Assembly (NCBI RefSeq): GCF_964204645.1
Contig: NC_134029.1
Location: 14,748,850 to 14,812,849, forward strand
DNA from: Tubulanus polymorphus
Lineage: Eukaryota > Nemertea > Palaeonemertea > Tubulaniformes > Tubulanidae
Length of the DNA stretch: 64,000 nt
Direction of reading: 5' to 3'
How positions within the stretch are numbered: the stretch's first letter is position 1; each line of letters begins with the position of its first letter. Below the pieces are notes generated by a model, which saw nothing but the letters and a program-made list of their open reading frames with translations, was not told where the DNA came from and ran no database searches. Below are positions 1-64,000 of the stretch, in pieces. The position numbers and the translations under genes are program-made.

Positions 1-387
1 AGGTCCATAGTTGATCTTCGCTGCAGCTCGGGTGAGCTTCTCTAAAAAATCGTGTGCGCTCGAATCTGTGAGAAATTTGAGATTGTTAAACTGATTTAAA
101 AGTACCAAGTCTGATGTTACAGGACTAAATCTATGCATTAAATCATCTTTTATAGCCGCTTTCGTGGGAAAAACTTTTCCTCCAATCCATAATCTAGCTG
201 TTCCTGCCAAGGAAAGTTTTAAACGCTGAGTAACCTCGATAATCTCATTTGCATTGGCTGGGTCATGTAAATTATGTGCCTGCAAATAATCATTAAAGGA
301 CAGCCAGTGGGCGTATATTGATTCATAAGTAGAATTATCCCCTGTAAATTTGGGCCGGAGAAAATCTGTAGGTTTTAGTTGTGCCAT
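1..387 (-). CDS. LTR retrotransposon Gag, N-terminal part (cut by window edge)
   Basis: An uninterrupted minus-strand reading frame starts at an ATG at 387-385 and stays open to base 1, giving 129 residues with no stop. It begins MAQLKPTDFLRPKFTGD and continues with a hydrophilic helical region containing RLKLSLAGTARLWIGG and NQFNNLKFLTDSS. This is the style of a retrotransposon gag domain, where a short run of leucine-rich helices precedes the nucleocapsid knuckles. No knuckle is reached before the window ends. The minus strand upstream (388 onwards) would be the leader and 5' LTR. A TGGCGACCG string on the minus strand near 1149-1157 resembles a primer-binding site, but I could not define LTR ends. 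A Ty3/Gypsy-type origin is likely; the assignment rests on composition and motif style only. Confidence 0.6.
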   Translation of the reverse strand, partial: MAQLKPTDFLRPKFTGDNSTYESIYAHWLSFNDYLQAHNLHDPANANEIIEVTQRLKLSLAGTARLWIGGKVFPTKAAIKDDLMHRFSPVTSDLVLLNQFNNLKFLTDSSAHDFLEKLTRAAAKINYGP

Positions 388-660
388 TGCTAATCAGGAA
401 ACAAATGAAATAAACAATACTTATAAAGGAAATATATTGTACTCAAGTTCAGACTGGAATATGTACCTGTTATGATGTTACTTACCACAATATTACTACA
501 CGAATCTTAAACTAGTCATACGCTTCACTTAACTACACATATGCACGATAAAACAAATCAGTGAAAGACAATAAATGTAAGTAGTCAATAAATCGTTACA
601 GGTAGTTGAATTACCAGTAGTACACAATCGACAATAGTTGTAGTCCGGGGATACCATACG

Positions 661-832
661 ATGAAGTTGTAGATTCCTTCCAAGTTGTAGTCCGATACGA
701 TTCGATGTAGTTGTAGATTTCTTCCAAGTTGTAGTCCGATACAATTCGATGTAGTTGTAGATTCCTTCCAAGTTGTAGTCCGATTAAACGATAATGATCC
801 AATCTGATCCGATGTAGTCGTAGATCTCTTCC
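661..832. repeat. 44-bp minisatellite in the leader of the minus-strand LTR element
   Basis: About three and a half copies of a 44-bp unit containing GTAGTTGTAGATTCCTTCC and AAGTTGTAGTCCGATACRATT lie head to tail. The third copy is interrupted by a 20-base insertion. The short reading frames here are repeat translations, not genes. The position, just upstream of the minus-strand gag, suggests it belongs to that element's untranslated leader. Confidence 0.8.
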
Positions 833-2090
833 AATCAATCCAAAATGCTTTTAAACACGGAGCCGAAGTATCCTATGCAGGTTTCGCTTTTCGATTTTTA
901 TTAATTAACAACATTGTCGTTGATGTTCCAAGCTTATCCTGAATCAGTTATCCAAGATTAAACACCAACAATGTCTAACAGTTGTAAAATAACGAATAGA
1001 TGTTAACCGTTCAAACGTAAATCATGCCGAGCGAAGATTCAGCTGGATACATGTTAAAATACCATGAATGACTGAGACAATAATCTGTACGTACGGAACA
1101 CAGACTAAGCCGAACTATCGAAAAAAAGTTACCCTTTTGCGTAAGATTTCGGTCGCCACGTTCCTATTTACGTTGGAGCTCACACTGGTCCGTTGAATGA
1201 GCAGAACAGGACAACCAATGTTCATTCATTAACAGATTAAGCCGGCCATGCAAACAATACGAACAAAAGACAGCCTACCGTCTACGGATATAAGACGCGC
1301 CACGCGTTCGATGTCGTTGACGATTAATTAAATTGAATTTCAATTGACGCGATAAATCCAATTGGGTTCTCCACCATTTTGTGTTGATCTCCTCTCTCTT
1401 TTGCTTCGGGTTCCGAGTATCGAGTGGATTAAACCCTTAGAGGACAAACGATTAACTTCGATTTAACATATCTTTATTTTTCCGTCTCAAACACGCTTCT
1501 CTATGGCGTCCACACTCCCTCTACAAAATCACGTGACCCTTACATCACACAATCAATATTACTATATAACAGTATATTTCATAATTGCTCATTTTCACGA
1601 ATTCTTCTCATGACTACAGCGCCATAATTACCTTCAAATGATTTAGATTGCTCGCCGGATTCAATTATGAATGTTTCAGACAAACAACCATTAAGGCGGA
1701 TAATGTATTATCTTGCATAACTAAAAAATGCATGTATTCTCCCAGGACATAGAACCAAGAAACCTACGTATATAAATCGATTGATCTTTTTGAGAATACA
1801 ATTCAGCTGCAGATCAATAACTTATTTATTGACCAAAAAGACAATTTTAAAAATTAGATTTATGCAAATGATAAATATCAAATATTATCATATCTCTTAG
1901 TTTGCTTCTGTCCTAATTACTTACATTTGTGGCGGACTTCGTTTTTGTGTCTGTTTGTCATTGTCGGGAAATCCTTTCGAAAAAAATTGTCACTTGAAAT
2001 CCCGCTCGCCCGAAAAATCATCGCACTAAGTAGAGGTAAAAATAATATCCACGCGCCCGCAACAGAAGTCTTTGATAGTACTAAGTACTG
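833..2090. other. Non-coding stretch, possible leader/LTR of minus-strand retroelement then intron
   Basis: No reading frame of interest was seen. 1130-1160 contains the possible primer-binding string noted for the gag element. From about 1560 the sequence is AT-rich intron with no recognised motif. Confidence 0.4.
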
Positions 2091-2098
2091 GGTGTGAT

Positions 2099-2260
2099 AA
2101 CCTCGCGCAACTGATCATTACTATAAGCTGCGCGAACTACCTGGTCTAATTACCTCGTGCAACTGATCATGAAAATATCCTAGTTGCGCGAAAGTAACAA
2201 CTCGCGCAACTGATCATTACACGATCGCGTAACTGGTTCGCGCAGATCATCAGTTTCTGA
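2099..2260. repeat. Cluster of CTCGCGCAACTGATCAT direct and inverted copies
   Basis: Three direct copies of CTCGYGCAACTGATCAT begin near 2101, 2154 and 2202. Related inverted strings (TAGTTGCGCGAA near 2181, GCGCGAAC near 2129) lie between them, so the block can fold into several hairpins. It is GC-rich compared with its surroundings. No element family is recognised. Confidence 0.6.
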
Positions 2261-2271
2261 CTTTTACATAC

Positions 2272-2652
2272 CTGTTTTATTGGAACCTAGGCATATTTTG
2301 TTACTATGATCAATTGCAAAGTTGTAGTTCATGACATGTTCTATGATTGTGGTGAGTTACAAGGTTATTGGGTTTTGAATATGGTCACCTGGGGGCGTTG
2401 AATAGTAGAATAACTTAGTAATATCCATATTAAATGTGGAACGAGGCATATTATGTTATCACAATCAATTACAAAATCGTAGCTGCTGACATGTTCTTTG
2501 ATTATGGTTAGTTTCAATGATTATGGTTAGTTTTAAGGTCATTGGTTTTTGTGTATGGTCACCAGGGGTCCTTGAATATTGAAATCGTTAGATTGTTGAG
2601 CATTTGAAACCACTTCCCAAGTGGGCATGGTGTCCCTGGACCCCTAGTTTCA
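2272..2652 (+). repeat. Dispersed repeat family A, tail modules
   Basis: Contains two successive modules each starting like GAACCTAGGCATATTTTG, with ATGTTCTATGATTGTGGT and GGTCACCTGGGGGCGTTGAA, and ending in TGGTGTCCCTGGACCCCTAG. The same end sequence recurs at 7405-7545, 34763-34877, 40598-40790 and 45560-45622. This is a 5'-truncated copy of the family whose complete copy is at 44597-45622. Confidence 0.8.
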
Positions 2653-3688
2653 ATAAGTCACATCTCAGGTCGTTATATATGTACTAAAGTTTCTCCTGGT
2701 TAAGAAATCGCGGAAAGTACAATTACAATTTTGATTGCATTTGGCCTTTAAGATTAAGACCAAATTGAGGTATGTGAACTTTTGAAACACAATCATGTTT
2801 CATTCAACTTCTCTGTAAACGTTTTTAAAAATCTTAAACCAGTCTTATACTTGATAGAAATTATATCAATTATATCAAAATTATTTGCAATTATATCATT
2901 TAACATTTAAATAAACAAATCGTAACATTCATTTTATCAGTATATCATTGTCAATGAAAAGGATGGCTCCGACAATATCCAAATCATAGATAGATATAGT
3001 GAGATCAGTTAGGTTCGAAACCCTAGAAAACAACAACCTTCACCTTGCTCACGCGCATTCGATTGCAAGATGCGATAAATGATGAAATGCTGCGATCAGA
3101 CAATGCGAAAATAATATCTGGCCCCGATGATGTTCCCGGGACTGTGAATTCGAGAAATATCGAATCCTAACCTAACCCCCCTCCAAATTTTTTAATGCAA
3201 ATTTGAACGAATCAGAAGAACCACCTTGGTGATTATTGGTCCGTCATATGTCGGACCAACCGCACCGGTAGCTAAGCTGCTGCTCATTAATGGGGAGTCT
3301 GCAGAGTCCCGTTGATAGACTGTTTAGTAACGCATTTTCCTTGCCAAACATAATAAAGGCCAACTGAAAACCCCAAAAAATTGTGGAGTTTAAATGATAT
3401 GTTTTTCTAATGTGGCCGGAATCGATTATTAGCAGTATAATAAATCATTTCATCAGCCATAAGAATTAAATAGGAGAATTATGATTTTGAGATAACTCGA
3501 TCCTGAGAGAATATTGTCATTGTATCTATGTTATGAGTTATCTGGTTGCCAGGATTAAAAGTAAATTACAAAAATTTTTTCTAGCTATTATTTGCTACAT
3601 CTTATTGTTATTATTTGATCCATGATTTTATAATGTTTACAATTTTTTAAATATATTTTAATTAATGACTCAACTGTTCTATATTCAG
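2653..3688. other. DMXL intron, nothing recognised
   Basis: AT-rich intron ending in the acceptor TATATTCAG at 3688. A GGTTCGAAACC string near 3010 resembles a tRNA B box, but no A box was found nearby. Nothing else stood out. Confidence 0.4.
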
Positions 3689-3944
3689 GTTTGTACCCAG
3701 CCACTCAGTCTCCCAGATGGTGTTGAAGTTATCAAAGCAACTGAAGCAGCTGGTCATCTAAGCTCAGCTTCTATATATCCAGCATGCTTTGCACCATATC
3801 TGTTTGCAACAGCATGTTCCGATGGCTGCATTCGCTTTTGGAAATGCCACGTAATGGAATCTGATGGTTTTGATCCTAAATATGAATGGTTTGAATGGGA
3901 AATGATGATTCCCAGCTCAGATACTAGTGTTGTACATATTCCTG
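3689..3944 (+). CDS. DMXL2: DMXL exon (first in window), WD40 region
   Basis: The 256-bp exon follows acceptor ATATTCAG and ends at donor CCTG|GTAAGT. It enters in phase 0 and leaves in phase 1. It encodes VCTQPLSLPDGVEV... with GHLSSASIYPACFAPYLFA and TACSDGCIRFWKC, a WD40 blade motif conserved across DMXL proteins. The reading frame continues 77 bases past the donor before a stop, so the donor, not the stop, defines the exon end. Earlier exons are upstream of the window. Confidence 0.93.
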
Positions 3945-4705
3945 GTAAGTCAATTGTTAAGTCAAACGAAGTATCTGTAAAAGTCATATTGGTCATCTCA
4001 TATAATGTGTATAATGTTTGAATATTCTTTCAAGAATGTCAAAGATTAGTAAGTGTCTACATGAGGAATTTTGGATTAGTTCTCATTGTTTACATCGGGG
4101 AATACACTTTTGTTGCTATTTTCTCAATATTAAGGCTGGGAGTCCAATTTCAGTGCAATAGCAAGAATCTACAAATCAAATGAAATCTACAAGATGGCAT
4201 TTTGACAAACAAGAAGCCACTTTATTGCACACACGTCGCCTCCATTGTATGTCATGGGATGAACAAGTTTTTGGGGAAGTTTTAAACACACTTTGATGGA
4301 TTGACTCAGGTTCATAAATGCTCCTGTCCTCAACCCATCACTGCCCAGAATTTCGAATTCAATTATTTGCTGCAGTTTTCATACGCTTAGTATTATGTTC
4401 CTTTCCTAAATAAGGGGCACATTTTAATTAATTTACAATTTCATGATAAAGAAACTATAATTTCGGAAGAGTATCCAGATAGTTAAATAATAATAAGAAC
4501 GCAACTATCACAATCTTCATGATGATAATGAGTTTATTTACATGTTCAAACGTTTCGATCGATTTCGACTCATCTCTTCGAGTCCTTTTTAAGAAATGAC
4601 ATGAAAAGATACAAGCTATGTATAGTATAATGTTACTAATTACAGAGAATATCATGCAGGCGTGAAGTGGCCTAGTTTACAAAGTACAAATGGATTATAA
4701 ACATA

Positions 4706-5110
4706 TCAAAATACGTTCAGTAAAAATGAGACACCATGAGTAGAAAGTTGTTTGTTAATACTTGGTTTTTTGGATTTTATATATAATGCCTCTTTGATGG
4801 TGATTTCAAAGTCATTTTTTCCAGAATCAACGATTGAAAAGTTGTTTTTTAAAGAAAAATTTGATGCACAATTTTTACATGATGTTAAATGTTCCTTAAT
4901 TGCTGAAGGCGAAGTTCCATGCTCCTTTACCCTTGTGGCCAAATGTCGCATTGTTTTACCAATGTATGTGTTATTTGCATCACGCAAACATTTGAATTTA
5001 TAAATAACATTGGCCAACAAGGGTGAAGGAGTATGGGACTTGAGTGAAAAGTAGTTCCTAATTTTGAAAGAAATATCCATGTTGCATATTAGTTGCATAA
5101 GCAGTAGTTG
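4706..5110 (-). pseudogene. Penelope-like GIY-YIG endonuclease domain, inverted left copy
   Basis: The minus-strand reading frame carries the Penelope C-terminal endonuclease domain: NVIYKFKC, NTYIGKTMRHLATRV and EHGTSPSAIKEHLTSC, and the catalytic-glutamate region ITIKEALYI ending near KPSIN. A 17-base stretch present in the right copy (near 5358-5374) is missing here. The frame 5' of about 5085 is not homologous to the other copy. It lacks all reverse transcriptase motifs and so is an inactive 5'-truncated fragment. Over the shared part it is nearly identical to the right copy, which suggests insertion as one event. Confidence 0.88.
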
Positions 5111-5123
5111 GTTTGTTTTCTCA

Positions 5124-5739
5124 CAAGAAATTGATTTCCTAAAAAACGTTTTCCACAAAAATGGCTACCCGCAGGATTTGTTTAATTCGTGTCTTAGAAG
5201 ATCTTTTGAATAGCAAATGTAGTGATGATACTCCCGCTAGTATGGTCAGGGAAGATAAGGTCGAAACATTTTTTTTCGTTCCTTACATAGGCCTCCCTTC
5301 GATTATATTTGGCAGAAAACTCAAGAGTCAATTCAAACAATATTACAACATGGATATTCGTATTGTCTTTACTTCTTTCAAAATTAGGAACTACTTTTCA
5401 CTCAAGTCCCATACTCCTTCACCCTTGTTGGCCAATGTTATTTATAAATTCAAATGTTTGCGTGATGCAAATAACACATACATTGGTAAAACAATGCGAC
5501 ATTTGGCCACAAGGGTAAAGGAGCATGGAACTTCGCCTTCAGCAATTAAGGAACATTTAACATCATGTAAAAATTGTGCATCAAATTTTTCTTTAAAAAA
5601 CAACTTTTCAATCGTTGATTCTGGAAAAAATGACTTTGAAATCACCATCAAAGAGGCATTATATATAAAATCCAAAAAACCAAGTATTAACAAACAACTT
5701 TCTACACATGGTGTCTCATTTTTACTGAACGTATTTTGA
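5124..5739 (+). pseudogene. Penelope-like element C-terminal RT linker plus GIY-YIG domain, right copy
   Basis: Translation from 5124 reads EIDFLKNVFHKNGYPQDLF, the usual linker after the Penelope reverse transcriptase. That frame stops near 5210, and the remainder (KVETFFFVPYIGLPSIIFG..., then NVIYKFKC, TYIGKT, EALYIKSKKPSIN, stop at 5739) continues in the next frame. A one-base indel close to 5205-5215 therefore breaks the gene. The GIY-YIG nuclease part (about residues 95-190 of the open section) looks intact. The 3' tail contains CGAAGAGATGAG and GATCGAAACG, a sequence of the type derived from hammerhead ribozymes in this element class. Confidence 0.88.
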
Positions 5740-6016
5740 TATGTTTATAATCCATTTGTACTTTGTAAACTAGGCCACTTCACGCCTGCATGATATTCTC
5801 TGTTATTAGTAACAGTATACTATACATAGTTTGTATCTTGTCATGTCATTTCTTGAAAAGGACTCGAAGAGATGAGTCGAAATCGATCGAAACGTTTGAA
5901 CATGTAAATAAACTCATTATCATCATGAAGATTGTGATAGTTGCGTTCTTATTATTATAAAGAAACTACTCTGAAACAGATTCTGGGTAATGAGTTTTAA
6001 AGATTTCTGTTAATAG

Positions 6017-6157
6017 GAAAACCCATGACAGTTAGCTGTGCATACAGTGGTAGGGTTGCTGTAGCTTACAGGATGGGTGATGTCCGTAGTAGTTCTGATG
6101 ATCCTGACAATAAATTTGTGAATTTGTATGTTGCAATTCATGAATGCGAATCAACAG
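6017..6157 (+). CDS. DMXL2: DMXL exon, WD40 region
   Basis: The 141-bp exon lies between acceptor TTAATAG and donor CAACAG|GTATGT, phase 1 in and phase 1 out. With the preceding G it reads GKPMTVSCAYSGRVAVAYR..., ending VAIHECESTG. The CAYSGR/AVAY and ECESTG strings are characteristic of the DMXL propeller. Confidence 0.93.
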
Positions 6158-6499
6158 GTATGTAAAATTGAAGAAACCCCACAATTTGAAGAAACAAAAC
6201 CTCAATAGGGCATGTCCCAGCAGATTCACAAATATGAAGTTGCTTGGAGGACAGGTCATTGGATCATATTTTACCTTCAATAAAAATGGTTACATGATGT
6301 TCATAAAAACAAACAGGCTAAACATCTTAAAATCATTTCAAAAATCATCATTTAACTACCAAATAGTAGGGAGATAAGCCATTTCTAATTTACTTGCCAT
6401 GAATCTTAGAGAACTGTGCTGGTGTACGGGTTTCTGATTGAGCGTTGATATTCTTATCACAGTAGCATGTCATGCCTCGGGTGACAAAGCAACTGGTTT

Positions 6500-7000
6500 C
6501 CGGAGCTAAGGCCCTTTGACTGTGCAACTGACCATATATTAGTATGTATCATCTATAGCAGTATCGTCTACTGTTTAAATTACGGGCTTTATTTTAAGAT
6601 TTAAGATTGTATTTCAAGATGGATTTCTATGAAATCTTTAGTTCATTTAGTTTTTGGAAGGAATATTTTTATTTGCACTACAGAAAATATTATTGACAAT
6701 TATGCAAAGTCCAGGAAGAATAGCTTTTTCTCAAATTTGATGGATGACCTTTATATGCTAATTAGTCATTCGCTCGTACTGCAAATTCAATCAAATTTTA
6801 TTCTACCAAAAATACCAAATCCAATTCAATAATACTTTTTTGAACAAATAAAACATTGAATCCAATTCAATTTTGCTTTATTGGACAACTTTCAGAAAAT
6901 CCAATTCAATGGTGTACTCGCAGTGCTACTGTGGCAATCGAGGATTCCACTTATGGCAGGCGTGTTCAATTTTCTTCTACATTTCAATTTAATCTGAATG
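6500..7000 (+). repeat. Dispersed repeat family B copy
   Basis: Contains AAGGCCCTTTGACTGTGCAACTGA, then GTATCGTCTACTGTTT, ATTTCTATGAAATCTTTAG, a TTTTTATTTGCACTACAGAAAA block, a TAGCTTTTTCTCAAAT block and GACCTTTATATGCTAATTAG. The same ordered blocks occur at 25189-26063, 61043-61330 and 63021-63345, with a partial copy at 50395-50450. The short reading frame at 6629 falls inside the repeat and is not a gene. Confidence 0.75.
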
Positions 7001-7404
7001 AACTTTTCTCTTAAATGAATCAAATATTTCTGAAAACTATTCCGATATCTGGGTAGAAGAACGAAAGTATTTCATATTTGGTAGGTTCTGCAATTATATA
7101 TGGATTCGGGAGTCTAAAAATCCAGTTCAAAGTTAATTGAAAATGAACTAATTTTGACGACGAATAACCATCTGCTTGTCATGCCATCTGGCAGGATAGC
7201 TGGTTTTGGGGGTACCCCATTCTATTCCACATTCAAATCAATGAGACAAAGGGAAAAGATTGATCTGAGTAATGTGCTATTCGTTTTAAACTTGTTATGT
7301 GCAATAGGTTAGGTCGAGTCGAATTCACGCTTTTTCTTACTCAAGCGGCTAAGTGAACCGTGTCCGATGCTGTCGAAGGATCCTTTTTGGATTACACCTT
7401 GAAA

Positions 7405-7545
7405 TTAGCTTTCTTGCTAAGTTTCAAGGTCATTGATTTCAGTATATGATCATCAGGGTGTGTTAAATATTGAAATGGTTGAATTGTTGACCATTTGAAA
7501 CCATTTCCCCAATGGTCATGGTGTCTGGACCCCTATTTTATTGGT
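7405..7545 (+). repeat. Dispersed repeat family A, tail fragment
   Basis: Ends TTGAATTGTTGACCATTTGA, then CATGGTGTCTGGACCCCTA, matching the 3' end of family A. The 5' part is missing. Confidence 0.7.
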
Positions 7546-8210
7546 TTACGAATTTTTTTTACCCGCTTTTTGGTGGCACTTTTTTATACCAATTGTGGTG
7601 CAGATTTGTATGAGCGCAAACGGTTCATGACATGAGCGTCTAGCCGCATTCAAAGCACCGGGATCGCAACTTGATTCCTCGGAGATTTCTGCCGAAAACG
7701 ATATTTTCGACGGCCTTTTGATAGGATATTATTTGTTTGCAATTAAGCAACAGCTGACAGCATTATCCATGCATAGCTGATAACCTTGGTGCCAGGTACT
7801 TTGTAACATTGATTTGTTGAACTGTTGGGCACTATCCAAAAATGACATGCCCATCTCATCACAGAACTTGCATAGTCATGACGTAATTTGGGAACAACTA
7901 TTTTTCAAAACGATGTAAAATACTTCGGAGCAGCGTAAGATTTGATAGTAAAACGATTAGTTCAACTGTTTGTCCATTTTGGTCCTTTTAGGACCTACAT
8001 TAGTATGTAATCCCAAAACTCAGCTGGGTCGTTCTCTCAAACTAACCAAATTAACATTTGTTATAGAGTAGAGGATTTGTTTTCAGTTTGGCTTATTTTG
8101 GAACCACAATCAAATACAGAAAATTGTAGTTCATCACATGCCTGACAAGATAACCCATAACCCATAATCCCAACAGTAGATACGCATCTAGCAGATGGTG
8201 TAGTTTTAGA
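7546..8210. other. DMXL intron, nothing recognised
   Basis: No coding potential, RNA gene or repeat was identified in this AT-rich stretch. Confidence 0.35.
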
Positions 8211-8265
8211 ATATAATAACAACATTACTGAATTTAATTATAATAACAACATTACTGAATTTAAG
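8211..8265. repeat. 26-bp direct duplication just upstream of an exon
   Basis: ATAATAACAACATTACTGAATTTA occurs twice in tandem, ending 20 bases before the exon at 8286, between the likely branch region and the acceptor. Confidence 0.75.
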
Positions 8266-8285
8266 CAAGATTTCTTTTATTTCAG

Positions 8286-8513
8286 GGGGTTCTCAGTGGA
8301 ATTTAGAGGATACCATTGAACTAAAAAATATCTCCATTCCTGATCCAAAATCAGAGATTGACCTCAGAGTGATTTATGGTGCAACGGGAACTTCACCTGA
8401 TGAACCTACATCATCGCGAATTCCATCTCTCTCACAAGGCAAAGTTCATAGATCTTCGTCAATTCCAAGTCTAAGCACCATTTACAGTGTAAAGAAATAC
8501 ATAGCAGAAAAAG
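8286..8513 (+). CDS. DMXL2: DMXL exon, WD40/linker region
   Basis: The 228-bp exon begins after TTTATTTCAG and ends at AAAAAG|GTTTGT, a weak GT donor; phase 1 in and out. It encodes GGSQWNLEDTIELKN..., DPKSEIDLRVIYG and a serine-rich stretch IPSLSQGKVHRSSSIPSLS, ending IYSVKKYIAEKG. The Trp-Asn/Leu-Glu start matches the end of the ECESTG-GSEW segment of DMXL proteins. Confidence 0.9.
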
Positions 8514-10233
8514 GTTTGTAATCAGGCTATACAATTACATTGTCTTGTCAATGTCTTAGCCCAAAGAAACATACCTTTGTTTACAGTGTTCACCGACTTG
8601 TCAGAAGGTGCAGACCAAAAATATTTTTTGGAATTACTTGAAGAAAAAGTAGTGAAGAACAAATTTTGACCGTTTCAGCTTGCGAGAATTTGATGAAAGA
8701 TTTATCACATGTATATGTGCCATCGGTGCTTCATTGAATATTTTTTTGATTGCCTTTTCTATACTCGATCATGTGAGCGTGAGTGCTGAACACACACTTA
8801 CACAGTACATACACTATTATGGTGCATTCCTAGGTTTTTAATCCTGCTAAACTTAAATTTCCTGTTCATGAAGCAAACTGACTCTTTCAATATAATGCGT
8901 GTGGTGACATCACTGCTGTGAAACTAAGCATGGGGTTCAGTGTCAGCTAAGCAGGAAATCTATAGTTGTATCGAAATGCAACAATCTACTAGTATCCCAA
9001 ATGCTGCCTAATCAGCCCCAGATCACTTAGGCAGCCGCACCTGTATGGACAAGACGTGCCTGCGTGGGAGAGCTGAGCCAAGTGTGCAGGGTGGTAGGAT
9101 AAACCCTCGACCCTGAACATCATACTGACCATTGATGCAAGTTCTACTGGGAAATCTTGGAAAACAGACTGGACCTTCAAGTCCCCCCAGGCAAATACTG
9201 CCAGAATAGGGGATGATGGATCTATGAACTTAGCAACGAATATTCCTGTTTCACTCACTGAATGCACTATATATGAAATCTATAAAACAACAACATCATT
9301 CCTTCACTATATTCATAGCTCTACTGCTGGCTATCCATCGTATGTTTTATTGTGTTATGTATAGCGGTAGCAACGCTTTACACGGGATAGAATTTAGGAA
9401 CCTTGAACAACTTCTAAAAGGATTAAATACGCTTTGAACGCTTGTTATGCGGTGCGGGATTACGGACTGTAATTCATTGGATCATTTCAGACGTACAGTG
9501 CTTATTTCACCTCATGCTTATTTCATGCTCTTAATCAAATCTATGAGTTTGCCATAGCTTTGTTGTTCATAAAGCGTACCAAAAGCTTGTATTATTAAGT
9601 GGTGCAACATGTATGGAACTGTTAGTTTGACTACAATGACGTCTACTATCATGAGTTTTTCACAGCAAATATGCACCTGCTGTGTACGGGGAGCTGGTAA
9701 AAATAGACGACTATAAAGTATTATTTCTCAGTAATGGCTGTACTAAAATCAAAATTAGTAACATACCTATCATTTAAACACGTATCTCATTCAAAAAGTA
9801 TGTTTTACACAAAATTCTATTTAGTGGGCATTTGACCTTTGTGATAAAATCTTACAGTTAACAGAATTTGATCATGTCATGGCGCTTTGTTTCGTGAATA
9901 AATATGTAACCCGTATTTAGATAGAATGAAGTAAGTTTTCTTTATAACTAAGAACCTTAATTTTCAGTAGAAATTGTCGATTTACATATGCTGATAATTT
10001 GGATATCGAAATTAGTAGTGATGGAAAATTTCAAATTGCTAGACAAATTTCGGCAAATTTATGATGTGTTTCTAACTTATCAGTTACTCATCCCACAACT
10101 CTACCATAAATCTCCCAGAAAGTTTGAATAATTGAAATTGACAAAACAATATCATGCAGGAAGATGCGTTAGGTAGTTAATTTTTTGGGATAATTCTCAA
10201 TCATTTCAAATACTCATATTTTTGATTTTTTAG
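8514..10233. other. DMXL intron, no supported gene
   Basis: A minus-strand frame at 9267-8989 (92 codons, cysteine-containing C-terminus) was considered, but it has no recognisable domain. The rest is AT-rich without clear motifs. The acceptor TTTTTTAG at 10233 ends the intron. Confidence 0.4.
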
Positions 10234-11547
10234 GAAACAAATATGGTGTTTTAAAGCAAAAGCATTTGATTCAGCTTGACTGGGTGCCAATGGAAGATGG
10301 TTCTCATATTCTGACAGTTGGAGTAGGATCTAAAGTCATGATGTATGGACAAGTTTCGAAAGAAATTGCCCATGCTATGCAAAAAGGCCAACAAACCCAG
10401 TCACGACCCATGCTCCAGAAAAGTAAATCAATGACGGTTAAACATGCATCAGAAGAGATTTGTTGGATGAAACTTCGTTGTATTGACTTACAGACAGCTG
10501 ATGGTTTACCCCCATTACCAATGCATGTCTCATGGGTCAGAGATGGTATATTGGTAGTTGGAATGGATAATGAAATGCATGTTTATTCTCAATGGAGAAG
10601 TCATTCTGAAGGCTATGAAACGATTAGTGACAATGAGGAAAATGATAAGCGCAGTTTGACAGATTTCAATTTGTTGTCATCGTCAAACGCCACATTAACT
10701 ATGGCTAAAAAGAATTCCAGTTTCATTGGTTTAAAAACTTCTGCTTCATCATCTAGCTTATTGATGCTTGGCATTACTGAAACATCAATGAAAAGGAAGG
10801 ATAAAGATAGAGAGGGTATAAAAAAGTCTTCTTCGAATAGCGATAGTACAACCAGTCTTGGTTGGATTCAGGACTGTGGACTCTTTGAGGCCGCTAGAAT
10901 TGCAAACCCCGTTTTGCCCCAATATCATCCTAAACAACTATTAGAACTATTGAATTTCGGTAAAATTCGTCGCGTGAAGGGGATTCTTGCACATTTGGTC
11001 CGATGTATTTCTGGAAGTGGTGCAATAACGAAATCATCAAATCAGAACAAAACAAGGCGTATGTCATTTAGTGCTAAGTTCAGCCCAACTGACGCACAAC
11101 TGACGGAAGAAGTGCTAGATTATATTGAAATAAATTCCATTCCACCACTTCCTATTTATGCAATTCTCAGTGCCGATAATGATAGTTTCTGTCAGCAAGA
11201 TATCAAGGCAGCATCACCCTATTACCATTCAACAATGGCTATTGGAACAGACTATTCATCTTTGTTCAATACTCCTCATGACTATTCAGATGCATACCAG
11301 GACAGAGGAGATACTGAGGATGATAGTGTATTTGAAAAAACACATAAACTACTTTCATCTAGTTCTATGAATCCAAACTATTTTGGACCAGCGCAGGCAC
11401 ATCTATTATCTCGTCACTTGACGCACATGCAGCTTCCTGGTTTATCAAGTTTGGATCAGATGTATTTGCTTGCTCTTGCTGATACAGTTTCCAACACAAA
11501 ATCAGACTTTAGTGATCATTTTGCTCCAGACAGAGCTGTAAAAAATG
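10234..11547 (+). CDS. DMXL2: DMXL exon, end of propeller and start of Rav1-type domain
   Basis: This 1,314-bp exon is the largest coding block, phase 1 in and phase 1 out (AAAAATG|GTAAGA). It encodes GNKYGVLKQKHLIQLDWVP, EDGSHILTVGVGSKVMMYG and HVSWVRDGILVVGMDNEMH, the last WD40 blades. A Ser-rich, basic linker of about 100 residues follows, then LFEAARIANPVLPQYHPKQL and GKIRRVKGILAHLVRC, a signature of the Rav1p C-terminal domain of RAVE/DMXL proteins. Near the end come AQAHLLSRHLTHMQLPGLSS and LALADTVSN. The frame closes 30 bases beyond the donor, in intron sequence. Confidence 0.95.
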
Positions 11548-11699
11548 GTAAGACTTCCAGATTTCCTGATGATATTTAATGATTTAGCAGGTTTGACTAC
11601 TTGTTTTGTAAGTAGTAGTCAGACCTTGATAAATCACTTTTATGAGGCCCATTTATATCTAGCATTCACTTTTCGTCAATTTGTTCTGATGGCTGTCCA

Positions 11700-12430
11700 T
11701 CCATAATAGGAATCAATTTATTTTCCAGAGAAGAAATTGACTCATTAGCTATCATGATGTTCTACTGTTGTTCATTATTGTCAAAATATGCACATTTTCT
11801 GATGGGTCTAAAGTGTCCTCTATATGGCCATATGTGATAGAGAAATCATTATATCCCTGCAACGAAGTGTATGGGGGTATGCTGGAGTCGGATTGTCCGT
11901 AGTCCGTCCATGGACACAATCTGGTCCGGACATCTCCTAAACTACTGGCTCTCATAACTTAACAGATATATTTGTCTGGATATGTAGTTTTGCATCTGCG
12001 CTTTATTTTGTAATTGGATCAAAAATGGCTGACTGGCGGCATATATGTTTTCTTGGATGCTAAATACATGAAAAAGAAGATACAAGCATAAACTTCTAAA
12101 TAAAGCAGATTTGATAATGAAAATGTCTGCAGATATGTTGTTAATGGAATGATAAGCCTCTGCACAGTTTTAAGGTCACGTGATGGCCACCGGGGTTGTT
12201 GAATACATGAAAAATTGATCACTTATGATCACTTTGTAAATAAAACATATTTCATTATGTCTCCCTGGTGGGAATTGGGGCACATGAGAATGGAGGATTG
12301 AAAATGGAGGTTGCGTCATGAAATATGGCAACCAGGGCAGCCATCTTGACTTTCTATTTTGCGCATTACAGCCTATAATTCTTGATGGATATTCATGAAA
12401 TTGAGTGAGTTGGTTTAGGTCTGTTGAAAA
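11700..12430 (+). repeat. Dispersed repeat family C copy
   Basis: Contains GGACACAATCTGGTCCGGAC, TAAACTACTGGCTCTCAT, TTGTCTGGATATGTAGTTTT, TTTTCTTGGATGCTAAATAC and GGAATTGGGGCACATGAGAA. The same blocks in order occur at 43190-43700, and the last part again at 59835-60020. No open reading frame spans it. Confidence 0.65.
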
Positions 12431-13860
12431 TGGAAGTCATTGGCCATCGAATATGTCCATAGAATTTCAGCTCTCTCAGCACTCTTGATCGTTATTTTTT
12501 TTCATCATGCTTGTCATGTTTTTGCATCATTGATGCATTTATTGGTGTCTATTCAGCTGAGAGTCATAAAGAGCAAGGACATTGTATTTCAACATTTAGC
12601 AAGGGAACTGGTGGATATGCAGCATCTGGAGGAGTACCATCTGGAACTACTGGTGAGTCATGACTTCTTCTAGGGGCTCTTGGCCACTTTATAGTAGCTT
12701 TTTATCTCGGGCGAATGTTGTAACGGATCCAAAAAACGAATTTTACTTACAAATGATGTTGTAAATTTGACACAAAGTCATGCAATCCACTATATTTATG
12801 TGCAAAATGTAGCTTAATGCGCCTGAGATATAAAGATCCGTGGATCGCTTGCTAGCTTCTTAACTCTACCTTCACTTGTGACTCACAATGCAGACCTGTT
12901 AAACCCCTACGGGATTCCTGTATTTGCTACGGATTTTAATAGCTAAATACGGAAGTACGGATGCTCTGTAAAAACTACGGTTTTATATCCATTCTTTTCA
13001 AAATATGGATTTGTTTTATCTTCCTGTATGAAAATACGGCTATTGTATATCATCACATCTGTGAATATGGTTATGAACTTCCAAAAACGGGAGTACGGGT
13101 TCATTTACTTCTACTACTCGTAAATCGGGTCAGCGTATTGATTAGCACTGAGTTATGGCAGTGGCGTACACGTGCATCTATCTTCTTTCACTGCATTACT
13201 GCTGTGTGTGATCAATATAATCTCTTTACACACACTATACACACAGTCACCCGTGACAGCATACCAATGTGAATGTGAGCATTGGTGCGCGCGTTATGAT
13301 TACATTTTTCATGCAGTGTTTGAATGAAAGGTTTTTGAAGTGAATAAACTTTCAATGAATATTTTATCTTGACCAGAAAAATACCAAGTAGTAGACAAGT
13401 ATGAATAAATGTCGAGATAAATATATCTTTAGCTGGTAAAACCTGGGGTTAAAGACTCATTGACTTAAAAGTGGTCTTTACTGTATTTCGTGTGGCCAGG
13501 CTTTTTATTTTGAAGGTAGGTATAATGTCAGAAGGTTGAATAAAAATAGAAATGAAATGTTTTTTTATTTTCTTTTTAAACGATTATTTTCCTGACTTTA
13601 TAGTATATATAATGTAATATAATATATATTTTCACCCTTGGGGAAAACCCACCACTCAACCTTTCATCACCTGATAGTGGCAGCATTTGCCTCATTTCCA
13701 TAATACCAAGTGGTTTCACTCCCAGGAAAAGATCGATATTGCTAAATTAAATGGCACATGTTGAACATACTGTCTGTTAAGAACACTTGAGGTTTTTTGA
13801 CGCCTTATAAAACGTAACCATTATGAAACCTAAACAATTTTAACCATTCAGCATCATTGT
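12431..13860. other. DMXL intron, low-complexity and unassigned sequence
   Basis: 12900-13100 repeats short TACGG/ATACGG motifs without a fixed period. 13600-13630 is a TATATAAT run. No gene is supported. Confidence 0.35.
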
Positions 13861-13869
13861 ACAAATCAC

Positions 13870-14320
13870 AATGTAGATTATAGGAAGTCACATACAGCCT
13901 AAGTAGGGAACTCACGTACGGTTAACCTGTCAAGATCACCGTACAGTCACGTACGAGTAACAACTTCGTACTTAAAATGGTATTGGTTACTATAATAGGC
14001 CTATATTGACAAATAAATACCGGTAGGCTTTCTTAGCTTCCACACTTCATAACCGAACCAACTGACCGACCAGTATATTTTAGTCCCAATACGCACCAAC
14101 CGGCACAGGCTTGACTCTGTTTGTCAAATGTGTGTTCTGTAGTAGGCAATCGTAGTCACCTGATACTTTTCTCTCATTTGTTTACTCTCTGAGTCGAACG
14201 TAAGTTTAGTAGTCACCCGCGACTCAATGACCTTGATTTAAACATGATCAATTCAAAATGTATTTATTGACAATTTTTGCTACATGAACAGATCAGCAAT
14301 ATGCTTTAGATGCATAGTGT
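13870..14320. repeat. Dispersed repeat family D (about 420 bp), copy 1
   Basis: From AGGGAACTCACGTACGGTTA, through CACCGTACAGTCACGTACG, TAGGCTTTCTTAGCTTCCAC and AACTGACCGACCAGTATATT, to ATGAACAGATCAGCAATATG. It is closely matched at 48391-48800. It lies directly 5' of the BEL/Pao remnant and might be its 5' LTR or leader, but no matching copy was seen at the other end of that element. Confidence 0.75.
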
Positions 14321-14800
14321 GTTCGGGGCTCTAGTGATATTCAATTCATGTAATCGTAAATTGTAGAATCGCAAATACTTTAGCATGCTCTTTTGCGATT
14401 TTATGCGATTGTAGCGAACATATGAATCGCACTTAACATTTATGATATTCAATTCATAGAATCGCGAATGTAGAATCACAAATTCTTTAGAATTGCATGC
14501 CATCGAGATGGAGATTGTCACACTAACAGAACAAAATAAGACTGAATAATTCACAGAAAATTCAATATTCTATACACTAATGAAGAAAAAACAAGAAAGT
14601 ACAAGAACTGGACTTAACATCACTCAAAAAATGAAAACATCACAACGTTACTAGATGGCTGACCAGACTGTTACAATCACTACAGAAGCCAAAGAAGAAA
14701 TATAGGGCTTTCGCACGACAGGCAGAAGGTTTGTTAGCCAGAAAAGTACTACATTTTATGGCCACAATCTATAGGCCACAAATCCAGCTTCTGACAGAGA

Positions 14801-15050
14801 TCACAAAACATACGAGTGTGACAAGCTCAAAGCACAAAAAATTTCTCTCCGCTGGCAAACGGCCAAAGAAAGAAGCCTATGCTACAGATGTCTGAATACA
14901 GGACACCTGGGTAGCAAGTGCAGATTCAATAATCGATGCATTAATCAGGGATGCATAAAATCCCACCATAGGCTACTACATGAAAATCTCCCAGTACCAC
15001 CAAGCTCAGATCTGCCAGGGAAGAGTCATTTGAGATCAGATGCTCCATGT
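14801..15050 (+). pseudogene. BEL/Pao Gag nucleocapsid (zinc knuckle) fragment
   Basis: Translation gives SLCYRCLNTGHLGSKC, a CX2CX4HX4C knuckle, followed by CINQGCIKSHHRLLHE, the second Cys/His motif usual in BEL/Pao. The frame is then lost near 15050 and the protease continues in another frame. The upstream Gag body is not legible. Confidence 0.85.
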
Positions 15051-15466
15051 TGGGAGCCACAAAATCATCGAACTCATCAAATGACAACAGATATTTTCAA
15101 ACACCTGCTGATAACTATAACATCACAGAGGGGGATGTGAGAATCTACACTTCCTCCAGAGATCGGAACACAGAAAAACAAAGAATTTCCCTCAGAAATA
15201 TACCAGTTGTGGTCTCTAATGGCGCTAAACAATATCAGATCAACGCATTTCTTGATGATGGTTCTACGACAACCTACATCAATCAAGAACTAGCAAGTGC
15301 CCTATCACTCAGAGGTCCAAAATCAATAAATCAATACCATAAATGGACAACAACACGTTATAAAAACAGAAAAGTTTATTTCAAAGAATCGAAAGTATTG
15401 ATAGAAAGGTCGGCAAAGAAATTAATGCTTATACATGTACTTCGAAACAAGATTGTAGGGACATGA
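15047..15466 (+). pseudogene. BEL/Pao aspartic protease fragment
   Basis: Includes RISLRNIPVVVSNGAKQYQ, then NAFLDDGSTTTYINQELASA. The DDGST here sits in the position of the DxGS/T protease active site (DUF1758-type) of BEL/Pao polyproteins. The frame runs into stops after about 139 residues. A downstream piece reading RFWEMEYSG (about 15715) is the start of the BEL/Pao reverse transcriptase region. Confidence 0.8.
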
Positions 15467-15777
15467 AAATCGTTGATTGACAGAAAAGATGAAAAAAATG
15501 TTCACTGTTAAAAGGCGTTCGAATACCTAGCTGCAAAAACAATTTAGCAGGATATGTGTTGATAGGTATAGATATCATCGAATTGATATACTCAATTAAA
15601 GAAATAGTAGGGCAACCAGGAGCACCTATAGCCCACTTACTGCATTAGGGTAGACTGTTGTTAGTCCAGTGGAAACGTGCAGTTATATGGAGAAGTATTG
15701 AACAACGGGGAAGATCCTAAGATTCTGGGAAATGGAATACTCAGGAACCATCAAAAGCCTTACAGTGTTGAAGAAAG

Positions 15778-15860
15778 TATAGCAATGAGAAATATAGCTG
15801 CAAAGCAGCGATGACGGGTTTTCTGCATAGCCATTCAGGGTGATGGGAATTGTAGAACAT
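15778..15860. repeat. Short dispersed repeat shared with 49215-49360
   Basis: AATATAGCTGCAAAGCAGCG, then a GGGTTTTCTGCATAGCC block and TGATGGGAATTGTAGAAC are repeated with few changes near 49220-49360. Confidence 0.6.
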
Positions 15861-16640
15861 TTAAATACCAATACATAGAATAAAATGCATTGACAGATTC
15901 AAACCTAATATTCAACCACTGTGTAAACGTCAAATGTGATTCAGCTTTGTAACCGAACTTACGCGGACGTACAATCAACAAATATGAATTTATTCGACCA
16001 GGCATTTATTTTGGCATTCAAACATCATGATACCATATTATCACCACAATTAAAAATTGATCTGTCCTATTAAGAACTCATCTTAAGCTCCTGCTGAGTC
16101 GATAGATTGAGTAAATTTACAGATAAGAACGTATTATGATTTGGAATAGATTCAAAGAGTTAATCTCTTTATTGAAATATTTGAATAAATACATATATTG
16201 TAGTGTAGATTCAATCAATAAATTATGAATTGATTTGGTTTGAGTTTCGGGCCAATGTTGATTTCGGCTTTAATGGATTACAAATTCTATACTGAAAAAC
16301 AATTTATACCTGCAACATGTGTGTAAATATCAAACCTATTCCACTAGTTGTGTTTGTTTCCTAATTAACGGGAGATTCACTCTTGACTTAGTTTTTAGAA
16401 AATAATGTTCATTTAGAAATTCATTACCTTTTTCTATAATAATATTTGTTCCGGCCTAATTTACATTACTGTATGAACCAATGTAAATATAAATTACAAT
16501 CAGATCCAAATTGGCTAAAAAGTACATAGGACTAAATGAAATGAACTGTTAGTCACTTTGCTTGAGTTGAAAGAATCAGATCTTCTATGGTGCAACATCT
16601 GTCAAAGAGAGATATCTTGGTGTTCACTGTCCTTGATCAT
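15861..16640. other. Unassigned AT-rich stretch inside the BEL/Pao remnant
   Basis: No coding homology was visible. 16566-16650 (CAGATCTTCTATGGTGCAAC, TTGGTGTTCACTGTCCTTGA) is shared with 47425-47505. This block replaces part of the missing reverse transcriptase. Confidence 0.4.
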
Positions 16641-16739
16641 TTAACTTTATTTTTTTATTATTATATTATTATTATGGTATTTTAAGTGCCAGAATCCACT
16701 TAAGTGATCAATGACACTATATTACTGAATAAATCTAAT

Positions 16740-17110
16740 GTGGTGAAAACAAATGTGTTTTGAGGCTTCTCATGAAGACAGAGATACTCGAAGCCGCTCT
16801 TACATGGCGAGGTTGTTCCACAAACGTGGAGCAGCGACTGAGAAGACTCTGTCTCCAAGAGAAGCTAATCTTGAACGGGGTTTAGTAAGCAAAAGATCAT
16901 TTACTGAACGTAACATTCTAGTCGGGAGTAAGGTGTTAAAAGGTCTTGCAGATATTTTGGAGCCAGTCCATAGAAACATTTGTAAGCCAACAATAGGATC
17001 TTGGAGTTAATACGCTCTTTGACTGGGAGCAAGTGCAGCTGTTTGAGAATAGGAGAAATGTGTTCGTATTTTGAAGTGCCAGTTACTAGTCTGGCTAAAG
17101 AGTTCTGAAC
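16740..17110 (-). pseudogene. LINE ORF2 C-terminal region
   Basis: Minus-strand translation reads QNSLARLVTGTSKYEHISPI, LKQLHLLPVKERINSKILLL and YKCFYGLAPKYLQDLLTPYS. In another frame AAPRLWNNLAM-like sequence follows. This is the conserved C-terminal segment of CR1/L2-like ORF2 proteins. It contains stops and frameshifts. Confidence 0.8.
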
Positions 17111-17149
17111 TTTTTGTAATTTAGCAATAATGAAATTTTAATGGAACTC

Positions 17150-17480
17150 AATTTTTTAATGGAACTCAATTTTGTGCTTTCTTATGATGTCACCCAGAGG
17201 ACCGACATATATACTAAACAGGAGGGGGCCCAAGACTGACCCCTGTGGCACGCCTGTTAAGAGAGGACATGGGCATATATAATAACATAGAGTCCTTTCT
17301 GATCAGTAGCGTCCTGTATCTGTGTATTGTAAAAGTCCTTCTTTGCCTCTTCAATTTTCCTAACAACTCTAACGTGTTCGGCCTTGTAAATTTGGCGATG
17401 AATTTCATGTCTCGTAGACCGCCATACTTTTTCAGCCTTCCTCCTTGACGCATTTCATGAACAGCAGCACAGTACAAGGG
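17150..17480 (-). pseudogene. LINE reverse transcriptase fragments, joined by deletion
   Basis: A basic linker region with mixed frames (17480-17265) runs directly into [20 protein letters not shown] (17265-17190), the reverse transcriptase GVPQGS motif. Several hundred bases of fingers and palm are missing between them. The following [12 protein letters not shown] ends where the FADD motif should begin. An 18-base TTTTTAATGGAACTCAAT duplication lies at the break (17140-17175). Confidence 0.78.
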
Positions 17481-17492
17481 GACTTTTGTCCT

Positions 17493-18077
17493 TTAAGTAA
17501 CTAGTTTGTCTCTAACCGGTGCGTGGGATTCTAGTATTGCACTCAAACCAGAGTTATACGGGTCGACAGAATGCTGTGAAGGATCAGCGAACTTTAAATG
17601 AACATCATTCGCGAAATCCTGATGGTCGACGGCCTTTAATTTCCGTGTGCTAATTCGAACTCTGTTTTGACGCTGGACAGCCTGTACGCGAACTCTGAAT
17701 TCAAATGGATAATGATCACAAAAAAGGTCAGGATATCCAGAAGTGTCACTAATAAGTTCCATGTCAGAGCATCTTGTAATCAAGTGATCGAGGATATGTC
17801 CTTTCCGATGAGTAGGAAAAGTGATGTGCTGATAAAGACTGTGTCTATCGAGAATATCAAGATAGCGCTGAGTCTCCCTGTTATTGGTATTGTCAAAATG
17901 ATAGTTAAAGTCACCCATGAGTAATAGAGGACATGCAAACTGAAGATGAGCATCGATGAATTTATCAAAACTATCAGGACTTCGAATGCTTTTATGTCTA
18001 GACCTGGTATGCTCGTCTGAATTAAACAGATGCCCTCTGTAGACAACTGCGAAACCAGGTGAGCCACAGGATTTCAC
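17493..18077 (-). pseudogene. LINE apurinic-type endonuclease fragment
   Basis: A 194-residue minus-strand frame carries the C-terminal two-thirds of an endonuclease/exonuclease/phosphatase domain: CPLLLMGDFNYHFDN (the GDFN catalytic motif) and LFCDHYPFEF (the DH motif). The N-terminal part with the catalytic Glu (xxET) is missing, so the copy is 5'-truncated near 18080, where BEL/Pao sequence resumes. Confidence 0.85.
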
Positions 18078-18089
18078 ATCAGGAAGTGG

Positions 18090-18830
18090 CTTTTGAATTA
18101 AAGAGATGTGCTAGGAAACGTCCCAGTTAATGACGTATCACCAACCTGCTTGAATATAAACACTGATTCAGCAGTAGTCAAAACATTAGGGATGTTGTGG
18201 GATGCACAGTCTGATGTTTTTCAGTTCAAGGTCACCTGCATACCAAAACAAACCAATTTCACTGAGAGAAAAGTACTCGGCAAACTGGCATCAATCTTTG
18301 ATCCGAAAGGATTCCTCGCATCATATACGATCCGTGCAAAAATGATGCTACAAGATTGCTGGTTAAAGGGTGCAACGTGGGACAGTAGTCTACAGGATGA
18401 AGAACAGAAAAAATGGCATTGATGGTTCGATGAATTAGAAGAGTTAAAAGAATTAAGAGCACATTAAAATCCAAAGATGCTGACAGAAAAGGAAATTTGA
18501 ATTAAGCATGCATACTACATCTGATGCGTCCCTTGTGGCCTACGCAGCTGCTGTTTACACGAGATATAAATATGAAAATGGTCACATACACGTTGGCATT
18601 GTGGCTGCAAAAGCTAAATTAGCCCCATTGAGCAGTCTTTCAATCCCCAGACTCGAACTCATTGGTGCAATGACAGCACTAAGACTGACAACTACGATAT
18701 GCCAGACACTAGAGATTGAATTGAATACAGTAACATTTTGGTATGACTGTTCTTTTTTGAATGTTCTGAATTGGACACAAAACCAAAGTGGAAATTTCAA
18801 ACCATTTGTTGCCCATAGAATTTAGAATTG
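18090..18830 (+). pseudogene. BEL/Pao Pao-type peptidase_A17 / RNase H region
   Basis: Frames give LGNVPVNDVSPTCLNINTD, KTLGMLWDAQSDVFQFKV, RKVLGKLASIFDPKGFLASY, TIRAKMMLQDCWL and HTTSDASLVAYAAAVYTRY, then APLSSLSIPRLELIGAMTAL. These are the ordered motifs of BEL/Pao Pol downstream of the reverse transcriptase palm. A stop lies at 18420-18423 and a frame change before 18508. Confidence 0.88.
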
Positions 18831-20500
18831 GAGAAATCCATGAGAAAACAAATCCTAGGCAATGGAGACCATCAATCCAAGCAATATAGCAACAAGAGGA
18901 CTAAGTGTCGAAGACCTGACAGTCGGTGACAAATGGTGGCATGGACCACCATTCTTGAAGTCGACAGAAGATTGGCCAGAAAGAAAGCCAAACGTTGAAA
19001 TGAAAGAGGATCCAGGGAGAAAGGGATCAGTGATCTCACTACGTCAAAACTATTGAGGAACCAATCATAGACGTAGACAGATATTCCAGATGGTGAGTCG
19101 TTGATGACAAGCATAGATTGCCCATTCTGGGCATACATGTCGTCAATGTAATGGCCTGTTACTTCATTTCATAGAGAACTGCAAAGTGAAGAAACAGAGA
19201 AATAAGGACAAAGTATTGTGAAAACAGGAATTGGATAGAGCTGAGATTTTGATCATCAAACAAACCCAGCAGAGAGCATTTGCCGAAGAACTAGAAAGCA
19301 TTAGAAACATTAAGTTTGTTAAGCATACTAGCAGACTAATGTGTATTATGCCTTTCATTGATGAAAATGATGGTTTGATGAAAACTGATACTCGTCTCGC
19401 AAATGCGACTCATATTACTGCTGATGTCAAATATCCAGTTATCTTACCAAAAAACTTCCATGTCTCAAAGTTGATAACCAAGTACTGCCAGGATCAACAT
19501 CACAACATGGGCGTATGATACACACACAGCATGATCAGAGAAAGATACTGTATTCTAAGATCACGTGAACTAGTAAATACAGTTAAAATCAACTGCAATG
19601 AATGCAATAGACAGTGATATCGAATTTTGTCAATGAAACAAGTCATGGCACCTCTCCCAAAAATCCAAGTCTTACCAGCCACAACTCCATTTACCAACAC
19701 AGGATTAGACTTCGCTAGACCATTTCTGACCAACCAAGGTAGAGGAAAGACAAAACTAAAAGATATCTGTGCCTCTTCACATGCCTGCTAACCAGAGCAG
19801 TGCATTTGGAGATGGCATGAGACCTAAGCACAGACGACTTTCTGAATGCATTGATAAGGATGACTCTGAGGATAGGCAATGGGACCAATTTCGTAGGAGG
19901 ATATAGAGAATTATAACCATTGATCGACAATTTGGACACAGAAAAGATATGAACATGGTGCTGGAACCGACCTGCTGCCCCAGACTTTGGGGGAGTATTT
20001 GAAACCATGATTCAGGCGGCTAAAAAAGCCATATACTGCATTCTCGGGAATGCAGAAGTGATCAACGACGAACTAGAAACTGCTATAGTAGGAACAGAAG
20101 GACTGATCAATGCGAGACCACTGACGATACCAAGTAATGACGCAAACGACGCCCCCGTCTTAACACCGAATCATTTCTTACACGGACAGACAGACCTATG
20201 AAGTATAGACAGGAGATATGTACAAGACTTATTAAAACTGATGTTGGACAGATTGCTACATGAAATCGTTCATAATCAGGGTGCCCGATCAAAATGGCAC
20301 TCCGAAAAATCCAAAAAGCTGAAGTAAGGAGATGTAGTGTTGATTATAGAAAGTGGTACTCCACGTGGAGAATGGAATTTCGGAATGGTGGTTGAAACGT
20401 TTCCTGGAAGTGATGGTCGGGTGCGAGTTGAAGATGTGCGCGTCAGTAACAAGATAGTTTGTCACTCGATAAATAAACTTTTCTATATGGATTATGATTA
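18831..20500 (+). pseudogene. BEL/Pao integrase and C-terminal domain, multiply broken
   Basis: Includes TRGLSVEDLTVGDKWWHGP (linker before the integrase), MPFIDENDGLMKTDTRLANA and PVILPKNFHVSKLITKYC with DQHHNMGV (the zinc-binding N-terminus), then TTPFTNTGLDFARPF (start of the catalytic core). IESGTPRGEWNFGMVVETFP and GRVRVEDVRVSNKIV are the DUF5641-like end. At least eight stops or frame changes were seen, so it is not functional. Confidence 0.87.
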
Positions 20501-20510
20501 ACTAGAACTG

Positions 20511-21400
20511 TTAGGCGTATTAAGTAGAACTTTGTCGTATATTAAATATCAGAACACTAATGGATTATAATATGCGCGTGTGTTGAACTTGTGTTATTGC
20601 GACTTTAATGGATTAAACTTTTGAACTTAGAACATTTCAAGGATGAAGCGAATTGCATTATTTTTTCTTAGCCAAAATGGATCATTATATACATAACATT
20701 TTATTCGTGGATATAGCTTCCTGGAAACTGAATTGGAAATCACGAAGTTATCTATATAATCGTGCCATGAACTATATTCGTGGACTATATACTCGTTATG
20801 AATAACTGCAAACATTTATCTATTAGAAGCTGACATTTCCGGGATTATCAGACGGCCCAGTTTATCCGTAAATACTGATGGCAGCGCGATATGTTTATAC
20901 TGAGGAAATGTGGAAAATTAAATGTTTATTTTGAGAATATATTGAATAAGTTATGTAGTAATAGTCATCATAATAGAATTAGATTTAGGAAATTATTATC
21001 AGAATAGTAATCAAGAAATTGTATTTACACCCTGCGCACAAAACTTAAATTTCAATTCAAATTTTATGGATCTACGGACAGATCATTTTCCACACCTTAG
21101 TCCATAACAGAGACATTCTCGAATATCTTCTTTTCGCTTCACTGACTGCTAGTCTCCATTTCCGTGTCATTTTGCCAAAAGTTTTACCACAAAACTTGTC
21201 AAAAGTTCATAAAACTTTTAATTCTAGCACAGAATCTACTGGAGCTCCACCTGGTAGATGTTTACTTCCTCCAGAAAACATTCAAATGCAATAGGGTTCG
21301 AGTCCCGACTTAATTATGTAACGTAAAGTGACCCCCTTCTGGGAATGAGGTGCATTTATTCTGTATATGTTTTATTGGCTTCCTGGATGGGGGTGCATAC
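20511..21400. other. Possible BEL/Pao 3' LTR and intron
   Basis: A TGTTAGGCG string follows the last BEL/Pao stop, but no second LTR copy was found to confirm it. GGGTTCGAGTCCC near 21295 resembles a tRNA B box without a matching A box. No gene is supported. Confidence 0.3.
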
Positions 21401-21832
21401 TGAAACGGTTAAAATGGACACCGTTTTAATCTCAGTGATGCCTCCAGGTGATTGATCAAAACATGGCTAATGTTTATCTTTAGGTAGTTAGATTTAGAAA
21501 CTTACATTAAGAAGGCTGATTCCTTAATTCCTGGAGAGGTGAGAATATTTCAACAATTTTGTTGGGAAACCCTGCTTATTCATAACAAATGCAGATATTT
21601 TATACGATAATATCCTGGACTGAAACGGTTAAAGTGGACACCGTTTTAATCTCAGTGACTCCTCCAGGTGATTGACCAAAACATGGCTAATGTTTATTTT
21701 TACGTAGTTAGATTTAGAAACTTACATTAAGAAGGCTGATTCCTTAATTCCTGGAGAGGTGAGAATATTTCAACAATTTTGTTGGGAAACCCTGCTTATT
21801 CATAACAAATGCAGATATTCTATACGATAATA
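21401..21832. repeat. 220-bp tandem duplication upstream of an exon
   Basis: A 220-bp unit starting TGAAACGGTTAAARTGGACA and ending TATACGATAATA occurs twice (21401-21620 and 21621-21832), with only a handful of substitutions. It ends 136 bp before the acceptor of the exon at 21969, and parts of it may be read as intron enhancer or simply recent duplication. Confidence 0.9.
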
Positions 21833-21968
21833 GCACATTGGGCAGCGATTGTGGGCAGTAATGGAAGAAAATGAATTTTAGTATCTGGGGACATTAGAAA
21901 TCCTCTGTCCATGAATTTCCATACATCAGAATTCAAACTTGTATCTCTTTGTTTTTTGAATTTTTTAG

Positions 21969-22123
21969 ACTCAATGGATGACTGTGGCTTACGTTATATG
22001 CTTGCTATGCATCATTATATTTATCTGATGAGTACCTTACCCCATTCCCAGAGGATTCAACTTCAGAGATATGGAATGAGTTCAGCAAACATTGTTTGGG
22101 CATTCCATTCTGAGGCCCAAGAG
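21969..22123 (+). CDS. DMXL2: DMXL exon, Rav1-type domain
   Basis: The 155-bp exon has acceptor TTTTTTAG and donor CAAGAG|GTAAAT, phase 1 in and phase 0 out. It encodes DSMDDCGLRYMLAMHHYIYL, PHSQRIQLQRYGMSSANIV and WAFHSEAQEE-type sequence, a strongly conserved block of the Rav1/DMXL domain (DDCGLR..L and WAFHSE). Confidence 0.95.
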
Positions 22124-24728
22124 GTAAATACTAAGATATTATATTACCCTTGTAATTCCTATGATAAAACAAATCAACTTGTTATTTATTCCAAGCTAGC
22201 TACGGGTCATTTTGACCGATAGTATACAAGCTTGGTACAAATGTAGGGCATTACTTGCGGCAGAACCCTATGTAAAATTGGATTGATGCGATTCAAATTA
22301 AAGGATGCAATTGTTGACCAATTTTTTTCAATCTTGGTACAAAAACAGGACATCACAAAACCCTATTTAAATTTGGGTCGATTCAATTCAATTTATGCAG
22401 GGATCATTATCTTCCAATTTTTATCGGAATCCGATATTCAGGTTCTGAGATCTGTATAAATCCATTGAGATATTTGGGGGAGGGGGGTAGGTTGTGGGTC
22501 AATCTTGTCATGGACATCGACAATTCAATAAGACCGTAAAAGCGTCTTGGAGTATCGTTTTGTCGATCTCCGATATATTGCACAATAGCCTACTGCGGCT
22601 ATAAATAGTACAACATAACGTTCTAAAATAATGTGATCCACGGAAAATCAATACACAGTGTATATCTGAGTTCTACTGACTGCTGAGAACGACGTGGATT
22701 TATGGGACTCGAAACCAACAGAAAAACACCTGTCATAGATGGCGCAACTAACTGGCAGCTCTGTAAACAGTGGTAAACAATGAAAATGGCTGTCTGTTTA
22801 GAGTGATTTTATCGTTGATTTTGTGTAGTTCTACGGCCCAGAGTGCGTCCAGAGCACTAAAAAATTTACAATTGCTAGAAAAAAATTTTCCGGGGGACGT
22901 CCCCCATCCCAGCTTCGCACCTCCGTGCTTGCTTCTGGTGGTTGATGATACTACAGTCTACCTCGGTTGTAATGTAGAAGTCGGTGCCAGATAATTTGTA
23001 TGTTATAGCCGAAATACTGTATATGTATATACCCTAGAAACTTTGTTGTATCCAAATTGCTCCCCGTCTGTGCTACTTACTAAAAACTTGGTTGTACTGT
23101 TTAAATTATACTGACTCTGAACGGAGAGTGTATTTTGACAAATATAACCCGAAAATTGCATCATTCGCCATGATTTATGAAAAGCCGACAAGCTGGCCGT
23201 AGTGCGCATTGGGGCTCTTGTTTATATCTAGAATCGGAAAAATTCTGCGGTGGACCCCTAATCAAACTAATGATAAAAAAGTAGCCTTATGATAATGTTA
23301 TAATATTAATCAAAACTGAGAACTTTCGCTTTATTCTTTTAACCCTTTCAATACCACATAGTGTCTCCACTGCTGTACCGGAGGGAATTTAGGGGTTTAT
23401 AGGGTTATATTTGAAACTTCATAGGATAGTTACCAAGGTATCTGACACAGAAAATGTATATAGCATGTTGTTGATAACTTTTGGGCCAACAATTTAGACA
23501 TAAATAATTTGGATATAAGTGAACTTGAGGTCAAGGTCACATACTCCAAGATGGCCGCCATGAAAAAAATTCACAAAAAAGTTTCAGATAAACTGCTCTG
23601 TCTCCCAGAAAAATGCACTGATCTATTCAATTCAAACTGAAATTGTATGCTATATATCCTTACTTTATGTAGTAAAAATTTCAAAGCAATAGAACAACTA
23701 AAAAAATTTATTTTTCCACTCATTTACCAACTTCTCCACCAATATGTCGGAAGAATTGTCACTGATTTCATTTTCATCATCAAAATCATCGCTGGCACTA
23801 TAAACCTACTTTCTGACTAAGTCACATCATCTGAATTGCTGCTGTCATATTCGTTGTCACTCTCAATTTGTTCACTACCAAATTCCAAGTCACCAGCATC
23901 ACTGCCAGCATCATATACGAGCTGCTGAACTGTTTCATTCAGCCAAATTGTTTTTTTCATGGCTGTTGTTATCTTTGATTTTATGCAGATGGCAGCACCG
24001 GCTGATACTGATAGATATGCCCTTCTAAAAGAAGGGTTAAGTGATACCGTATCACATACGGTACGGGTATGCTAGCTTGTCAATTTTTACCGTATGCCAT
24101 ATGGTAGTGGGATTGAAAGGGTTAATATTTTACAGAGAAATGACAAGAACAACCTCAAAGACGCCATTTAAATTTCTGCCCTGAATACTATGAATTATCC
24201 AGCTATAGCAGAAGCATTAAAAAATGGTCTGATTTTGTCCAAATTGAAAACTTAATTTTGAGTGATCTCGCGTTGATTTTCAGGCTTGGGGCATTTGAGG
24301 CTCTGCCTCATACTAGTTAACTTCTGGGTTCTAAATTGGGTGGTTAAATGTAACTTGGTGAAATTTGGTGGATGGCTCATCCTAGATGGTACTTTTCATT
24401 CTTTGGCTATAACTCTGAAATGGATTGACTAATTGAAATTTTTATACCTTGGATTTTTCTAAGGACTGAGGGTAACTAATAAGACTGGGTTTTGGAGGAC
24501 AAGGTCATAGAAAGCTATTTTGTATTTTCCATTTCCACCTCCATAGATGTGTCAATAGACACTTAGGGTGTATATTACACTCAGGCATTTCAACTGATGC
24601 CGTAGCATCAGTCATCTTCAGCAACATTCTAGTTTCATTTTATTTACTTTGTTAATTTGAGATAGTCACGTGTATGGAAACAATCATTGCTCTTGTCCAT
24701 TATGAATGACTTGCTTTCTTCTTTCTAG
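22124..24728. other. DMXL intron with repeat fragments
   Basis: 22215-22410 holds two copies of a motif with TTGGTACAAAWGTAGGRCAT and AACCCTATKTAAAATTGG, shared with 26215-26600. 22985-23222 matches family B 3' sequence, ending CATTGGGGCTCTTGTT. The frame at 22770 (74 codons) overlaps repeat and is not supported. The rest is AT-rich without recognised features. Confidence 0.5.
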
Positions 24729-24848
24729 GAACTGTTGTCAATTGTGCCTGGTTTTTCGAAAGGTGAACCAGTTTGGAATGAGTTGAAACAGTTTGGTATT
24801 GGATGGTGGGTCACAAACATAAATGTGCTACGAAGATGTATTGAAAAG
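24729..24848 (+). CDS. DMXL2: DMXL exon, Rav1-type domain
   Basis: The 120-bp exon, phase 0 in and out, lies between TTTCTAG and AAAAG|GTATGA. It encodes ELLSIVPGFSKGEPVWNELK, then QFGIGWWVTNINVLRRCIEK. The GWWV.N...LRRCIEK block is diagnostic of DMXL/Rav1 proteins. Confidence 0.96.
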
Positions 24849-25188
24849 GTATGACTGATGTGAAATTTTCTATCCTACATAACAAATAAACTGGTTCCAT
24901 CGATCATAACATTTGAAACCTTATAGGACCAAGCCACTCTAATCCCTCATCTCGTGTTCTTGTTTTGTCCAATTCCCAGTGTATGATATTAATCCATTCA
25001 AGCTGGCCAAACTGCAAGAAATATGTTTCCAACTGAAACATTTTCTAATTGTAGTGAAGATATCTTTTCAGTCTTTGAAAGTGGTCCTGCCCTACAATTC
25101 CACCCTGGATGACTGCATAATTCATATAAACTCCAATGCTATACTGCCATATATACTGCTATATATGCTACCCTGCCTGATTTTTAGG

Positions 25189-26065
25189 CCAGCCATAGGC
25201 TGAGCCTATTACTATACAAATGGAGCAAATTTTAATGACATGGTTTCCAGAGTAAAGGCTCTTTGACTGTGCAACTGAGCATATATTCATACAAATCATT
25301 CATTTAAGCATTATCCATTCTCCAACCCCCATGAAGCTGAATTTTGAAACTGGGCCTCGTTGAAATTTATATGAGCTTTTTCTGATTCTGAAAATCTGAT
25401 TGCAAAAATATCTGTTTTTAAAAAGCCAATCAGAAAGCAGACTCCTCTATGATTGGATCAGCAGGTGTTCACATGAACCTGCGGTATCGTCTACCGTTTT
25501 ACTTCCGGGTTTCATTTTAAAATCTAAAATTGTATTTCAATATCGATTTCTGTGAAATCTTTAGTTGATTTGGTTTTGGGAGGAATATTTTTATTTGCAC
25601 CACAGAAAATATCATTGACAATTGTGCAAAGTCCGGGAAAAATAGCTTTTTCTCAAATCGGATGGATGACCTTGATATGCTAATTAGCCATGAGCTAACT
25701 GTTTTTATTAATTTTATTCTGCAAAAAAATATCAAATCCAATTAAATTTTACTTTATTGAACAAGGTAAAACAGCGAATCCAATTAAATTTTGTTTTATG
25801 GAGCAAATTTCAGAAAATTCAATTTATTCCGCATTCAAATCAATAAGACCATGGGAAAAGTTTTATCTGAGGTATTTTACATGCCAGCTCCAGTCGCTGT
25901 CTGTGCTACTTATGAAAACACGATTGAATTGTGTAAATTATTAGCCTGGGATTGACTACTATGAGCTGGAAGTGTATTTGGACAAATTTAACCCACAGAA
26001 TGCATCATTCGCCATTTTGTGAAGAGCTGACAGGCTGGCGATAGTGCCCCTTGGGGCTCTTGTTG
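25189..26065 (+). repeat. Dispersed repeat family B, longest copy
   Basis: Starts AGGCCAGCCATAGGCTGAGC and CTATTACTATACAAATGGAG, continues with the shared blocks listed for 6500-7000, and ends GCCCCTTGGGGCTCTTGTT. The same start is found at 61043, and the same end at 23205-23222 and 59815-59834. A repeat unit of roughly 850-900 bp with no coding capacity is implied. Confidence 0.75.
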
Positions 26066-26214
26066 TTACAAAGATTATACACATATCTTTGAAAACGACA
26101 AAATTATACCGACATCCCAATATATCAACAATGACAATTGTACCGGAAACAATTGGGGCAAAAAATCTTGTTGCAACTCTGGTGTGAGAACTTTAAATGG
26201 CAGGTTATTGGGCA

Positions 26215-26650
26215 ATAGTTGGTGACCGATTCATTTCAAACTTTGTACACAAGTAGGATATCACTTGGGCCAGAACCCTATTTAAAATTGGGTTGATTTG
26301 ATTCATATTCTGGCCACCAGGGGGCCGACATGAAAAACAACGTTAATAACCATTAAAGCTGCAATTGTTGACTGTTTTCAAACTTGGTACACAAGTAAGG
26401 TATCACTTGGCCCCGAATCCTATTTAAAATTGGATCAATTCGATTTGAGTAATGGCCACCAGGGGGCCTACATGAAAAATTAAGTTAATAGTTGACCGAT
26501 TAATTTAAAACTTGGTACACAAGTAGGGTATCACTTGGGCCAGAACCCTATTTAAAATTTGGTCGATTCGATTCAAATTATTACTAGAGGCTGCAATCGT
26601 TGACCGATTCAAATTAAGGCAATCAGGGGAAAACAGCCTAGAGGCTGTTA
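26215..26650. repeat. Three degenerate tandem units of an approximately 120-bp repeat
   Basis: CACAAGTAGGGTATCACTTG, then GGCCAGAACCCTATTTAAAA and TTGATTCGATTC, recur about every 120 bp near 26235, 26375 and 26500. A divergent pair is at 22215-22410. Confidence 0.7.
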
Positions 26651-26753
26651 CTGTTGATAAATTATTTACACTTTGTACATATATTCTCTAATATCATTCT
26701 TATAGAAATAATTGTGGCCATCCAGAAAAGGTGAAATAAACGTTTCCTAGTTC

Positions 26754-27750
26754 ATTAGCCCACTTGGGACTTTAGTCCCAGCGGGCTATTGCGTTCACTG
26801 TTCGTCCGTCCGTCTGTAGACGGAATCCAGTTATTTTGTTAAGTTTTGAAGACGCTTCAATTTAATATCTTGATATTTGGGTTACACATGAACCTACACT
26901 AGACACACCTTCAGCCCAAAAACTGGCCCTGTCAGAATCAAGATGACCAACTGGCAGCCATTGTTGTCTGCCAGAATCGGCACTTTTTACACGTTTTTGA
27001 ACTTTTTGAGAGAGATTTTGATGCCTTGATCAATTACCTTAATCTTTTTTGTATATTTGAAACCCCATATACGTTTACATGTTTTATACCTGAGACAGGT
27101 ATTTTTGATCAGCCAATTATGACGCAATTGGCGGCCATCTTGGTGTCATTTGTACTCTTTCGTAGGTGGGAAAAAGTTTTTCGACATTATATTGATACCT
27201 AAGCATATTTTGTTACAACAATGAATTAGAAAGTTGTAGCTTATAACATGTTCTATGTTTGTGGTGAGTTTCAAGTTCATTGGTTTTTGTATATGGCCAC
27301 CAGGGGGCGTTGAATAATAAATATCTTAGTATTTCTATATTATATTTGTACCAATACATATTTTGTTACCACAATCAATTGCAGAGTTGTAGCTCATGAC
27401 ATTGTCTATGATTGTGGTGAGTTTTAAGGAAATAAGTTTTCTATATAGTCACCAGGGTTGAATAGTAGAATAACCTAGTATTTCCTTATTATATTGGTAC
27501 CTAGGCATATTTTGTTACCATGATCAATTGCAAAGTTGTAGTTCATGACATGTTCTATGATTGTAATTGTTCTATGATGACAAGGTTATTGGGTTTTGAA
27601 TATGGTCACCAGGGGGCGTTTAATAGTAGAATAACTTAGAATTTCATATTAAATTGGTAACGAGGCATATTTTGTTATCACAATCAATTACAAAATCGTA
27701 GCTGCTTTACATGCTCTATGATTGTGGTTAGTTTCAAGGTCATTGGTTTT
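26754..27750 (+). repeat. Dispersed repeat family A, head plus four internal modules
   Basis: Starts TAGCCCACTTGGGACTTTAG and TCCCAGCGGGCTATTGCGTT, a self-complementary hairpin, then a second hairpin CCGTCTGTAGACGGA. The body follows, then four successive modules of about 145 bp beginning near 27194, 27344, 27484 and 27647 (TTGGTACCTAGGCATATTTT type). The copy breaks off at 27750, where GGTTTACCTTTGT starts another repeat. Confidence 0.85.
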
Positions 27751-27912
27751 TGGTTTACCTTTGTCAGTAGTATGAGCTTGGCATTGAGCCAATTCATGTA
27801 AAATCATGGTACGTTTTTTTATGTGAGCATTTTTTTCATTGGTTCTCGGGTTAAATGACGTATAATTGATGCGATTGAAGACATGATGAACCTCCATCCA
27901 TGACATGGTCAA
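27751..27912. repeat. Dispersed repeat family E copy
   Basis: GGTTTACCTTTGTCAGTAG, GTGAGCATTTTTTTCATTGG and TTGAAGACATGATGAACCTC are shared in order with 47232-47400. The minus-strand 74-codon frame here is part of the repeat. Confidence 0.7.
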
Positions 27913-28737
27913 CTTTGTTAAGATTCGACAAAAACTGTCTTTGGCGGGAATAGTCTTAGCTCTCGCATATAAAATTGCAATGACCTCGATTAGGGGGGCG
28001 TCGTCTCTACGAGCGAATGTGATTGGCTATTTTTTGGATATACGGGGAATTCCTGCGCTACTAAAATAATTATAGGAAAGCCATTAATGGCGAACGTTTC
28101 ATTGGACTAGGTGCGTATATGTGCGAATCTTAAATGCTCATTGCTGGTGAGGATATAATTATTTCACATATCGCCATAGGTATTGTTTCGTTTTAATACC
28201 CGGTGATTGTATTGATAGAGATCGAAGTGAAGCGAATATTCACTACACAAGGCCTCCACGTGTGCGCGGGAGCGCTAACATTAGACTGTAGCACACACTA
28301 ACACATGCTCATACAGACTACCATGTCGTGTGACGCTGCTTGGCGCGTGCACGTTTGGTATGATAACAGGCTGAATAATCATCGTAGCATCGTAGCGCTG
28401 TGTTTTCTGTTTGATAGAATTGGTGATAAATTGTAATTTGTTGTGACCTGAAAATACTAAGCAGCAAACTATCTCATACTATGCCCCGGTGTTTTAGCTT
28501 CCGCGGCCATACATTGGAAGAGGTTTCGTTTCCAAGACTCAATAATTAGCCACCCTCTGATATGTGACATCATATGAATTTTATTTGAATATTTTTTCAT
28601 GTTGTGAAAAATATTTTTTTGAAAATATATAATAGTTTCCAATGCCGCGCCTACCTGAACCCTTCGAAATTTTGGACGTAGACCATAAACAAATATTTAT
28701 CTTTGGTTTTATTTGACTACAAAATAATTCTTGAAGA
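27913..28737. other. Intron left of the palindromic element, nothing recognised
   Basis: Mixed-composition sequence with GC-rich patches (28240-28340). No gene, RNA or repeat could be assigned. Confidence 0.35.
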
Positions 28738-28743
28738 AAGATA
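28738..28743. repeat. Target-site duplication AAGATA, left
   Basis: AAGATA abuts the left terminus of the palindromic element and is repeated at 34652-34657 directly after its right terminus. Six-base duplications are characteristic of Polinton/Maverick integration. Confidence 0.85.
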
Positions 28744-29096
28744 AGTAATAGGGGTAATGGGCTTTCAAATCAAAGGTCGAACGGTCGAGCTCATAAAAAA
28801 TTTAAAATATGAAAATAATAACAATTTCTACTTGAATTAGTCGCGAAACTCATAAAAAATGAAAAATAATTCTCACACACTCAAATTTATTTTTCATTTT
28901 TGCTCGCTAGAAAAAAGTGCGAGTAAAGTGTGAGTGAAATAAATTCGAGTGTGTGAGAATTATTTTTCATTTTTTATGAGTTTCACTCCTAATTCACTCC
29001 TTATTCAAGTAGAAATTGTTATTATTTTCATATTTTTCATTTTTTATGAGCTCGACCATTCAACCTTTAACCTGAAAGCCCATTACCCCTATTACT
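28744..29096. repeat. Left terminal nested inverted repeat
   Basis: The left end is itself a foldback: it starts AGTAATAGGGGTAATGGGC at 28744 and ends GCCCATTACCCCTATTACT at 29096, with two mostly complementary halves of about 170 bp meeting near 28912-28926. The inner half is diverged and the outer half matches the far right end of the element exactly over its first 46 bases. Confidence 0.85.
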
Positions 29097-29216
29097 CTTA
29101 AAATATTCATATACATGAATAAAATATATATGAATAACATATAAATTGATAGATTATTCAATATAAAAGTGTGAGTGAAATAATTCATATTTAAAACAGT
29201 GAATATTTATATTTGA

Positions 29217-29876
29217 ATGAGTTTTAATAAAAGTTTTGTTATTAAAATGAAGACAGAAGAAGAACCCAACTTTAAAATCGAAATAAAAGAAACCAATAAA
29301 TCATTTTCATTATTTAACATTAAAAATTATATTTCAGCAACAAATTTAGTGTCCGCAAGGTATTATAAAATTGATGACATTGCTATGATTAATCAAATAT
29401 CATCAAATGAAACATATTTAATTACTGAACTAATTGATACTTTTGATAATGGAATAAAAAATCCTAAAATATTCAATACAGTTTTAAATTTTAAAGGAAC
29501 TTTAGATGAAAACATAATTAATATTCTTAAAACTCCTTTCAATGAAAGAAATGATGATATAATACTTACAAAAGATTACAATGATTTGATTAACTTAAGA
29601 ATTGAAAAAAGACAATTATATTATTTCAATTTTGATAATAAACAAATTATCTATAATGAAAATTCATCAAATATTGGAATTCAATGTGAATTAGATAATG
29701 AAAAATCATATAAAGATATTGCAGTTCAATGTAATTTAGATGATGAATTTAGAAAATTCAATCCTAATGAAAAAGTGCATTGTTATTGCGGAGGTAAATA
29801 CTTAAAATCACATAAATCAAAGCATTATGAAACAAACATAAAAACTGGCGTAAAGAGTAACAATTCTACGTTATAA
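29217..29876 (+). CDS. Element protein 1, zinc-finger protein, left copy (C-terminus frameshifted)
   Basis: A 219-residue frame from ATG 29217. The first 207 residues differ from the right-arm copy at only a few positions (for example Ile/Thr 39, Ala/Thr 56, Thr/Ser 118, Gly/Ala 163) and one Glu in the EEE run. The protein is rich in Lys, Asn, Ile, Asp and Glu, with no signal peptide or membrane segment. It contains two similar QCxLD segments (about residues 165 and 181) and CYCGGKYLKSHKSKH near the end. A 4-base deletion (ATTA) relative to the right arm shifts the last residues, removing the final zinc-finger histidine. Function is unknown. Similar C-terminal CxCGGKY...H...H fingers occur in proteins of large DNA viruses and virophage/Polinton-like elements (family knowledge, not checked here). 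Confidence 0.75.
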   Translation: MSFNKSFVIKMKTEEEPNFKIEIKETNKSFSLFNIKNYISATNLVSARYYKIDDIAMINQISSNETYLITELIDTFDNGIKNPKIFNTVLNFKGTLDENIINILKTPFNERNDDIILTKDYNDLINLRIEKRQLYYFNFDNKQIIYNENSSNIGIQCELDNEKSYKDIAVQCNLDDEFRKFNPNEKVHCYCGGKYLKSHKSKHYETNIKTGVKSNNSTL

Positions 29877-29912
29877 TTATTGAATTGAGTTAAATGATTT
29901 AAATATCTAATA

Positions 29913-30398
29913 GACTGTTGAAATGATAAATTGTTTGACAGTTGAAATGATAAATTGTTTGACAGTTGAAATGATAAATTGTTTGACAGTTGAAATGATA
30001 AATTGTTTGACAGTTGAAATGATAAATTGTTTGACAGCTGAAATGATAAATTGTTCCACAGTTGAAATGTTAAATTGTTCGACGGTTGAAATGATAAATT
30101 TTTTGACGGTTGAAATGATAAATTGTTTGACGGTTGAAATGGTAAATTGTTTGACGGTTGAAATGTTAAATTGTTTGACAGTTGAAATGTTAAATTGTTT
30201 GACAGTTGAAATGTTAAATTGTTTGACGGTTGAAATGATAAATTGTTTGACGGTTGAAATGATAAATTGTTTGACGGTTGAAATGATAAATTGTTTGACA
30301 GTTGAAATGATAAATTGTTTGGCAGTTGAAATGATAAATTGTTTGACAGTTGAAATGATAAATTGTTTGACAGTTGAAATGTTAAATTGTTTGGCTGT
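29913..30398. repeat. 24-bp minisatellite, left arm, about 20 copies
   Basis: A unit of the form GTTGAAATGATAAATTGTTT plus GACA repeats head to tail, with few variants (CAGTTG/CGGTTG, ATGATAA/ATGTTAA, TGTTCGAC). Because 24 is divisible by three and this frame has no stop, it is open as an 8-residue repeat MINCLTVE from 29923 to 30417. Whether this is translated is unknown. The right arm has about 44 copies. Confidence 0.92.
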
Positions 30399-30417
30399 AA
30401 ATATAATTGTTATTTGA
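29923..30417 (+). CDS. Open repeat frame MINCLTVE, left copy (164 residues)
   Basis: The frame consists of about 20 repeats of M(I/L)NC(L/S)(T/A)VE, ending MLNCLAVNIIVI. Each repeat has one cysteine and one acidic residue, so a translated product would be a cysteine-periodic fibrous protein. The opposite frame is open as well in the right arm (LSFQLSNN repeats), so openness may simply reflect a stop-free 24-mer. Codon use cannot discriminate. It may be coding, but I rate that as uncertain. Confidence 0.35.
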   Translation: MINCLTVEMINCLTVEMINCLTVEMINCLTVEMINCLTAEMINCSTVEMLNCSTVEMINFLTVEMINCLTVEMVNCLTVEMLNCLTVEMLNCLTVEMLNCLTVEMINCLTVEMINCLTVEMINCLTVEMINCLAVEMINCLTVEMINCLTVEMLNCLAVNIIVI

Positions 30418-30517
30418 TTTAATCATTTAAAAGTTTAATATTTTTAAAATGATTATGAAATATTTAATTAAAAACTAGCAAATAATTTATAAACTGTTTA
30501 ATTTTTCTCTTAAATAA

Positions 30518-30736
30518 ATGGATGGTTTCATCCCAACTGGGAAAAGTGATTTGAAACATTATTTAGTAGCAGGCGGATTAATATTGGCTGCGCTTATCTT
30601 TTATTATGAAAATATCAGTAAGGATTTGATAAATGAAAATATAAAATTGAGCAAGAAATTAAAGAAGTTAAATGGAAACAATCACAGAAATAAAAAGAAT
30701 AAAAAAGTTAATGATTTAAATGATTTGGAGGATTAA
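30518..30736 (+). CDS. Element protein 2, 72-residue single-pass membrane protein, left copy
   Basis: ATG at 30518, TAA at 30734-30736. The protein starts MDGFIPTGKSDLKHYLVAGG; residues 15-31 (YLVAGGLILAALIFYY) form a transmembrane segment, followed by a highly basic, Asn/Lys-rich tail and an acidic end (DLNDLED). Its sequence is identical to the right-arm copy, although neighbouring non-coding sequence has diverged, which suggests purifying selection or recent gene conversion. No family is recognised. Small membrane proteins with basic tails occur among Polinton/adintovirus accessory genes, but that is an analogy only. Confidence 0.7.
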   Translation: MDGFIPTGKSDLKHYLVAGGLILAALIFYYENISKDLINENIKLSKKLKKLNGNNHRNKKNKKVNDLNDLED

Positions 30737-30783
30737 AACAACATCTTTTAATTTAATTTATTCAATATATTTTGTCTATAAAA

Positions 30784-31089
30784 ATGAGTGAAAATAAGGT
30801 ATTAGAAATATTACATCTAATATATAAAAATCAACAGAATATTAAATCAATTATTATGATTTCAGGTTTATTTTCATTCTCAGTTTATACTATAAAACAG
30901 TTGTTAGAATTCTATGATTGCTGTAAAATTAGATACACTGAATTAATAGAAAATATGAATTATATTTCAGATAGATTGAATAATATTAAATGCTGTGAAA
31001 TATGCAATAAAAGATATAAAAATAAAAAATCATTAAGGAATCACATGTATCTTCACGAACTTGATGAAAAATTATATGAATCAAAATAA
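30784..31089 (+). CDS. Element protein 3, membrane plus C2H2 zinc finger, left copy
   Basis: The ATG at 30784 is preferred (MSENKVLEIL...); an in-frame TTG 12 bases upstream is not needed. The product is 101 residues. Residues 22-37 (SIIMISGLFSFSVYTI) are hydrophobic and probably membrane-spanning. A helical, charged stretch follows, then a classical C2H2 finger: C71, C74, H87, H91 in CEICNKRYKNKKSLRNHMYL. It is identical in both arms. The combination of a short membrane segment and one C2H2 finger is unusual. No function is assigned. Confidence 0.7.
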   Translation: MSENKVLEILHLIYKNQQNIKSIIMISGLFSFSVYTIKQLLEFYDCCKIRYTELIENMNYISDRLNNIKCCEICNKRYKNKKSLRNHMYLHELDEKLYESK

Positions 31090-31480
31090 GAAATCGACTG
31101 TTAAATTAGCTGAAAATATAAAATATATTAGTTGAAATGTATGAAAATGAGTAAATTATATTTATGTTAAAAAAGGAGGGTTGAGGTATCAATGTATTAA
31201 ATACGTATTAAATACGTACCAAATACGTATTAATGGTATTTAATACATTAATATGTATTTAATACATATTATGTTTTATTTCTGAAAATGAAGTAACAGA
31301 AGTAATTTATGTTTTAATTCATTCAAGTATGATATTTTAAATTCTTTACATTTGACTACGATAATACGAGAGTGATATTGGTTAGTTGGCTTATTCAATA
31401 AGAGAAACAATGAAATAATACAAGAGTGATACTAACAGTTAAAGTTATTGAATTTCTTGTTAAATCTATTTGAATTCTAG
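31090..31480. other. Left inner non-coding arm of the palindrome
   Basis: Contains a run of ATACGTATTAAATACGTA-like palindromic hexamers (31190-31275) and no gene. About 40 bases near 31235-31290 are not matched in the right arm. Confidence 0.7.
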
Positions 31481-31521
31481 TCAATTCTTGTTAACCAATA
31501 GCGCCAATAGAAATCAAAAAG
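31481..31521. other. 41-bp asymmetric centre of the palindrome
   Basis: The only part of the element not repeated in the opposite arm. It contains AACCAATAGCGCCAATAGAA. It is the turn-around point expected for a snap-back genome. Confidence 0.85.
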
Positions 31522-31871
31522 CTAGAATTCAAATAGATTTAACAAGAAATTCAATAACTTTAACTGTTAGTATCACTCTTGTATTATTTCATTGTTTCTC
31601 TTATTGAATAAGCCAACTAACTAATATCACTCTCGTATTATCCTAGTCAAATGTAAAGAATTTAAAATATCATACTTGAATGAATTAAAACATAAATTAC
31701 TTCTGAAGTATTACTTTTAAATACCATTAATACGTATTTGGTACGTATTTAATACGTATTTAATACATTGATACCTCAACCCTCCTTTTTTAACATAAAT
31801 ATAATTTACTCATTTTCATACATTTCAACTAATATATTTTTGTATTTTCAGCTAATTAAACAGTCGATTTC
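31522..31871. other. Right inner non-coding arm of the palindrome
   Basis: Inverted copy of 31090-31480 with scattered substitutions and one deletion of about 40 bases. Confidence 0.7.
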
Positions 31872-32177
31872 TTATTTTGATTCATATAATTTTTCATCAA
31901 GTTCGTGAAGATACATGTGATTCCTTAATGATTTTTTATTTTTATATCTTTTATTGCATATTTCACAGCATTTAATATTATTCAATCTATCTGAAATATA
32001 ATTCATATTTTCTATTAATTCAGTGTATCTAATTTTACAGCAATCATAGAATTCTAACAACTGTTTTATAGTATAAACTGAGAATGAAAATAAACCTGAA
32101 ATCATAATAATTGATTTAATATTCTGTTGATTTTTATATATTAGATGTAATATTTCTAATACCTTATTTTCACTCAT
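31872..32177 (-). CDS. Element protein 3, membrane plus C2H2 zinc finger, right copy
   Basis: Mirror copy of the 30784-31089 gene, encoding the same 101 residues without any change, including the C71/C74/H87/H91 finger. The gene reads toward the centre of the element. Confidence 0.7.
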   Translation of the reverse strand: MSENKVLEILHLIYKNQQNIKSIIMISGLFSFSVYTIKQLLEFYDCCKIRYTELIENMNYISDRLNNIKCCEICNKRYKNKKSLRNHMYLHELDEKLYESK

Positions 32178-32224
32178 TTTTATAGACAAAATATATTGAA
32201 TAAATTAAATTAAAAGATGTTGTT

Positions 32225-32443
32225 TTAATCCTCCAAATCATTTAAATCATTAACTTTTTTATTCTTTTTATTTCTGTGATTGTTTCCATTTAACTTCTTT
32301 AATTTCTTGCTCAATTTTATATTTTCATTTATCAAATCCTTACTGATATTTTCATAATAAAAGATAAGCGCAGCCAATATTAATCCGCCTGCTACTAAAT
32401 AATGTTTCAAATCACTTTTCCCAGTTGGGATGAAACCATCCAT
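32225..32443 (-). CDS. Element protein 2, 72-residue membrane protein, right copy
   Basis: Mirror copy of 30518-30736, identical in protein sequence, 47 bases from the neighbouring protein 3 frame. The short spacing of proteins 2 and 3 in both arms suggests they could be expressed from one transcript. Confidence 0.7.
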   Translation of the reverse strand: MDGFIPTGKSDLKHYLVAGGLILAALIFYYENISKDLINENIKLSKKLKKLNGNNHRNKKNKKVNDLNDLED

Positions 32444-32543
32444 TTATTTAAGAGAAAAATTAAACAGTTTATTAAATATTTGCTAGTTTTTAATTAAATA
32501 TTTCATAATCATTTTAAAAATATTAAACTTTTAAATGATTAAA

Positions 32544-33614
32544 TCAAATAACAATTAAATTTACAGCCAAACAATTTAACATTTCAACTGTCAAACAATT
32601 TATCATTTCAACCGTCAAACAATTTATCATTTCAACCGTCAAACAATTTATCATTTCAACCGTCAAACAATTTATCATTTCAACCGTCAAACAATTTAAC
32701 ATTTCATCCGTCAAACAATTTATCATTTCAACTGTCAAACAATTTATCATTTCAACTGTCAAACAATTTATCATTTCAACTGTCAAACAATTTAACATTT
32801 CAACTGTCAAACAATTTATCATTTCAACTGTCAAACAATTTATCATTTCAACAGTCGAACAATTTATCATTTCAACTGTCAAACAATTTATCATTTCAAC
32901 TGTCAAACAATTTATCATTTCAACTGTCAAACAATTTATTATTTCAACCGTCAAACAATTTAACATTTCAACCGTCAAACAATTTGTCATTTCAACCGTC
33001 AAACAATTTATCATTTCAACCGTCAAACAATTTATCATTTCAACTGTCAAACAATTTAACATTTCAACTGTCAAACAATTTATCATTTCAACTGTCAAAA
33101 AATTTATCATTTCAACAGTCGAACAATTTATCATTTCAACAGTCGAACAATTTATCATTTCAACTGCCATACAATTTATCATTTCAACTGTCGAACAATT
33201 TATCATTTCAACTGTCGAACAATTTATCATTTCAACTGTCAGACAATTTATCATTTCAACTGTCGAACAATTTATCTTTTCAACTGTCAAACAATTTATC
33301 ATTTCAACAGTCGAACAATTTATCATTTCAACAGTCGAACAATTTATCATTTCAACTGCCATACAATTTATCATTTCAACTGTCGAACAATTTATCATTT
33401 CAACTGTCGAACAATTTATCATTTCAACTGTCAGACAATTTATCATTTCAACTGTCGAACAATTTATCTTTTCAACTGTCAAACAATTTATCATTTCAAC
33501 TGTCAAACAATTTATCATTTCAACTGTCAAACAATTTATCATTTCAACTGTCAAACAATTTATCATTTCAACTGTCAAACAATTCATCATTTCAACTGTC
33601 AAACAATTTATCAT
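32544..33614 (-). CDS. Open repeat frame MINCLTVE, right copy (356 residues)
   Basis: About 44 repeats of the 8-residue unit, with the variants MINCSTVE, MINCMAVE and KINCSTVE arranged in a repeated block of eight units (192 bp). The frame is uninterrupted over more than 1 kb, which would be expected either from selection or from array homogenisation. Translation is unproven. Confidence 0.35.
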   Translation of the reverse strand: MINCLTVEMMNCLTVEMINCLTVEMINCLTVEMINCLTVEMINCLTVEKINCSTVEMINCLTVEMINCSTVEMINCSTVEMINCMAVEMINCSTVEMINCSTVEMINCLTVEKINCSTVEMINCLTVEMINCSTVEMINCSTVEMINCMAVEMINCSTVEMINCSTVEMINFLTVEMINCLTVEMLNCLTVEMINCLTVEMINCLTVEMTNCLTVEMLNCLTVEIINCLTVEMINCLTVEMINCLTVEMINCSTVEMINCLTVEMINCLTVEMLNCLTVEMINCLTVEMINCLTVEMINCLTDEMLNCLTVEMINCLTVEMINCLTVEMINCLTVEMINCLTVEMLNCLAVNLIVI

Positions 33615-33624
33615 TTCAACAGTC
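32563..33624. repeat. 24-bp minisatellite, right arm, about 44 copies with 192-bp higher-order unit
   Basis: Same unit as the left array, on the opposite strand, but more than twice as long. Part of the array shows a higher-order duplication: the variant unit AACTGCCATACAATTTATC occurs at about 33163 and again 192 bases later. The copy-number difference between arms is the main reason the right arm is longer. Confidence 0.92.
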
Positions 33625-33676
33625 TATTAGATATTTAAATCATTTAACTCAATTCAATAATTATAACGTAGAATTG

Positions 33677-34327
33677 TTACTCTTTACGCCAGTTTTTATG
33701 TTTAATTGTTTCATAATGCTTTGATTTATGTGATTTTAAGTATTTACCTCCGCAATAACAATGCACTTTTTCATTAGGATTGAATTTTCTAAATTCATCA
33801 TCTAAATTACATTGAACTGCAATATCTTTATATGATTTTTCATTATCTAATTCACATTGAATTGCAATATTTGATGAATTTTCATTATAGATAATTTGTT
33901 TATTATCAAAATTGAAATAATATAATTGTCTTTTTTCAATTCTTAAGTTAATCAAATCATTGTAATCTTTTGAAAGTATTATATCATCATTTCTTTCATT
34001 GAAAGGAGTTTTAAGAATATTAATTATGTTTTCATCTAAAGTTCCTTTAAAATTTAAAACTGTATTGAATATTTTAGGATTTTTTATTCCATTATCAAAA
34101 GTATCAATTAGTTCAGTAATTAAATATGTTTCATTTGATGATATTTGATTAATCATAGTAATGTCATCAATTTTATAATACCTTGCGGACACTAAATTTG
34201 TTGCTGAAGTATAATTTTTAATGTTAAATAATGAAAATGATTTATTGGTTTCTTTTATTTCGATTTTAAAGTTGGGTTCTTCTTCTTCTGTCTTCATTTT
34301 AATAACAAAACTTTTATTAAAACTCAT
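33677..34327 (-). CDS. Element protein 1, zinc-finger protein, right copy (intact)
   Basis: A 216-residue frame with the complete C-terminal finger: C190, C192, H204 and H210, spacing C-x-C-x11-H-x5-H, followed by KNWRKE. Two similar QC(E/N)LD segments precede it (residues 167-171 and 182-186). The protein is otherwise soluble, acidic and basic in alternation, with no enzyme motif that I recognise. It starts about 120 bases from the terminal repeat and reads inward, as the left copy does. This copy is the better guide to the ancestral protein. Confidence 0.78.
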   Translation of the reverse strand: MSFNKSFVIKMKTEEEEPNFKIEIKETNKSFSLFNIKNYTSATNLVSARYYKIDDITMINQISSNETYLITELIDTFDNGIKNPKIFNTVLNFKGTLDENIINILKTPFNERNDDIILSKDYNDLINLRIEKRQLYYFNFDNKQIIYNENSSNIAIQCELDNEKSYKDIAVQCNLDDEFRKFNPNEKVHCYCGGKYLKSHKSKHYETIKHKNWRKE

Positions 34328-34447
34328 TCAAATATAAATATTCACTGTTTTAAATATGAATTATTTCACTCACACTTTTATATTGAATAATCTATCAATT
34401 TATATGTTATTCATATATATTTTATTCATGTATATGAATATTTTAAG

Positions 34448-34651
34448 AGTAATAGGGGTAATGGGCTTAATGTGCGAGTAAAGTGTGAGTGAAATAAATT
34501 CGAGTGTGTGAGAATTATTTTTCATTTTTTATGAGTTTCACTCCTAATTCACTCCTTATTCAAGTAGAAATTGTTATTATTTTCATATTTTTCATTTTTT
34601 ATGAGCTCGACCGTTCGACCTTTGATTTGAAAGCCCATTACCCCTATTACT
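34448..34651. repeat. Right terminal nested inverted repeat, shortened
   Basis: Begins AGTAATAGGGGTAATGGGC (34448) and ends GCCCATTACCCCTATTACT (34651), but only the first 20 or so bases of the first half remain, so it is 204 bp against 353 bp at the left. The deletion removes most of one hairpin strand. Confidence 0.82.
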
Positions 34652-34657
34652 AAGATA
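34652..34657. repeat. Target-site duplication AAGATA, right
   Basis: Directly follows the terminal CT of the element and matches 28738-28743. Confidence 0.85.
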
Positions 34658-34762
34658 CAATATGAACTTCTAGAACTTTGAATGCACGAATTAAAAAGAT
34701 TTTTCAAGCAATGCCCTTAGTCCAAACAACCTCTAGCTTTCAAGGTAAACCACACTTTGCCC

Positions 34763-34877
34763 ATGGGCAATTTATTGTATATGGTCACCAGGGGGCGTCG
34801 AATATTGAAATTGTTAGATTGTTGAGCATTTGAAACCACTTCCCATGTGGGCATGGTGTCCCTGGACCCCTAGTTTT
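34763..34877 (+). repeat. Dispersed repeat family A, tail fragment
   Basis: TATATGGTCACCAGGGGGCG through GGCATGGTGTCCCTGGACCC to CTAG, the standard 3' end of family A. Confidence 0.8.
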
Positions 34878-36400
34878 TGTTTAAAATCACTCCGTAGTCT
34901 TTGTTTCTGGTCGTAGAGTCTTATAACTGGTCTAGGAAAGGACGCTTAAAACTCAAACTGCTTGCGTTTACAGTCCTTAATTACGTGCTCCCAGTCCGAA
35001 ACAGTTGACCATTGGTTTTTATGGTCTAAAATGATATAGGCGTCGTCGCTAGTAAAAATCCTGTTGTTCACCGAAAAACACGTGGGGCCAGTTGCTCAAA
35101 GATTGGTTAAGGGAATACCCCGAGTTCACATGTAGTAGGCTAGAGACAGCAGTATACACACAGCGAACTGGCGGCTGCATCCCGCCTCGTATAAACACAG
35201 ACCAACTGAGATTGACTGATGAAGAATAAACTGCCAAGACGAACGCTTAAGTTGTGAAGCCCAAAGGGGGAAATTTCAAGGATTTTTGGAGCCATTTTAA
35301 GTGCATTCTAAAGTTATCATGTGGTCTTTGCAGTAATTAAAACTACCACTTAGTACCACTTGGGCCTATCACATGAACTTCATTTATTCATTGAAGCATC
35401 ACATATACAGTTAACACAGTTTCATTGGCTTAGGTATTATGGAAAATAGGGTGGGAAGGATCTGTGTGGGCGATTACACTATGCTTTGTAGGGAAGGTAG
35501 ATATGGCCTATGCGCTATTACTATTACACTACATCGTCAGCCACGCATTTTATTATTGAAAGAGATCGTTACATTGAAATAAACGAAAATAAAACAACTA
35601 TAATGTCTTCAGAGAACAAATTATCAATTTATTTTCACAATATCCTCGAAAATTTGACCACTTTTGGTTTGGGGAAAACGTCATTTTTAACGGTAAAAAC
35701 AGCCTTGCAGAAACCATGGAAACGTGAATTTGTTTTCAATGAAAAAACTGACATCTCATGCATCCATTCACCACTATTCAGTCAATTTTAAATACTGTCT
35801 TTGACCATATGGACCTTAAAGTACTTTTATTGTATATGGTTACCAAGGGCGTTGAATTCCTGATCGACTTATATATTTTTATTTCATTTCACGTCATTTA
35901 AAAGTCCATTTTGTTATCGCACATGAAACTTTCTTGCTTTGGTACAAAATAACTTCCAAACGAGGCTTAGTTTCTCTTCGGTACTTTTGAAACATTCAAT
36001 GCAGTAATAAAAACTCCAACCCTATTGAATATATATATTCACTTTATTTATTTATTTTTTGGAACTAAATTTCGTTTCGGAAGAACACATGCCCTTTTAT
36101 GTATATTCATGCTTCACACACGTGCCTGACACATATAGGCCTACTTGCTGCTATGTGTGTAGTATTGATCTGTGCATGTGTGTGAAAAGCGCACCTTGCA
36201 TGTGGCCTAGTTACAGTTTTCCTGAAAACTGCAAATGATTCAACTGCCAGGGTTCGTCGTAACTGGCCGTGAAAAGCAGTGAATTTTATAGAAGGGCAGT
36301 AAAACTGGGAACTTGGAAATTGTTCAATTTACGAAAATAAATTGTCTAAAAAACTTCGTACACAGTGTATAGTAATCGTCAAACCATGAACATGGGGAGT
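34878..36400. other. DMXL intron, nothing recognised
   Basis: No gene is supported. The 93-codon frame at 35510 has no recognisable features. 36115-36200 is a TGTGTG/CACACG-rich patch. Confidence 0.35.
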
Positions 36401-36540
36401 GTCTATTTGAGTCAGTGGGGAAAACCTGTTACCATATTCATGATGAATCGTCATGCAGTTGTGTGTGATTGAGATCGTATCAATAGACAGATTTTCATGA
36501 AAACTTCTGGATTCAATCAAGGGGGGCATCTTAGGCTTTT
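36401..36540. repeat. Dispersed repeat family E, part
   Basis: GGAAAACCTGTTACCATATT, GTCATGCAGTTGTGTGTGAT and ATTTTCATGAAAACTTCT match 47085-47235 in order and end in GGCTTTTT. Family A begins directly after it. Confidence 0.65.
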
Positions 36541-36975
36541 TAGCCCACTTGGGACTTTAGTCCCAGCGGGCTATTGCGTTCACTTTTCGTCCATTGTCCG
36601 TCCATAGGGAATGTTGTCCGTAGATGGAATCCAGTTATTTTGGGAAGTTGGGTCTTGATATTTGGTTTATACATGTATATACCCTAGACGCATCTTCAGC
36701 CCAAAAACTGGCCCGGTCAGATTCAAGATGGCTGACTGGAAGCCATTGTTGTTTGCCAAAATCACTCAGACTCAAGATGGCTGACCTTTTTTTTTTGCCA
36801 AAAATGTCAATTTTGGCCTGAATCCTGAGTCCTGTAGCTGCCTGCTGGTTTGTCATCAGTTATTCTATATGGTCACCAGGGGGCGTTCAATAGTAGAATA
36901 ACTTAGTATTTCCTTATTATTTTGGTACCTAGGCATATTTTGTTACCACAATCAATTAGAAAGTTGTAGCTCACT
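36541..36975 (+). repeat. Dispersed repeat family A, head and partial module
   Basis: Begins with the TAGCCCACTTGGGACTTTAG hairpin, followed by GTAGATGGAATCCAGTTATT, the CAAGATGGCTGACTGGAAGC region and one GGTACCTAGGCATATTTTG module, then stops at the Penelope-like tail fragment. Confidence 0.8.
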
Positions 36976-37060
36976 TCGAATTTAAAATTATACAATCAAA
37001 TTTATTAGTCAACGCTTTTGACTAACGGCCATCATCGGGTGGAATGACCAGAAAAACAAA
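36976..37060 (-). mobile_element. Penelope-like 3' tail fragment
   Basis: The minus strand reads CCCGATGATGGCCGTTAGTC followed by AAAAGCGTTGACTAATAAAT, closely similar to the tail at 58190-58260 (CTGATGATGGCTGTTAGTCA). In that copy a GGCGAAACGTTG box follows; here GAAAC is degraded. No protein frame remains. Confidence 0.55.
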
Positions 37061-37959
37061 TAACAAAGCATATAAACTCACAGGATCTAATATAGAAGCA
37101 ATGTGTCAAACCTAAAGATAAACAGACTAAGCATTTGTAAGTGATTAATTCATATGTAGAAAGAATCAGCAAATACTGTTCAATACCGGCTGATCATTCA
37201 GTTCAATGTTAAGGAATCATAAGTATAGTATGCAAACGAGCGTCTTTTTCATGACTGGACAGATTTTGATTTAAGATTTCATGGTGTAATCTAGGCCTAC
37301 TTGAAAAAGCTAGGCATGGACATGTTGTACTTTGCCATGCATCAAATAAAGTTTGGATGAATTTGATTTAATTGATTCAGTACACGCCACAGATTTTACC
37401 GATTACAGTAAATTCAATCATCATCGTCGACTATAAATATTTGATGAAACACAATAATACTTGCCTTGGAGCTTGAATTCAAACACCAGATTGTTCGAAC
37501 TAAGAAATTAACCATGAAAATTGACTAAAACAGCAAAAGCATCCTCGAAATAATTGCAAATGGCGCCGTGCATGCCTGCATGCTCATTCCCAGTCCTTTT
37601 GCTAGCCGTCTTGAACGGTTCGAATCCCGTAAATATCTGATAATTTTTGGAGTCGTTTTTGAATATTTATATTTTTTTTAAACTCAACAGCGAATGCAAA
37701 AATGTATAATAACCTTATTTTATTAACTTAGCCGAATGAAAATACAAACTAGGATTGGGCATTCGTACTAAGTTTTTGCACAGTAGGCGCAGCCTACTGT
37801 GATAAAATCTAATAAAATCTAACCACGATAAAATCTAATCTACCCATAAAATCTAACCATGTATGTGTTGAAAATGTTATGGAAATATTCTTATTCCAAA
37901 ATGGACTCTACGACAAAAATTCAGATGTTCAGAATTTGGAACCAACATGGGAATGGTTC

Positions 37960-38290
37960 ACATCCGTGATCACATGTACAATCACACGTGTTTCAGATTG
38001 GAATAACTGATGTTAATCAGTATGACAATCATCGTATGACATGATAATCATCGTATGACATGTGTGATCCCAGCGGTTACACATGTGATCTGTGTTGTTA
38101 ACCCAATCATATGTGTGAATCACACATGTATTTCTCAATCACACATGTATTTCACAATCACACGTGTTCACACATGTCATGGGCTCCACAACACACATCA
38201 CACGTGTGATGGCTGGAATCACATGTGTTTTTTGTGTTCTTCACACCTTTCACTCATGTAATGTGTGTTATTCACACACATAACATACAT
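37960..38290. repeat. Cluster of CACATGTG / CACACGTG palindromic motifs
   Basis: About 20 occurrences of CACATGT, CACACGTGTGA or AATCACACATGTATTT in 330 bp, many self-complementary. It is not a strict tandem array. It borders the BEL/Pao fragment on the right. Confidence 0.75.
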
Positions 38291-38294
38291 GAAT

Positions 38295-39316
38295 TTTTTG
38301 TAAGGGATATCCAGATGTAAGTCAACTTTTTTCCCGCATCCAGCCAATTTCTTCCTCAATGACTCAGTGCAAAGGTTGACGCTGCTACCAGTGTCTAGAA
38401 ATGCCTAAGTGATGACCGCTTTCGTTTTACCGGACAACTTCACTTTGACAGGTATGATAGACATAGTGCAGAAACCATCATCGTCAAAAGTAGCACCAAC
38501 AAGCGTCCTTTCAGTTTCTTTGATTAACTTCACACCTTCTTTGGTGACCATTTCTCTGACACCCCCAACATAAACCATTCTTCATCAAAAAAGAGATTTT
38601 TTCACTACAACCTGACAATCAGCTAAGCTATGATCACTCTTGCAATATAAACAGGGCTTCATCAGTGCTAGATGTGTCTGTCTGCGATTTTCATCTGTAT
38701 TGGTATTTAATGATGCATATCTGTCATTTACAGTGATGACTTCTTTGCTTGTTCTGCAGCTTGATACCACTGGATACAGGAATTATCATCGTCTCTTTTC
38801 CATAGGTCGGATCACTAGCTTTTCTAGATTCTTTCTTTACAAAGCTGACGAATGTGTTGAGTGAAACAAGATTTCCAGTTGCCTTTGTGGACTGGACTGC
38901 TGATCTCCATCTTTCTTGCAAATTATATGGCAGTTTACTCACAAGCTCCCGTATATTGTCAGGATACTCAGATAATTGTAATGCATTCACTTCTCTGACC
39001 GCGTTTTCTACCTCCATAAGAAACACTGAGAAATCATCTAAATTTCTGCAGTTGTCAGACTTTATGGTCAGCCAATTGACTGCTTACTTGATGAATGCAT
39101 TCGCTATTATTTCTGGATCAAGTCTTTTAAAGCTGCCTCATAAACCCTTGTAGAGTGTAGGAAACTGTAACCAGCAACAATCCTGTTTGGTGTTCCAGTA
39201 GTATACTGCTCCAAAAAATTAAGCCGTTCATCATCAGTATCGCCACGATACGGGACTTGAATTGGCGCAAAAACGCCTATATACCAGCGGGTCACGATCG
39301 AACTTCCTGATATCAA
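38295..39316 (-). pseudogene. BEL/Pao Gag and protease remnant
   Basis: On the minus strand: VPYRGDTDDERLNFLEQYTT with GTPNRIVAGYSFL (the BEL/Pao Gag DUF1759-type region), then YPDNIRELVSKLPYNLQERW and LNTFVSFVKKESRKASDPTY, a zinc-knuckle remnant CLYCKSDHSLADC, and finally VKVKLSGKTKAV with FLDTGSSVNLCTESLRKKL, an aspartic protease active-site region (DTGSS). At least three frame changes and stops break it. This is a second, separate BEL/Pao copy, on the opposite strand to the one at 14640. Confidence 0.85.
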
Positions 39317-40190
39317 TGGTCAATAAAAATTACAAACATACCGTGATATTTGGCTCCATAAGAATCCATACATTCTATATTAGACTCCAAAATTCTTAAG
39401 GTCTATGAGCCATTTCAGTCATAACTTCTCAGTACAAGCACCAGCATTCAAGCGACCAAAGTGACAAATGAATGCAGAAATGCAGAAAATGGTCATATGC
39501 CCAGAATTTACATAATACCTTCAGGGAGGAAAGTTTTCCGGGTTTATCCGGAATTCCGGATTTTTCAAGTCCAAGGTCATTTTTCTGAAAAGCCTAAAAA
39601 CGATGAGAAAATGTGAGGGGGGGTAGGGTTTATTCTAAAGTTTGTTGGTACTGGTGGCCGTAAAAGCGCCGCAGACCGGACAACATTTATTTCGTTTTAC
39701 GATTCTCTTACTGACGTTTAACAAGTGTATAATTTCCTTCTGTTACAATTATCGATCTTTCGGCGATAGCCGTGCACCTGTGTGACGTGACCTCATTTAT
39801 ACGTGTAGGCCATGTCTAGACAGCAGAGATCCTTCATTGTTCTAAGTTTTTGAGTCACTTAATTCTCTGCAGTCATTGAGTGTGGATTGTTTAAAATGAA
39901 TTCAAAAATAGTAAGTCGTGCGAGTGACGATATACAGTCATTCGGGTAGCACGGTGCGCAGCGCACAACGTTCACTTATTTAGGGGTTCGACCTCTACTG
40001 CTTGAGATGCTGATTGTTAGTGAAATGTGGATGTGCCGCATTGGAAATAGACATTACTTTCAAAATATGGTGATCGTTCATGGGCTCAAGATCGCTCTAA
40101 GTTTTCTTGTGGAAGAACCCCTAAACCCCCCGGGGGTTGCTTCGCGCCTTCAGTGCTCGCTAGGTGGGGCAGATGTATAACTTTTTATTT
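39317..40190. repeat. Dispersed repeat family F and unassigned intron
   Basis: 39525-39690 carries TTTATCCGGAATTCCGGATT, a poly-G run and GTAAAAGCGCCGCAGACCGG, matching 46395-46575 (TTAAACCGGATTTCCGGCCT, a longer G run, CCATAAAAGCGTTCAAGACC). The rest is unassigned. Confidence 0.6.
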
Positions 40191-40597
40191 TCAGGATTTT
40201 TCTTCTATGGTGACTTACCTTGAATGAAACAAATTTTTAAGGTGAAAAGTTCAAATACACGCAAAAACCAGATAGAATATATCTAAATACTAAGCTTATG
40301 ACAAACATATGAATATATAGAAATTCACAATGAAAAAGTCAGATCTCACATACAAATGATAACCAACCGGACATAAATTGTCCATACACTTATTTTCGAT
40401 CTCATTATCTGTAAAAAGTCATCCAAAAAAAGTCTCCCATCGTTTGAATTCAATTCAATAGTTTTCACTATTTTTCATTTGTTCTGCTTATAATCTCTAA
40501 TCTAGAGTACCAATGTTTAATTTTGATGCTGATTTAACATACATTCATGTAAATTAAGGAAAGTCCATATTAAGAATTTCGTTTGTTTTATTTTTTA
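40191..40597. other. DMXL intron, nothing recognised
   Basis: AT-rich; no repeat or gene identified. Confidence 0.35.
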
Positions 40598-40790
40598 TTG
40601 GTACCTAGGCATATTTTGTAACCACTATCGGGTGCAAATTGTTGCTTGTGGCTTGTTCTATGATTGTGGTGAGTTTCAATGTTATTGCTCTCCTACTGTG
40701 TTCACCAGAGGCATTAAAGTTTCTGATTGTTGACCATTTCAAGCCACTTCCCAAGTAGGCATTGTGTCCTTGGACCCCTAGTTTTTTTTT
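40598..40790 (+). repeat. Dispersed repeat family A, tail fragment
   Basis: TTGGTACCTAGGCATATTTTG through CATTGTGTCCTTGGACCCCT to AG, about 100 bp before a DMXL exon. Confidence 0.8.
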
Positions 40791-40887
40791 TAGACTGAAT
40801 ATACTTATGATTGTGGTTATCAGTGTAGTTAGTCGCTTGGACAGTAAAAGCTGCAAACATTATAATAAATCCCTTGATTATTTTTAG

Positions 40888-41151
40888 GTAGCCAAGACAG
40901 CATTCAACCACAAGAAAGACCCTTTGGATGCAGCAATCTATTTTTTGGCAATGAAAAAGAAAAACTTATTATGGGGATTATTTAGATCAATTGGTGACAT
41001 CAAGATGATGGAATTCTTTAAGAACAACTTTGCCGAGGATCGATGGCGTAGGGCAGCATTGAAGAATGCATTTGCGTTGCTTGGAAAACAAAGATTTGAG
41101 CATGCTGCAGCTTTTTTTTTGTTGGCTGGTTCAGTTAGGGATGCTGTAGAG
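40888..41151 (+). CDS. DMXL2: DMXL exon, Rav1-type domain core
   Basis: The 264-bp exon, phase 0 in and out, lies between TTTTTAG and GTAGAG|GTATGT. It encodes VAKTAFNHKKDPLDAAIYFL, AMKKKNLLWGLFRSIGD, EDRWRRAALKNAFALLGKQR and AAFFLLAGSVRDAVE. These are the most conserved DMXL motifs (FNEDRWRKAALKNAF and LLGKQRFE types). Confidence 0.97.
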
Positions 41152-41314
41152 GTATGTATAGCTAGCTCTCTAGAAATGTATGTTGCCAATGGATTGTTTT
41201 TCCAAGATATTTCCATCATCACAAAAAGAAATATTTTAGATGTGTATTTACCCTAACATGAGAATTCCAAGGAGTTATCTTGTTTTGATGTTTTTACATT
41301 TTTCTTATTTGTAG

Positions 41315-42380
41315 GTTTGTCTGAACAAAATTGAAGATATCCAGTTAGCAATCGTTATTGCACGTTTGTATGAGAATGATTTGGAAGAAAGTATGCCAGC
41401 CAACTTAAGGCGTATTCTCAGAGAAGAGGTTCTTGGGTTCAATGTCAACGGTGAAACCAGTTCAAACAAAGCTAATACTGATCCATTCCTTCGCAGTATG
41501 TGCTTTTGGATGCTGAATGATTATCAAAATGCCTTAAGTACTCTTCTACATACTAACACGGGACAAAACTGCTTCCTCGAATCAGGCCACGAAGAGGAAA
41601 TTCAATCATATTCATCTCCAAATGTTTTCAATTTCTATGTTTATCTCAGATCGCACCCTTTACTTTTACGTCAGAATTTGGCTATGTCTGCTCAAGATAA
41701 GAAGAAACATGTGTTGTTATCTGGATTTACACAAGGAGGTCACTCATCATCTTTAGATCAACATGTTACTTATGTTGACAAAATCACTCCTCTTGAACGT
41801 AGATTGTACTTTACTACAGCCCATTCTCATTTCAAAGCTGGATGTCCAATGCTTGCATTGGAGGTGTTAACTAAATTACCTGATGTGATTTGTGTGGAAC
41901 CTACTGAGGTGATGAATAATACTTTGCTGAAATCGAACTCAAGTAATTTGATAACTTCTGGTATAATAACGGATACAATGCTTTCCAGTCAGCATGTGAA
42001 ATCAACCAGCAAAAGCAAGCCAGATCATGCACTTGATATTGACTGGGGCAAGACATCAACATCTATTCATTCAATGAATATTCAGCATGATACTATTAGC
42101 AGCAATATTGATATCGATGATGAATTAACAGATAGTGATAACAACTCTAAACCACACAGTTCGATTCCAGTGAAAAGTGTTGATATTATGGCACAGCAAT
42201 TAAAGTATATAGCATGTATGAAGATAGTCATGGAAGAAATGAGTACTTTAGCTACCGGTTTTGAAGTTGATGGAGGTCAATTGAGGTATCAACTGTATAT
42301 CTGGTTGGAGCGTGAAATGGAATGTCTCAATAACCTTTGCAATTTCATGCAGTTAGAAGAAATGTTTAAGACTGATTCAG
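41315..42380 (+). CDS. DMXL2: DMXL exon, end of Rav1 domain and variable region
   Basis: The 1,066-bp exon follows a 163-bp intron, phase 0 in and phase 1 out. It starts VCLNKIEDIQLAIVIARLYE, then DPFLRSMCFWMLNDYQNALS and a Ser/Asp-rich variable stretch, then MAQQLKYIACMKIVMEEMST, and ends near MFKTDS(G). The open frame runs 197 bases past the chosen donor TTCAG|GTAGGA and ends in a stop. Only this donor gives the correct phase to the downstream exon. Confidence 0.93.
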
Positions 42381-42540
42381 GTAGGAAACTGAAAACATTT
42401 TATGACCATATAGAATATTCAGAACTTGCTCCATTAACACATTGTTCTAGTTTAGATCATAAAAGATTTCATGCATTAATAATGCACAACCCATTAGTTC
42501 ATGGGTCGTATCAATTGGTTATTTATACATTTTCATGCAG

Positions 42541-43141
42541 ATTTCAAAACGGATTTCCTGGAAGAAAACTATGGTAATTCAAACACCAAATCCTCAAGTT
42601 GGGATAACACCCTCTCGAAACCATCTCTTCATGAAGTCATTCAAGCTGAGAAAATGGATTTGGAAGCTAAGTTGGATCGCATAGCACGTCGGAGATTGTG
42701 GTTAAAGGCAAACCAACAGGATTTACGAACTTTATTAAGCTATTGTAGCTTACAAGGTGCTGCCGGGGGAGGAATTGCATCAGTTCGAATGGAATTGATC
42801 CTCCTGTTACAGGAATTACAACAGGAAAAGACGCAACAGCAACTTCTATCACCACTTCCATTCCCTACAACTTTGCCGATGCTTTCAGCTAGTATTGCGC
42901 CCTCAAAAACAGTTATTGCTGATCCGATTCAACATTTGAAAAACTTAGCACATGATCTACTGAATTGTATCATTTTATTTGACAGCCCACCAGCTTGTGG
43001 AAAGTTAATGCAGCATGTATTTACTTTAAGAAATCTAAGTGCAGCATTATCAGCTTGTATTTACCAATCATTATGCGATAGTGACGACTTTGTTGTATCA
43101 TTAAGTGGAAAAGATGATGTTGGTATGGAAGGCTTTACTAG
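42541..43141 (+). CDS. DMXL2: DMXL exon, conserved C-terminal linker region
   Basis: The 601-bp exon follows a 160-bp intron (acceptor TTTCATGCAG), phase 1 in and phase 2 out (CTAG|GTAGGT). It encodes KLDRIARRRLWLKANQQDLR, TLLSYCSLQGAAGGGIASVR, MELILLLQELQQEKTQQQLL and SALSACIYQSLCDSDDFVV, all typical of the region between the Rav1 domain and the C-terminal WD repeats of DMXL1/2. Confidence 0.96.
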
Positions 43142-43189
43142 GTAGGTTAATTCAACTGAAGGTCTTTCAATTCGCTTCCCATTTTATAG

Positions 43190-43700
43190 GACTTAAGTAT
43201 TAGCAGGCTATTGCGTTCACTTTTGATTTGTCAGTCTGTAGATAAAATCCAATTATTATTACCCAGGTTGTTTCGTACTTTCGTGGACACAATCTTGTCT
43301 TGAGAACGCCTAAACTACTAGTTCCCTCTTCTTGCAAATTAACAAATAGGCTATGTTTGTCTGGATATGTAGTTGTGTATCTGCTTTTTTACTTAAGGTT
43401 GGATCCAAGATGGCTGACTTGCGGCCCTATTTGCTTTCTTGGATGCTCGATATGTTAAAAAGATGGTGTCTGATAAACTGTGCCTGTCAGGGGTGTGGAA
43501 TATTTGAAAAAGTGATATAATTTCAGATAACCTTGTATACATAACATCCTTGGGGGATTGGGGCTGGTAAAATGTCCATCACTATTGGAAATGGAAGTTA
43601 TTGGCCATATTTGATATGGGTAGCCATCATAGATTTCTGGTTAGCGCCATACAGCTGTTATTCTGTTTGGATGTTCATAACATTTAGTTAAAGAGTGTTG
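43190..43700 (+). repeat. Dispersed repeat family C with a family A-like head
   Basis: Begins with a degraded version of the family A head (AGCAGGCTATTGCGTTCACT and CTGTAGATAAAATCCAATTA), then continues as family C (GTGGACACAATCTTGTCTTG, TTTGTCTGGATATGTAGTTG). Families A and C therefore share a 5' module. Confidence 0.65.
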
Positions 43701-44596
43701 GCATGTATTCATTGTGTGTGCATCAGTAATAGATAAAGCGAGACACAGTGCAGGTCTCATCACCTGTACAGTCACCTAACATCAACGTGCCTACACTTAA
43801 TTTTTCAAGGTCAAGTGAGGACATAGTTAGTAACCTGTGTGCAGTTTAGATTCATGATTGGATATTTCCACAAACCGCACAAGTTTTTATGTGCCCATTC
43901 GATTATAAAAGCTTACGACCAATGATAAGTTAACTAACTAGTGAGATTGTAGGCAAATGTCAATTAAGATTAGGCTTATATTACGAACCTATTAAAAACC
44001 ACAGTCAGTCAATAAACACGATTTCATCAGGAACCGGCCTGGTTTAATTTCTTCTGCCCTGGAATTTGAATAACTTAGGAGTTTCTGTCGGGTTTTTTAT
44101 ACTGTCCGCATGATTTCTGTTAGTTTTAGTCGTTTTTGGTATTCTCTTAGGATCTATTAGTATTATGAAAATTTGTAGAATCTAAATTTCCCATCAGCAA
44201 ATTTTCAAATATATTATTCAAGAAGGTCATTCTAATAAAAGACAGTTTCATTTAAAGTTGGCACTGACCAAGATGGAGTTCCTTTTAAGGAATTTTTTGC
44301 TTGTTAAAGTTTTCAAGGAAAACTATGTTTCTATGGGGGGACACCAATCAAATATGCTCATTCACATTAATAAGATAAAGTTTGTTCCCATCATTGAACA
44401 ACAAATTTGATATAAATATGCGTGTGTGCAACCTTTGTCCAATGATATTCTTATAAAAATAATGGTGGCCACGATATTTTCAATTCGATTAATGGGTACC
44501 AGAATCTGCAATTTCAACAATTCCCGGACCTCTTTATTCATGGAAATCAATAGTAGAGTCGACTGCCTCGACCGGTGCAGTTGGGACCCCTATTTG
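43701..44596. other. DMXL intron, nothing recognised
   Basis: AT-rich intron; no gene, RNA or repeat was assigned. Confidence 0.35.
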
Positions 44597-45622
44597 TAGC
44601 CCACTTGGGACTTGAGTCCCAGCAGGCTATTGCAATCACTTTTCGTCTGTCGTCTGTCCGTAGACGGAATCCAGTTATTTTGGAAAGTTTTGAAGACGCT
44701 TCAAGGTAATGTCTTGATATTTGGTTTATACGTGTATCTACCCAAGACACATCTTCAGCCCAAAAGCTGGCCCTGTCAGAATCAAGATGGCCGACTGGGA
44801 GCCATTTTTGTTTGCCAAAATCACTTTTTACACGTTTTAGAACTTTTTGAGGGAAACTTTGAAGTTGCCTTAATCAATTACCTTGATCTTTGTATGTATT
44901 TGAACCCCCCGTCCCCCAGGGCCCATCAGCATAGCCATGTCTCATTGCAATTGCTGATGGGTATTCTTTGGAAATGGATGTTTTATACTTAAGACAGGTA
45001 TATCTGATCAGCCAATCATGACGCAATTGGCGGCCATCTTGGTGTCATCAGTACTCATTCGTAGGTGGGAAAAAGTTTTTCGACATTATATTGATACCTA
45101 AGCATATTTTGTTACAACAATTAGAACGTTGTAGCTTATAACGTGTTCTATGATTGTGGTGAGTTTCAAGTTCATTGGTTTTTGTATATAGCCACCAGGG
45201 GGCGTTGAATAATACAATATCTTAGTATTTCTATATTATATTTGTACCAATACATATTTTGTTACCAAAATCAATTGCAAAGTTGTAGCTTATGACATCA
45301 TCTATGATTGTGGTGAGTTTTAAGGAAATTAGTTAATCTATATGGTCACCAGGGGGCGTTAAATAGTAGAATAACCTATTATTTCCTTATCATATTGGTA
45401 TCTAGGTATATTTTGTGATGATGAATATTTTCATGGAAATGAATATTTTGTGATGATCAATTGCAAAGTTGTAGTCCAGACATGTTCTATGATTGTGGTG
45501 AGTTTCAAGGTCATTGGTTTTTGCATATGGTCACCAGTGGGTGTTGAATATTGAAATTTTTAGATTGTTGAGCATTTGAAACCACTTCCCTAGTGGGCAT
45601 GGTGTCCCTGGACCCCTAGTTA
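44597..45622 (+). repeat. Dispersed repeat family A, complete copy (about 1,026 bp)
   Basis: Starts TAGCCCACTTGGGACTTGAG and TCCCAGCAGGCTATTGC, with the second hairpin CCGTAGACGGA. The body follows (CAAGATGGCCGACTGGGAGC, ACGCAATTGGCGGCCATCTT), then three to four modules near 45088, 45240, 45393 and 45443, and the end TGGTGTCCCTGGACCCCTAG. No long reading frame is present. The starting hairpin (GCCC..TGGGACT/AGTCCCA..GGGC) is conserved in all heads seen. Class is unknown. Confidence 0.85.
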
Positions 45623-46189
45623 CCAAATTAAGCGATTATCAGTTTGAATATTGTGAATTTCAGTGGATAGAAATAAAATCAATGATCCATTTAATTTTAT
45701 TGAACCATAGGCAATTTATGAGGGTTATCTTCCCAATACTAGATATCAAACAAATATCCTTCAATAGACTTGAAACTGCAACCACATTTCCCCATTCCTG
45801 TTATCTCAGGATGCACTTCGAATGATGAATATCTTCAATGTAGGTCAATGAGTATAAACATTTTCGGTGAATCACAAGCCTAATATGAATCGCCTACAGA
45901 GATAGAAAATTGATAGTGGAGAGCCATTAGGATTTGCCAGTAACGTCGCTGAATAAGCAGATGTGAAGTCACAATTTTTACTGGATAAGGCACCTTGCCA
46001 AATCGAGCAATACGTGCCAGACAATATTTATGTTTTGAAACAGTAAAAATGGAAATTATATATTGATTTTATCGAATTGTTCACTTTACAAGATAGATTG
46101 GCAGAGTCTTACCTTAACCTTGTGCCATTTCAGTCATATATGTATTAATATCAGGACATTGACAAATTAATTTTCATTTCCTTTTCCAG

Positions 46190-46293
46190 TACAAATGTTG
46201 TATATCAGGAAGGTTTCCTTATGGCTGGTGCTCGTAGAAGAGGATGTTGTTCAGCTGAAGTACAAATCACATCATTACCAGCTGAATGGCCTG
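46190..46293 (+). CDS. DMXL2: DMXL exon
   Basis: The 104-bp exon, phase 2 in and phase 1 out, lies between CTTTTCCAG and GCCTG|GTATGT. With the preceding AG it reads STNVVYQEGFLMAGARRRGC, CSAEVQITSLPAEWPG. The AEWPG end matches the KWPGV/W-P-G segment preceding the LRALLARE block in DMXL proteins. Confidence 0.9.
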
Positions 46294-47084
46294 GTATGTC
46301 CTAGTAATTGTTTTTCCCACTTTGGACTTATGTCATCATTCACTTTTCATCCTTCTTCCATCTGTTCATAGTCAGAATCTAGTTAACTTGTCCACAGGGA
46401 TGTGATTTTTCCGGCTTAAACCGGATTTCCGGCCTTTGGGACCAAAATATTGACCCCCTTTGATTTGCACAGATCCGTTGAGAGAAGTGGGGGGGGGGGG
46501 GGTGAGGTACTCTGCTGACTGACGATTGGTTCCGGTGAGCCATAAAAGCGTTCAAGACCGGACAATCAGAAGTCTTTTTTTGCGCTGGATGGTTGCGCTG
46601 CTGTCAGAATTCGACGACGATCGACGACCCTCGAGATATTAATAGACAGTGTTCGCTCGCGTAATGCTGAAAAACGGCTTTTATGGCCCTTCACGTGGCG
46701 CTACCTACTGTATTTTGATATGCTAATGAGCAGGTGATGACGTCACTGTAACGTTTACGAGCGTCCGCGGAGCGGATTTTTCAGCATTACGTGATCGTAT
46801 GCCGAGTAATCTATCGCTCATAAATGAAAACTAAAACAACTTAAGTAAAAATTGTTGTTTATTTCTGAATGCGAATTCATCACTGAACAAATTGATGCGT
46901 AATAAAGGAAGATAAACCGATTATTAACGAAATTACGGACCAAGACCTTCGCGAGGAGAGTATGTGTGACAGACAGTAGTTGTCTATTTCCTGGTTAGAA
47001 TTAGGAACATCATTTTTATCCGAAATGCTCTAAAATCGCTCTCAGGGCAATGAAAATTCAAAATTTTTCTGGGCGAGGACCTTG
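46294..47084. repeat. Dispersed repeat family F copy with inverted-repeat block
   Basis: 46395-46575 matches 39525-39690 and includes a run of 14 G near 46489-46502. Downstream, CGTAATGCTGAAAAA (46659-46673) and TTTTTCAGCATTACG (46777-46791) form an inverted pair about 130 bp apart, possibly a small MITE. No gene is supported. Confidence 0.6.
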
Positions 47085-47505
47085 AGTCATTGCGGAAAAC
47101 CTACTACCATGTATGTTCATAGTAAATCATTATGCAGATGTGTGTGATTACTATATGTATATATAGTGCTTCTTGTATCATGTCAATTGATAGATTTTCA
47201 TTCTTGGTCCAAGGGGAAATACATTAGGCTTTTTGGTTTACCTTTGTTAACGATAATGGAGTTGTTATTGAGTCAATTATGTATAATCGCAGTACATTTT
47301 TTGTGAGCATTTGTTTCATTGGTTCTCTGCCTAAACGATGTATAATTGATTATTAGACTGAAGACATGCGAAACCTCTGTCGATGACATGGTCGGTTGAC
47401 TTGGTAGATTTCTGGAAATCAGATCTTCTCTAGTATGATGCAACATCGGTCGAAGGGAGATAGATATCATGGTGTTGACTGTCCTTGACATATTTAACTT
47501 CATGT
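47085..47505. repeat. Dispersed repeat family E, longest copy
   Basis: Joins blocks found separately elsewhere: 47085-47235 matches 36401-36540, 47232-47400 matches 27751-27912, and 47425-47505 matches 16566-16650. This suggests one repeat of at least 420 bp. Confidence 0.7.
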
Positions 47506-48206
47506 CTTTGACATTGGAATCATCATCATACCCATTTGAACTGCAAAATATTCATACAACATGAAAACCTACAGTACCTGTATACAGTAATCAAACTTTC
47601 ACTGATGTTGGATATTTGAATGAACGTAAGGCTTATTTCAGTATTCTAAAGCAGGAAATAATAAGCCCAATCAATAGGCTATTGCCATTGGTATAATGCG
47701 TACAGCTGTGCGGTACACTTATCAGTCAAGAATGGAGAAATCGGTACACAAAACGTATACATACTACATACAGCAAAATGTACAGGCCTACAATGCTTTC
47801 TGGTATACAAGCCTTGACCACATGAACGTTATGGATCTAGGTTTGTCTATTTATGTCAGCAGGTCAGAGAAGGCCTGAGTAAAATTCACTTGCATGGCTC
47901 AAATTAATTAGCCTTCCTGCCTGTGAAAACTTATGCTGTATTGTTTTAATTATATCAAGTGAATAGTGCATAGACTGAATTAGACTTTAGGCTATTCCTG
48001 ACCAAATACTATCCATGTGATATGGCACCAGTTATATTAACATCAGTGTAGGGCCAACAAGAGGGAAAAAGTTATGTTTGTAGTATGTAGGCATGGTAGG
48101 CTTATGTGCGTACTCACTTAATACTTAAAACGCTGTTGTAACACGTATGACTGTACGGTAATTTCCACAGGTTAGCCGTATGTGAGTATGTTGACGCTCT
48201 GACTTG
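47506..48206. other. DMXL intron, nothing recognised
   Basis: No gene or repeat was assigned. Confidence 0.35.
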
Positions 48207-48285
48207 CAATATTGGGATTCGAAACCAAACAAAAAACAAAAATTCCAGCAGTAGTCCAGTGATTTACCCACTGAGCCACAAAACG
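48207..48285 (-). repeat. tRNA-derived sequence (SINE head or tRNA pseudogene)
   Basis: The minus strand reads TGGCTCAGTGGGTAAATCAC (A box, at 48279 downward) and, about 40 bases later, GGTTTCGAATCCC (B box, at 48225-48213), with one extra T in the B box. No 3' acceptor stem pairs with a 5' one, so it is a tRNA-derived repeat or pseudogene and not a functional tRNA. Confidence 0.55.
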
Positions 48286-48390
48286 TAACTGCAGGGTGGA
48301 TAAAAGTTAATTGACAAATAGCCTCATCTAACCCAAACCCTATTCTTTCACGCATGCGCGTACGTGGATTATAAGAACTCACGTACAGCG

Positions 48391-48800
48391 TTTGTAGGGA
48401 AATCACGTACGGTTAACCTGTCAAGATCACCGTACAGTCACGTACGGGTAACAACTTTGTACTTAAAATGGTATTGGCTACTATAATAGGCCCATAGACA
48501 AATAAAATCTGGTAGGCTTTCTTAGCTTCCACACCTCACAACTGAACCAACTGACCAGCCAGTATATTTAAGGCCCAGTACACACCAACTGGCACAGACC
48601 TAACACTTTTTGTCACTTGTGTGTTCCGTATTAGGCTTTCGATAGTCACCTGATTTTCTGTTGTTTCTTTTCTCTCTGAATGTAGTCAAACGTAATTCTA
48701 GTAGCCACCCGCGACTCAACGACCTCGATTTAAACTTGATAAATTCAAATTACTTTATTGACGCTTTTGGTTACTTGAACAGATCAGCAATATACTTAAA
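48391..48800. repeat. Dispersed repeat family D, copy 2
   Basis: From AGGGAAATCACGTACGGTTA to GAACAGATCAGCAATATAC, the near-identical partner of 13870-14320. Confidence 0.78.
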
Positions 48801-48979
48801 TGAAATAACCGGAATAACAAGAAATCAATAATATGAAAGAGGTAACAAACAAATGCCCGTAAACCTGTAGGACTTGCGAACGCCGGACTTGTAAACTCTT
48901 CCGCTGAGCAATAAATTCATAAAATTGACTGAATTTATTGTGAAAAAGAGAGGGAATAATTCAATAACTGTTCTTCAAG

Positions 48980-49370
48980 AAGAAGAGAGATATGTCGGAA
49001 AGAAAACACAACATGGCTACTAATTGAACGGGACCAAATTTCCGATGTTTATGGCTCGACAGTGCTTTTATAACATGGATTGATCAAAATTCCCATGCAG
49101 TATCTGGAGATTGTAGTGAGCTGATGGATATCATACGGATTGTATCGGCAACAGCGGTGAGCTAAGAAAGCCTTTGCACTTTTAACAAAAACTTTGTGGA
49201 AAAGGGAAAAACCCTAAATATAGCTGCAGAGCAGCGATAACGGATTTTCTGCACAGCCTTATTCGTACTCTTGGTCTTGTCTGGGTACTGTGTCGACCAC
49301 GATCGCGTATATGCTGATGCAGCCGCACCATGCTATTGGAATTGATGGGAATTTAGAATCCTGTTCAACG
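48980..49370. repeat. Dispersed repeats shared with 55205-55400 and 15778-15860
   Basis: 48985-49185 (AATTTCCGATGTTTATGGCT, CGACAGTGCTTTTATAACAT, GATATCATACGGATTGTATC, GGCAACAGCGGTGAG) is repeated at 55205-55370. 49215-49360 shares AATATAGCTGCAGAGCAGCG and a GATTTTCTGCACAGCC block with 15778-15860. Confidence 0.7.
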
Positions 49371-49399
49371 GTCAATACTGTTTATTTTATATAAGGAAG

Positions 49400-49810
49400 G
49401 TCTACAAACAGTCAATAAGGCGCTACTTGGAAGCATGGATGACTGGACCAGATGGTTATTTGACTCTCGAAAATCGACTATTAGGCCTTATAGTCTTTAT
49501 GGATTCCGAAAAAGCATTTGATTAGGTACTACATCAGCGATTACTAAACAAGGTATTATTAGGAAACGGTATCAATGATGGGCCGCTTAAATGGGCTCAG
49601 CAGTTTTCTTTAATCGAAAACTGCTGGCCGAAATCAACGAAACTCACATCTTGGAAATCGAAAACTGCTGGCCGAAATCAACGAAACTCACATCTTGGAA
49701 ATAAGTACAGATGTAATTAGTGGAGTCACGCAAGCTAGTATCCTACTGTGTCTTCTCTTCACTGTCCTGATAAATGATTTACAGGTTAATCCGAAATGTT
49801 CAGGACCGAG
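49400..49810 (+). pseudogene. LINE reverse transcriptase fragment, decayed
   Basis: Plus-strand translation gives LENRLLGLIVFMDSEKAFD (RT motif A), then a stop, and after the duplicated segment EINETHILEISTDVISGVTQ-like sequence in another frame, then LLFTVLINDLQ. In functional LINEs these are the EKAFD and GVPQGS...INDL motifs. Stops and an internal 44-bp duplication show it is dead. Confidence 0.7.
49614..49701. repeat. 44-bp exact tandem duplication in the LINE fragment
   Basis: TCGAAAACTGCTGGCCGAAA through ACATCTTGGAAA occurs twice without a difference (49614-49657 and 49658-49701), so the duplication is recent compared with the decay of the surrounding fragment. Confidence 0.92.
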
Positions 49811-49886
49811 TAAATTTCCAAAACGACCTTAACAAGTTGTGTCCCCTACATGGTCAGAAGCATGGAAGATGAGCTTCAACCTAAAA

Positions 49887-50357
49887 AGACATAATATGGA
49901 TATTGGATACAATGAAAACCCAGGTTCATGTGATAACTCACTCGTGAGAAGATTGTGTTTTTCGAATGAAAAATACTCATCATAACTAAATGACTATTCA
50001 GTTCCACGAAAATTGTTCTTTGGAATGAAAAACGCTTCGATCGAACTATATACTTGTTGAAAACAACGAAAACAATACTGTTTGATCAAACAATATACTT
50101 TTTGTTTGAACGGAAAACTTTTCGTTCTTCCAAAAAAATTTCTTTGAACAAAAAACTATGTGATGGATCGAATGAAAAACTTTTTGTGCAGACAAAAGAA
50201 ATTGTTGAGCAAAAAACAATTTAGTTTGAATTATTTTTTCAAAAAGCTTTGTTCGAATGAAATCAATCTGAAAAGGCATAAAATGAATATTGGATACAAA
50301 GAAAACCCTGGTTCTATACCTATGAATTCAATTGAAAAGATTATTTTGTTCGAATGA
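49887..50357. repeat. Direct repeats around a GTTCGAATGAAAAAC-like degenerate array
   Basis: An 85-bp block (ATATTGGATACAATGAAAAC, then a TTTTTCGAATGAA end) at 49887-49970 recurs at 50272-50357. Between them, variants of TTGTTTGAACAAAAAAC and TTCGAATGAAAAACT repeat irregularly. Confidence 0.65.
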
Positions 50358-51207
50358 AGGTTACTGTTACCGCTTTACTACTGTTACCGTTTTACTAAAA
50401 TTGTATTTTAAGATCGATTTCTGTGAAAGCTTTAGTTGATTTGGTATTTCCTTCAGGATACATTACGTGGGGCACATATTAGAAGTTACCTTAGCTTGGG
50501 AACTATACCGCTAAACATTTTTTTGGAATACCCGGCACCGTACGGTGGCGCCGCCACGAGCCATGTGACTCTTCCTTAATTTCTTCCTTAGCGCCGCCAT
50601 TTTTGGTGCGTTTTTTCCCAGGGAGCTGGCGCTTAGATGTAATTCTGAGCAGGACCAAGCTAGCACCTCCGGTTCTTCGGTGAGTTCGTTCCCATAAGTC
50701 TCACCATTCAGATACATCGATAAATTTGATCAGATTTTATTCACGGCCGGAGCGTCAGCTCCGTCCACGTGTTTCCTTCCTCTTGTTCTACGAGTAGTCC
50801 GAGTTCATCTGACTAACCGCATATAATAGATTTGATCTAAGAAGATATTGATTAGGAGAAATACATTAATTTTTTTCTAATAATCAATTTAATATGAAAT
50901 CACATATGAAATATAACATGGCCGCCTGGGTCAGTCTGGTGTTGAGTTAGCTCCTGGTATTTCATGAGTTTAGCCATTTTCTTGTGGTGGTAGTGAGAAA
51001 AAAACATGACTGGATATACTGTGTATTCATGATGGTTATGTACATTGAGTCATTAAAGTGCGCGAAATGGATTTTTAGCTATTTATGTGGTTTTTTCTTT
51101 GAAATTACACCTGAATTTGTGGATATTCAGTGTCACTGGCTTTATAACTGACACCTGACAACTGCTCACTCAACTCAACTGCTCACTCACCTCAACTGCT
51201 CACTCAC
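50358..51207. other. Intron and probable LINE 5' untranslated region
   Basis: 50395-50450 is a fragment of family B. The region from about 50870 to 51207 directly precedes LINE ORF1 and may include its 5' UTR. CTCACTCACCTCAACTG occurs in short tandem just before the ORF (51161-51205). Confidence 0.4.
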
Positions 51208-52333
51208 TTGACACATCAGAGATCGTTCTATCAAGGAATTATCTTGAAGCAAACTGTTATTACTGATCTTTTGTGTAGCAAGGGAGCTGTTGGGAGCAAT
51301 CGTTCTGGCAATGCCTACTCTGTCGACAGTACTAATAGTGGTATTCATCAAGAAATTAGTGAAATTCAACAAGAAAAACTAAATGAACAAGAACAACGAG
51401 AACAACCAGATATTCAACCAGATATTCATCCTACTAATGCGAACACTACTGATAATGATTTAGATAGAGAAGTCTTCACCGATCCTGAGAGTTCTAGTGG
51501 TTCTCGCCACTCAAAGAGGGCTCCTCCAACTAAAAAACGCAAAGAAAGAAGTTCAACGATCGATGATTTAGAACCGGAGAGCACCTCAAAACTGTTCAAT
51601 ATGATGCGCGAAATGGCAGAAAAAATTGACTCCCTTGCAAACATGAAACAAGACATACTGGATACTTTAAATGTACGGCTCGATAGTCACACTAAAATGA
51701 TCCATAATTTGATGCATCGTACTGAAGAGAGACTATATGACCTGGAACAATCGACTAAAGCCAAAATTACTGAAATTACAGATCTGAAGTCCCAACACAC
51801 ACGTGATGTTGCTGAATTAAAACGTGAAAAAAAAGCAACAAAAAAGCCAATTGAACGACTTCAAACGATATGCTATTGAAAATAACCAATACTCGAGAAG
51901 GAATCACTTAGTAGTCTATGGAATACCCGAGAAACCGGACGAAAATTGTACTAATTTAATTGTCGAAACACTGAATAATAAACTATCGTTGGAAACACCA
52001 AATAAAATCTCTAATGATGATATTGAAGTGTCCCATAGACTCCGTAGTAGGGCCCCTCAAGTTGATGACGGTGAGAAAAAAAACCCGGATGGCATAATAA
52101 TTTGTTTTGTGAACCGAGGTGTGAGGGACTTTATTATTAGAAAGCGCACATTATTGAAAAACACAAAGATAGTGATCAAGGAGGACTTATGCAGAGAAAT
52201 TGTAATGCTCGTAAATCGCGCGGTTAAATCGGACCTATACACAAATGTCTGGACTGTGAATGGTAAGGTGATCGCGTTGACAAAGGATGGTAACAAAAAG
52301 CGCCTTCAACTTTACGAACCATTACCAATATAA
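51208..52333 (+). pseudogene. LINE ORF1, coiled coil plus RRM-like domain, frameshifted
   Basis: Two overlapping frames, 51208-51879 and 51824-52333, form one ORF1. The first part is polar, with a basic patch RAPPTKKRKERSS and a long helix (LFNMMREMAEKIDSL, then heptads). The second starts near FKRYAIENNQYSRRNHLVVY, and contains GIPEKPDENCTNLIVETLN, FVNRGVRDFIIRKRTLLKN and VWTVNGKVIALTKDGNKKRL, the L1-ORF1p-type RNA-binding fold also found in CR1/Jockey-like ORF1. The frame change falls in the A8 run at 51826-51833, a place where a one-base slip would restore a single frame. ORF1 proteins bind element RNA and act as chaperones. Confidence 0.82.
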
Positions 52334-52804
52334 ACTTTGTATTCACAAATTCTTATTATATATATGTAATTGTGAGTAACTATTAATAAGTTACTTTTCA
52401 TGTATTATCTTGTGTGTGTGTGTGCGTGTGCGAGATTCCTTGTGAACTAATTACCGCACATTTAATTTAACTATTACAATTTAGAATAATTTCGTAAGGA
52501 TGTAACTTATACTATTATATCAATTATCTATCAAACACCATGTTGCGGTGTTTTATTTTTGTGCATATTTTTTTCATTACAAACTCTCCCTTTATTGTGC
52601 ATGTTTGGACAACTTCTCGTAAGGATGAGCATATAAGTCTGAATGTAAGAATTAATCAACTTTTCCTTGTATGTAAGGGTATACGTAAATGTTATAAATG
52701 TATTATTCTTCTCATATTTTGTGTTTACATTAGATTTATACTTCAACACCTAGAAAGTGTTAATATTATTTCAAATAAGTATATGATTAATTTGATCTCT
52801 AGTA
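52334..52804. other. LINE inter-ORF spacer with TG microsatellite
   Basis: About 470 bp between ORF1 and ORF2. It has a TGTGTGTGTGTGTGCGTGTG run near 52411-52430 and no other feature. Confidence 0.6.
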
Positions 52805-55033
52805 ATGAATTTAGAGGAAAATAATGTGTTCGATGGTAATTGTAGTTATTACCAAGTAGATTCATTGAACAATATACCAATTGGTTATAATTTTTCTCTG
52901 CTCCATGTAAATATGAGGAGTTGTAACAAAAATTTTGAGCATTTTTACACCGCTTACAAATCTTTCAATTGTAAGTTTGATATTATTGGCTTTTCCGAAA
53001 CGTGGACCTCCGATTTAGAAGATAATTCATCCATGTATAATATTGATGGTTTTACAAGTAAATTCCTAAGTAGAAAGTGCAAAGGAGGTGGAGGCGTTGC
53101 TCTATATATCAAGAATGATATTTCTTTTCATACTGATAACCAGTTAGATATACAATTTGACAGTTTTGAACACCTTTTTATTGAACTATCTAATAATGTA
53201 TGTATTGGAGTGGTATATAGGACAGGTAGTGGTTTGAACGATTTTAATAGAGATTTAGATTTACTGTTATCAAAACTCACTGAAAATAAGAGATATTTTA
53301 TCATGGGTGATTTTAATATTGATCTATCGCATTCATCTTCCCATTTACCTACTACTAAATTTGTTGACTCCATGATGTCAAATTCTCTTTTTCCCCTAAT
53401 TGATGTTCCTACTCGTGTTACTGATACTTCAGCAACTATTATTGACAATATATTTACAAATGCCTACCTTAATCACAATCTAAGTTCTGGTGCTATTATT
53501 TGGAACATAACAGATCATTTTCCGATCTTCACTTGTTTGAACTTATCTCAATTTGAACGAAATGCTAATTATAAAGCAAAACCCAAATATTTTTCTTATC
53601 GCGAAATAAATGCTAGAAATGTTAATATTTTTAGAAGGAAACTATTGATATCTGACTGGCATTGTATAACGTCCTTGACTGATGCATCAGTTGCATATTC
53701 AGAATTCTTTCGTATTTTTAAGAATTTATATGATGATTGTATACCTATTGTTAAAAAGAAATATTCTAAATTTAAAGCTGGTTCGCATTTATGGATGACT
53801 AGAGGATTGTTGAAATCACTGAAACATAAAGAACAATTATATAAACGTTATGTTACTCAACGAACTCAATCATCAAAAGCACGCTTCACCTCCTTCAGAA
53901 ACTTGTATAATAGGCTTATCATCCAAGCAAAAAGAAATCATTTTATTCATAAATTTGATCGAGCCGGTAATAACAGTAAATACACTTGGAAAGTTATAAA
54001 GGAATTACTAAATAGAAATTCTGATAAGAACATATATCCAGATGATTTTAAAATCAATAATAAACTAATCTCAGATCCTGATGTAATTGCCAAATCTTTC
54101 AATGTCTATTTCGTAAATGTTGGACCAAATCTAGCTAATTGTATTCCTAAGCAATCAGAAAGTTTTGAAAAATTCATGAATCCTCAGCTTGATCATAATT
54201 TATTTCTAAATCCAATTCTACCTCACGAAATAGAATTAATTGTCAGAAACTTTAAATTGAAAAATGATTGTGGTTTTGATGACATTAACCACAAAGTATT
54301 GAAAAGCGTAATTGATACTATTTCTAGTTCACTAGCGCATATTTTCAATCTTTGTTTTTCTGAAGGTACCTTCCCAGATGAGCTTAAAATAGCTCAAATT
54401 TTTCCATTGTATAAATCAGGGGATAAACAAATTGTTAGTAATTATCGTCCAATCTCTATACTTCCATGTATTTCTAAGATTCTAGAAAAACTACTACATA
54501 GCCGCTTAGTTAAATACCTCAAATTGCATGACGTTCTAACTAATTCTCAATTTGGATTTAGAGAGGGGTACTCAACTGCTATGGCAATTAATGTAATTAC
54601 ATCTGCTTTAATCAATAACTTGGATAACAACAAACACTCAATTGGTATTTACTTAGACCTTTCGCGAGCATTTGATACTTTAGATCATAAAATTCTCCTA
54701 GCTAGATTGAATAATTATGGCTTTCGCGGAGTTGTACTAAAATTATTTTCCAGCTATCTTGAAAACCGATTTCAAGTTGTGAAATTCAAAAATCATATTT
54801 CATCTCCGCAAAAGTTAACATGTGGAGTTCCGCAAGGTTCAATTTTAGGTCCTATACTTTTTCTTTTATATATTAATGACTGTATCAACAGTTCAAAATT
54901 ATTTCAGTTCATAATGTTTGCAGATGATACTAATGCCTTCATGTCTCACAAAGATTTAAAATCTCTAGAATTTCTGGTCAATAGGGAATTATCAAATTTA
55001 GATCATTATGATAGTATGATGAATTTGGAGTAG
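52805..55033 (+). CDS. LINE ORF2: endonuclease and reverse transcriptase, C-terminus missing
   Basis: A 742-residue open frame. The apurinic-type endonuclease (about 30-245) shows LLHVNMRSCNKN, IIGFSETWTSD, YFIMGDFNIDLSHSS and ITDHFPIFTCL with all usual catalytic residues (Asn, Glu, Asp-Asn and Asp-His). The reverse transcriptase shows NYRPISILPCISKILEKL, GIYLDLSRAFDTLDHKI, CGVPQGSILGPILFLLYIND and MFADDTNAF (catalytic Asp pair intact). The frame ends 34 residues after FADD in SNLDHYDSMMNLE, whereas related ORF2 proteins continue for about 150-200 residues. It is therefore truncated but otherwise free of stops, so the insertion is fairly young. Confidence 0.93.
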   Translation: MNLEENNVFDGNCSYYQVDSLNNIPIGYNFSLLHVNMRSCNKNFEHFYTAYKSFNCKFDIIGFSETWTSDLEDNSSMYNIDGFTSKFLSRKCKGGGGVALYIKNDISFHTDNQLDIQFDSFEHLFIELSNNVCIGVVYRTGSGLNDFNRDLDLLLSKLTENKRYFIMGDFNIDLSHSSSHLPTTKFVDSMMSNSLFPLIDVPTRVTDTSATIIDNIFTNAYLNHNLSSGAIIWNITDHFPIFTCLNLSQFERNANYKAKPKYFSYREINARNVNIFRRKLLISDWHCITSLTDASVAYSEFFRIFKNLYDDCIPIVKKKYSKFKAGSHLWMTRGLLKSLKHKEQLYKRYVTQRTQSSKARFTSFRNLYNRLIIQAKRNHFIHKFDRAGNNSKYTWKVIKELLNRNSDKNIYPDDFKINNKLISDPDVIAKSFNVYFVNVGPNLANCIPKQSESFEKFMNPQLDHNLFLNPILPHEIELIVRNFKLKNDCGFDDINHKVLKSVIDTISSSLAHIFNLCFSEGTFPDELKIAQIFPLYKSGDKQIVSNYRPISILPCISKILEKLLHSRLVKYLKLHDVLTNSQFGFREGYSTAMAINVITSALINNLDNNKHSIGIYLDLSRAFDTLDHKILLARLNNYGFRGVVLKLFSSYLENRFQVVKFKNHISSPQKLTCGVPQGSILGPILFLLYINDCINSSKLFQFIMFADDTNAFMSHKDLKSLEFLVNRELSNLDHYDSMMNLE

Positions 55034-56037
55034 TAAATATCCTGTGGATCGGTAAAGTAAAATGATGAAGAAAATGGGTAATTGTTAAAATCACTGTTTG
55101 AGGACCGCAGCTGAATGTGAAGTCTTGCAGCAATAAATTTGTTTATTTATACTTGAATTGATAATCGAAGTGACAAGCAGCCTGCGGAGGATTTCAGGAT
55201 GAAGACTCTGAAAAATATGTCACCTCATTGAATGGGGCTCAATTTTCGATGTGGAGGCCCGACAGTGCTTTTGTAACATAGATTCATCAAAATACGCACA
55301 GAATATTTGTTGATTGAAATGAGCTGAATGATATCATACGGATTATATCGGCAACAGCGGCAAGGTAAAAAAGCCTATATTCTTTTAGTAAAAATTGTGT
55401 GGAATGAAATAACAATAATAAGAAACATGCTATTATTAATAGGGTTTTCTGTGAAGTACGGGTAACAGGAATAATCACCCGAATCTCAATAGGGTTTTCT
55501 GTGAAGAAACAGAAAACCCTAATAAAGCTAGCATTATCGTCTCCATTACTTTGCCATTTTTCATGTGTTTGAATTTTCATAACGGGTCATTGTGAAGTCA
55601 GAAAAATGTAGCTTGTATCTCATATCCTGTCAATTACAAACCACAACAGAAATTTTCAGTAATTTTCTGCCTGGTCTGTATAGACCTATATTAGAATAAA
55701 AAATTGATGTACAGGAACACTGCCAGCCATTAATTTAGGGGATATAAAGTGAGGAACTACTGTGAACTTCTGATTTTTTTTCTGCTGCCAGCCAAGGCCT
55801 TTCAAAAAGAGATGACTGAATCAAATTGTGGGCATCATTTGACATTGAATTGAGATGGAATTATTTCAATATTTTTTTACTGAGGATTAGGATAATCTTG
55901 GCCTTAGTACAATGACCCAGTGATATACTGTGCCCATATCAGTGGTTAATGGATGTTAGTGGATTTTGGCGGTATGTAGAGAGAATCCCACAATTATAAC
56001 GAAAAAGTCAGAAAATGAGACTTCGAGATAGTAGTAA
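55034..56037. other. Intron with dispersed repeat 55205-55400
   Basis: 55205-55370 matches 48985-49185. 55438-55520 has two copies of AATAGGGTTTTCTGTGAAG. No gene is supported. Confidence 0.5.
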
Positions 56038-56304
56038 AAAGACAAACTAGTGGGCACTTAAATTAAAACAATGGTGAATACAAGTTGAGAGACTAAAATA
56101 GGACAATGGTTTTTCACAATGGTTTTTTTTTTTTACAATGGTTTTTCACCCCATAATAAACTTATATCTAAATTCCTCTGTAAACTGGTTAAACTCAACA
56201 CTTGATTCCCCTTTGATTATTTGTTTTTTTGCTCTCTCATCTATTTTAGTCTCTCAACTTGTATTCACCATTGTTTTAATTTAAGTGCCCACTAGTTTGT
56301 CTTT
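56038..56304. mobile_element. Foldback MITE candidate with perfect 63-bp terminal inverted repeats
   Basis: 56038-56100 (AAAGACAAACTAGTGGGC...) and 56242-56304 (...GCCCACTAGTTTGTCTTT) are exact reverse complements over 63 bases. The 141-bp interior includes three copies of ACAATGGTTTTT. No target-site duplication could be seen in the flanks, and there is no coding frame. A small non-autonomous DNA transposon is likely, but superfamily is unknown. Confidence 0.85.
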
Positions 56305-56339
56305 CATACATAACGATGAAACTTTTAATATTAAAAATA

Positions 56340-56640
56340 AAAGTTCAACTTTAATAAAAGTTCAATAGACAATAAAAATTATTTTTTTATCATAATAATA
56401 TTATTCACATCATTATTAATATTATTACTATACATTCTCATCAATAACGAAAATTGTTTTCTTATCATTATAACATTCACGTCATGATTATTTTTACATT
56501 TCTATCATATTCTATAATTTTATATTTACTTCAAAGATATTTCATACATTCTCATCAATAACAATTATTTTCTTATCATCATAATATTCATATTATTATC
56601 TATACATTTCTATCATGTTCTATCATATTTATTTTATTAC
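56340..56640. repeat. AT-rich imperfect tandem repeat, about 120-bp period
   Basis: ACATTCTCATCAATAACRA, TTTTCTTATCATYATAA and ACATTTCTATCATRTTCTAT appear in the same order twice (about 56433 and 56548). Confidence 0.65.
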
Positions 56641-56885
56641 GGTGCTTGTGTGGTCACCTTATTGGTGATTACAATTGGACGAATCAGAAAATTCACATCT
56701 GGTCATACTTGACTCTGGACATTGACAACTAGGGGACCGAACATCGGAAAATCTTTTAACAAATCATCGTATCCTTTATTGAAACGTTCAGCGAACTGAA
56801 AATATCATATACATTCATTCTATTTATTTATTTTTTTTATGCGAGTCACGTCGCTAAATAGCGTATTAGATCTAGAGCTCAATCC

Positions 56886-56935
56886 AGTGAGTTTCCAGTC
56901 GGCTCCGGTCGGTTTCCAGTCGGCTCCAGTCGGTA
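56886..56935. repeat. Short TTTCCAGTCGGCTCCRGTCG tandem repeat
   Basis: A 21-bp unit occurs twice with a third partial copy. Confidence 0.7.
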
Positions 56936-58139
56936 TTTAGTAGGGGCATTTTGTATAATGTACTCCTTGCACCCCAGAGAGGAAACGGTGCACCCCATAA
57001 GTAGGTCACCCCACAATGAAAATAACCTAGTGGTACCAGCTTGGCAGTATTGATCGATCAAATATTTTGTACATTGGATTTCCCTCAGATTGCACGTTTC
57101 CAGAAAGTTGAGGTAAATACAATTCAAGTCTCAATGGACTCTTCTGTTTGACAACAACTTGTTGACAATTGAACTGTTGTGATTTTTCGAAAATATCAAG
57201 AAGAAGGTCGATTTTGAGCTAATGAAATATGTTTCATTCAGCCACCTATCTTCAGAAGTTCAGAATCCTCGGGCTGTTGGCAAATTTCAAATCTTTACGG
57301 GTTGTTTTTGGTTTGTATCCAAGTTAAGCTCGGGTTTATCGTCCTCGTGCAGTTTTCTGGGTACATGTTTTACGTTTATTGAATATGCTTTAAGGCTTTT
57401 GCCTGCATACAATTTTTGGTAGCCTTAAACACTGCCTGGTGCTTGGCTAATCCTTCTAAAATGTGCCCCACGTAACGTATCCTGAAAGAAATATCATAAT
57501 TTTCCGGAGTAAAATTTGTATTTCTGAGGGATACTTAGAGTGTATTTTGACCCTTATCGCGTGATAAAACTAGTATTTTTCATTTTATACTGCAATTAGA
57601 TGGAAATATTCCGGTTTATAGTCATATTTTCTCGTTTTAAAGAGCAAATGCTTTCAAAATAGAATATTGTGTAAAAGTCAATTTCAAATGTGGTGTATTC
57701 ACAAATATCAAATATGCTACTGGTATGAATTTTAGTTCAGCCATTACTGAAAAATACGACTTTTAAATCGGCAATTCCAGCACATGCTCACTGTTATCGT
57801 TTATGTAAGCAGGTGCGTGTTTCTGACGTCATCTCTGACAAACCCTCGCGGCTTCCAGTCATTTCACTAGACATTTCATGCAATATTTTAGCTAAGGCCA
57901 TCCCAAAATAATTCTCTGTTTGCCATAACACCGACTGAAGTTTTCAGGATGATTCGGTAGGTAGGTAGACATTTTTTTGTAAAATTAAGGGCAAAAAATA
58001 TTCACCGTTTTATATGGAAACAATTTCAAAAATCTGCGATATGCGCGGGAAATTTGTCTATACACTAATCCACGTGCAATGTAGATAAATGGAAGTCCCA
58101 GAATTCAAATCTTTAGAATTTTCATTTGATTGAGTTCAT
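56936..58139. other. DMXL intron, nothing recognised
   Basis: No reading frame or repeat was assigned; the 66-codon frame at 57222 has no visible domain. Confidence 0.35.
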
Positions 58140-58280
58140 AGAAATGAAGCTGCAACATCATCAGGTGGAATGATTTCAGGTTGTGAACTTCTTCCTGATG
58201 ATGGCTGTTAGTCAACCGGCGAAACGTTGTGGTTTTGTTTAAATTCATGTAGAAATTTGAATTGTGAGACTTCTTTTATT
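58140..58280 (+). mobile_element. Penelope-like 3' tail with hammerhead-like core
   Basis: CCTGATGATGGCTGTTAGTC, then AACCGGCGAAACGTTG. CTGATGA and GAAAC are the two conserved halves of a hammerhead core. Between them GGCTG and CAACC can pair with one mismatch around a UUAGU loop, but GGC separates CAACC from GAAAC, so catalysis is doubtful. Penelope-like elements are known to carry such ribozyme motifs. No protein frame adjoins it. Confidence 0.55.
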
Positions 58281-58591
58281 TATGCCACAAATGGCATCAG
58301 GTAAAGGCTGGCCATAAAACCCCCTGTCGCTTGTGTTCATTTAAATTTGTTATAGGCATACTTTGGGAAGGGATCTTCAATATATCAGGCATGCTTTTTG
58401 AGCAGGCATGTTTTCCTCTAACCGTTTCTTTTTTGTGGGACATATCAACGGATTTTAGCATATAGTATTTATATTTGATAATTTTTACCACTGACATAGG
58501 ATTCATCTTACATGAAATTTGGGTTACCTAAAAATCGGACATAAATCATCAATTAAACAAATTATACAAGTATAGTTTTATTATATTTTAG
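58281..58591. other. DMXL intron end
   Basis: AT-rich; the acceptor TTATATTTTAG precedes the exon at 58592. Confidence 0.5.
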
Positions 58592-58828
58592 GTGTGTCAT
58601 CTCTTAGAGTATTACTTGCACGTGAAATGGATGAAGAAGCCCCCAAACTTCCAGTTCTTATGACTGAATCACTGATCGGTGTCTATATGAGTTTACTCAT
58701 ACATGCCCTCGCTTCATACGATGCGAACATCCTTTATCGATTAGTTGCTCATCCCTTTAATGAAAACATGTGGTCATTACTGTTTGGTGGAGGAGTGAAA
58801 AAATGTATGCCAATTACAAAGGAATCAG
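58592..58828 (+). CDS. DMXL2: DMXL exon (last in window)
   Basis: The 237-bp exon, phase 1 in and out, has donor ATCAG|GTAAGT. It encodes GVSSLRVLLAREMDEEAPKL, PVLMTESLIGVYMSLLIHAL, ANILYRLVAHPFNENMWSL and LFGGGVKKCMPITKES. The LLARE.DE.APKL and LFGGGVKK motifs fit the DMXL segment before the C-terminal WD repeats. The next coding exon is downstream of the window. Confidence 0.96.
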
Positions 58829-59834
58829 GTAAGTGTATTGCTACGCATAGTAGGCATTTTTATACTCAGAAATCAGCAATTTTTTAGGACAACAGTACAC
58901 ATCCACGTCCTCCTATTGTCGTCATGAAATCATCATATCAAACAATTACATGTGTTTACTCAGTGATAGTGTGGCATGGGTCAATCTTAAGCGAGTTGCA
59001 GATGAACAGCGCACCTCACGGCTTGAAATATAATCTTATGACTGATGCGGATAAAAAAAAGACTGTTGAGGAAAGTCTCTGTCTTATCATCTGTGTCATG
59101 GTACCTCAGTTCCCAGAGGTCATTATTTTCGCAGTTAATGAGGGTATCGGCTTACATAGTCAGTGCTAATACACGAAAATGTTTTTTTGCTGTTTGACTG
59201 AGTAGAATCGAAACTCATCAGCACAATCCTATTGACTAAATCAAGATATCTTTCATTTTCATTGTCAATGTTTTTAGCAATCTTATCAACTGGGGCCATG
59301 AGGATTAGCATCTTTTTAGAGATAACTGAATTAGAAACTTGAGGTGGTGTTCGAATCACTCAATCATGCACCGAAATAAATGCAAAATATAAATTAGCTT
59401 TTAATGCTACATACGACTTTATGATTGATGGTTTAGATAACACGTGTTTATGTTGTTTTGCTGCCATTTATAAAAGAATAAATTACCCTAAATGAAGGGA
59501 AAATTTTCTTGGTTGGACTTTCCAAATCAAGGGCTGTCACATGGCCACACTAATACTTATACACGGATAGAAAATATAAGTCCTAATAGGTAATAGAATG
59601 ACATATTCTAAACTGTGAATTCACCAGTAGCCACGACTAAAATGGGAATGACAAGCATGATCCGTGGAATTCGATCCTGCCATCTCCCCGTCTGTTCTAC
59701 TTATGAAAACACAATTGTACTGTATAAATTATATAGAGCGGGGAGTGTATTTTTACAAATGTAACCCTCAGATTGCCTCATTTCATTATGAAAAGTTAAT
59801 TAGCTAGCCGTAGTGGCCCCTGGGGCCCTTGTTT
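58829..59834. other. DMXL intron with family B 3' fragment
   Basis: 59690-59834 (CCCCGTCTGTTCTACTTATG, AATGTAACCCTCAGATTGCC, GGGGCCCTTGTT) is the 3' part of family B. A pseudo-acceptor at 58886 opens a frame at 58924, but nothing there resembles DMXL. Confidence 0.5.
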
Positions 59835-60020
59835 TAAAATGAAGCATTCAAATTGTGAGATGTCCATCCCTATCGAAAATGTTGGCAATTGGTGATCAAA
59901 TATGCCTTTACACATTTCTTGTATGCATGATACAGCCTGCAATTATTGATGGATTTCCACAAAACTAACTGAGGATTGGGGCAGGTAAGCTGTCCACCCC
60001 TATTGAATATGGAGGACACA
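59835..60020. repeat. Dispersed repeat family C fragment
   Basis: AGATGTCCATCCCTATCGAA, ATACAGCCTGCAATTATTGA and GAGGATTGGGGCAGGTAAGC match parts of 12240-12400 and 43545-43620. Confidence 0.6.
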
Positions 60021-60123
60021 TGGATGAAAACGCGGAAATATTGAATACACTGTATTTTTCCTTGAGTTCCACACGTGAACCAGCTGTGAAGCTTTTTCGG
60101 GGTATTTGGGGCCCTCCGCCAAG

Positions 60124-60704
60124 AAAATTTTAGAAACTAAAAGCGTTTTCGGAGCACTTAAGAGTGATCTTGAACCCACCCACAATCGACGATATCTGGC
60201 ACATCCTCATTCGATAACAATCAGCATCTCACAAATTACAGGTCAAGCCATAAATTATTGCAATTAAAATGCGCTGAAAAATGCTCACTAAAAATTACCA
60301 CAGTGTATAACATCTGAAGGCATTCACCATGTACGCGCGTGGCAACAGTGGTAGGCCTATATTCATTATTACTGTTGCCGGCCGGGCCCCCTATACCTTT
60401 AAATCATTTTTGGACTATTTGGAAAAAAATATTTTTTCAATCAGAAATTTTAGAAAATTAAAAGCGTTTTCCAAGCACTTACGAGTGATCTTGAACCCAC
60501 CCACAATCGACGATATTGTTTTGGAAGGTAATAGCTATTTCCTATGTGGCATATCATCAGTCGATGTCAATTAGCATCTTGCATTACGGGTCGAGCCCTG
60601 AATTAATGCAGTTAAAATGCGCCGATGAATGCTCACTAAAAATCATCACAGTGTATAACATCCGAAGGCATTCGCGTACATGCACGGCAACAGTAGTAGG
60701 ACTA
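60124..60704. repeat. Large imperfect tandem duplication, about 320-bp unit
   Basis: TTTTAGAAACTAAAAGCGTT, GAGTGATCTTGAACCCACCC, ACAATCGACGATAT, AATGCTCACTAAAAATYAYC and CAGTGTATAACATCTGAAGG recur in order about 320 bp later. The two units differ by substitutions and small indels, so this is an older duplication. Confidence 0.88.
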
Positions 60705-61042
60705 TATACTTTAGGCCATCCCGAAATAATTGTATTCTTTTTTGCATTTCACAGTCATAACACAGCACACATTTTACGAAGATCTATAGTGTGAGCAACA
60801 CTGAAAATTTCTAACTGTTCCTAAGAAATTGAAAATGGTTGAGTATCATCGATGGAACTCATTTTCATGCCCATATGTTAGCGATCGTTTTTTGAGCCCA
60901 ATTATCTGTATTAGGTTTGCAACACAGTGATGATATTACAGTGCGCGTCGTTTATCGATAGCATTGTCCACAATATCACTTTATACATGCCGCGTTTACT
61001 GTTTATGTATCAACAGGGATGATCCGCCTTTTCAATCAATTT
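60705..61042. other. DMXL intron, nothing recognised
   Basis: No gene or repeat assigned. Confidence 0.35.
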
Positions 61043-61380
61043 TAGGCCAGCCGTAGGCTGGGCCTATTACTATACAAATGGAGCGAATTTAAATGACATG
61101 GTTTCCACACAAAAGGCTCTTTTGCTTGCCAAGTGAGGGCATATTCGAACAAATGACGTATTTAAGCGTTATCCATTCTCGGAATCGTAGCGAGCAGAAT
61201 TTTGAAATAGGGTTTCATAAAAATGTTTTCTGCATTTTTCACGAAAATTCTATCGGGAAAATTTAAATTTTTATCAGCCAATCAGGAAGTTGTGTCTTCC
61301 CTGTGATTGGTTTATCTGAAAATATCAGCAGCTGTTCACGTGAATTATCGTGATTTCATTACTGGCGCTTTTGCGCATGA
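61043..61380 (+). repeat. Dispersed repeat family B, 5' part
   Basis: TTAGGCCAGCCGTAGGCTGG, GCCTATTACTATACAAATGG and AGGCTCTTTTGCTTGCCAAG mirror the start of the 25189 copy. Confidence 0.72.
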
Positions 61381-61499
61381 CGTCATGTATCAACACGCGA
61401 CAATACTTCCGCGTTCGCTACGTGTTCGCTGATTGGCCCATTTACTGGGAAATTCCACAGAAGCCTAATGTGGTTTGTTACAAGCGCTGTGATTGGCCC

Positions 61500-61560
61500 G
61501 ACCCGATTCTGGCACGGCTTTAGCTTAGTGGGTTCGAATCCCTTGACGGGTTAAGATGAT
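61500..61560 (+). repeat. tRNA-like fragment
   Basis: GGCTTTAGCTTAGTGGGTTC followed by GAATCCCTTGACGGG joins an A-box-like TAGCTTAGTGG directly to a B-box-like GGTTCGAATCC, as in a tRNA or SINE with the middle deleted. It is not a functional tRNA. Confidence 0.4.
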
Positions 61561-63020
61561 GGATCCTATCAATATCTATTGAAACAAATATGTATCCCTG
61601 TTGGGCAGCCGCGGATATCTACCGGAAGTGTTCAGGTTCGACATTTCGAGGTTTCTTTGAATTTTGGATTGATATTGAAATCCGGTAAATACCGGCGGTA
61701 GATTGTGAAAACCCATTGCATGATATTTGTATTACTTAATCAAAGAAAAGCGTCGGGGCCGCGCCAGGAGTTTTCGCGATTCAAGTAGCGCAATAGCCTA
61801 CTTCTTCGTGTTCGTCCACCTCAATTTTCACTCCGCCGATCTCTGACACGGCTCTGTCGCCATCGGCGCTGTGATTGCACTTTCGTACCACTCAAATTAT
61901 TTATTTCCATATCAGGGAGGTCTGGAGAATAAAAAAGTCAAAATTTGGATATCACATAGGCCTGATTTCATCGAATAAGTCGACCATGGTCGTTTCGTGT
62001 CCGTACTAATTACCACCTAAAACCGTCTGAACAATTTTGTCACAACCAACATTTCGTTTACAGAAATCAGGTGTTCACGTACGACACGTGAACCCGCGGT
62101 ATCGGGTTGACGGTATATCCAGGACAGAAAAGTCACCTCACATTGCGCATGTATCTGCGCAGGTTACAACACGTATTTCTCGCTTCCGAGATATTATTGT
62201 AAACAACCACGTGCTAGGGGGATATTCTTCTTCTTCTTCCGATATCTGTCAACATCAACTGGTTGATGAAACACAGTGTATAATAGGTGTGCGCAATAAA
62301 TATATACAGACAATATATTTTGACAACAAACGTATGGACTGGAGCAGACGACTTTTTGACGGGTTGCATGGCTCCTATTTTAAACAAATGAGAAAGCGAT
62401 GTCCTTCTTGTTTATCAGTGGAGTTATGGGAGAGATTACTGGCTTTCCTGCACTGAAGTTTGGTCCGTTATACGAGGATAGAGAAAAAAATCCGGAAGAA
62501 AAACACAATACTAGTTTCTTTAATTTAAATCCTTTATTTCAGACAATCACTTGAATTGAAAAACAGCAATGCTTTTCTTGTCCCCATTCTTTACAAATGT
62601 TACATCGTATATATTGAATACAAATTAAAGCATAGGCTACAGCTGATTATTTCATTGCAAGCTTACAAATTATGCATTCTGACCATACTTGTAGGGGCAC
62701 CTGCACCCACCTCCAATTTCAATCGAACCAAATTGCTGTAATTATCAAGTCATTCAAATAAAGTGAGTACAGTGGAACCTTTTTACAACAAACTTCAGAG
62801 GACCAGAAAATATGTTCTTAATAATTGGTCTAGTTCATTATAATGCAGTATTAATTATACTTCGTCATATATATTCAGTATGGAGGTACATTAAGTAGAT
62901 AATGTCTTAGGCTAATCATAAAATGTCCCACCAAAACTGGTGCAGTCAAACGGCCTTGGAAATAAGAATTCATTGCTACCGAATATTAAGGTGAAGGTCA
63001 CTATGTGACTTTTCAGTCCT
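61561..63020. other. DMXL intron, GC-richer patch and unassigned sequence
   Basis: The frame at 62037-62456 (139 codons, no ATG at its start, no recognisable domain) includes the sequence CCGCGGTATCGGGTTGACGG that is shared, inverted, with the family B repeats downstream, so I do not call it a gene. 62700-63020 is AT-rich. Confidence 0.35.
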
Positions 63021-63345
63021 GGATATACCGTCAACCGCGGTATCGTCTACTGTTTTACTTCCGGGATACCGTCAACCGCGGTATCGTCTACTGTTTTACT
63101 TCCGGGTTTTATTTTAAGATTTAAAATTGTATTTCAAGATCGATTTCTATGAAATCTTTAGTTGATTTGGTGTTTGGGAGGAATTTTTATTTGTTCTACA
63201 GAAAATTCATCCTTGACGATTGCGCAAGGTTTGCGAAAAAATAGCTTTTCTCAAATCGGGTGTATGACCTTGATATGCTAATTAGCCATGTGCTCGAATT
63301 GCAAATTCAATCGAATTTTATTCTGCCAAAAAATGTTAAATCCTA
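63021..63345 (+). repeat. Dispersed repeat family B copy with duplicated 5' end
   Basis: GGATACCGTCAACCGCGGTA plus TCGTCTACTGTTTTACTTCC occurs twice in tandem (63022-63063 and 63065-63107), then TTAAAATTGTATTTCAAGAT and the other family B blocks follow. Confidence 0.75.
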
Positions 63346-63444
63346 TTCGCTTTCCGAGAGTTAATGGTATGCTGCATGGAACAAAGTTGTTTTGAGATGG
63401 GTCTTGAAGCTATTGAGGTCGAGAGATAACCATCTAGATAGTTC

Positions 63445-64000
63445 GTGAGAGTTCCAAAGTTTTGAAGACGCTTCGAGGTAATGTCTTGATATTTGGTTTA
63501 TACGTGTATCTACCCTAGACACATCTTCAGGCCAAAAACTGGCCCTGTCAGATTCAAGATGGCCAACTGGCAGCCATTGTTGTTCGCCAAAATCAGCACT
63601 TTTTACACATTTTTGAAGTTTTCGAGGGAAATTTTGAAGACACTTTTATCAATAATCTTGATCATTCGTATATATTTGTATACCCCAAGGGCCCATCGGC
63701 ATGCGAAAAATTGGGTCGATCGGACTCAAGAAGGCTGTCCTGTGACCTTTTTTGTTCCCAAAAATGTCAATTTTGGCCTGAATTCTGAGTCCTGTAGCTT
63801 TCTAATGGTGTGCCTTTTTTCATTGCAATTTGTAATGGGTATTCTTTGGAAAGGGATCTTTTATATCCGAGAGGGTATTTTTGACCAGGCAATTATGACA
63901 CAATTGGCGGCCATCTTGGGGTCATCAGTACTCATTCGTAGGTGGAAAAAAAGTTTTTCCCACATCATATTGATACTTAAGCATATTTTGCTACCATAAT
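63445..64000 (+). repeat. Dispersed repeat family A, body, cut by window edge
   Basis: TTGAAGACGCTTCGAGGTAA, TACGTGTATCTACCCTAGAC, TTCAAGATGGCCAACTGGCA and CACAATTGGCGGCCATCTTG, then the first module TTGATACTTAAGCATATTTT. The head is missing (replaced by other sequence before 63445). The 168-codon frame at 63493 is a repeat frame and not a gene. Confidence 0.8.

Follow-up and report, generated by a model that had tools for sequence, protein, structure and literature searches.

A palindromic element in the genome of Tubulanus polymorphus, a probable satellite of Polintons

A palindromic element of 5.9 kb (hereafter W) lies in an intron of a DmX-like animal gene of Tubulanus polymorphus, at positions 28744-34651 of the window, the 64,000-nucleotide stretch of DNA analysed here, whose numbering is used for W throughout. 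We consider W likely to be a non-autonomous palindromic satellite of Polintons, with a palindromic state inherited from one or a few snap-back events. Two copies of an end segment of about 2.7 kb, comprising a terminus, a leader and genes 1-3, meet head to head at a short fold, with Polinton terminal sequence at both outer ends and a 6-bp duplication at the integration site. W has the make-up of a snap-back genome, in which a terminal region and the genes next to it are mirrored about a short fold; a parental counterpart was read for only the innermost 1.2 kb of its arm. Its cis-acting termini are common to the family B DNA polymerase (PolB)-bearing elements of this genome, whose enzymes it does not carry.

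W was recovered both by a repeat finder and by direct reading as one inverted repeat with AG...CT ends, flanked on either side by AAGATA (Table 1). The arms of 2.7 and 3.1 kb and the 41-bp spacer claimed in a first-pass annotation matched exactly, its AAGATA repeats and AG/CT termini were present, and the small-gene cassette that it had placed in both arms proved to be three genes in each. The repeat-finder pairs 29255-29835/33706-34286 (99%) and 29913-31123/31838-33048 (97%), with lengths of 581-1211 bp, far exceed chance expectation. The remaining pairs are mostly self-matches of a 24-bp tandem array. Outside the tandem arrays, mismatches between the two arms number 4 in 782 aligned sites and 13 in 1029, gap columns (13 and 54) being counted apart. 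The arm-length difference comes mainly from the length of the tandem array and is partly offset by about 150 bp absent from the right terminus (204 bp, against 353 bp on the left). The palindromic structure of the left terminus itself, like the family context, goes beyond the first-pass annotation.

Table 1 Features of W in the window
Feature	Position	Strand	Remarks
Left target-site duplication	28738-28743		AAGATA
Left arm	28744-31480		2737 bp
Left terminus	28744-29096	+	about 350-bp palindrome in itself; starts AGTAATAGGGGTAATGGGC
Gene 1 (g1), left arm	29217-29876	+	219 aa; C-terminus cysteine/histidine finger-like by eye
24-bp tandem array, left arm	29913-30407 (approx.)	+	about 20 copies
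Gene 2 (g2), left arm	30518-30736	+	72 aa; hydrophobic stretch by eye
Gene 3 (g3), left arm	30784-31089	+	101 aa; weak C2H2 zinc-finger match (Pfam)
Spacer at fold point	31481-31521		41 bp; uninterrupted in Polinton L046
Right arm	31522-34651		3130 bp
Gene 3, right arm	31872-32177	-	
Gene 2, right arm	32225-32443	-	
24-bp tandem array, right arm	32563-33630 (approx.)	-	about 44 copies
Gene 1, right arm	33677-34327	-	216 aa
Right terminus	34448-34651	-	inner half of terminal palindrome mostly absent
Right target-site duplication	34652-34657		AAGATA

The termini of W are those of abundant Polintons in the same genome, which encode PolB and an A32-like packaging ATPase (E = 3e-13 in helper L043). 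With up to two mismatches allowed, the terminal 19-mer matched at 855 forward and 852 reverse sites, whereas the control matched once in each orientation. Together with the 6-bp duplications found in 13 of 15 elements, these termini bear out the assignment of W to the Polinton type made in the first-pass annotation. The helper PolB is presumably protein-primed, judging from its family. It occurs within 25 kb of g4 in 51 pairs, of which 48 show a single geometry at a distance of 10.5-20.5 kb (48 distinct PolB rows out of the 90 used, and 48 g4). One Polinton end, L047, carries a terminus related to the left terminus of W and a related leader, followed by PolB in interrupted frames (DNA_pol_B_2, E = 7.7e-11, Pfam). 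A piece of this PolB matched only PRDM9 zinc fingers among solved structures, and a PolB piece had no match in IMG/VR. A PolB match to the right of L047 (C1:19208917) is a separate frame. A search of the genome for a parent Polinton, proposed in the first-pass annotation, was successful in part: the related terminus is present at L047, where genes 1-3 are absent, and PolB-bearing L046 carries, before PolB and in single copy, a stretch that matches the innermost 1.2 kb of the left arm of W at 92% identity and runs through the 41-bp spacer.

Genes 1-3 are under purifying selection, including among the palindromes. With a single copy taken per element, dN/dS was 0.35 for g1, 0.14 for g2 and 0.29 for g3; in the palindromes alone it was 0.42 (n = 9), 0.13 (n = 10) and 0.29 (n = 9), respectively. 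This selection could have acted within full-length Polintons prior to palindrome formation. The best Pfam C2H2 match of g3 (E = 1.9e-4) is under the curated cut-off. No convincing family was found for g1 and g2 in Pfam, PHROGs or NCBIfam, the best values being 0.03 (g1, Pfam), 0.035 (g2, Pfam) and 0.008 (g1, PHROGs). For g1, there were no protein relatives at E <= 1 among 446 candidates, no match in phage records and none in IMG/VR by pattern scan, and the structure model was unusable (mean pLDDT 30.7). PolB and a retroviral-type integrase were absent from the frame list of W and from the Pfam scan of four of its frames, and the same scan detected no packaging ATPase, capsid gene, protease or transposase. 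In the parts of the helper Polintons that were read, no integrase or capsid gene was seen.

W belongs to a large family in this genome and is not the single unusual derivative that it had been taken for. The g1 candidates number about 680 and the g3 candidates about 370. Among the 150 gene-1 matches listed, 27 of the 29 neighbour pairs less than 7 kb apart are convergent, giving at least 27 convergent close pairs, spread over 10 contigs. Both ends were examined in 15 elements, namely W, 10 other palindromes and four related elements. An exact 6-bp target duplication is present in 13 of these, a matching duplication being absent in L026 and L029, and the 300-bp flanks are mirrored in none of 14 elements tested. 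The two arms group as sisters in every one of the 11 palindromes (with modest support in L029 and L030), and arm identity ranges from 91 to 99.8%. L023, L029 and L037 each have one shortened arm, and the g1 frame is shortened in a single arm in L028 and L029. The purifying selection on genes 1-3 and the size of the family therefore suggest maintained satellites rather than the "defective genome" first proposed. Flipping terminal hairpins, as in rolling-hairpin viruses, were also considered and rejected. No flip was seen in 40 scored termini (of 1494 candidates), in each of which the match was 90-100% for one orientation and 80-84% for the opposite one, and in the pairs examined (W, L023 and C1:14063817) the outer half is outermost at both ends.

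The fold point of W coincides with a strong hairpin (151-nt stretch, -39.8 kcal/mol, z = -11.9, none of 200 shuffles as low). Relative to the parental sequence in L046, W turns back at base 1226, at the single mismatched position that separates a 16-bp outer stem from a 24-bp inner stem, and thus inside the hairpin rather than at its foot. The axis of L026, a 99.7% palindrome, lies in the loop of the same hairpin, and L030 has a local axis in this loop, 5 bp off its main axis. Fold points vary among elements (1226/1185 in W; 659 and 712/543 in L025; in the array/330 in L024; the hairpin axis in L026). However, the hairpin loop is common to L023, L026, L028, L029, L030, L035, L037 and L046, whereas L021, L022, L027 and L028 have parts of a longer centre in common, so that two types of centre are each found repeatedly in the elements examined. 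Because these centre motifs are common to many elements, several of the divergent fold points appear to have arisen by deletion within one or two inherited centres. The palindromic state was therefore probably inherited, with arms re-equalised, which fits the two recurring centres better than does repeated fresh snap-back.

Two Polintons bearing the cassette were examined at the junction, and both keep mirrored sequence: about 50 bp in L046 and a mirrored g3-g2-g1 remnant in C1:14063817-14085649. Therefore, palindromes may have been the source of the cassette in these Polintons. An origin of palindromes from the opposite Polinton end is not supported, as only one convergent g4 pair occurs among the 150 matches listed and the mirrored 200-aa gene predicted for C8:7067583-7071860 does not appear in the 150 matches listed out of 1333 candidates.

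We propose that the element would be copied outside the chromosome by the PolB of a helper Polinton in a protein-primed manner. The displaced strand, or a strand turning back at the fold-point hairpin, would be self-complementary and could snap back into a hairpin that retains a single complete origin and whose copying would yield an inverted dimer. Since each cycle of copying would equalise both arms, these would be near-identical at the time of integration. The helper integrase could insert the dimer because both of its ends would carry an origin and an integration signal. The original snap-back events, one or a few, probably took place at the end of a Polinton that lies on the PolB side, and central and one-arm deletions followed. 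It is possible, if more tentative, that the satellites form a stable lineage in which the natural genome would comprise one arm, with protein priming at one end and a hairpin at the other, and would produce in each cycle an inverted dimer that integrates.

Sister arms and varying fold points would also be expected if every palindrome were a separate, fresh snap-back defective genome of a full-length Polinton, with the genes as passengers. We find this rather unlikely, given the hairpin loop and the pieces of the longer centre common to many elements, the purifying selection that persists between palindromes and a PolB-bearing end (L047) without genes 1-3. Sister arms are likewise predicted if the arms of palindromes of single origin were equalised after integration by chromosomal gene conversion, as in Y-chromosome palindromes, in which case their equality would say nothing about replication. 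However, one-arm lesions persist in the array lengths of W, in the arms of L023, L029 and L037 and in the g1 frames of L028 and L029, and arm identity has a wide range; both are expected if equalising ends at integration, and continued conversion appears improbable.

Foldback elements such as FB and Galileo have long inverted repeats that contain tandem arrays, as W does, and such repeats could grow by recombination with no replication fold-back. Their target duplications are 7-9 bp, whereas the termini and 6-bp duplications found here accompany PolB-bearing elements. The three genes in either arm, the equality of arms within each element and the fold within a hairpin also argue against a foldback transposon, which we regard as very unlikely. 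Palindromes are a known by-product of some library steps, and an assembly artefact or palindromic chimeric reads might produce a similar arrangement. Such an origin is scarcely credible, since it should give mirrored flanks, which no tested element has, and the target duplication bridges two different flanks in the 13 elements that carry it, the convergent gene-1 pairs being spread over 10 contigs. W is best regarded as a probable palindromic satellite of Polintons.

Adenovirus and other protein-primed linear DNAs form symmetric defective genomes in which one terminus is duplicated in inverted orientation. W is similar to these in being an inverted duplicate of one terminus and, presumably, in depending on a protein-primed polymerase. 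To our knowledge, none of these symmetric defective genomes is known to form an integrated family that is long-lived and has conserved genes. Polintons are themselves thought to use protein-primed replication, a stage that is hard to observe. Snapback genomes of adeno-associated virus, as described in the excerpt of PMC8235507, contain one end and nearby genes in self-complementary, symmetric or asymmetric form and are replicated with a helper. W resembles these in its one genome end with nearby genes, whereas those in the excerpt come from virions of a hairpin-primed parvovirus and the W family consists of chromosomal insertions with Polinton ends and its own conserved genes. The very long inverted repeats of W, with internal repeats, also recall Tetris and Galileo as they appear in the excerpts of PMC4079207 and PMC3573991; Galileo is grouped there with P elements, whereas the ends of W are those of PolB-bearing elements.

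The definition of Polintons/Mavericks (Polintoviricetes) in the excerpt of PMC11071308 includes AG...CT terminal inverted repeats, and 6-bp duplications are given for intact Polintons in that of PMC8097293. W agrees in both respects, and in its terminus and leader, with the PolB-bearing elements of this genome. However, it is one third of the size of a Polinton, mirror-symmetric and equipped with three genes of its own, and PolB, integrase, protease, ATPase and capsid genes were not found among the frames searched. Palindromic Polinton derivatives were not reported in any of the titles or abstract openings examined in the open-access literature. Integrated mirror-image genomes with target duplications may serve as a chromosomal record of fold points, hairpins and arm equalising in the protein-primed stage. 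Should the satellites indeed be maintained, with genes of their own, then Polintons carry a helper-dependent parasite inside an animal genome. The convergent arms could be a source of double-stranded RNA directed against the helper and are a testable candidate source of silencing RNA. One form of the Polinton PolB in this genome contains an intein; polinton PolBs with an intein have been described before, in the excerpt of PMC11071308.

The element W is one single inverted repeat spanning window positions 28744-34651 with AAGATA on either side, as the first-pass annotation had described and as a repeat finder and direct reading both confirmed. The same small genes were likewise found in both arms. 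Each arm begins with the terminus and an AT-rich leader; gene 1 (216-219 aa) comes next, separated by a 24-bp tandem array from gene 2 (72 aa) and gene 3 (101 aa), and the genes are oriented towards the fold. Leaving the arrays out, the arms of W have 4 mismatches in 782 aligned sites and 13 in 1029. The array (window 29913-30407 and 32563-33630) is open in frame in both arms, with MINCLTVE repeated. Frames that resemble exons of a DmX-like (rabconnectin-3) gene lie on either side of W, and because they share a strand, W is most likely an insertion in an intron of this gene. Elsewhere in the window are a pair of similar frames lying head to head (4706-5739), the second of which matches GIY-YIG (E = 5e-5), and a frame of a non-LTR retrotransposon that encodes an endonuclease and a reverse transcriptase (52805-55033).

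The window corresponds to C5:14748850-14812849 of a 268-Mb, 77-contig genome. Genome-wide, gene 1 gave 680 candidates, the best 150 of which were scored, and counts from these are lower bounds. Among these 150 matches, at least 29 pairs of neighbours have under 7 kb between them (27 convergent, 1 divergent and 1 tandem), and two more convergent pairs are spaced by 18.5 and 19.3 kb. The 19.3-kb pair belongs to a long Polinton that has gene 1 in each terminal repeat. One convergent pair occurs with equal scores on a chromosome (C2:17704733-17708906) and on a short contig (C14:177811-181984); these may represent one element that was assembled twice, perhaps an unmerged haplotype. Three gene 1-like copies stand in tandem at C10:6058618, 6061362 and 6064106, with a spacing of 2744 bp. 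Beside W, ten palindromes (L021-L030) were read, together with five other loci bearing gene 1; of these five, L031, L035/L036, L037 and L039 are elements with both ends, and L033 has one end only. L035/L036 is 11.1 kb long and related to the palindromes. An 899-aa frame there (L035:6333-9032) matches DUF1280 (E = 2e-22) and is apparently a mobile element inserted in this satellite.

An exact 6-bp duplication adjoins the AG...CT ends in 13 of the 15 elements with both ends, including W; L026 and L029, the left ends of which are decayed, have no exact duplication. Mirrored 300-bp flanks were found in none of the 14 elements tested. The duplications and the unmirrored flanks strongly disfavour both a library artefact and an inverted duplication arising in the chromosome as the source of the palindromes.

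Parts of W, flanking host gene frames and 6-bp duplications of the elements
Feature	Window position or element	Strand	Detail
Left arm of W	28744-31480
Spacer of W	31481-31521		41 bp
Right arm of W	31522-34651
Rav1p_C frame	10266-11579	same as 41366-42577 frame	Pfam match
DmX-like frame	41366-42577	same as 10266-11579 frame	by homologues; no match in Pfam scan
6-bp duplication	W		aagata
6-bp duplication	L021		ttcaac
6-bp duplication	L022		cctact
6-bp duplication	L023		gagacc
6-bp duplication	L024		atcgac
6-bp duplication	L025		tactag
6-bp duplication	L027		accggt
6-bp duplication	L028		gacatc
6-bp duplication	L030		cctatg
6-bp duplication	L031		gatgtt
6-bp duplication	L035/L036		cgcatg
6-bp duplication	L037		gccggg
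6-bp duplication	L039		cctact

The palindrome L026 (5.94 kb) is 99.7% self-complementary. In L021, L027 and L030 the palindrome takes in the entire 5.5-6.7 kb (98-99%), and the arms of L022 are 99.8% alike across 2.3 kb. Interruptions or asymmetry mark the palindromes of L023 (arms 91% alike), L024, L025, L028 and L029. In a maximum-likelihood tree of 31 gene-1 copies, the two arms formed a pair in each of the 11 palindromes; three of these pairs were identical, and those of L029 and L030 were modestly supported. Among elements (one copy each, palindromes and relatives, copies with stops excluded), silent divergence was 0.08, 0.41 and 0.15 and dN/dS 0.35, 0.14 and 0.29 for genes 1, 2 and 3, respectively; for palindromes alone, dN/dS was 0.42 (9 elements), 0.13 (10) and 0.29 (9). 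Therefore, arms are equal within an element, and elements have diverged under selection on proteins. Lesions of one arm are retained, namely unequal array lengths in W and a shortened arm in L023, L029 and L037, suggesting that conversion in the chromosome is weak. If so, as these lesions argue, arm equality requires a step before integration.

The first-pass annotation took W for a probable snap-back defective Polinton genome, one terminus and its nearest genes having been mirrored and then integrated. Two Polinton loci match parts of W, L047 by a related terminus and L046 by the inner 1.2 kb of the arm. L047 is a Polinton end with a terminus related to that of W (267-bp palindrome), a related leader and then an interrupted PolB (E = 7.7e-11) with no intein at its DTD motif; it lacks genes 1-3. 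L046 (C2:15021100-15025600), whose PolB and 108-aa Polinton gene (gene 4) are 12.9 kb apart, has a single copy of genes 2 and 3, together with the array end and the centre, 1.26 kb ahead of where PolB begins. The comparison of the W left arm with L046 covers the inner 1.2 kb, inward of the terminus and gene 1, and this part is colinear at 92%, the entire 41-bp spacer included. W is colinear up to parent (L046) base 1226, from which it doubles back to base 1185. The turning point, base 1226, coincides with the lone mismatch that separates the outer stem (16 bp) of a hairpin from its inner stem (24 bp); the 151-nt stretch folded as DNA gave -39.8 kcal/mol (shuffles -9.6; z -11.9). The palindrome axis of L026 falls in the loop of this hairpin, as does a local axis of L030, 5 bp from its main axis. 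Fold points so placed would be the trace expected from a strand folding back at a hairpin. They are not all independent, since the hairpin loop recurs in L023, L026, L028, L029, L030, L035, L037 and L046, and since L021, L022, L027 and L028 contain pieces of a longer centre; neither feature occurs in W, L024 or L025. About 50 bp of mirrored sequence make up the outer part of the L046 hairpin, and at C1:14063817-14085649 the order ahead of PolB is g1-g2-g3-centre-g3-g2-part of g1. These mirrored remnants suggest that cassette-bearing Polintons may derive from palindromes rather than the reverse.

The terminal 19-mer (up to 2 mismatches) matched 855 forward and 852 reverse sites in the whole genome (control: 1 and 1); the 100 places listed are mainly palindromic ends, several paired 16-19 kb apart. 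A PolB profile search gave 1341 candidates, the best 91 of which were scored (111 rows). Between 90 PolB rows and 150 listed gene 4 matches, at least 48 pairs share one geometry, 10.5-20.5 kb apart, and at least 3 pairs within 25 kb have others. Gene 4 had 1452 candidates, and the best 150 are 94-100% identical, suggesting that Polintons of this genome were probably active recently. The left end of the Polinton at C1:14063817-14085649 (L043) encodes an A32-type packaging ATPase (Pox_A32, E = 3e-13). An integrase was seen neither in W nor in the Polinton parts read. PolB of a C6 Polinton (L042:4464-6838) is interrupted at its DTD motif by an intein with a LAGLIDADG-like domain (TIGR01445, E = 8e-8, above the cut-off; LAGLIDADG_3, E = 9e-4, and Intein_splicing, E = 0.006, below it), and many PolB frames of about 1687 aa probably carry this intein as well. 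Inteins in polinton PolB are already described (PMC11071308).

For the shared ends, target duplications, equal mirrored arms, selected genes and hairpin at the fold, we propose that PolB of a helper Polinton would copy the element by protein priming, that the self-complementary strand would snap back and yield an inverted dimer, and that a putative helper integrase would insert this dimer. Adeno-associated virus has snapback genomes of the same kind, both symmetric and asymmetric (PMC8235507); the W family differs in being integrated and gene-bearing, with Polinton ends. No palindromic Polinton derivative was reported in the titles and abstract openings listed among the matching papers of the open literature. 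The kind is known from virology; as far as searched, its occurrence as a large integrated family that bears genes and has the ends of Polintons is new.

At C1:19200720-19210257, a second PolB match lies less than 4 kb beyond the interrupted PolB of L047, indicating two Polinton pieces side by side. Three gene 4 copies in tandem (C8:10034098, 10038973 and 10043851), about 4.9 kb apart, are perhaps an array of a Polinton piece. At C7:13852750-13855454 and C4:12355614-12359713, Polinton left-end genes lie back to back with about 2-3 kb between them, an arrangement resembling two abutting termini.
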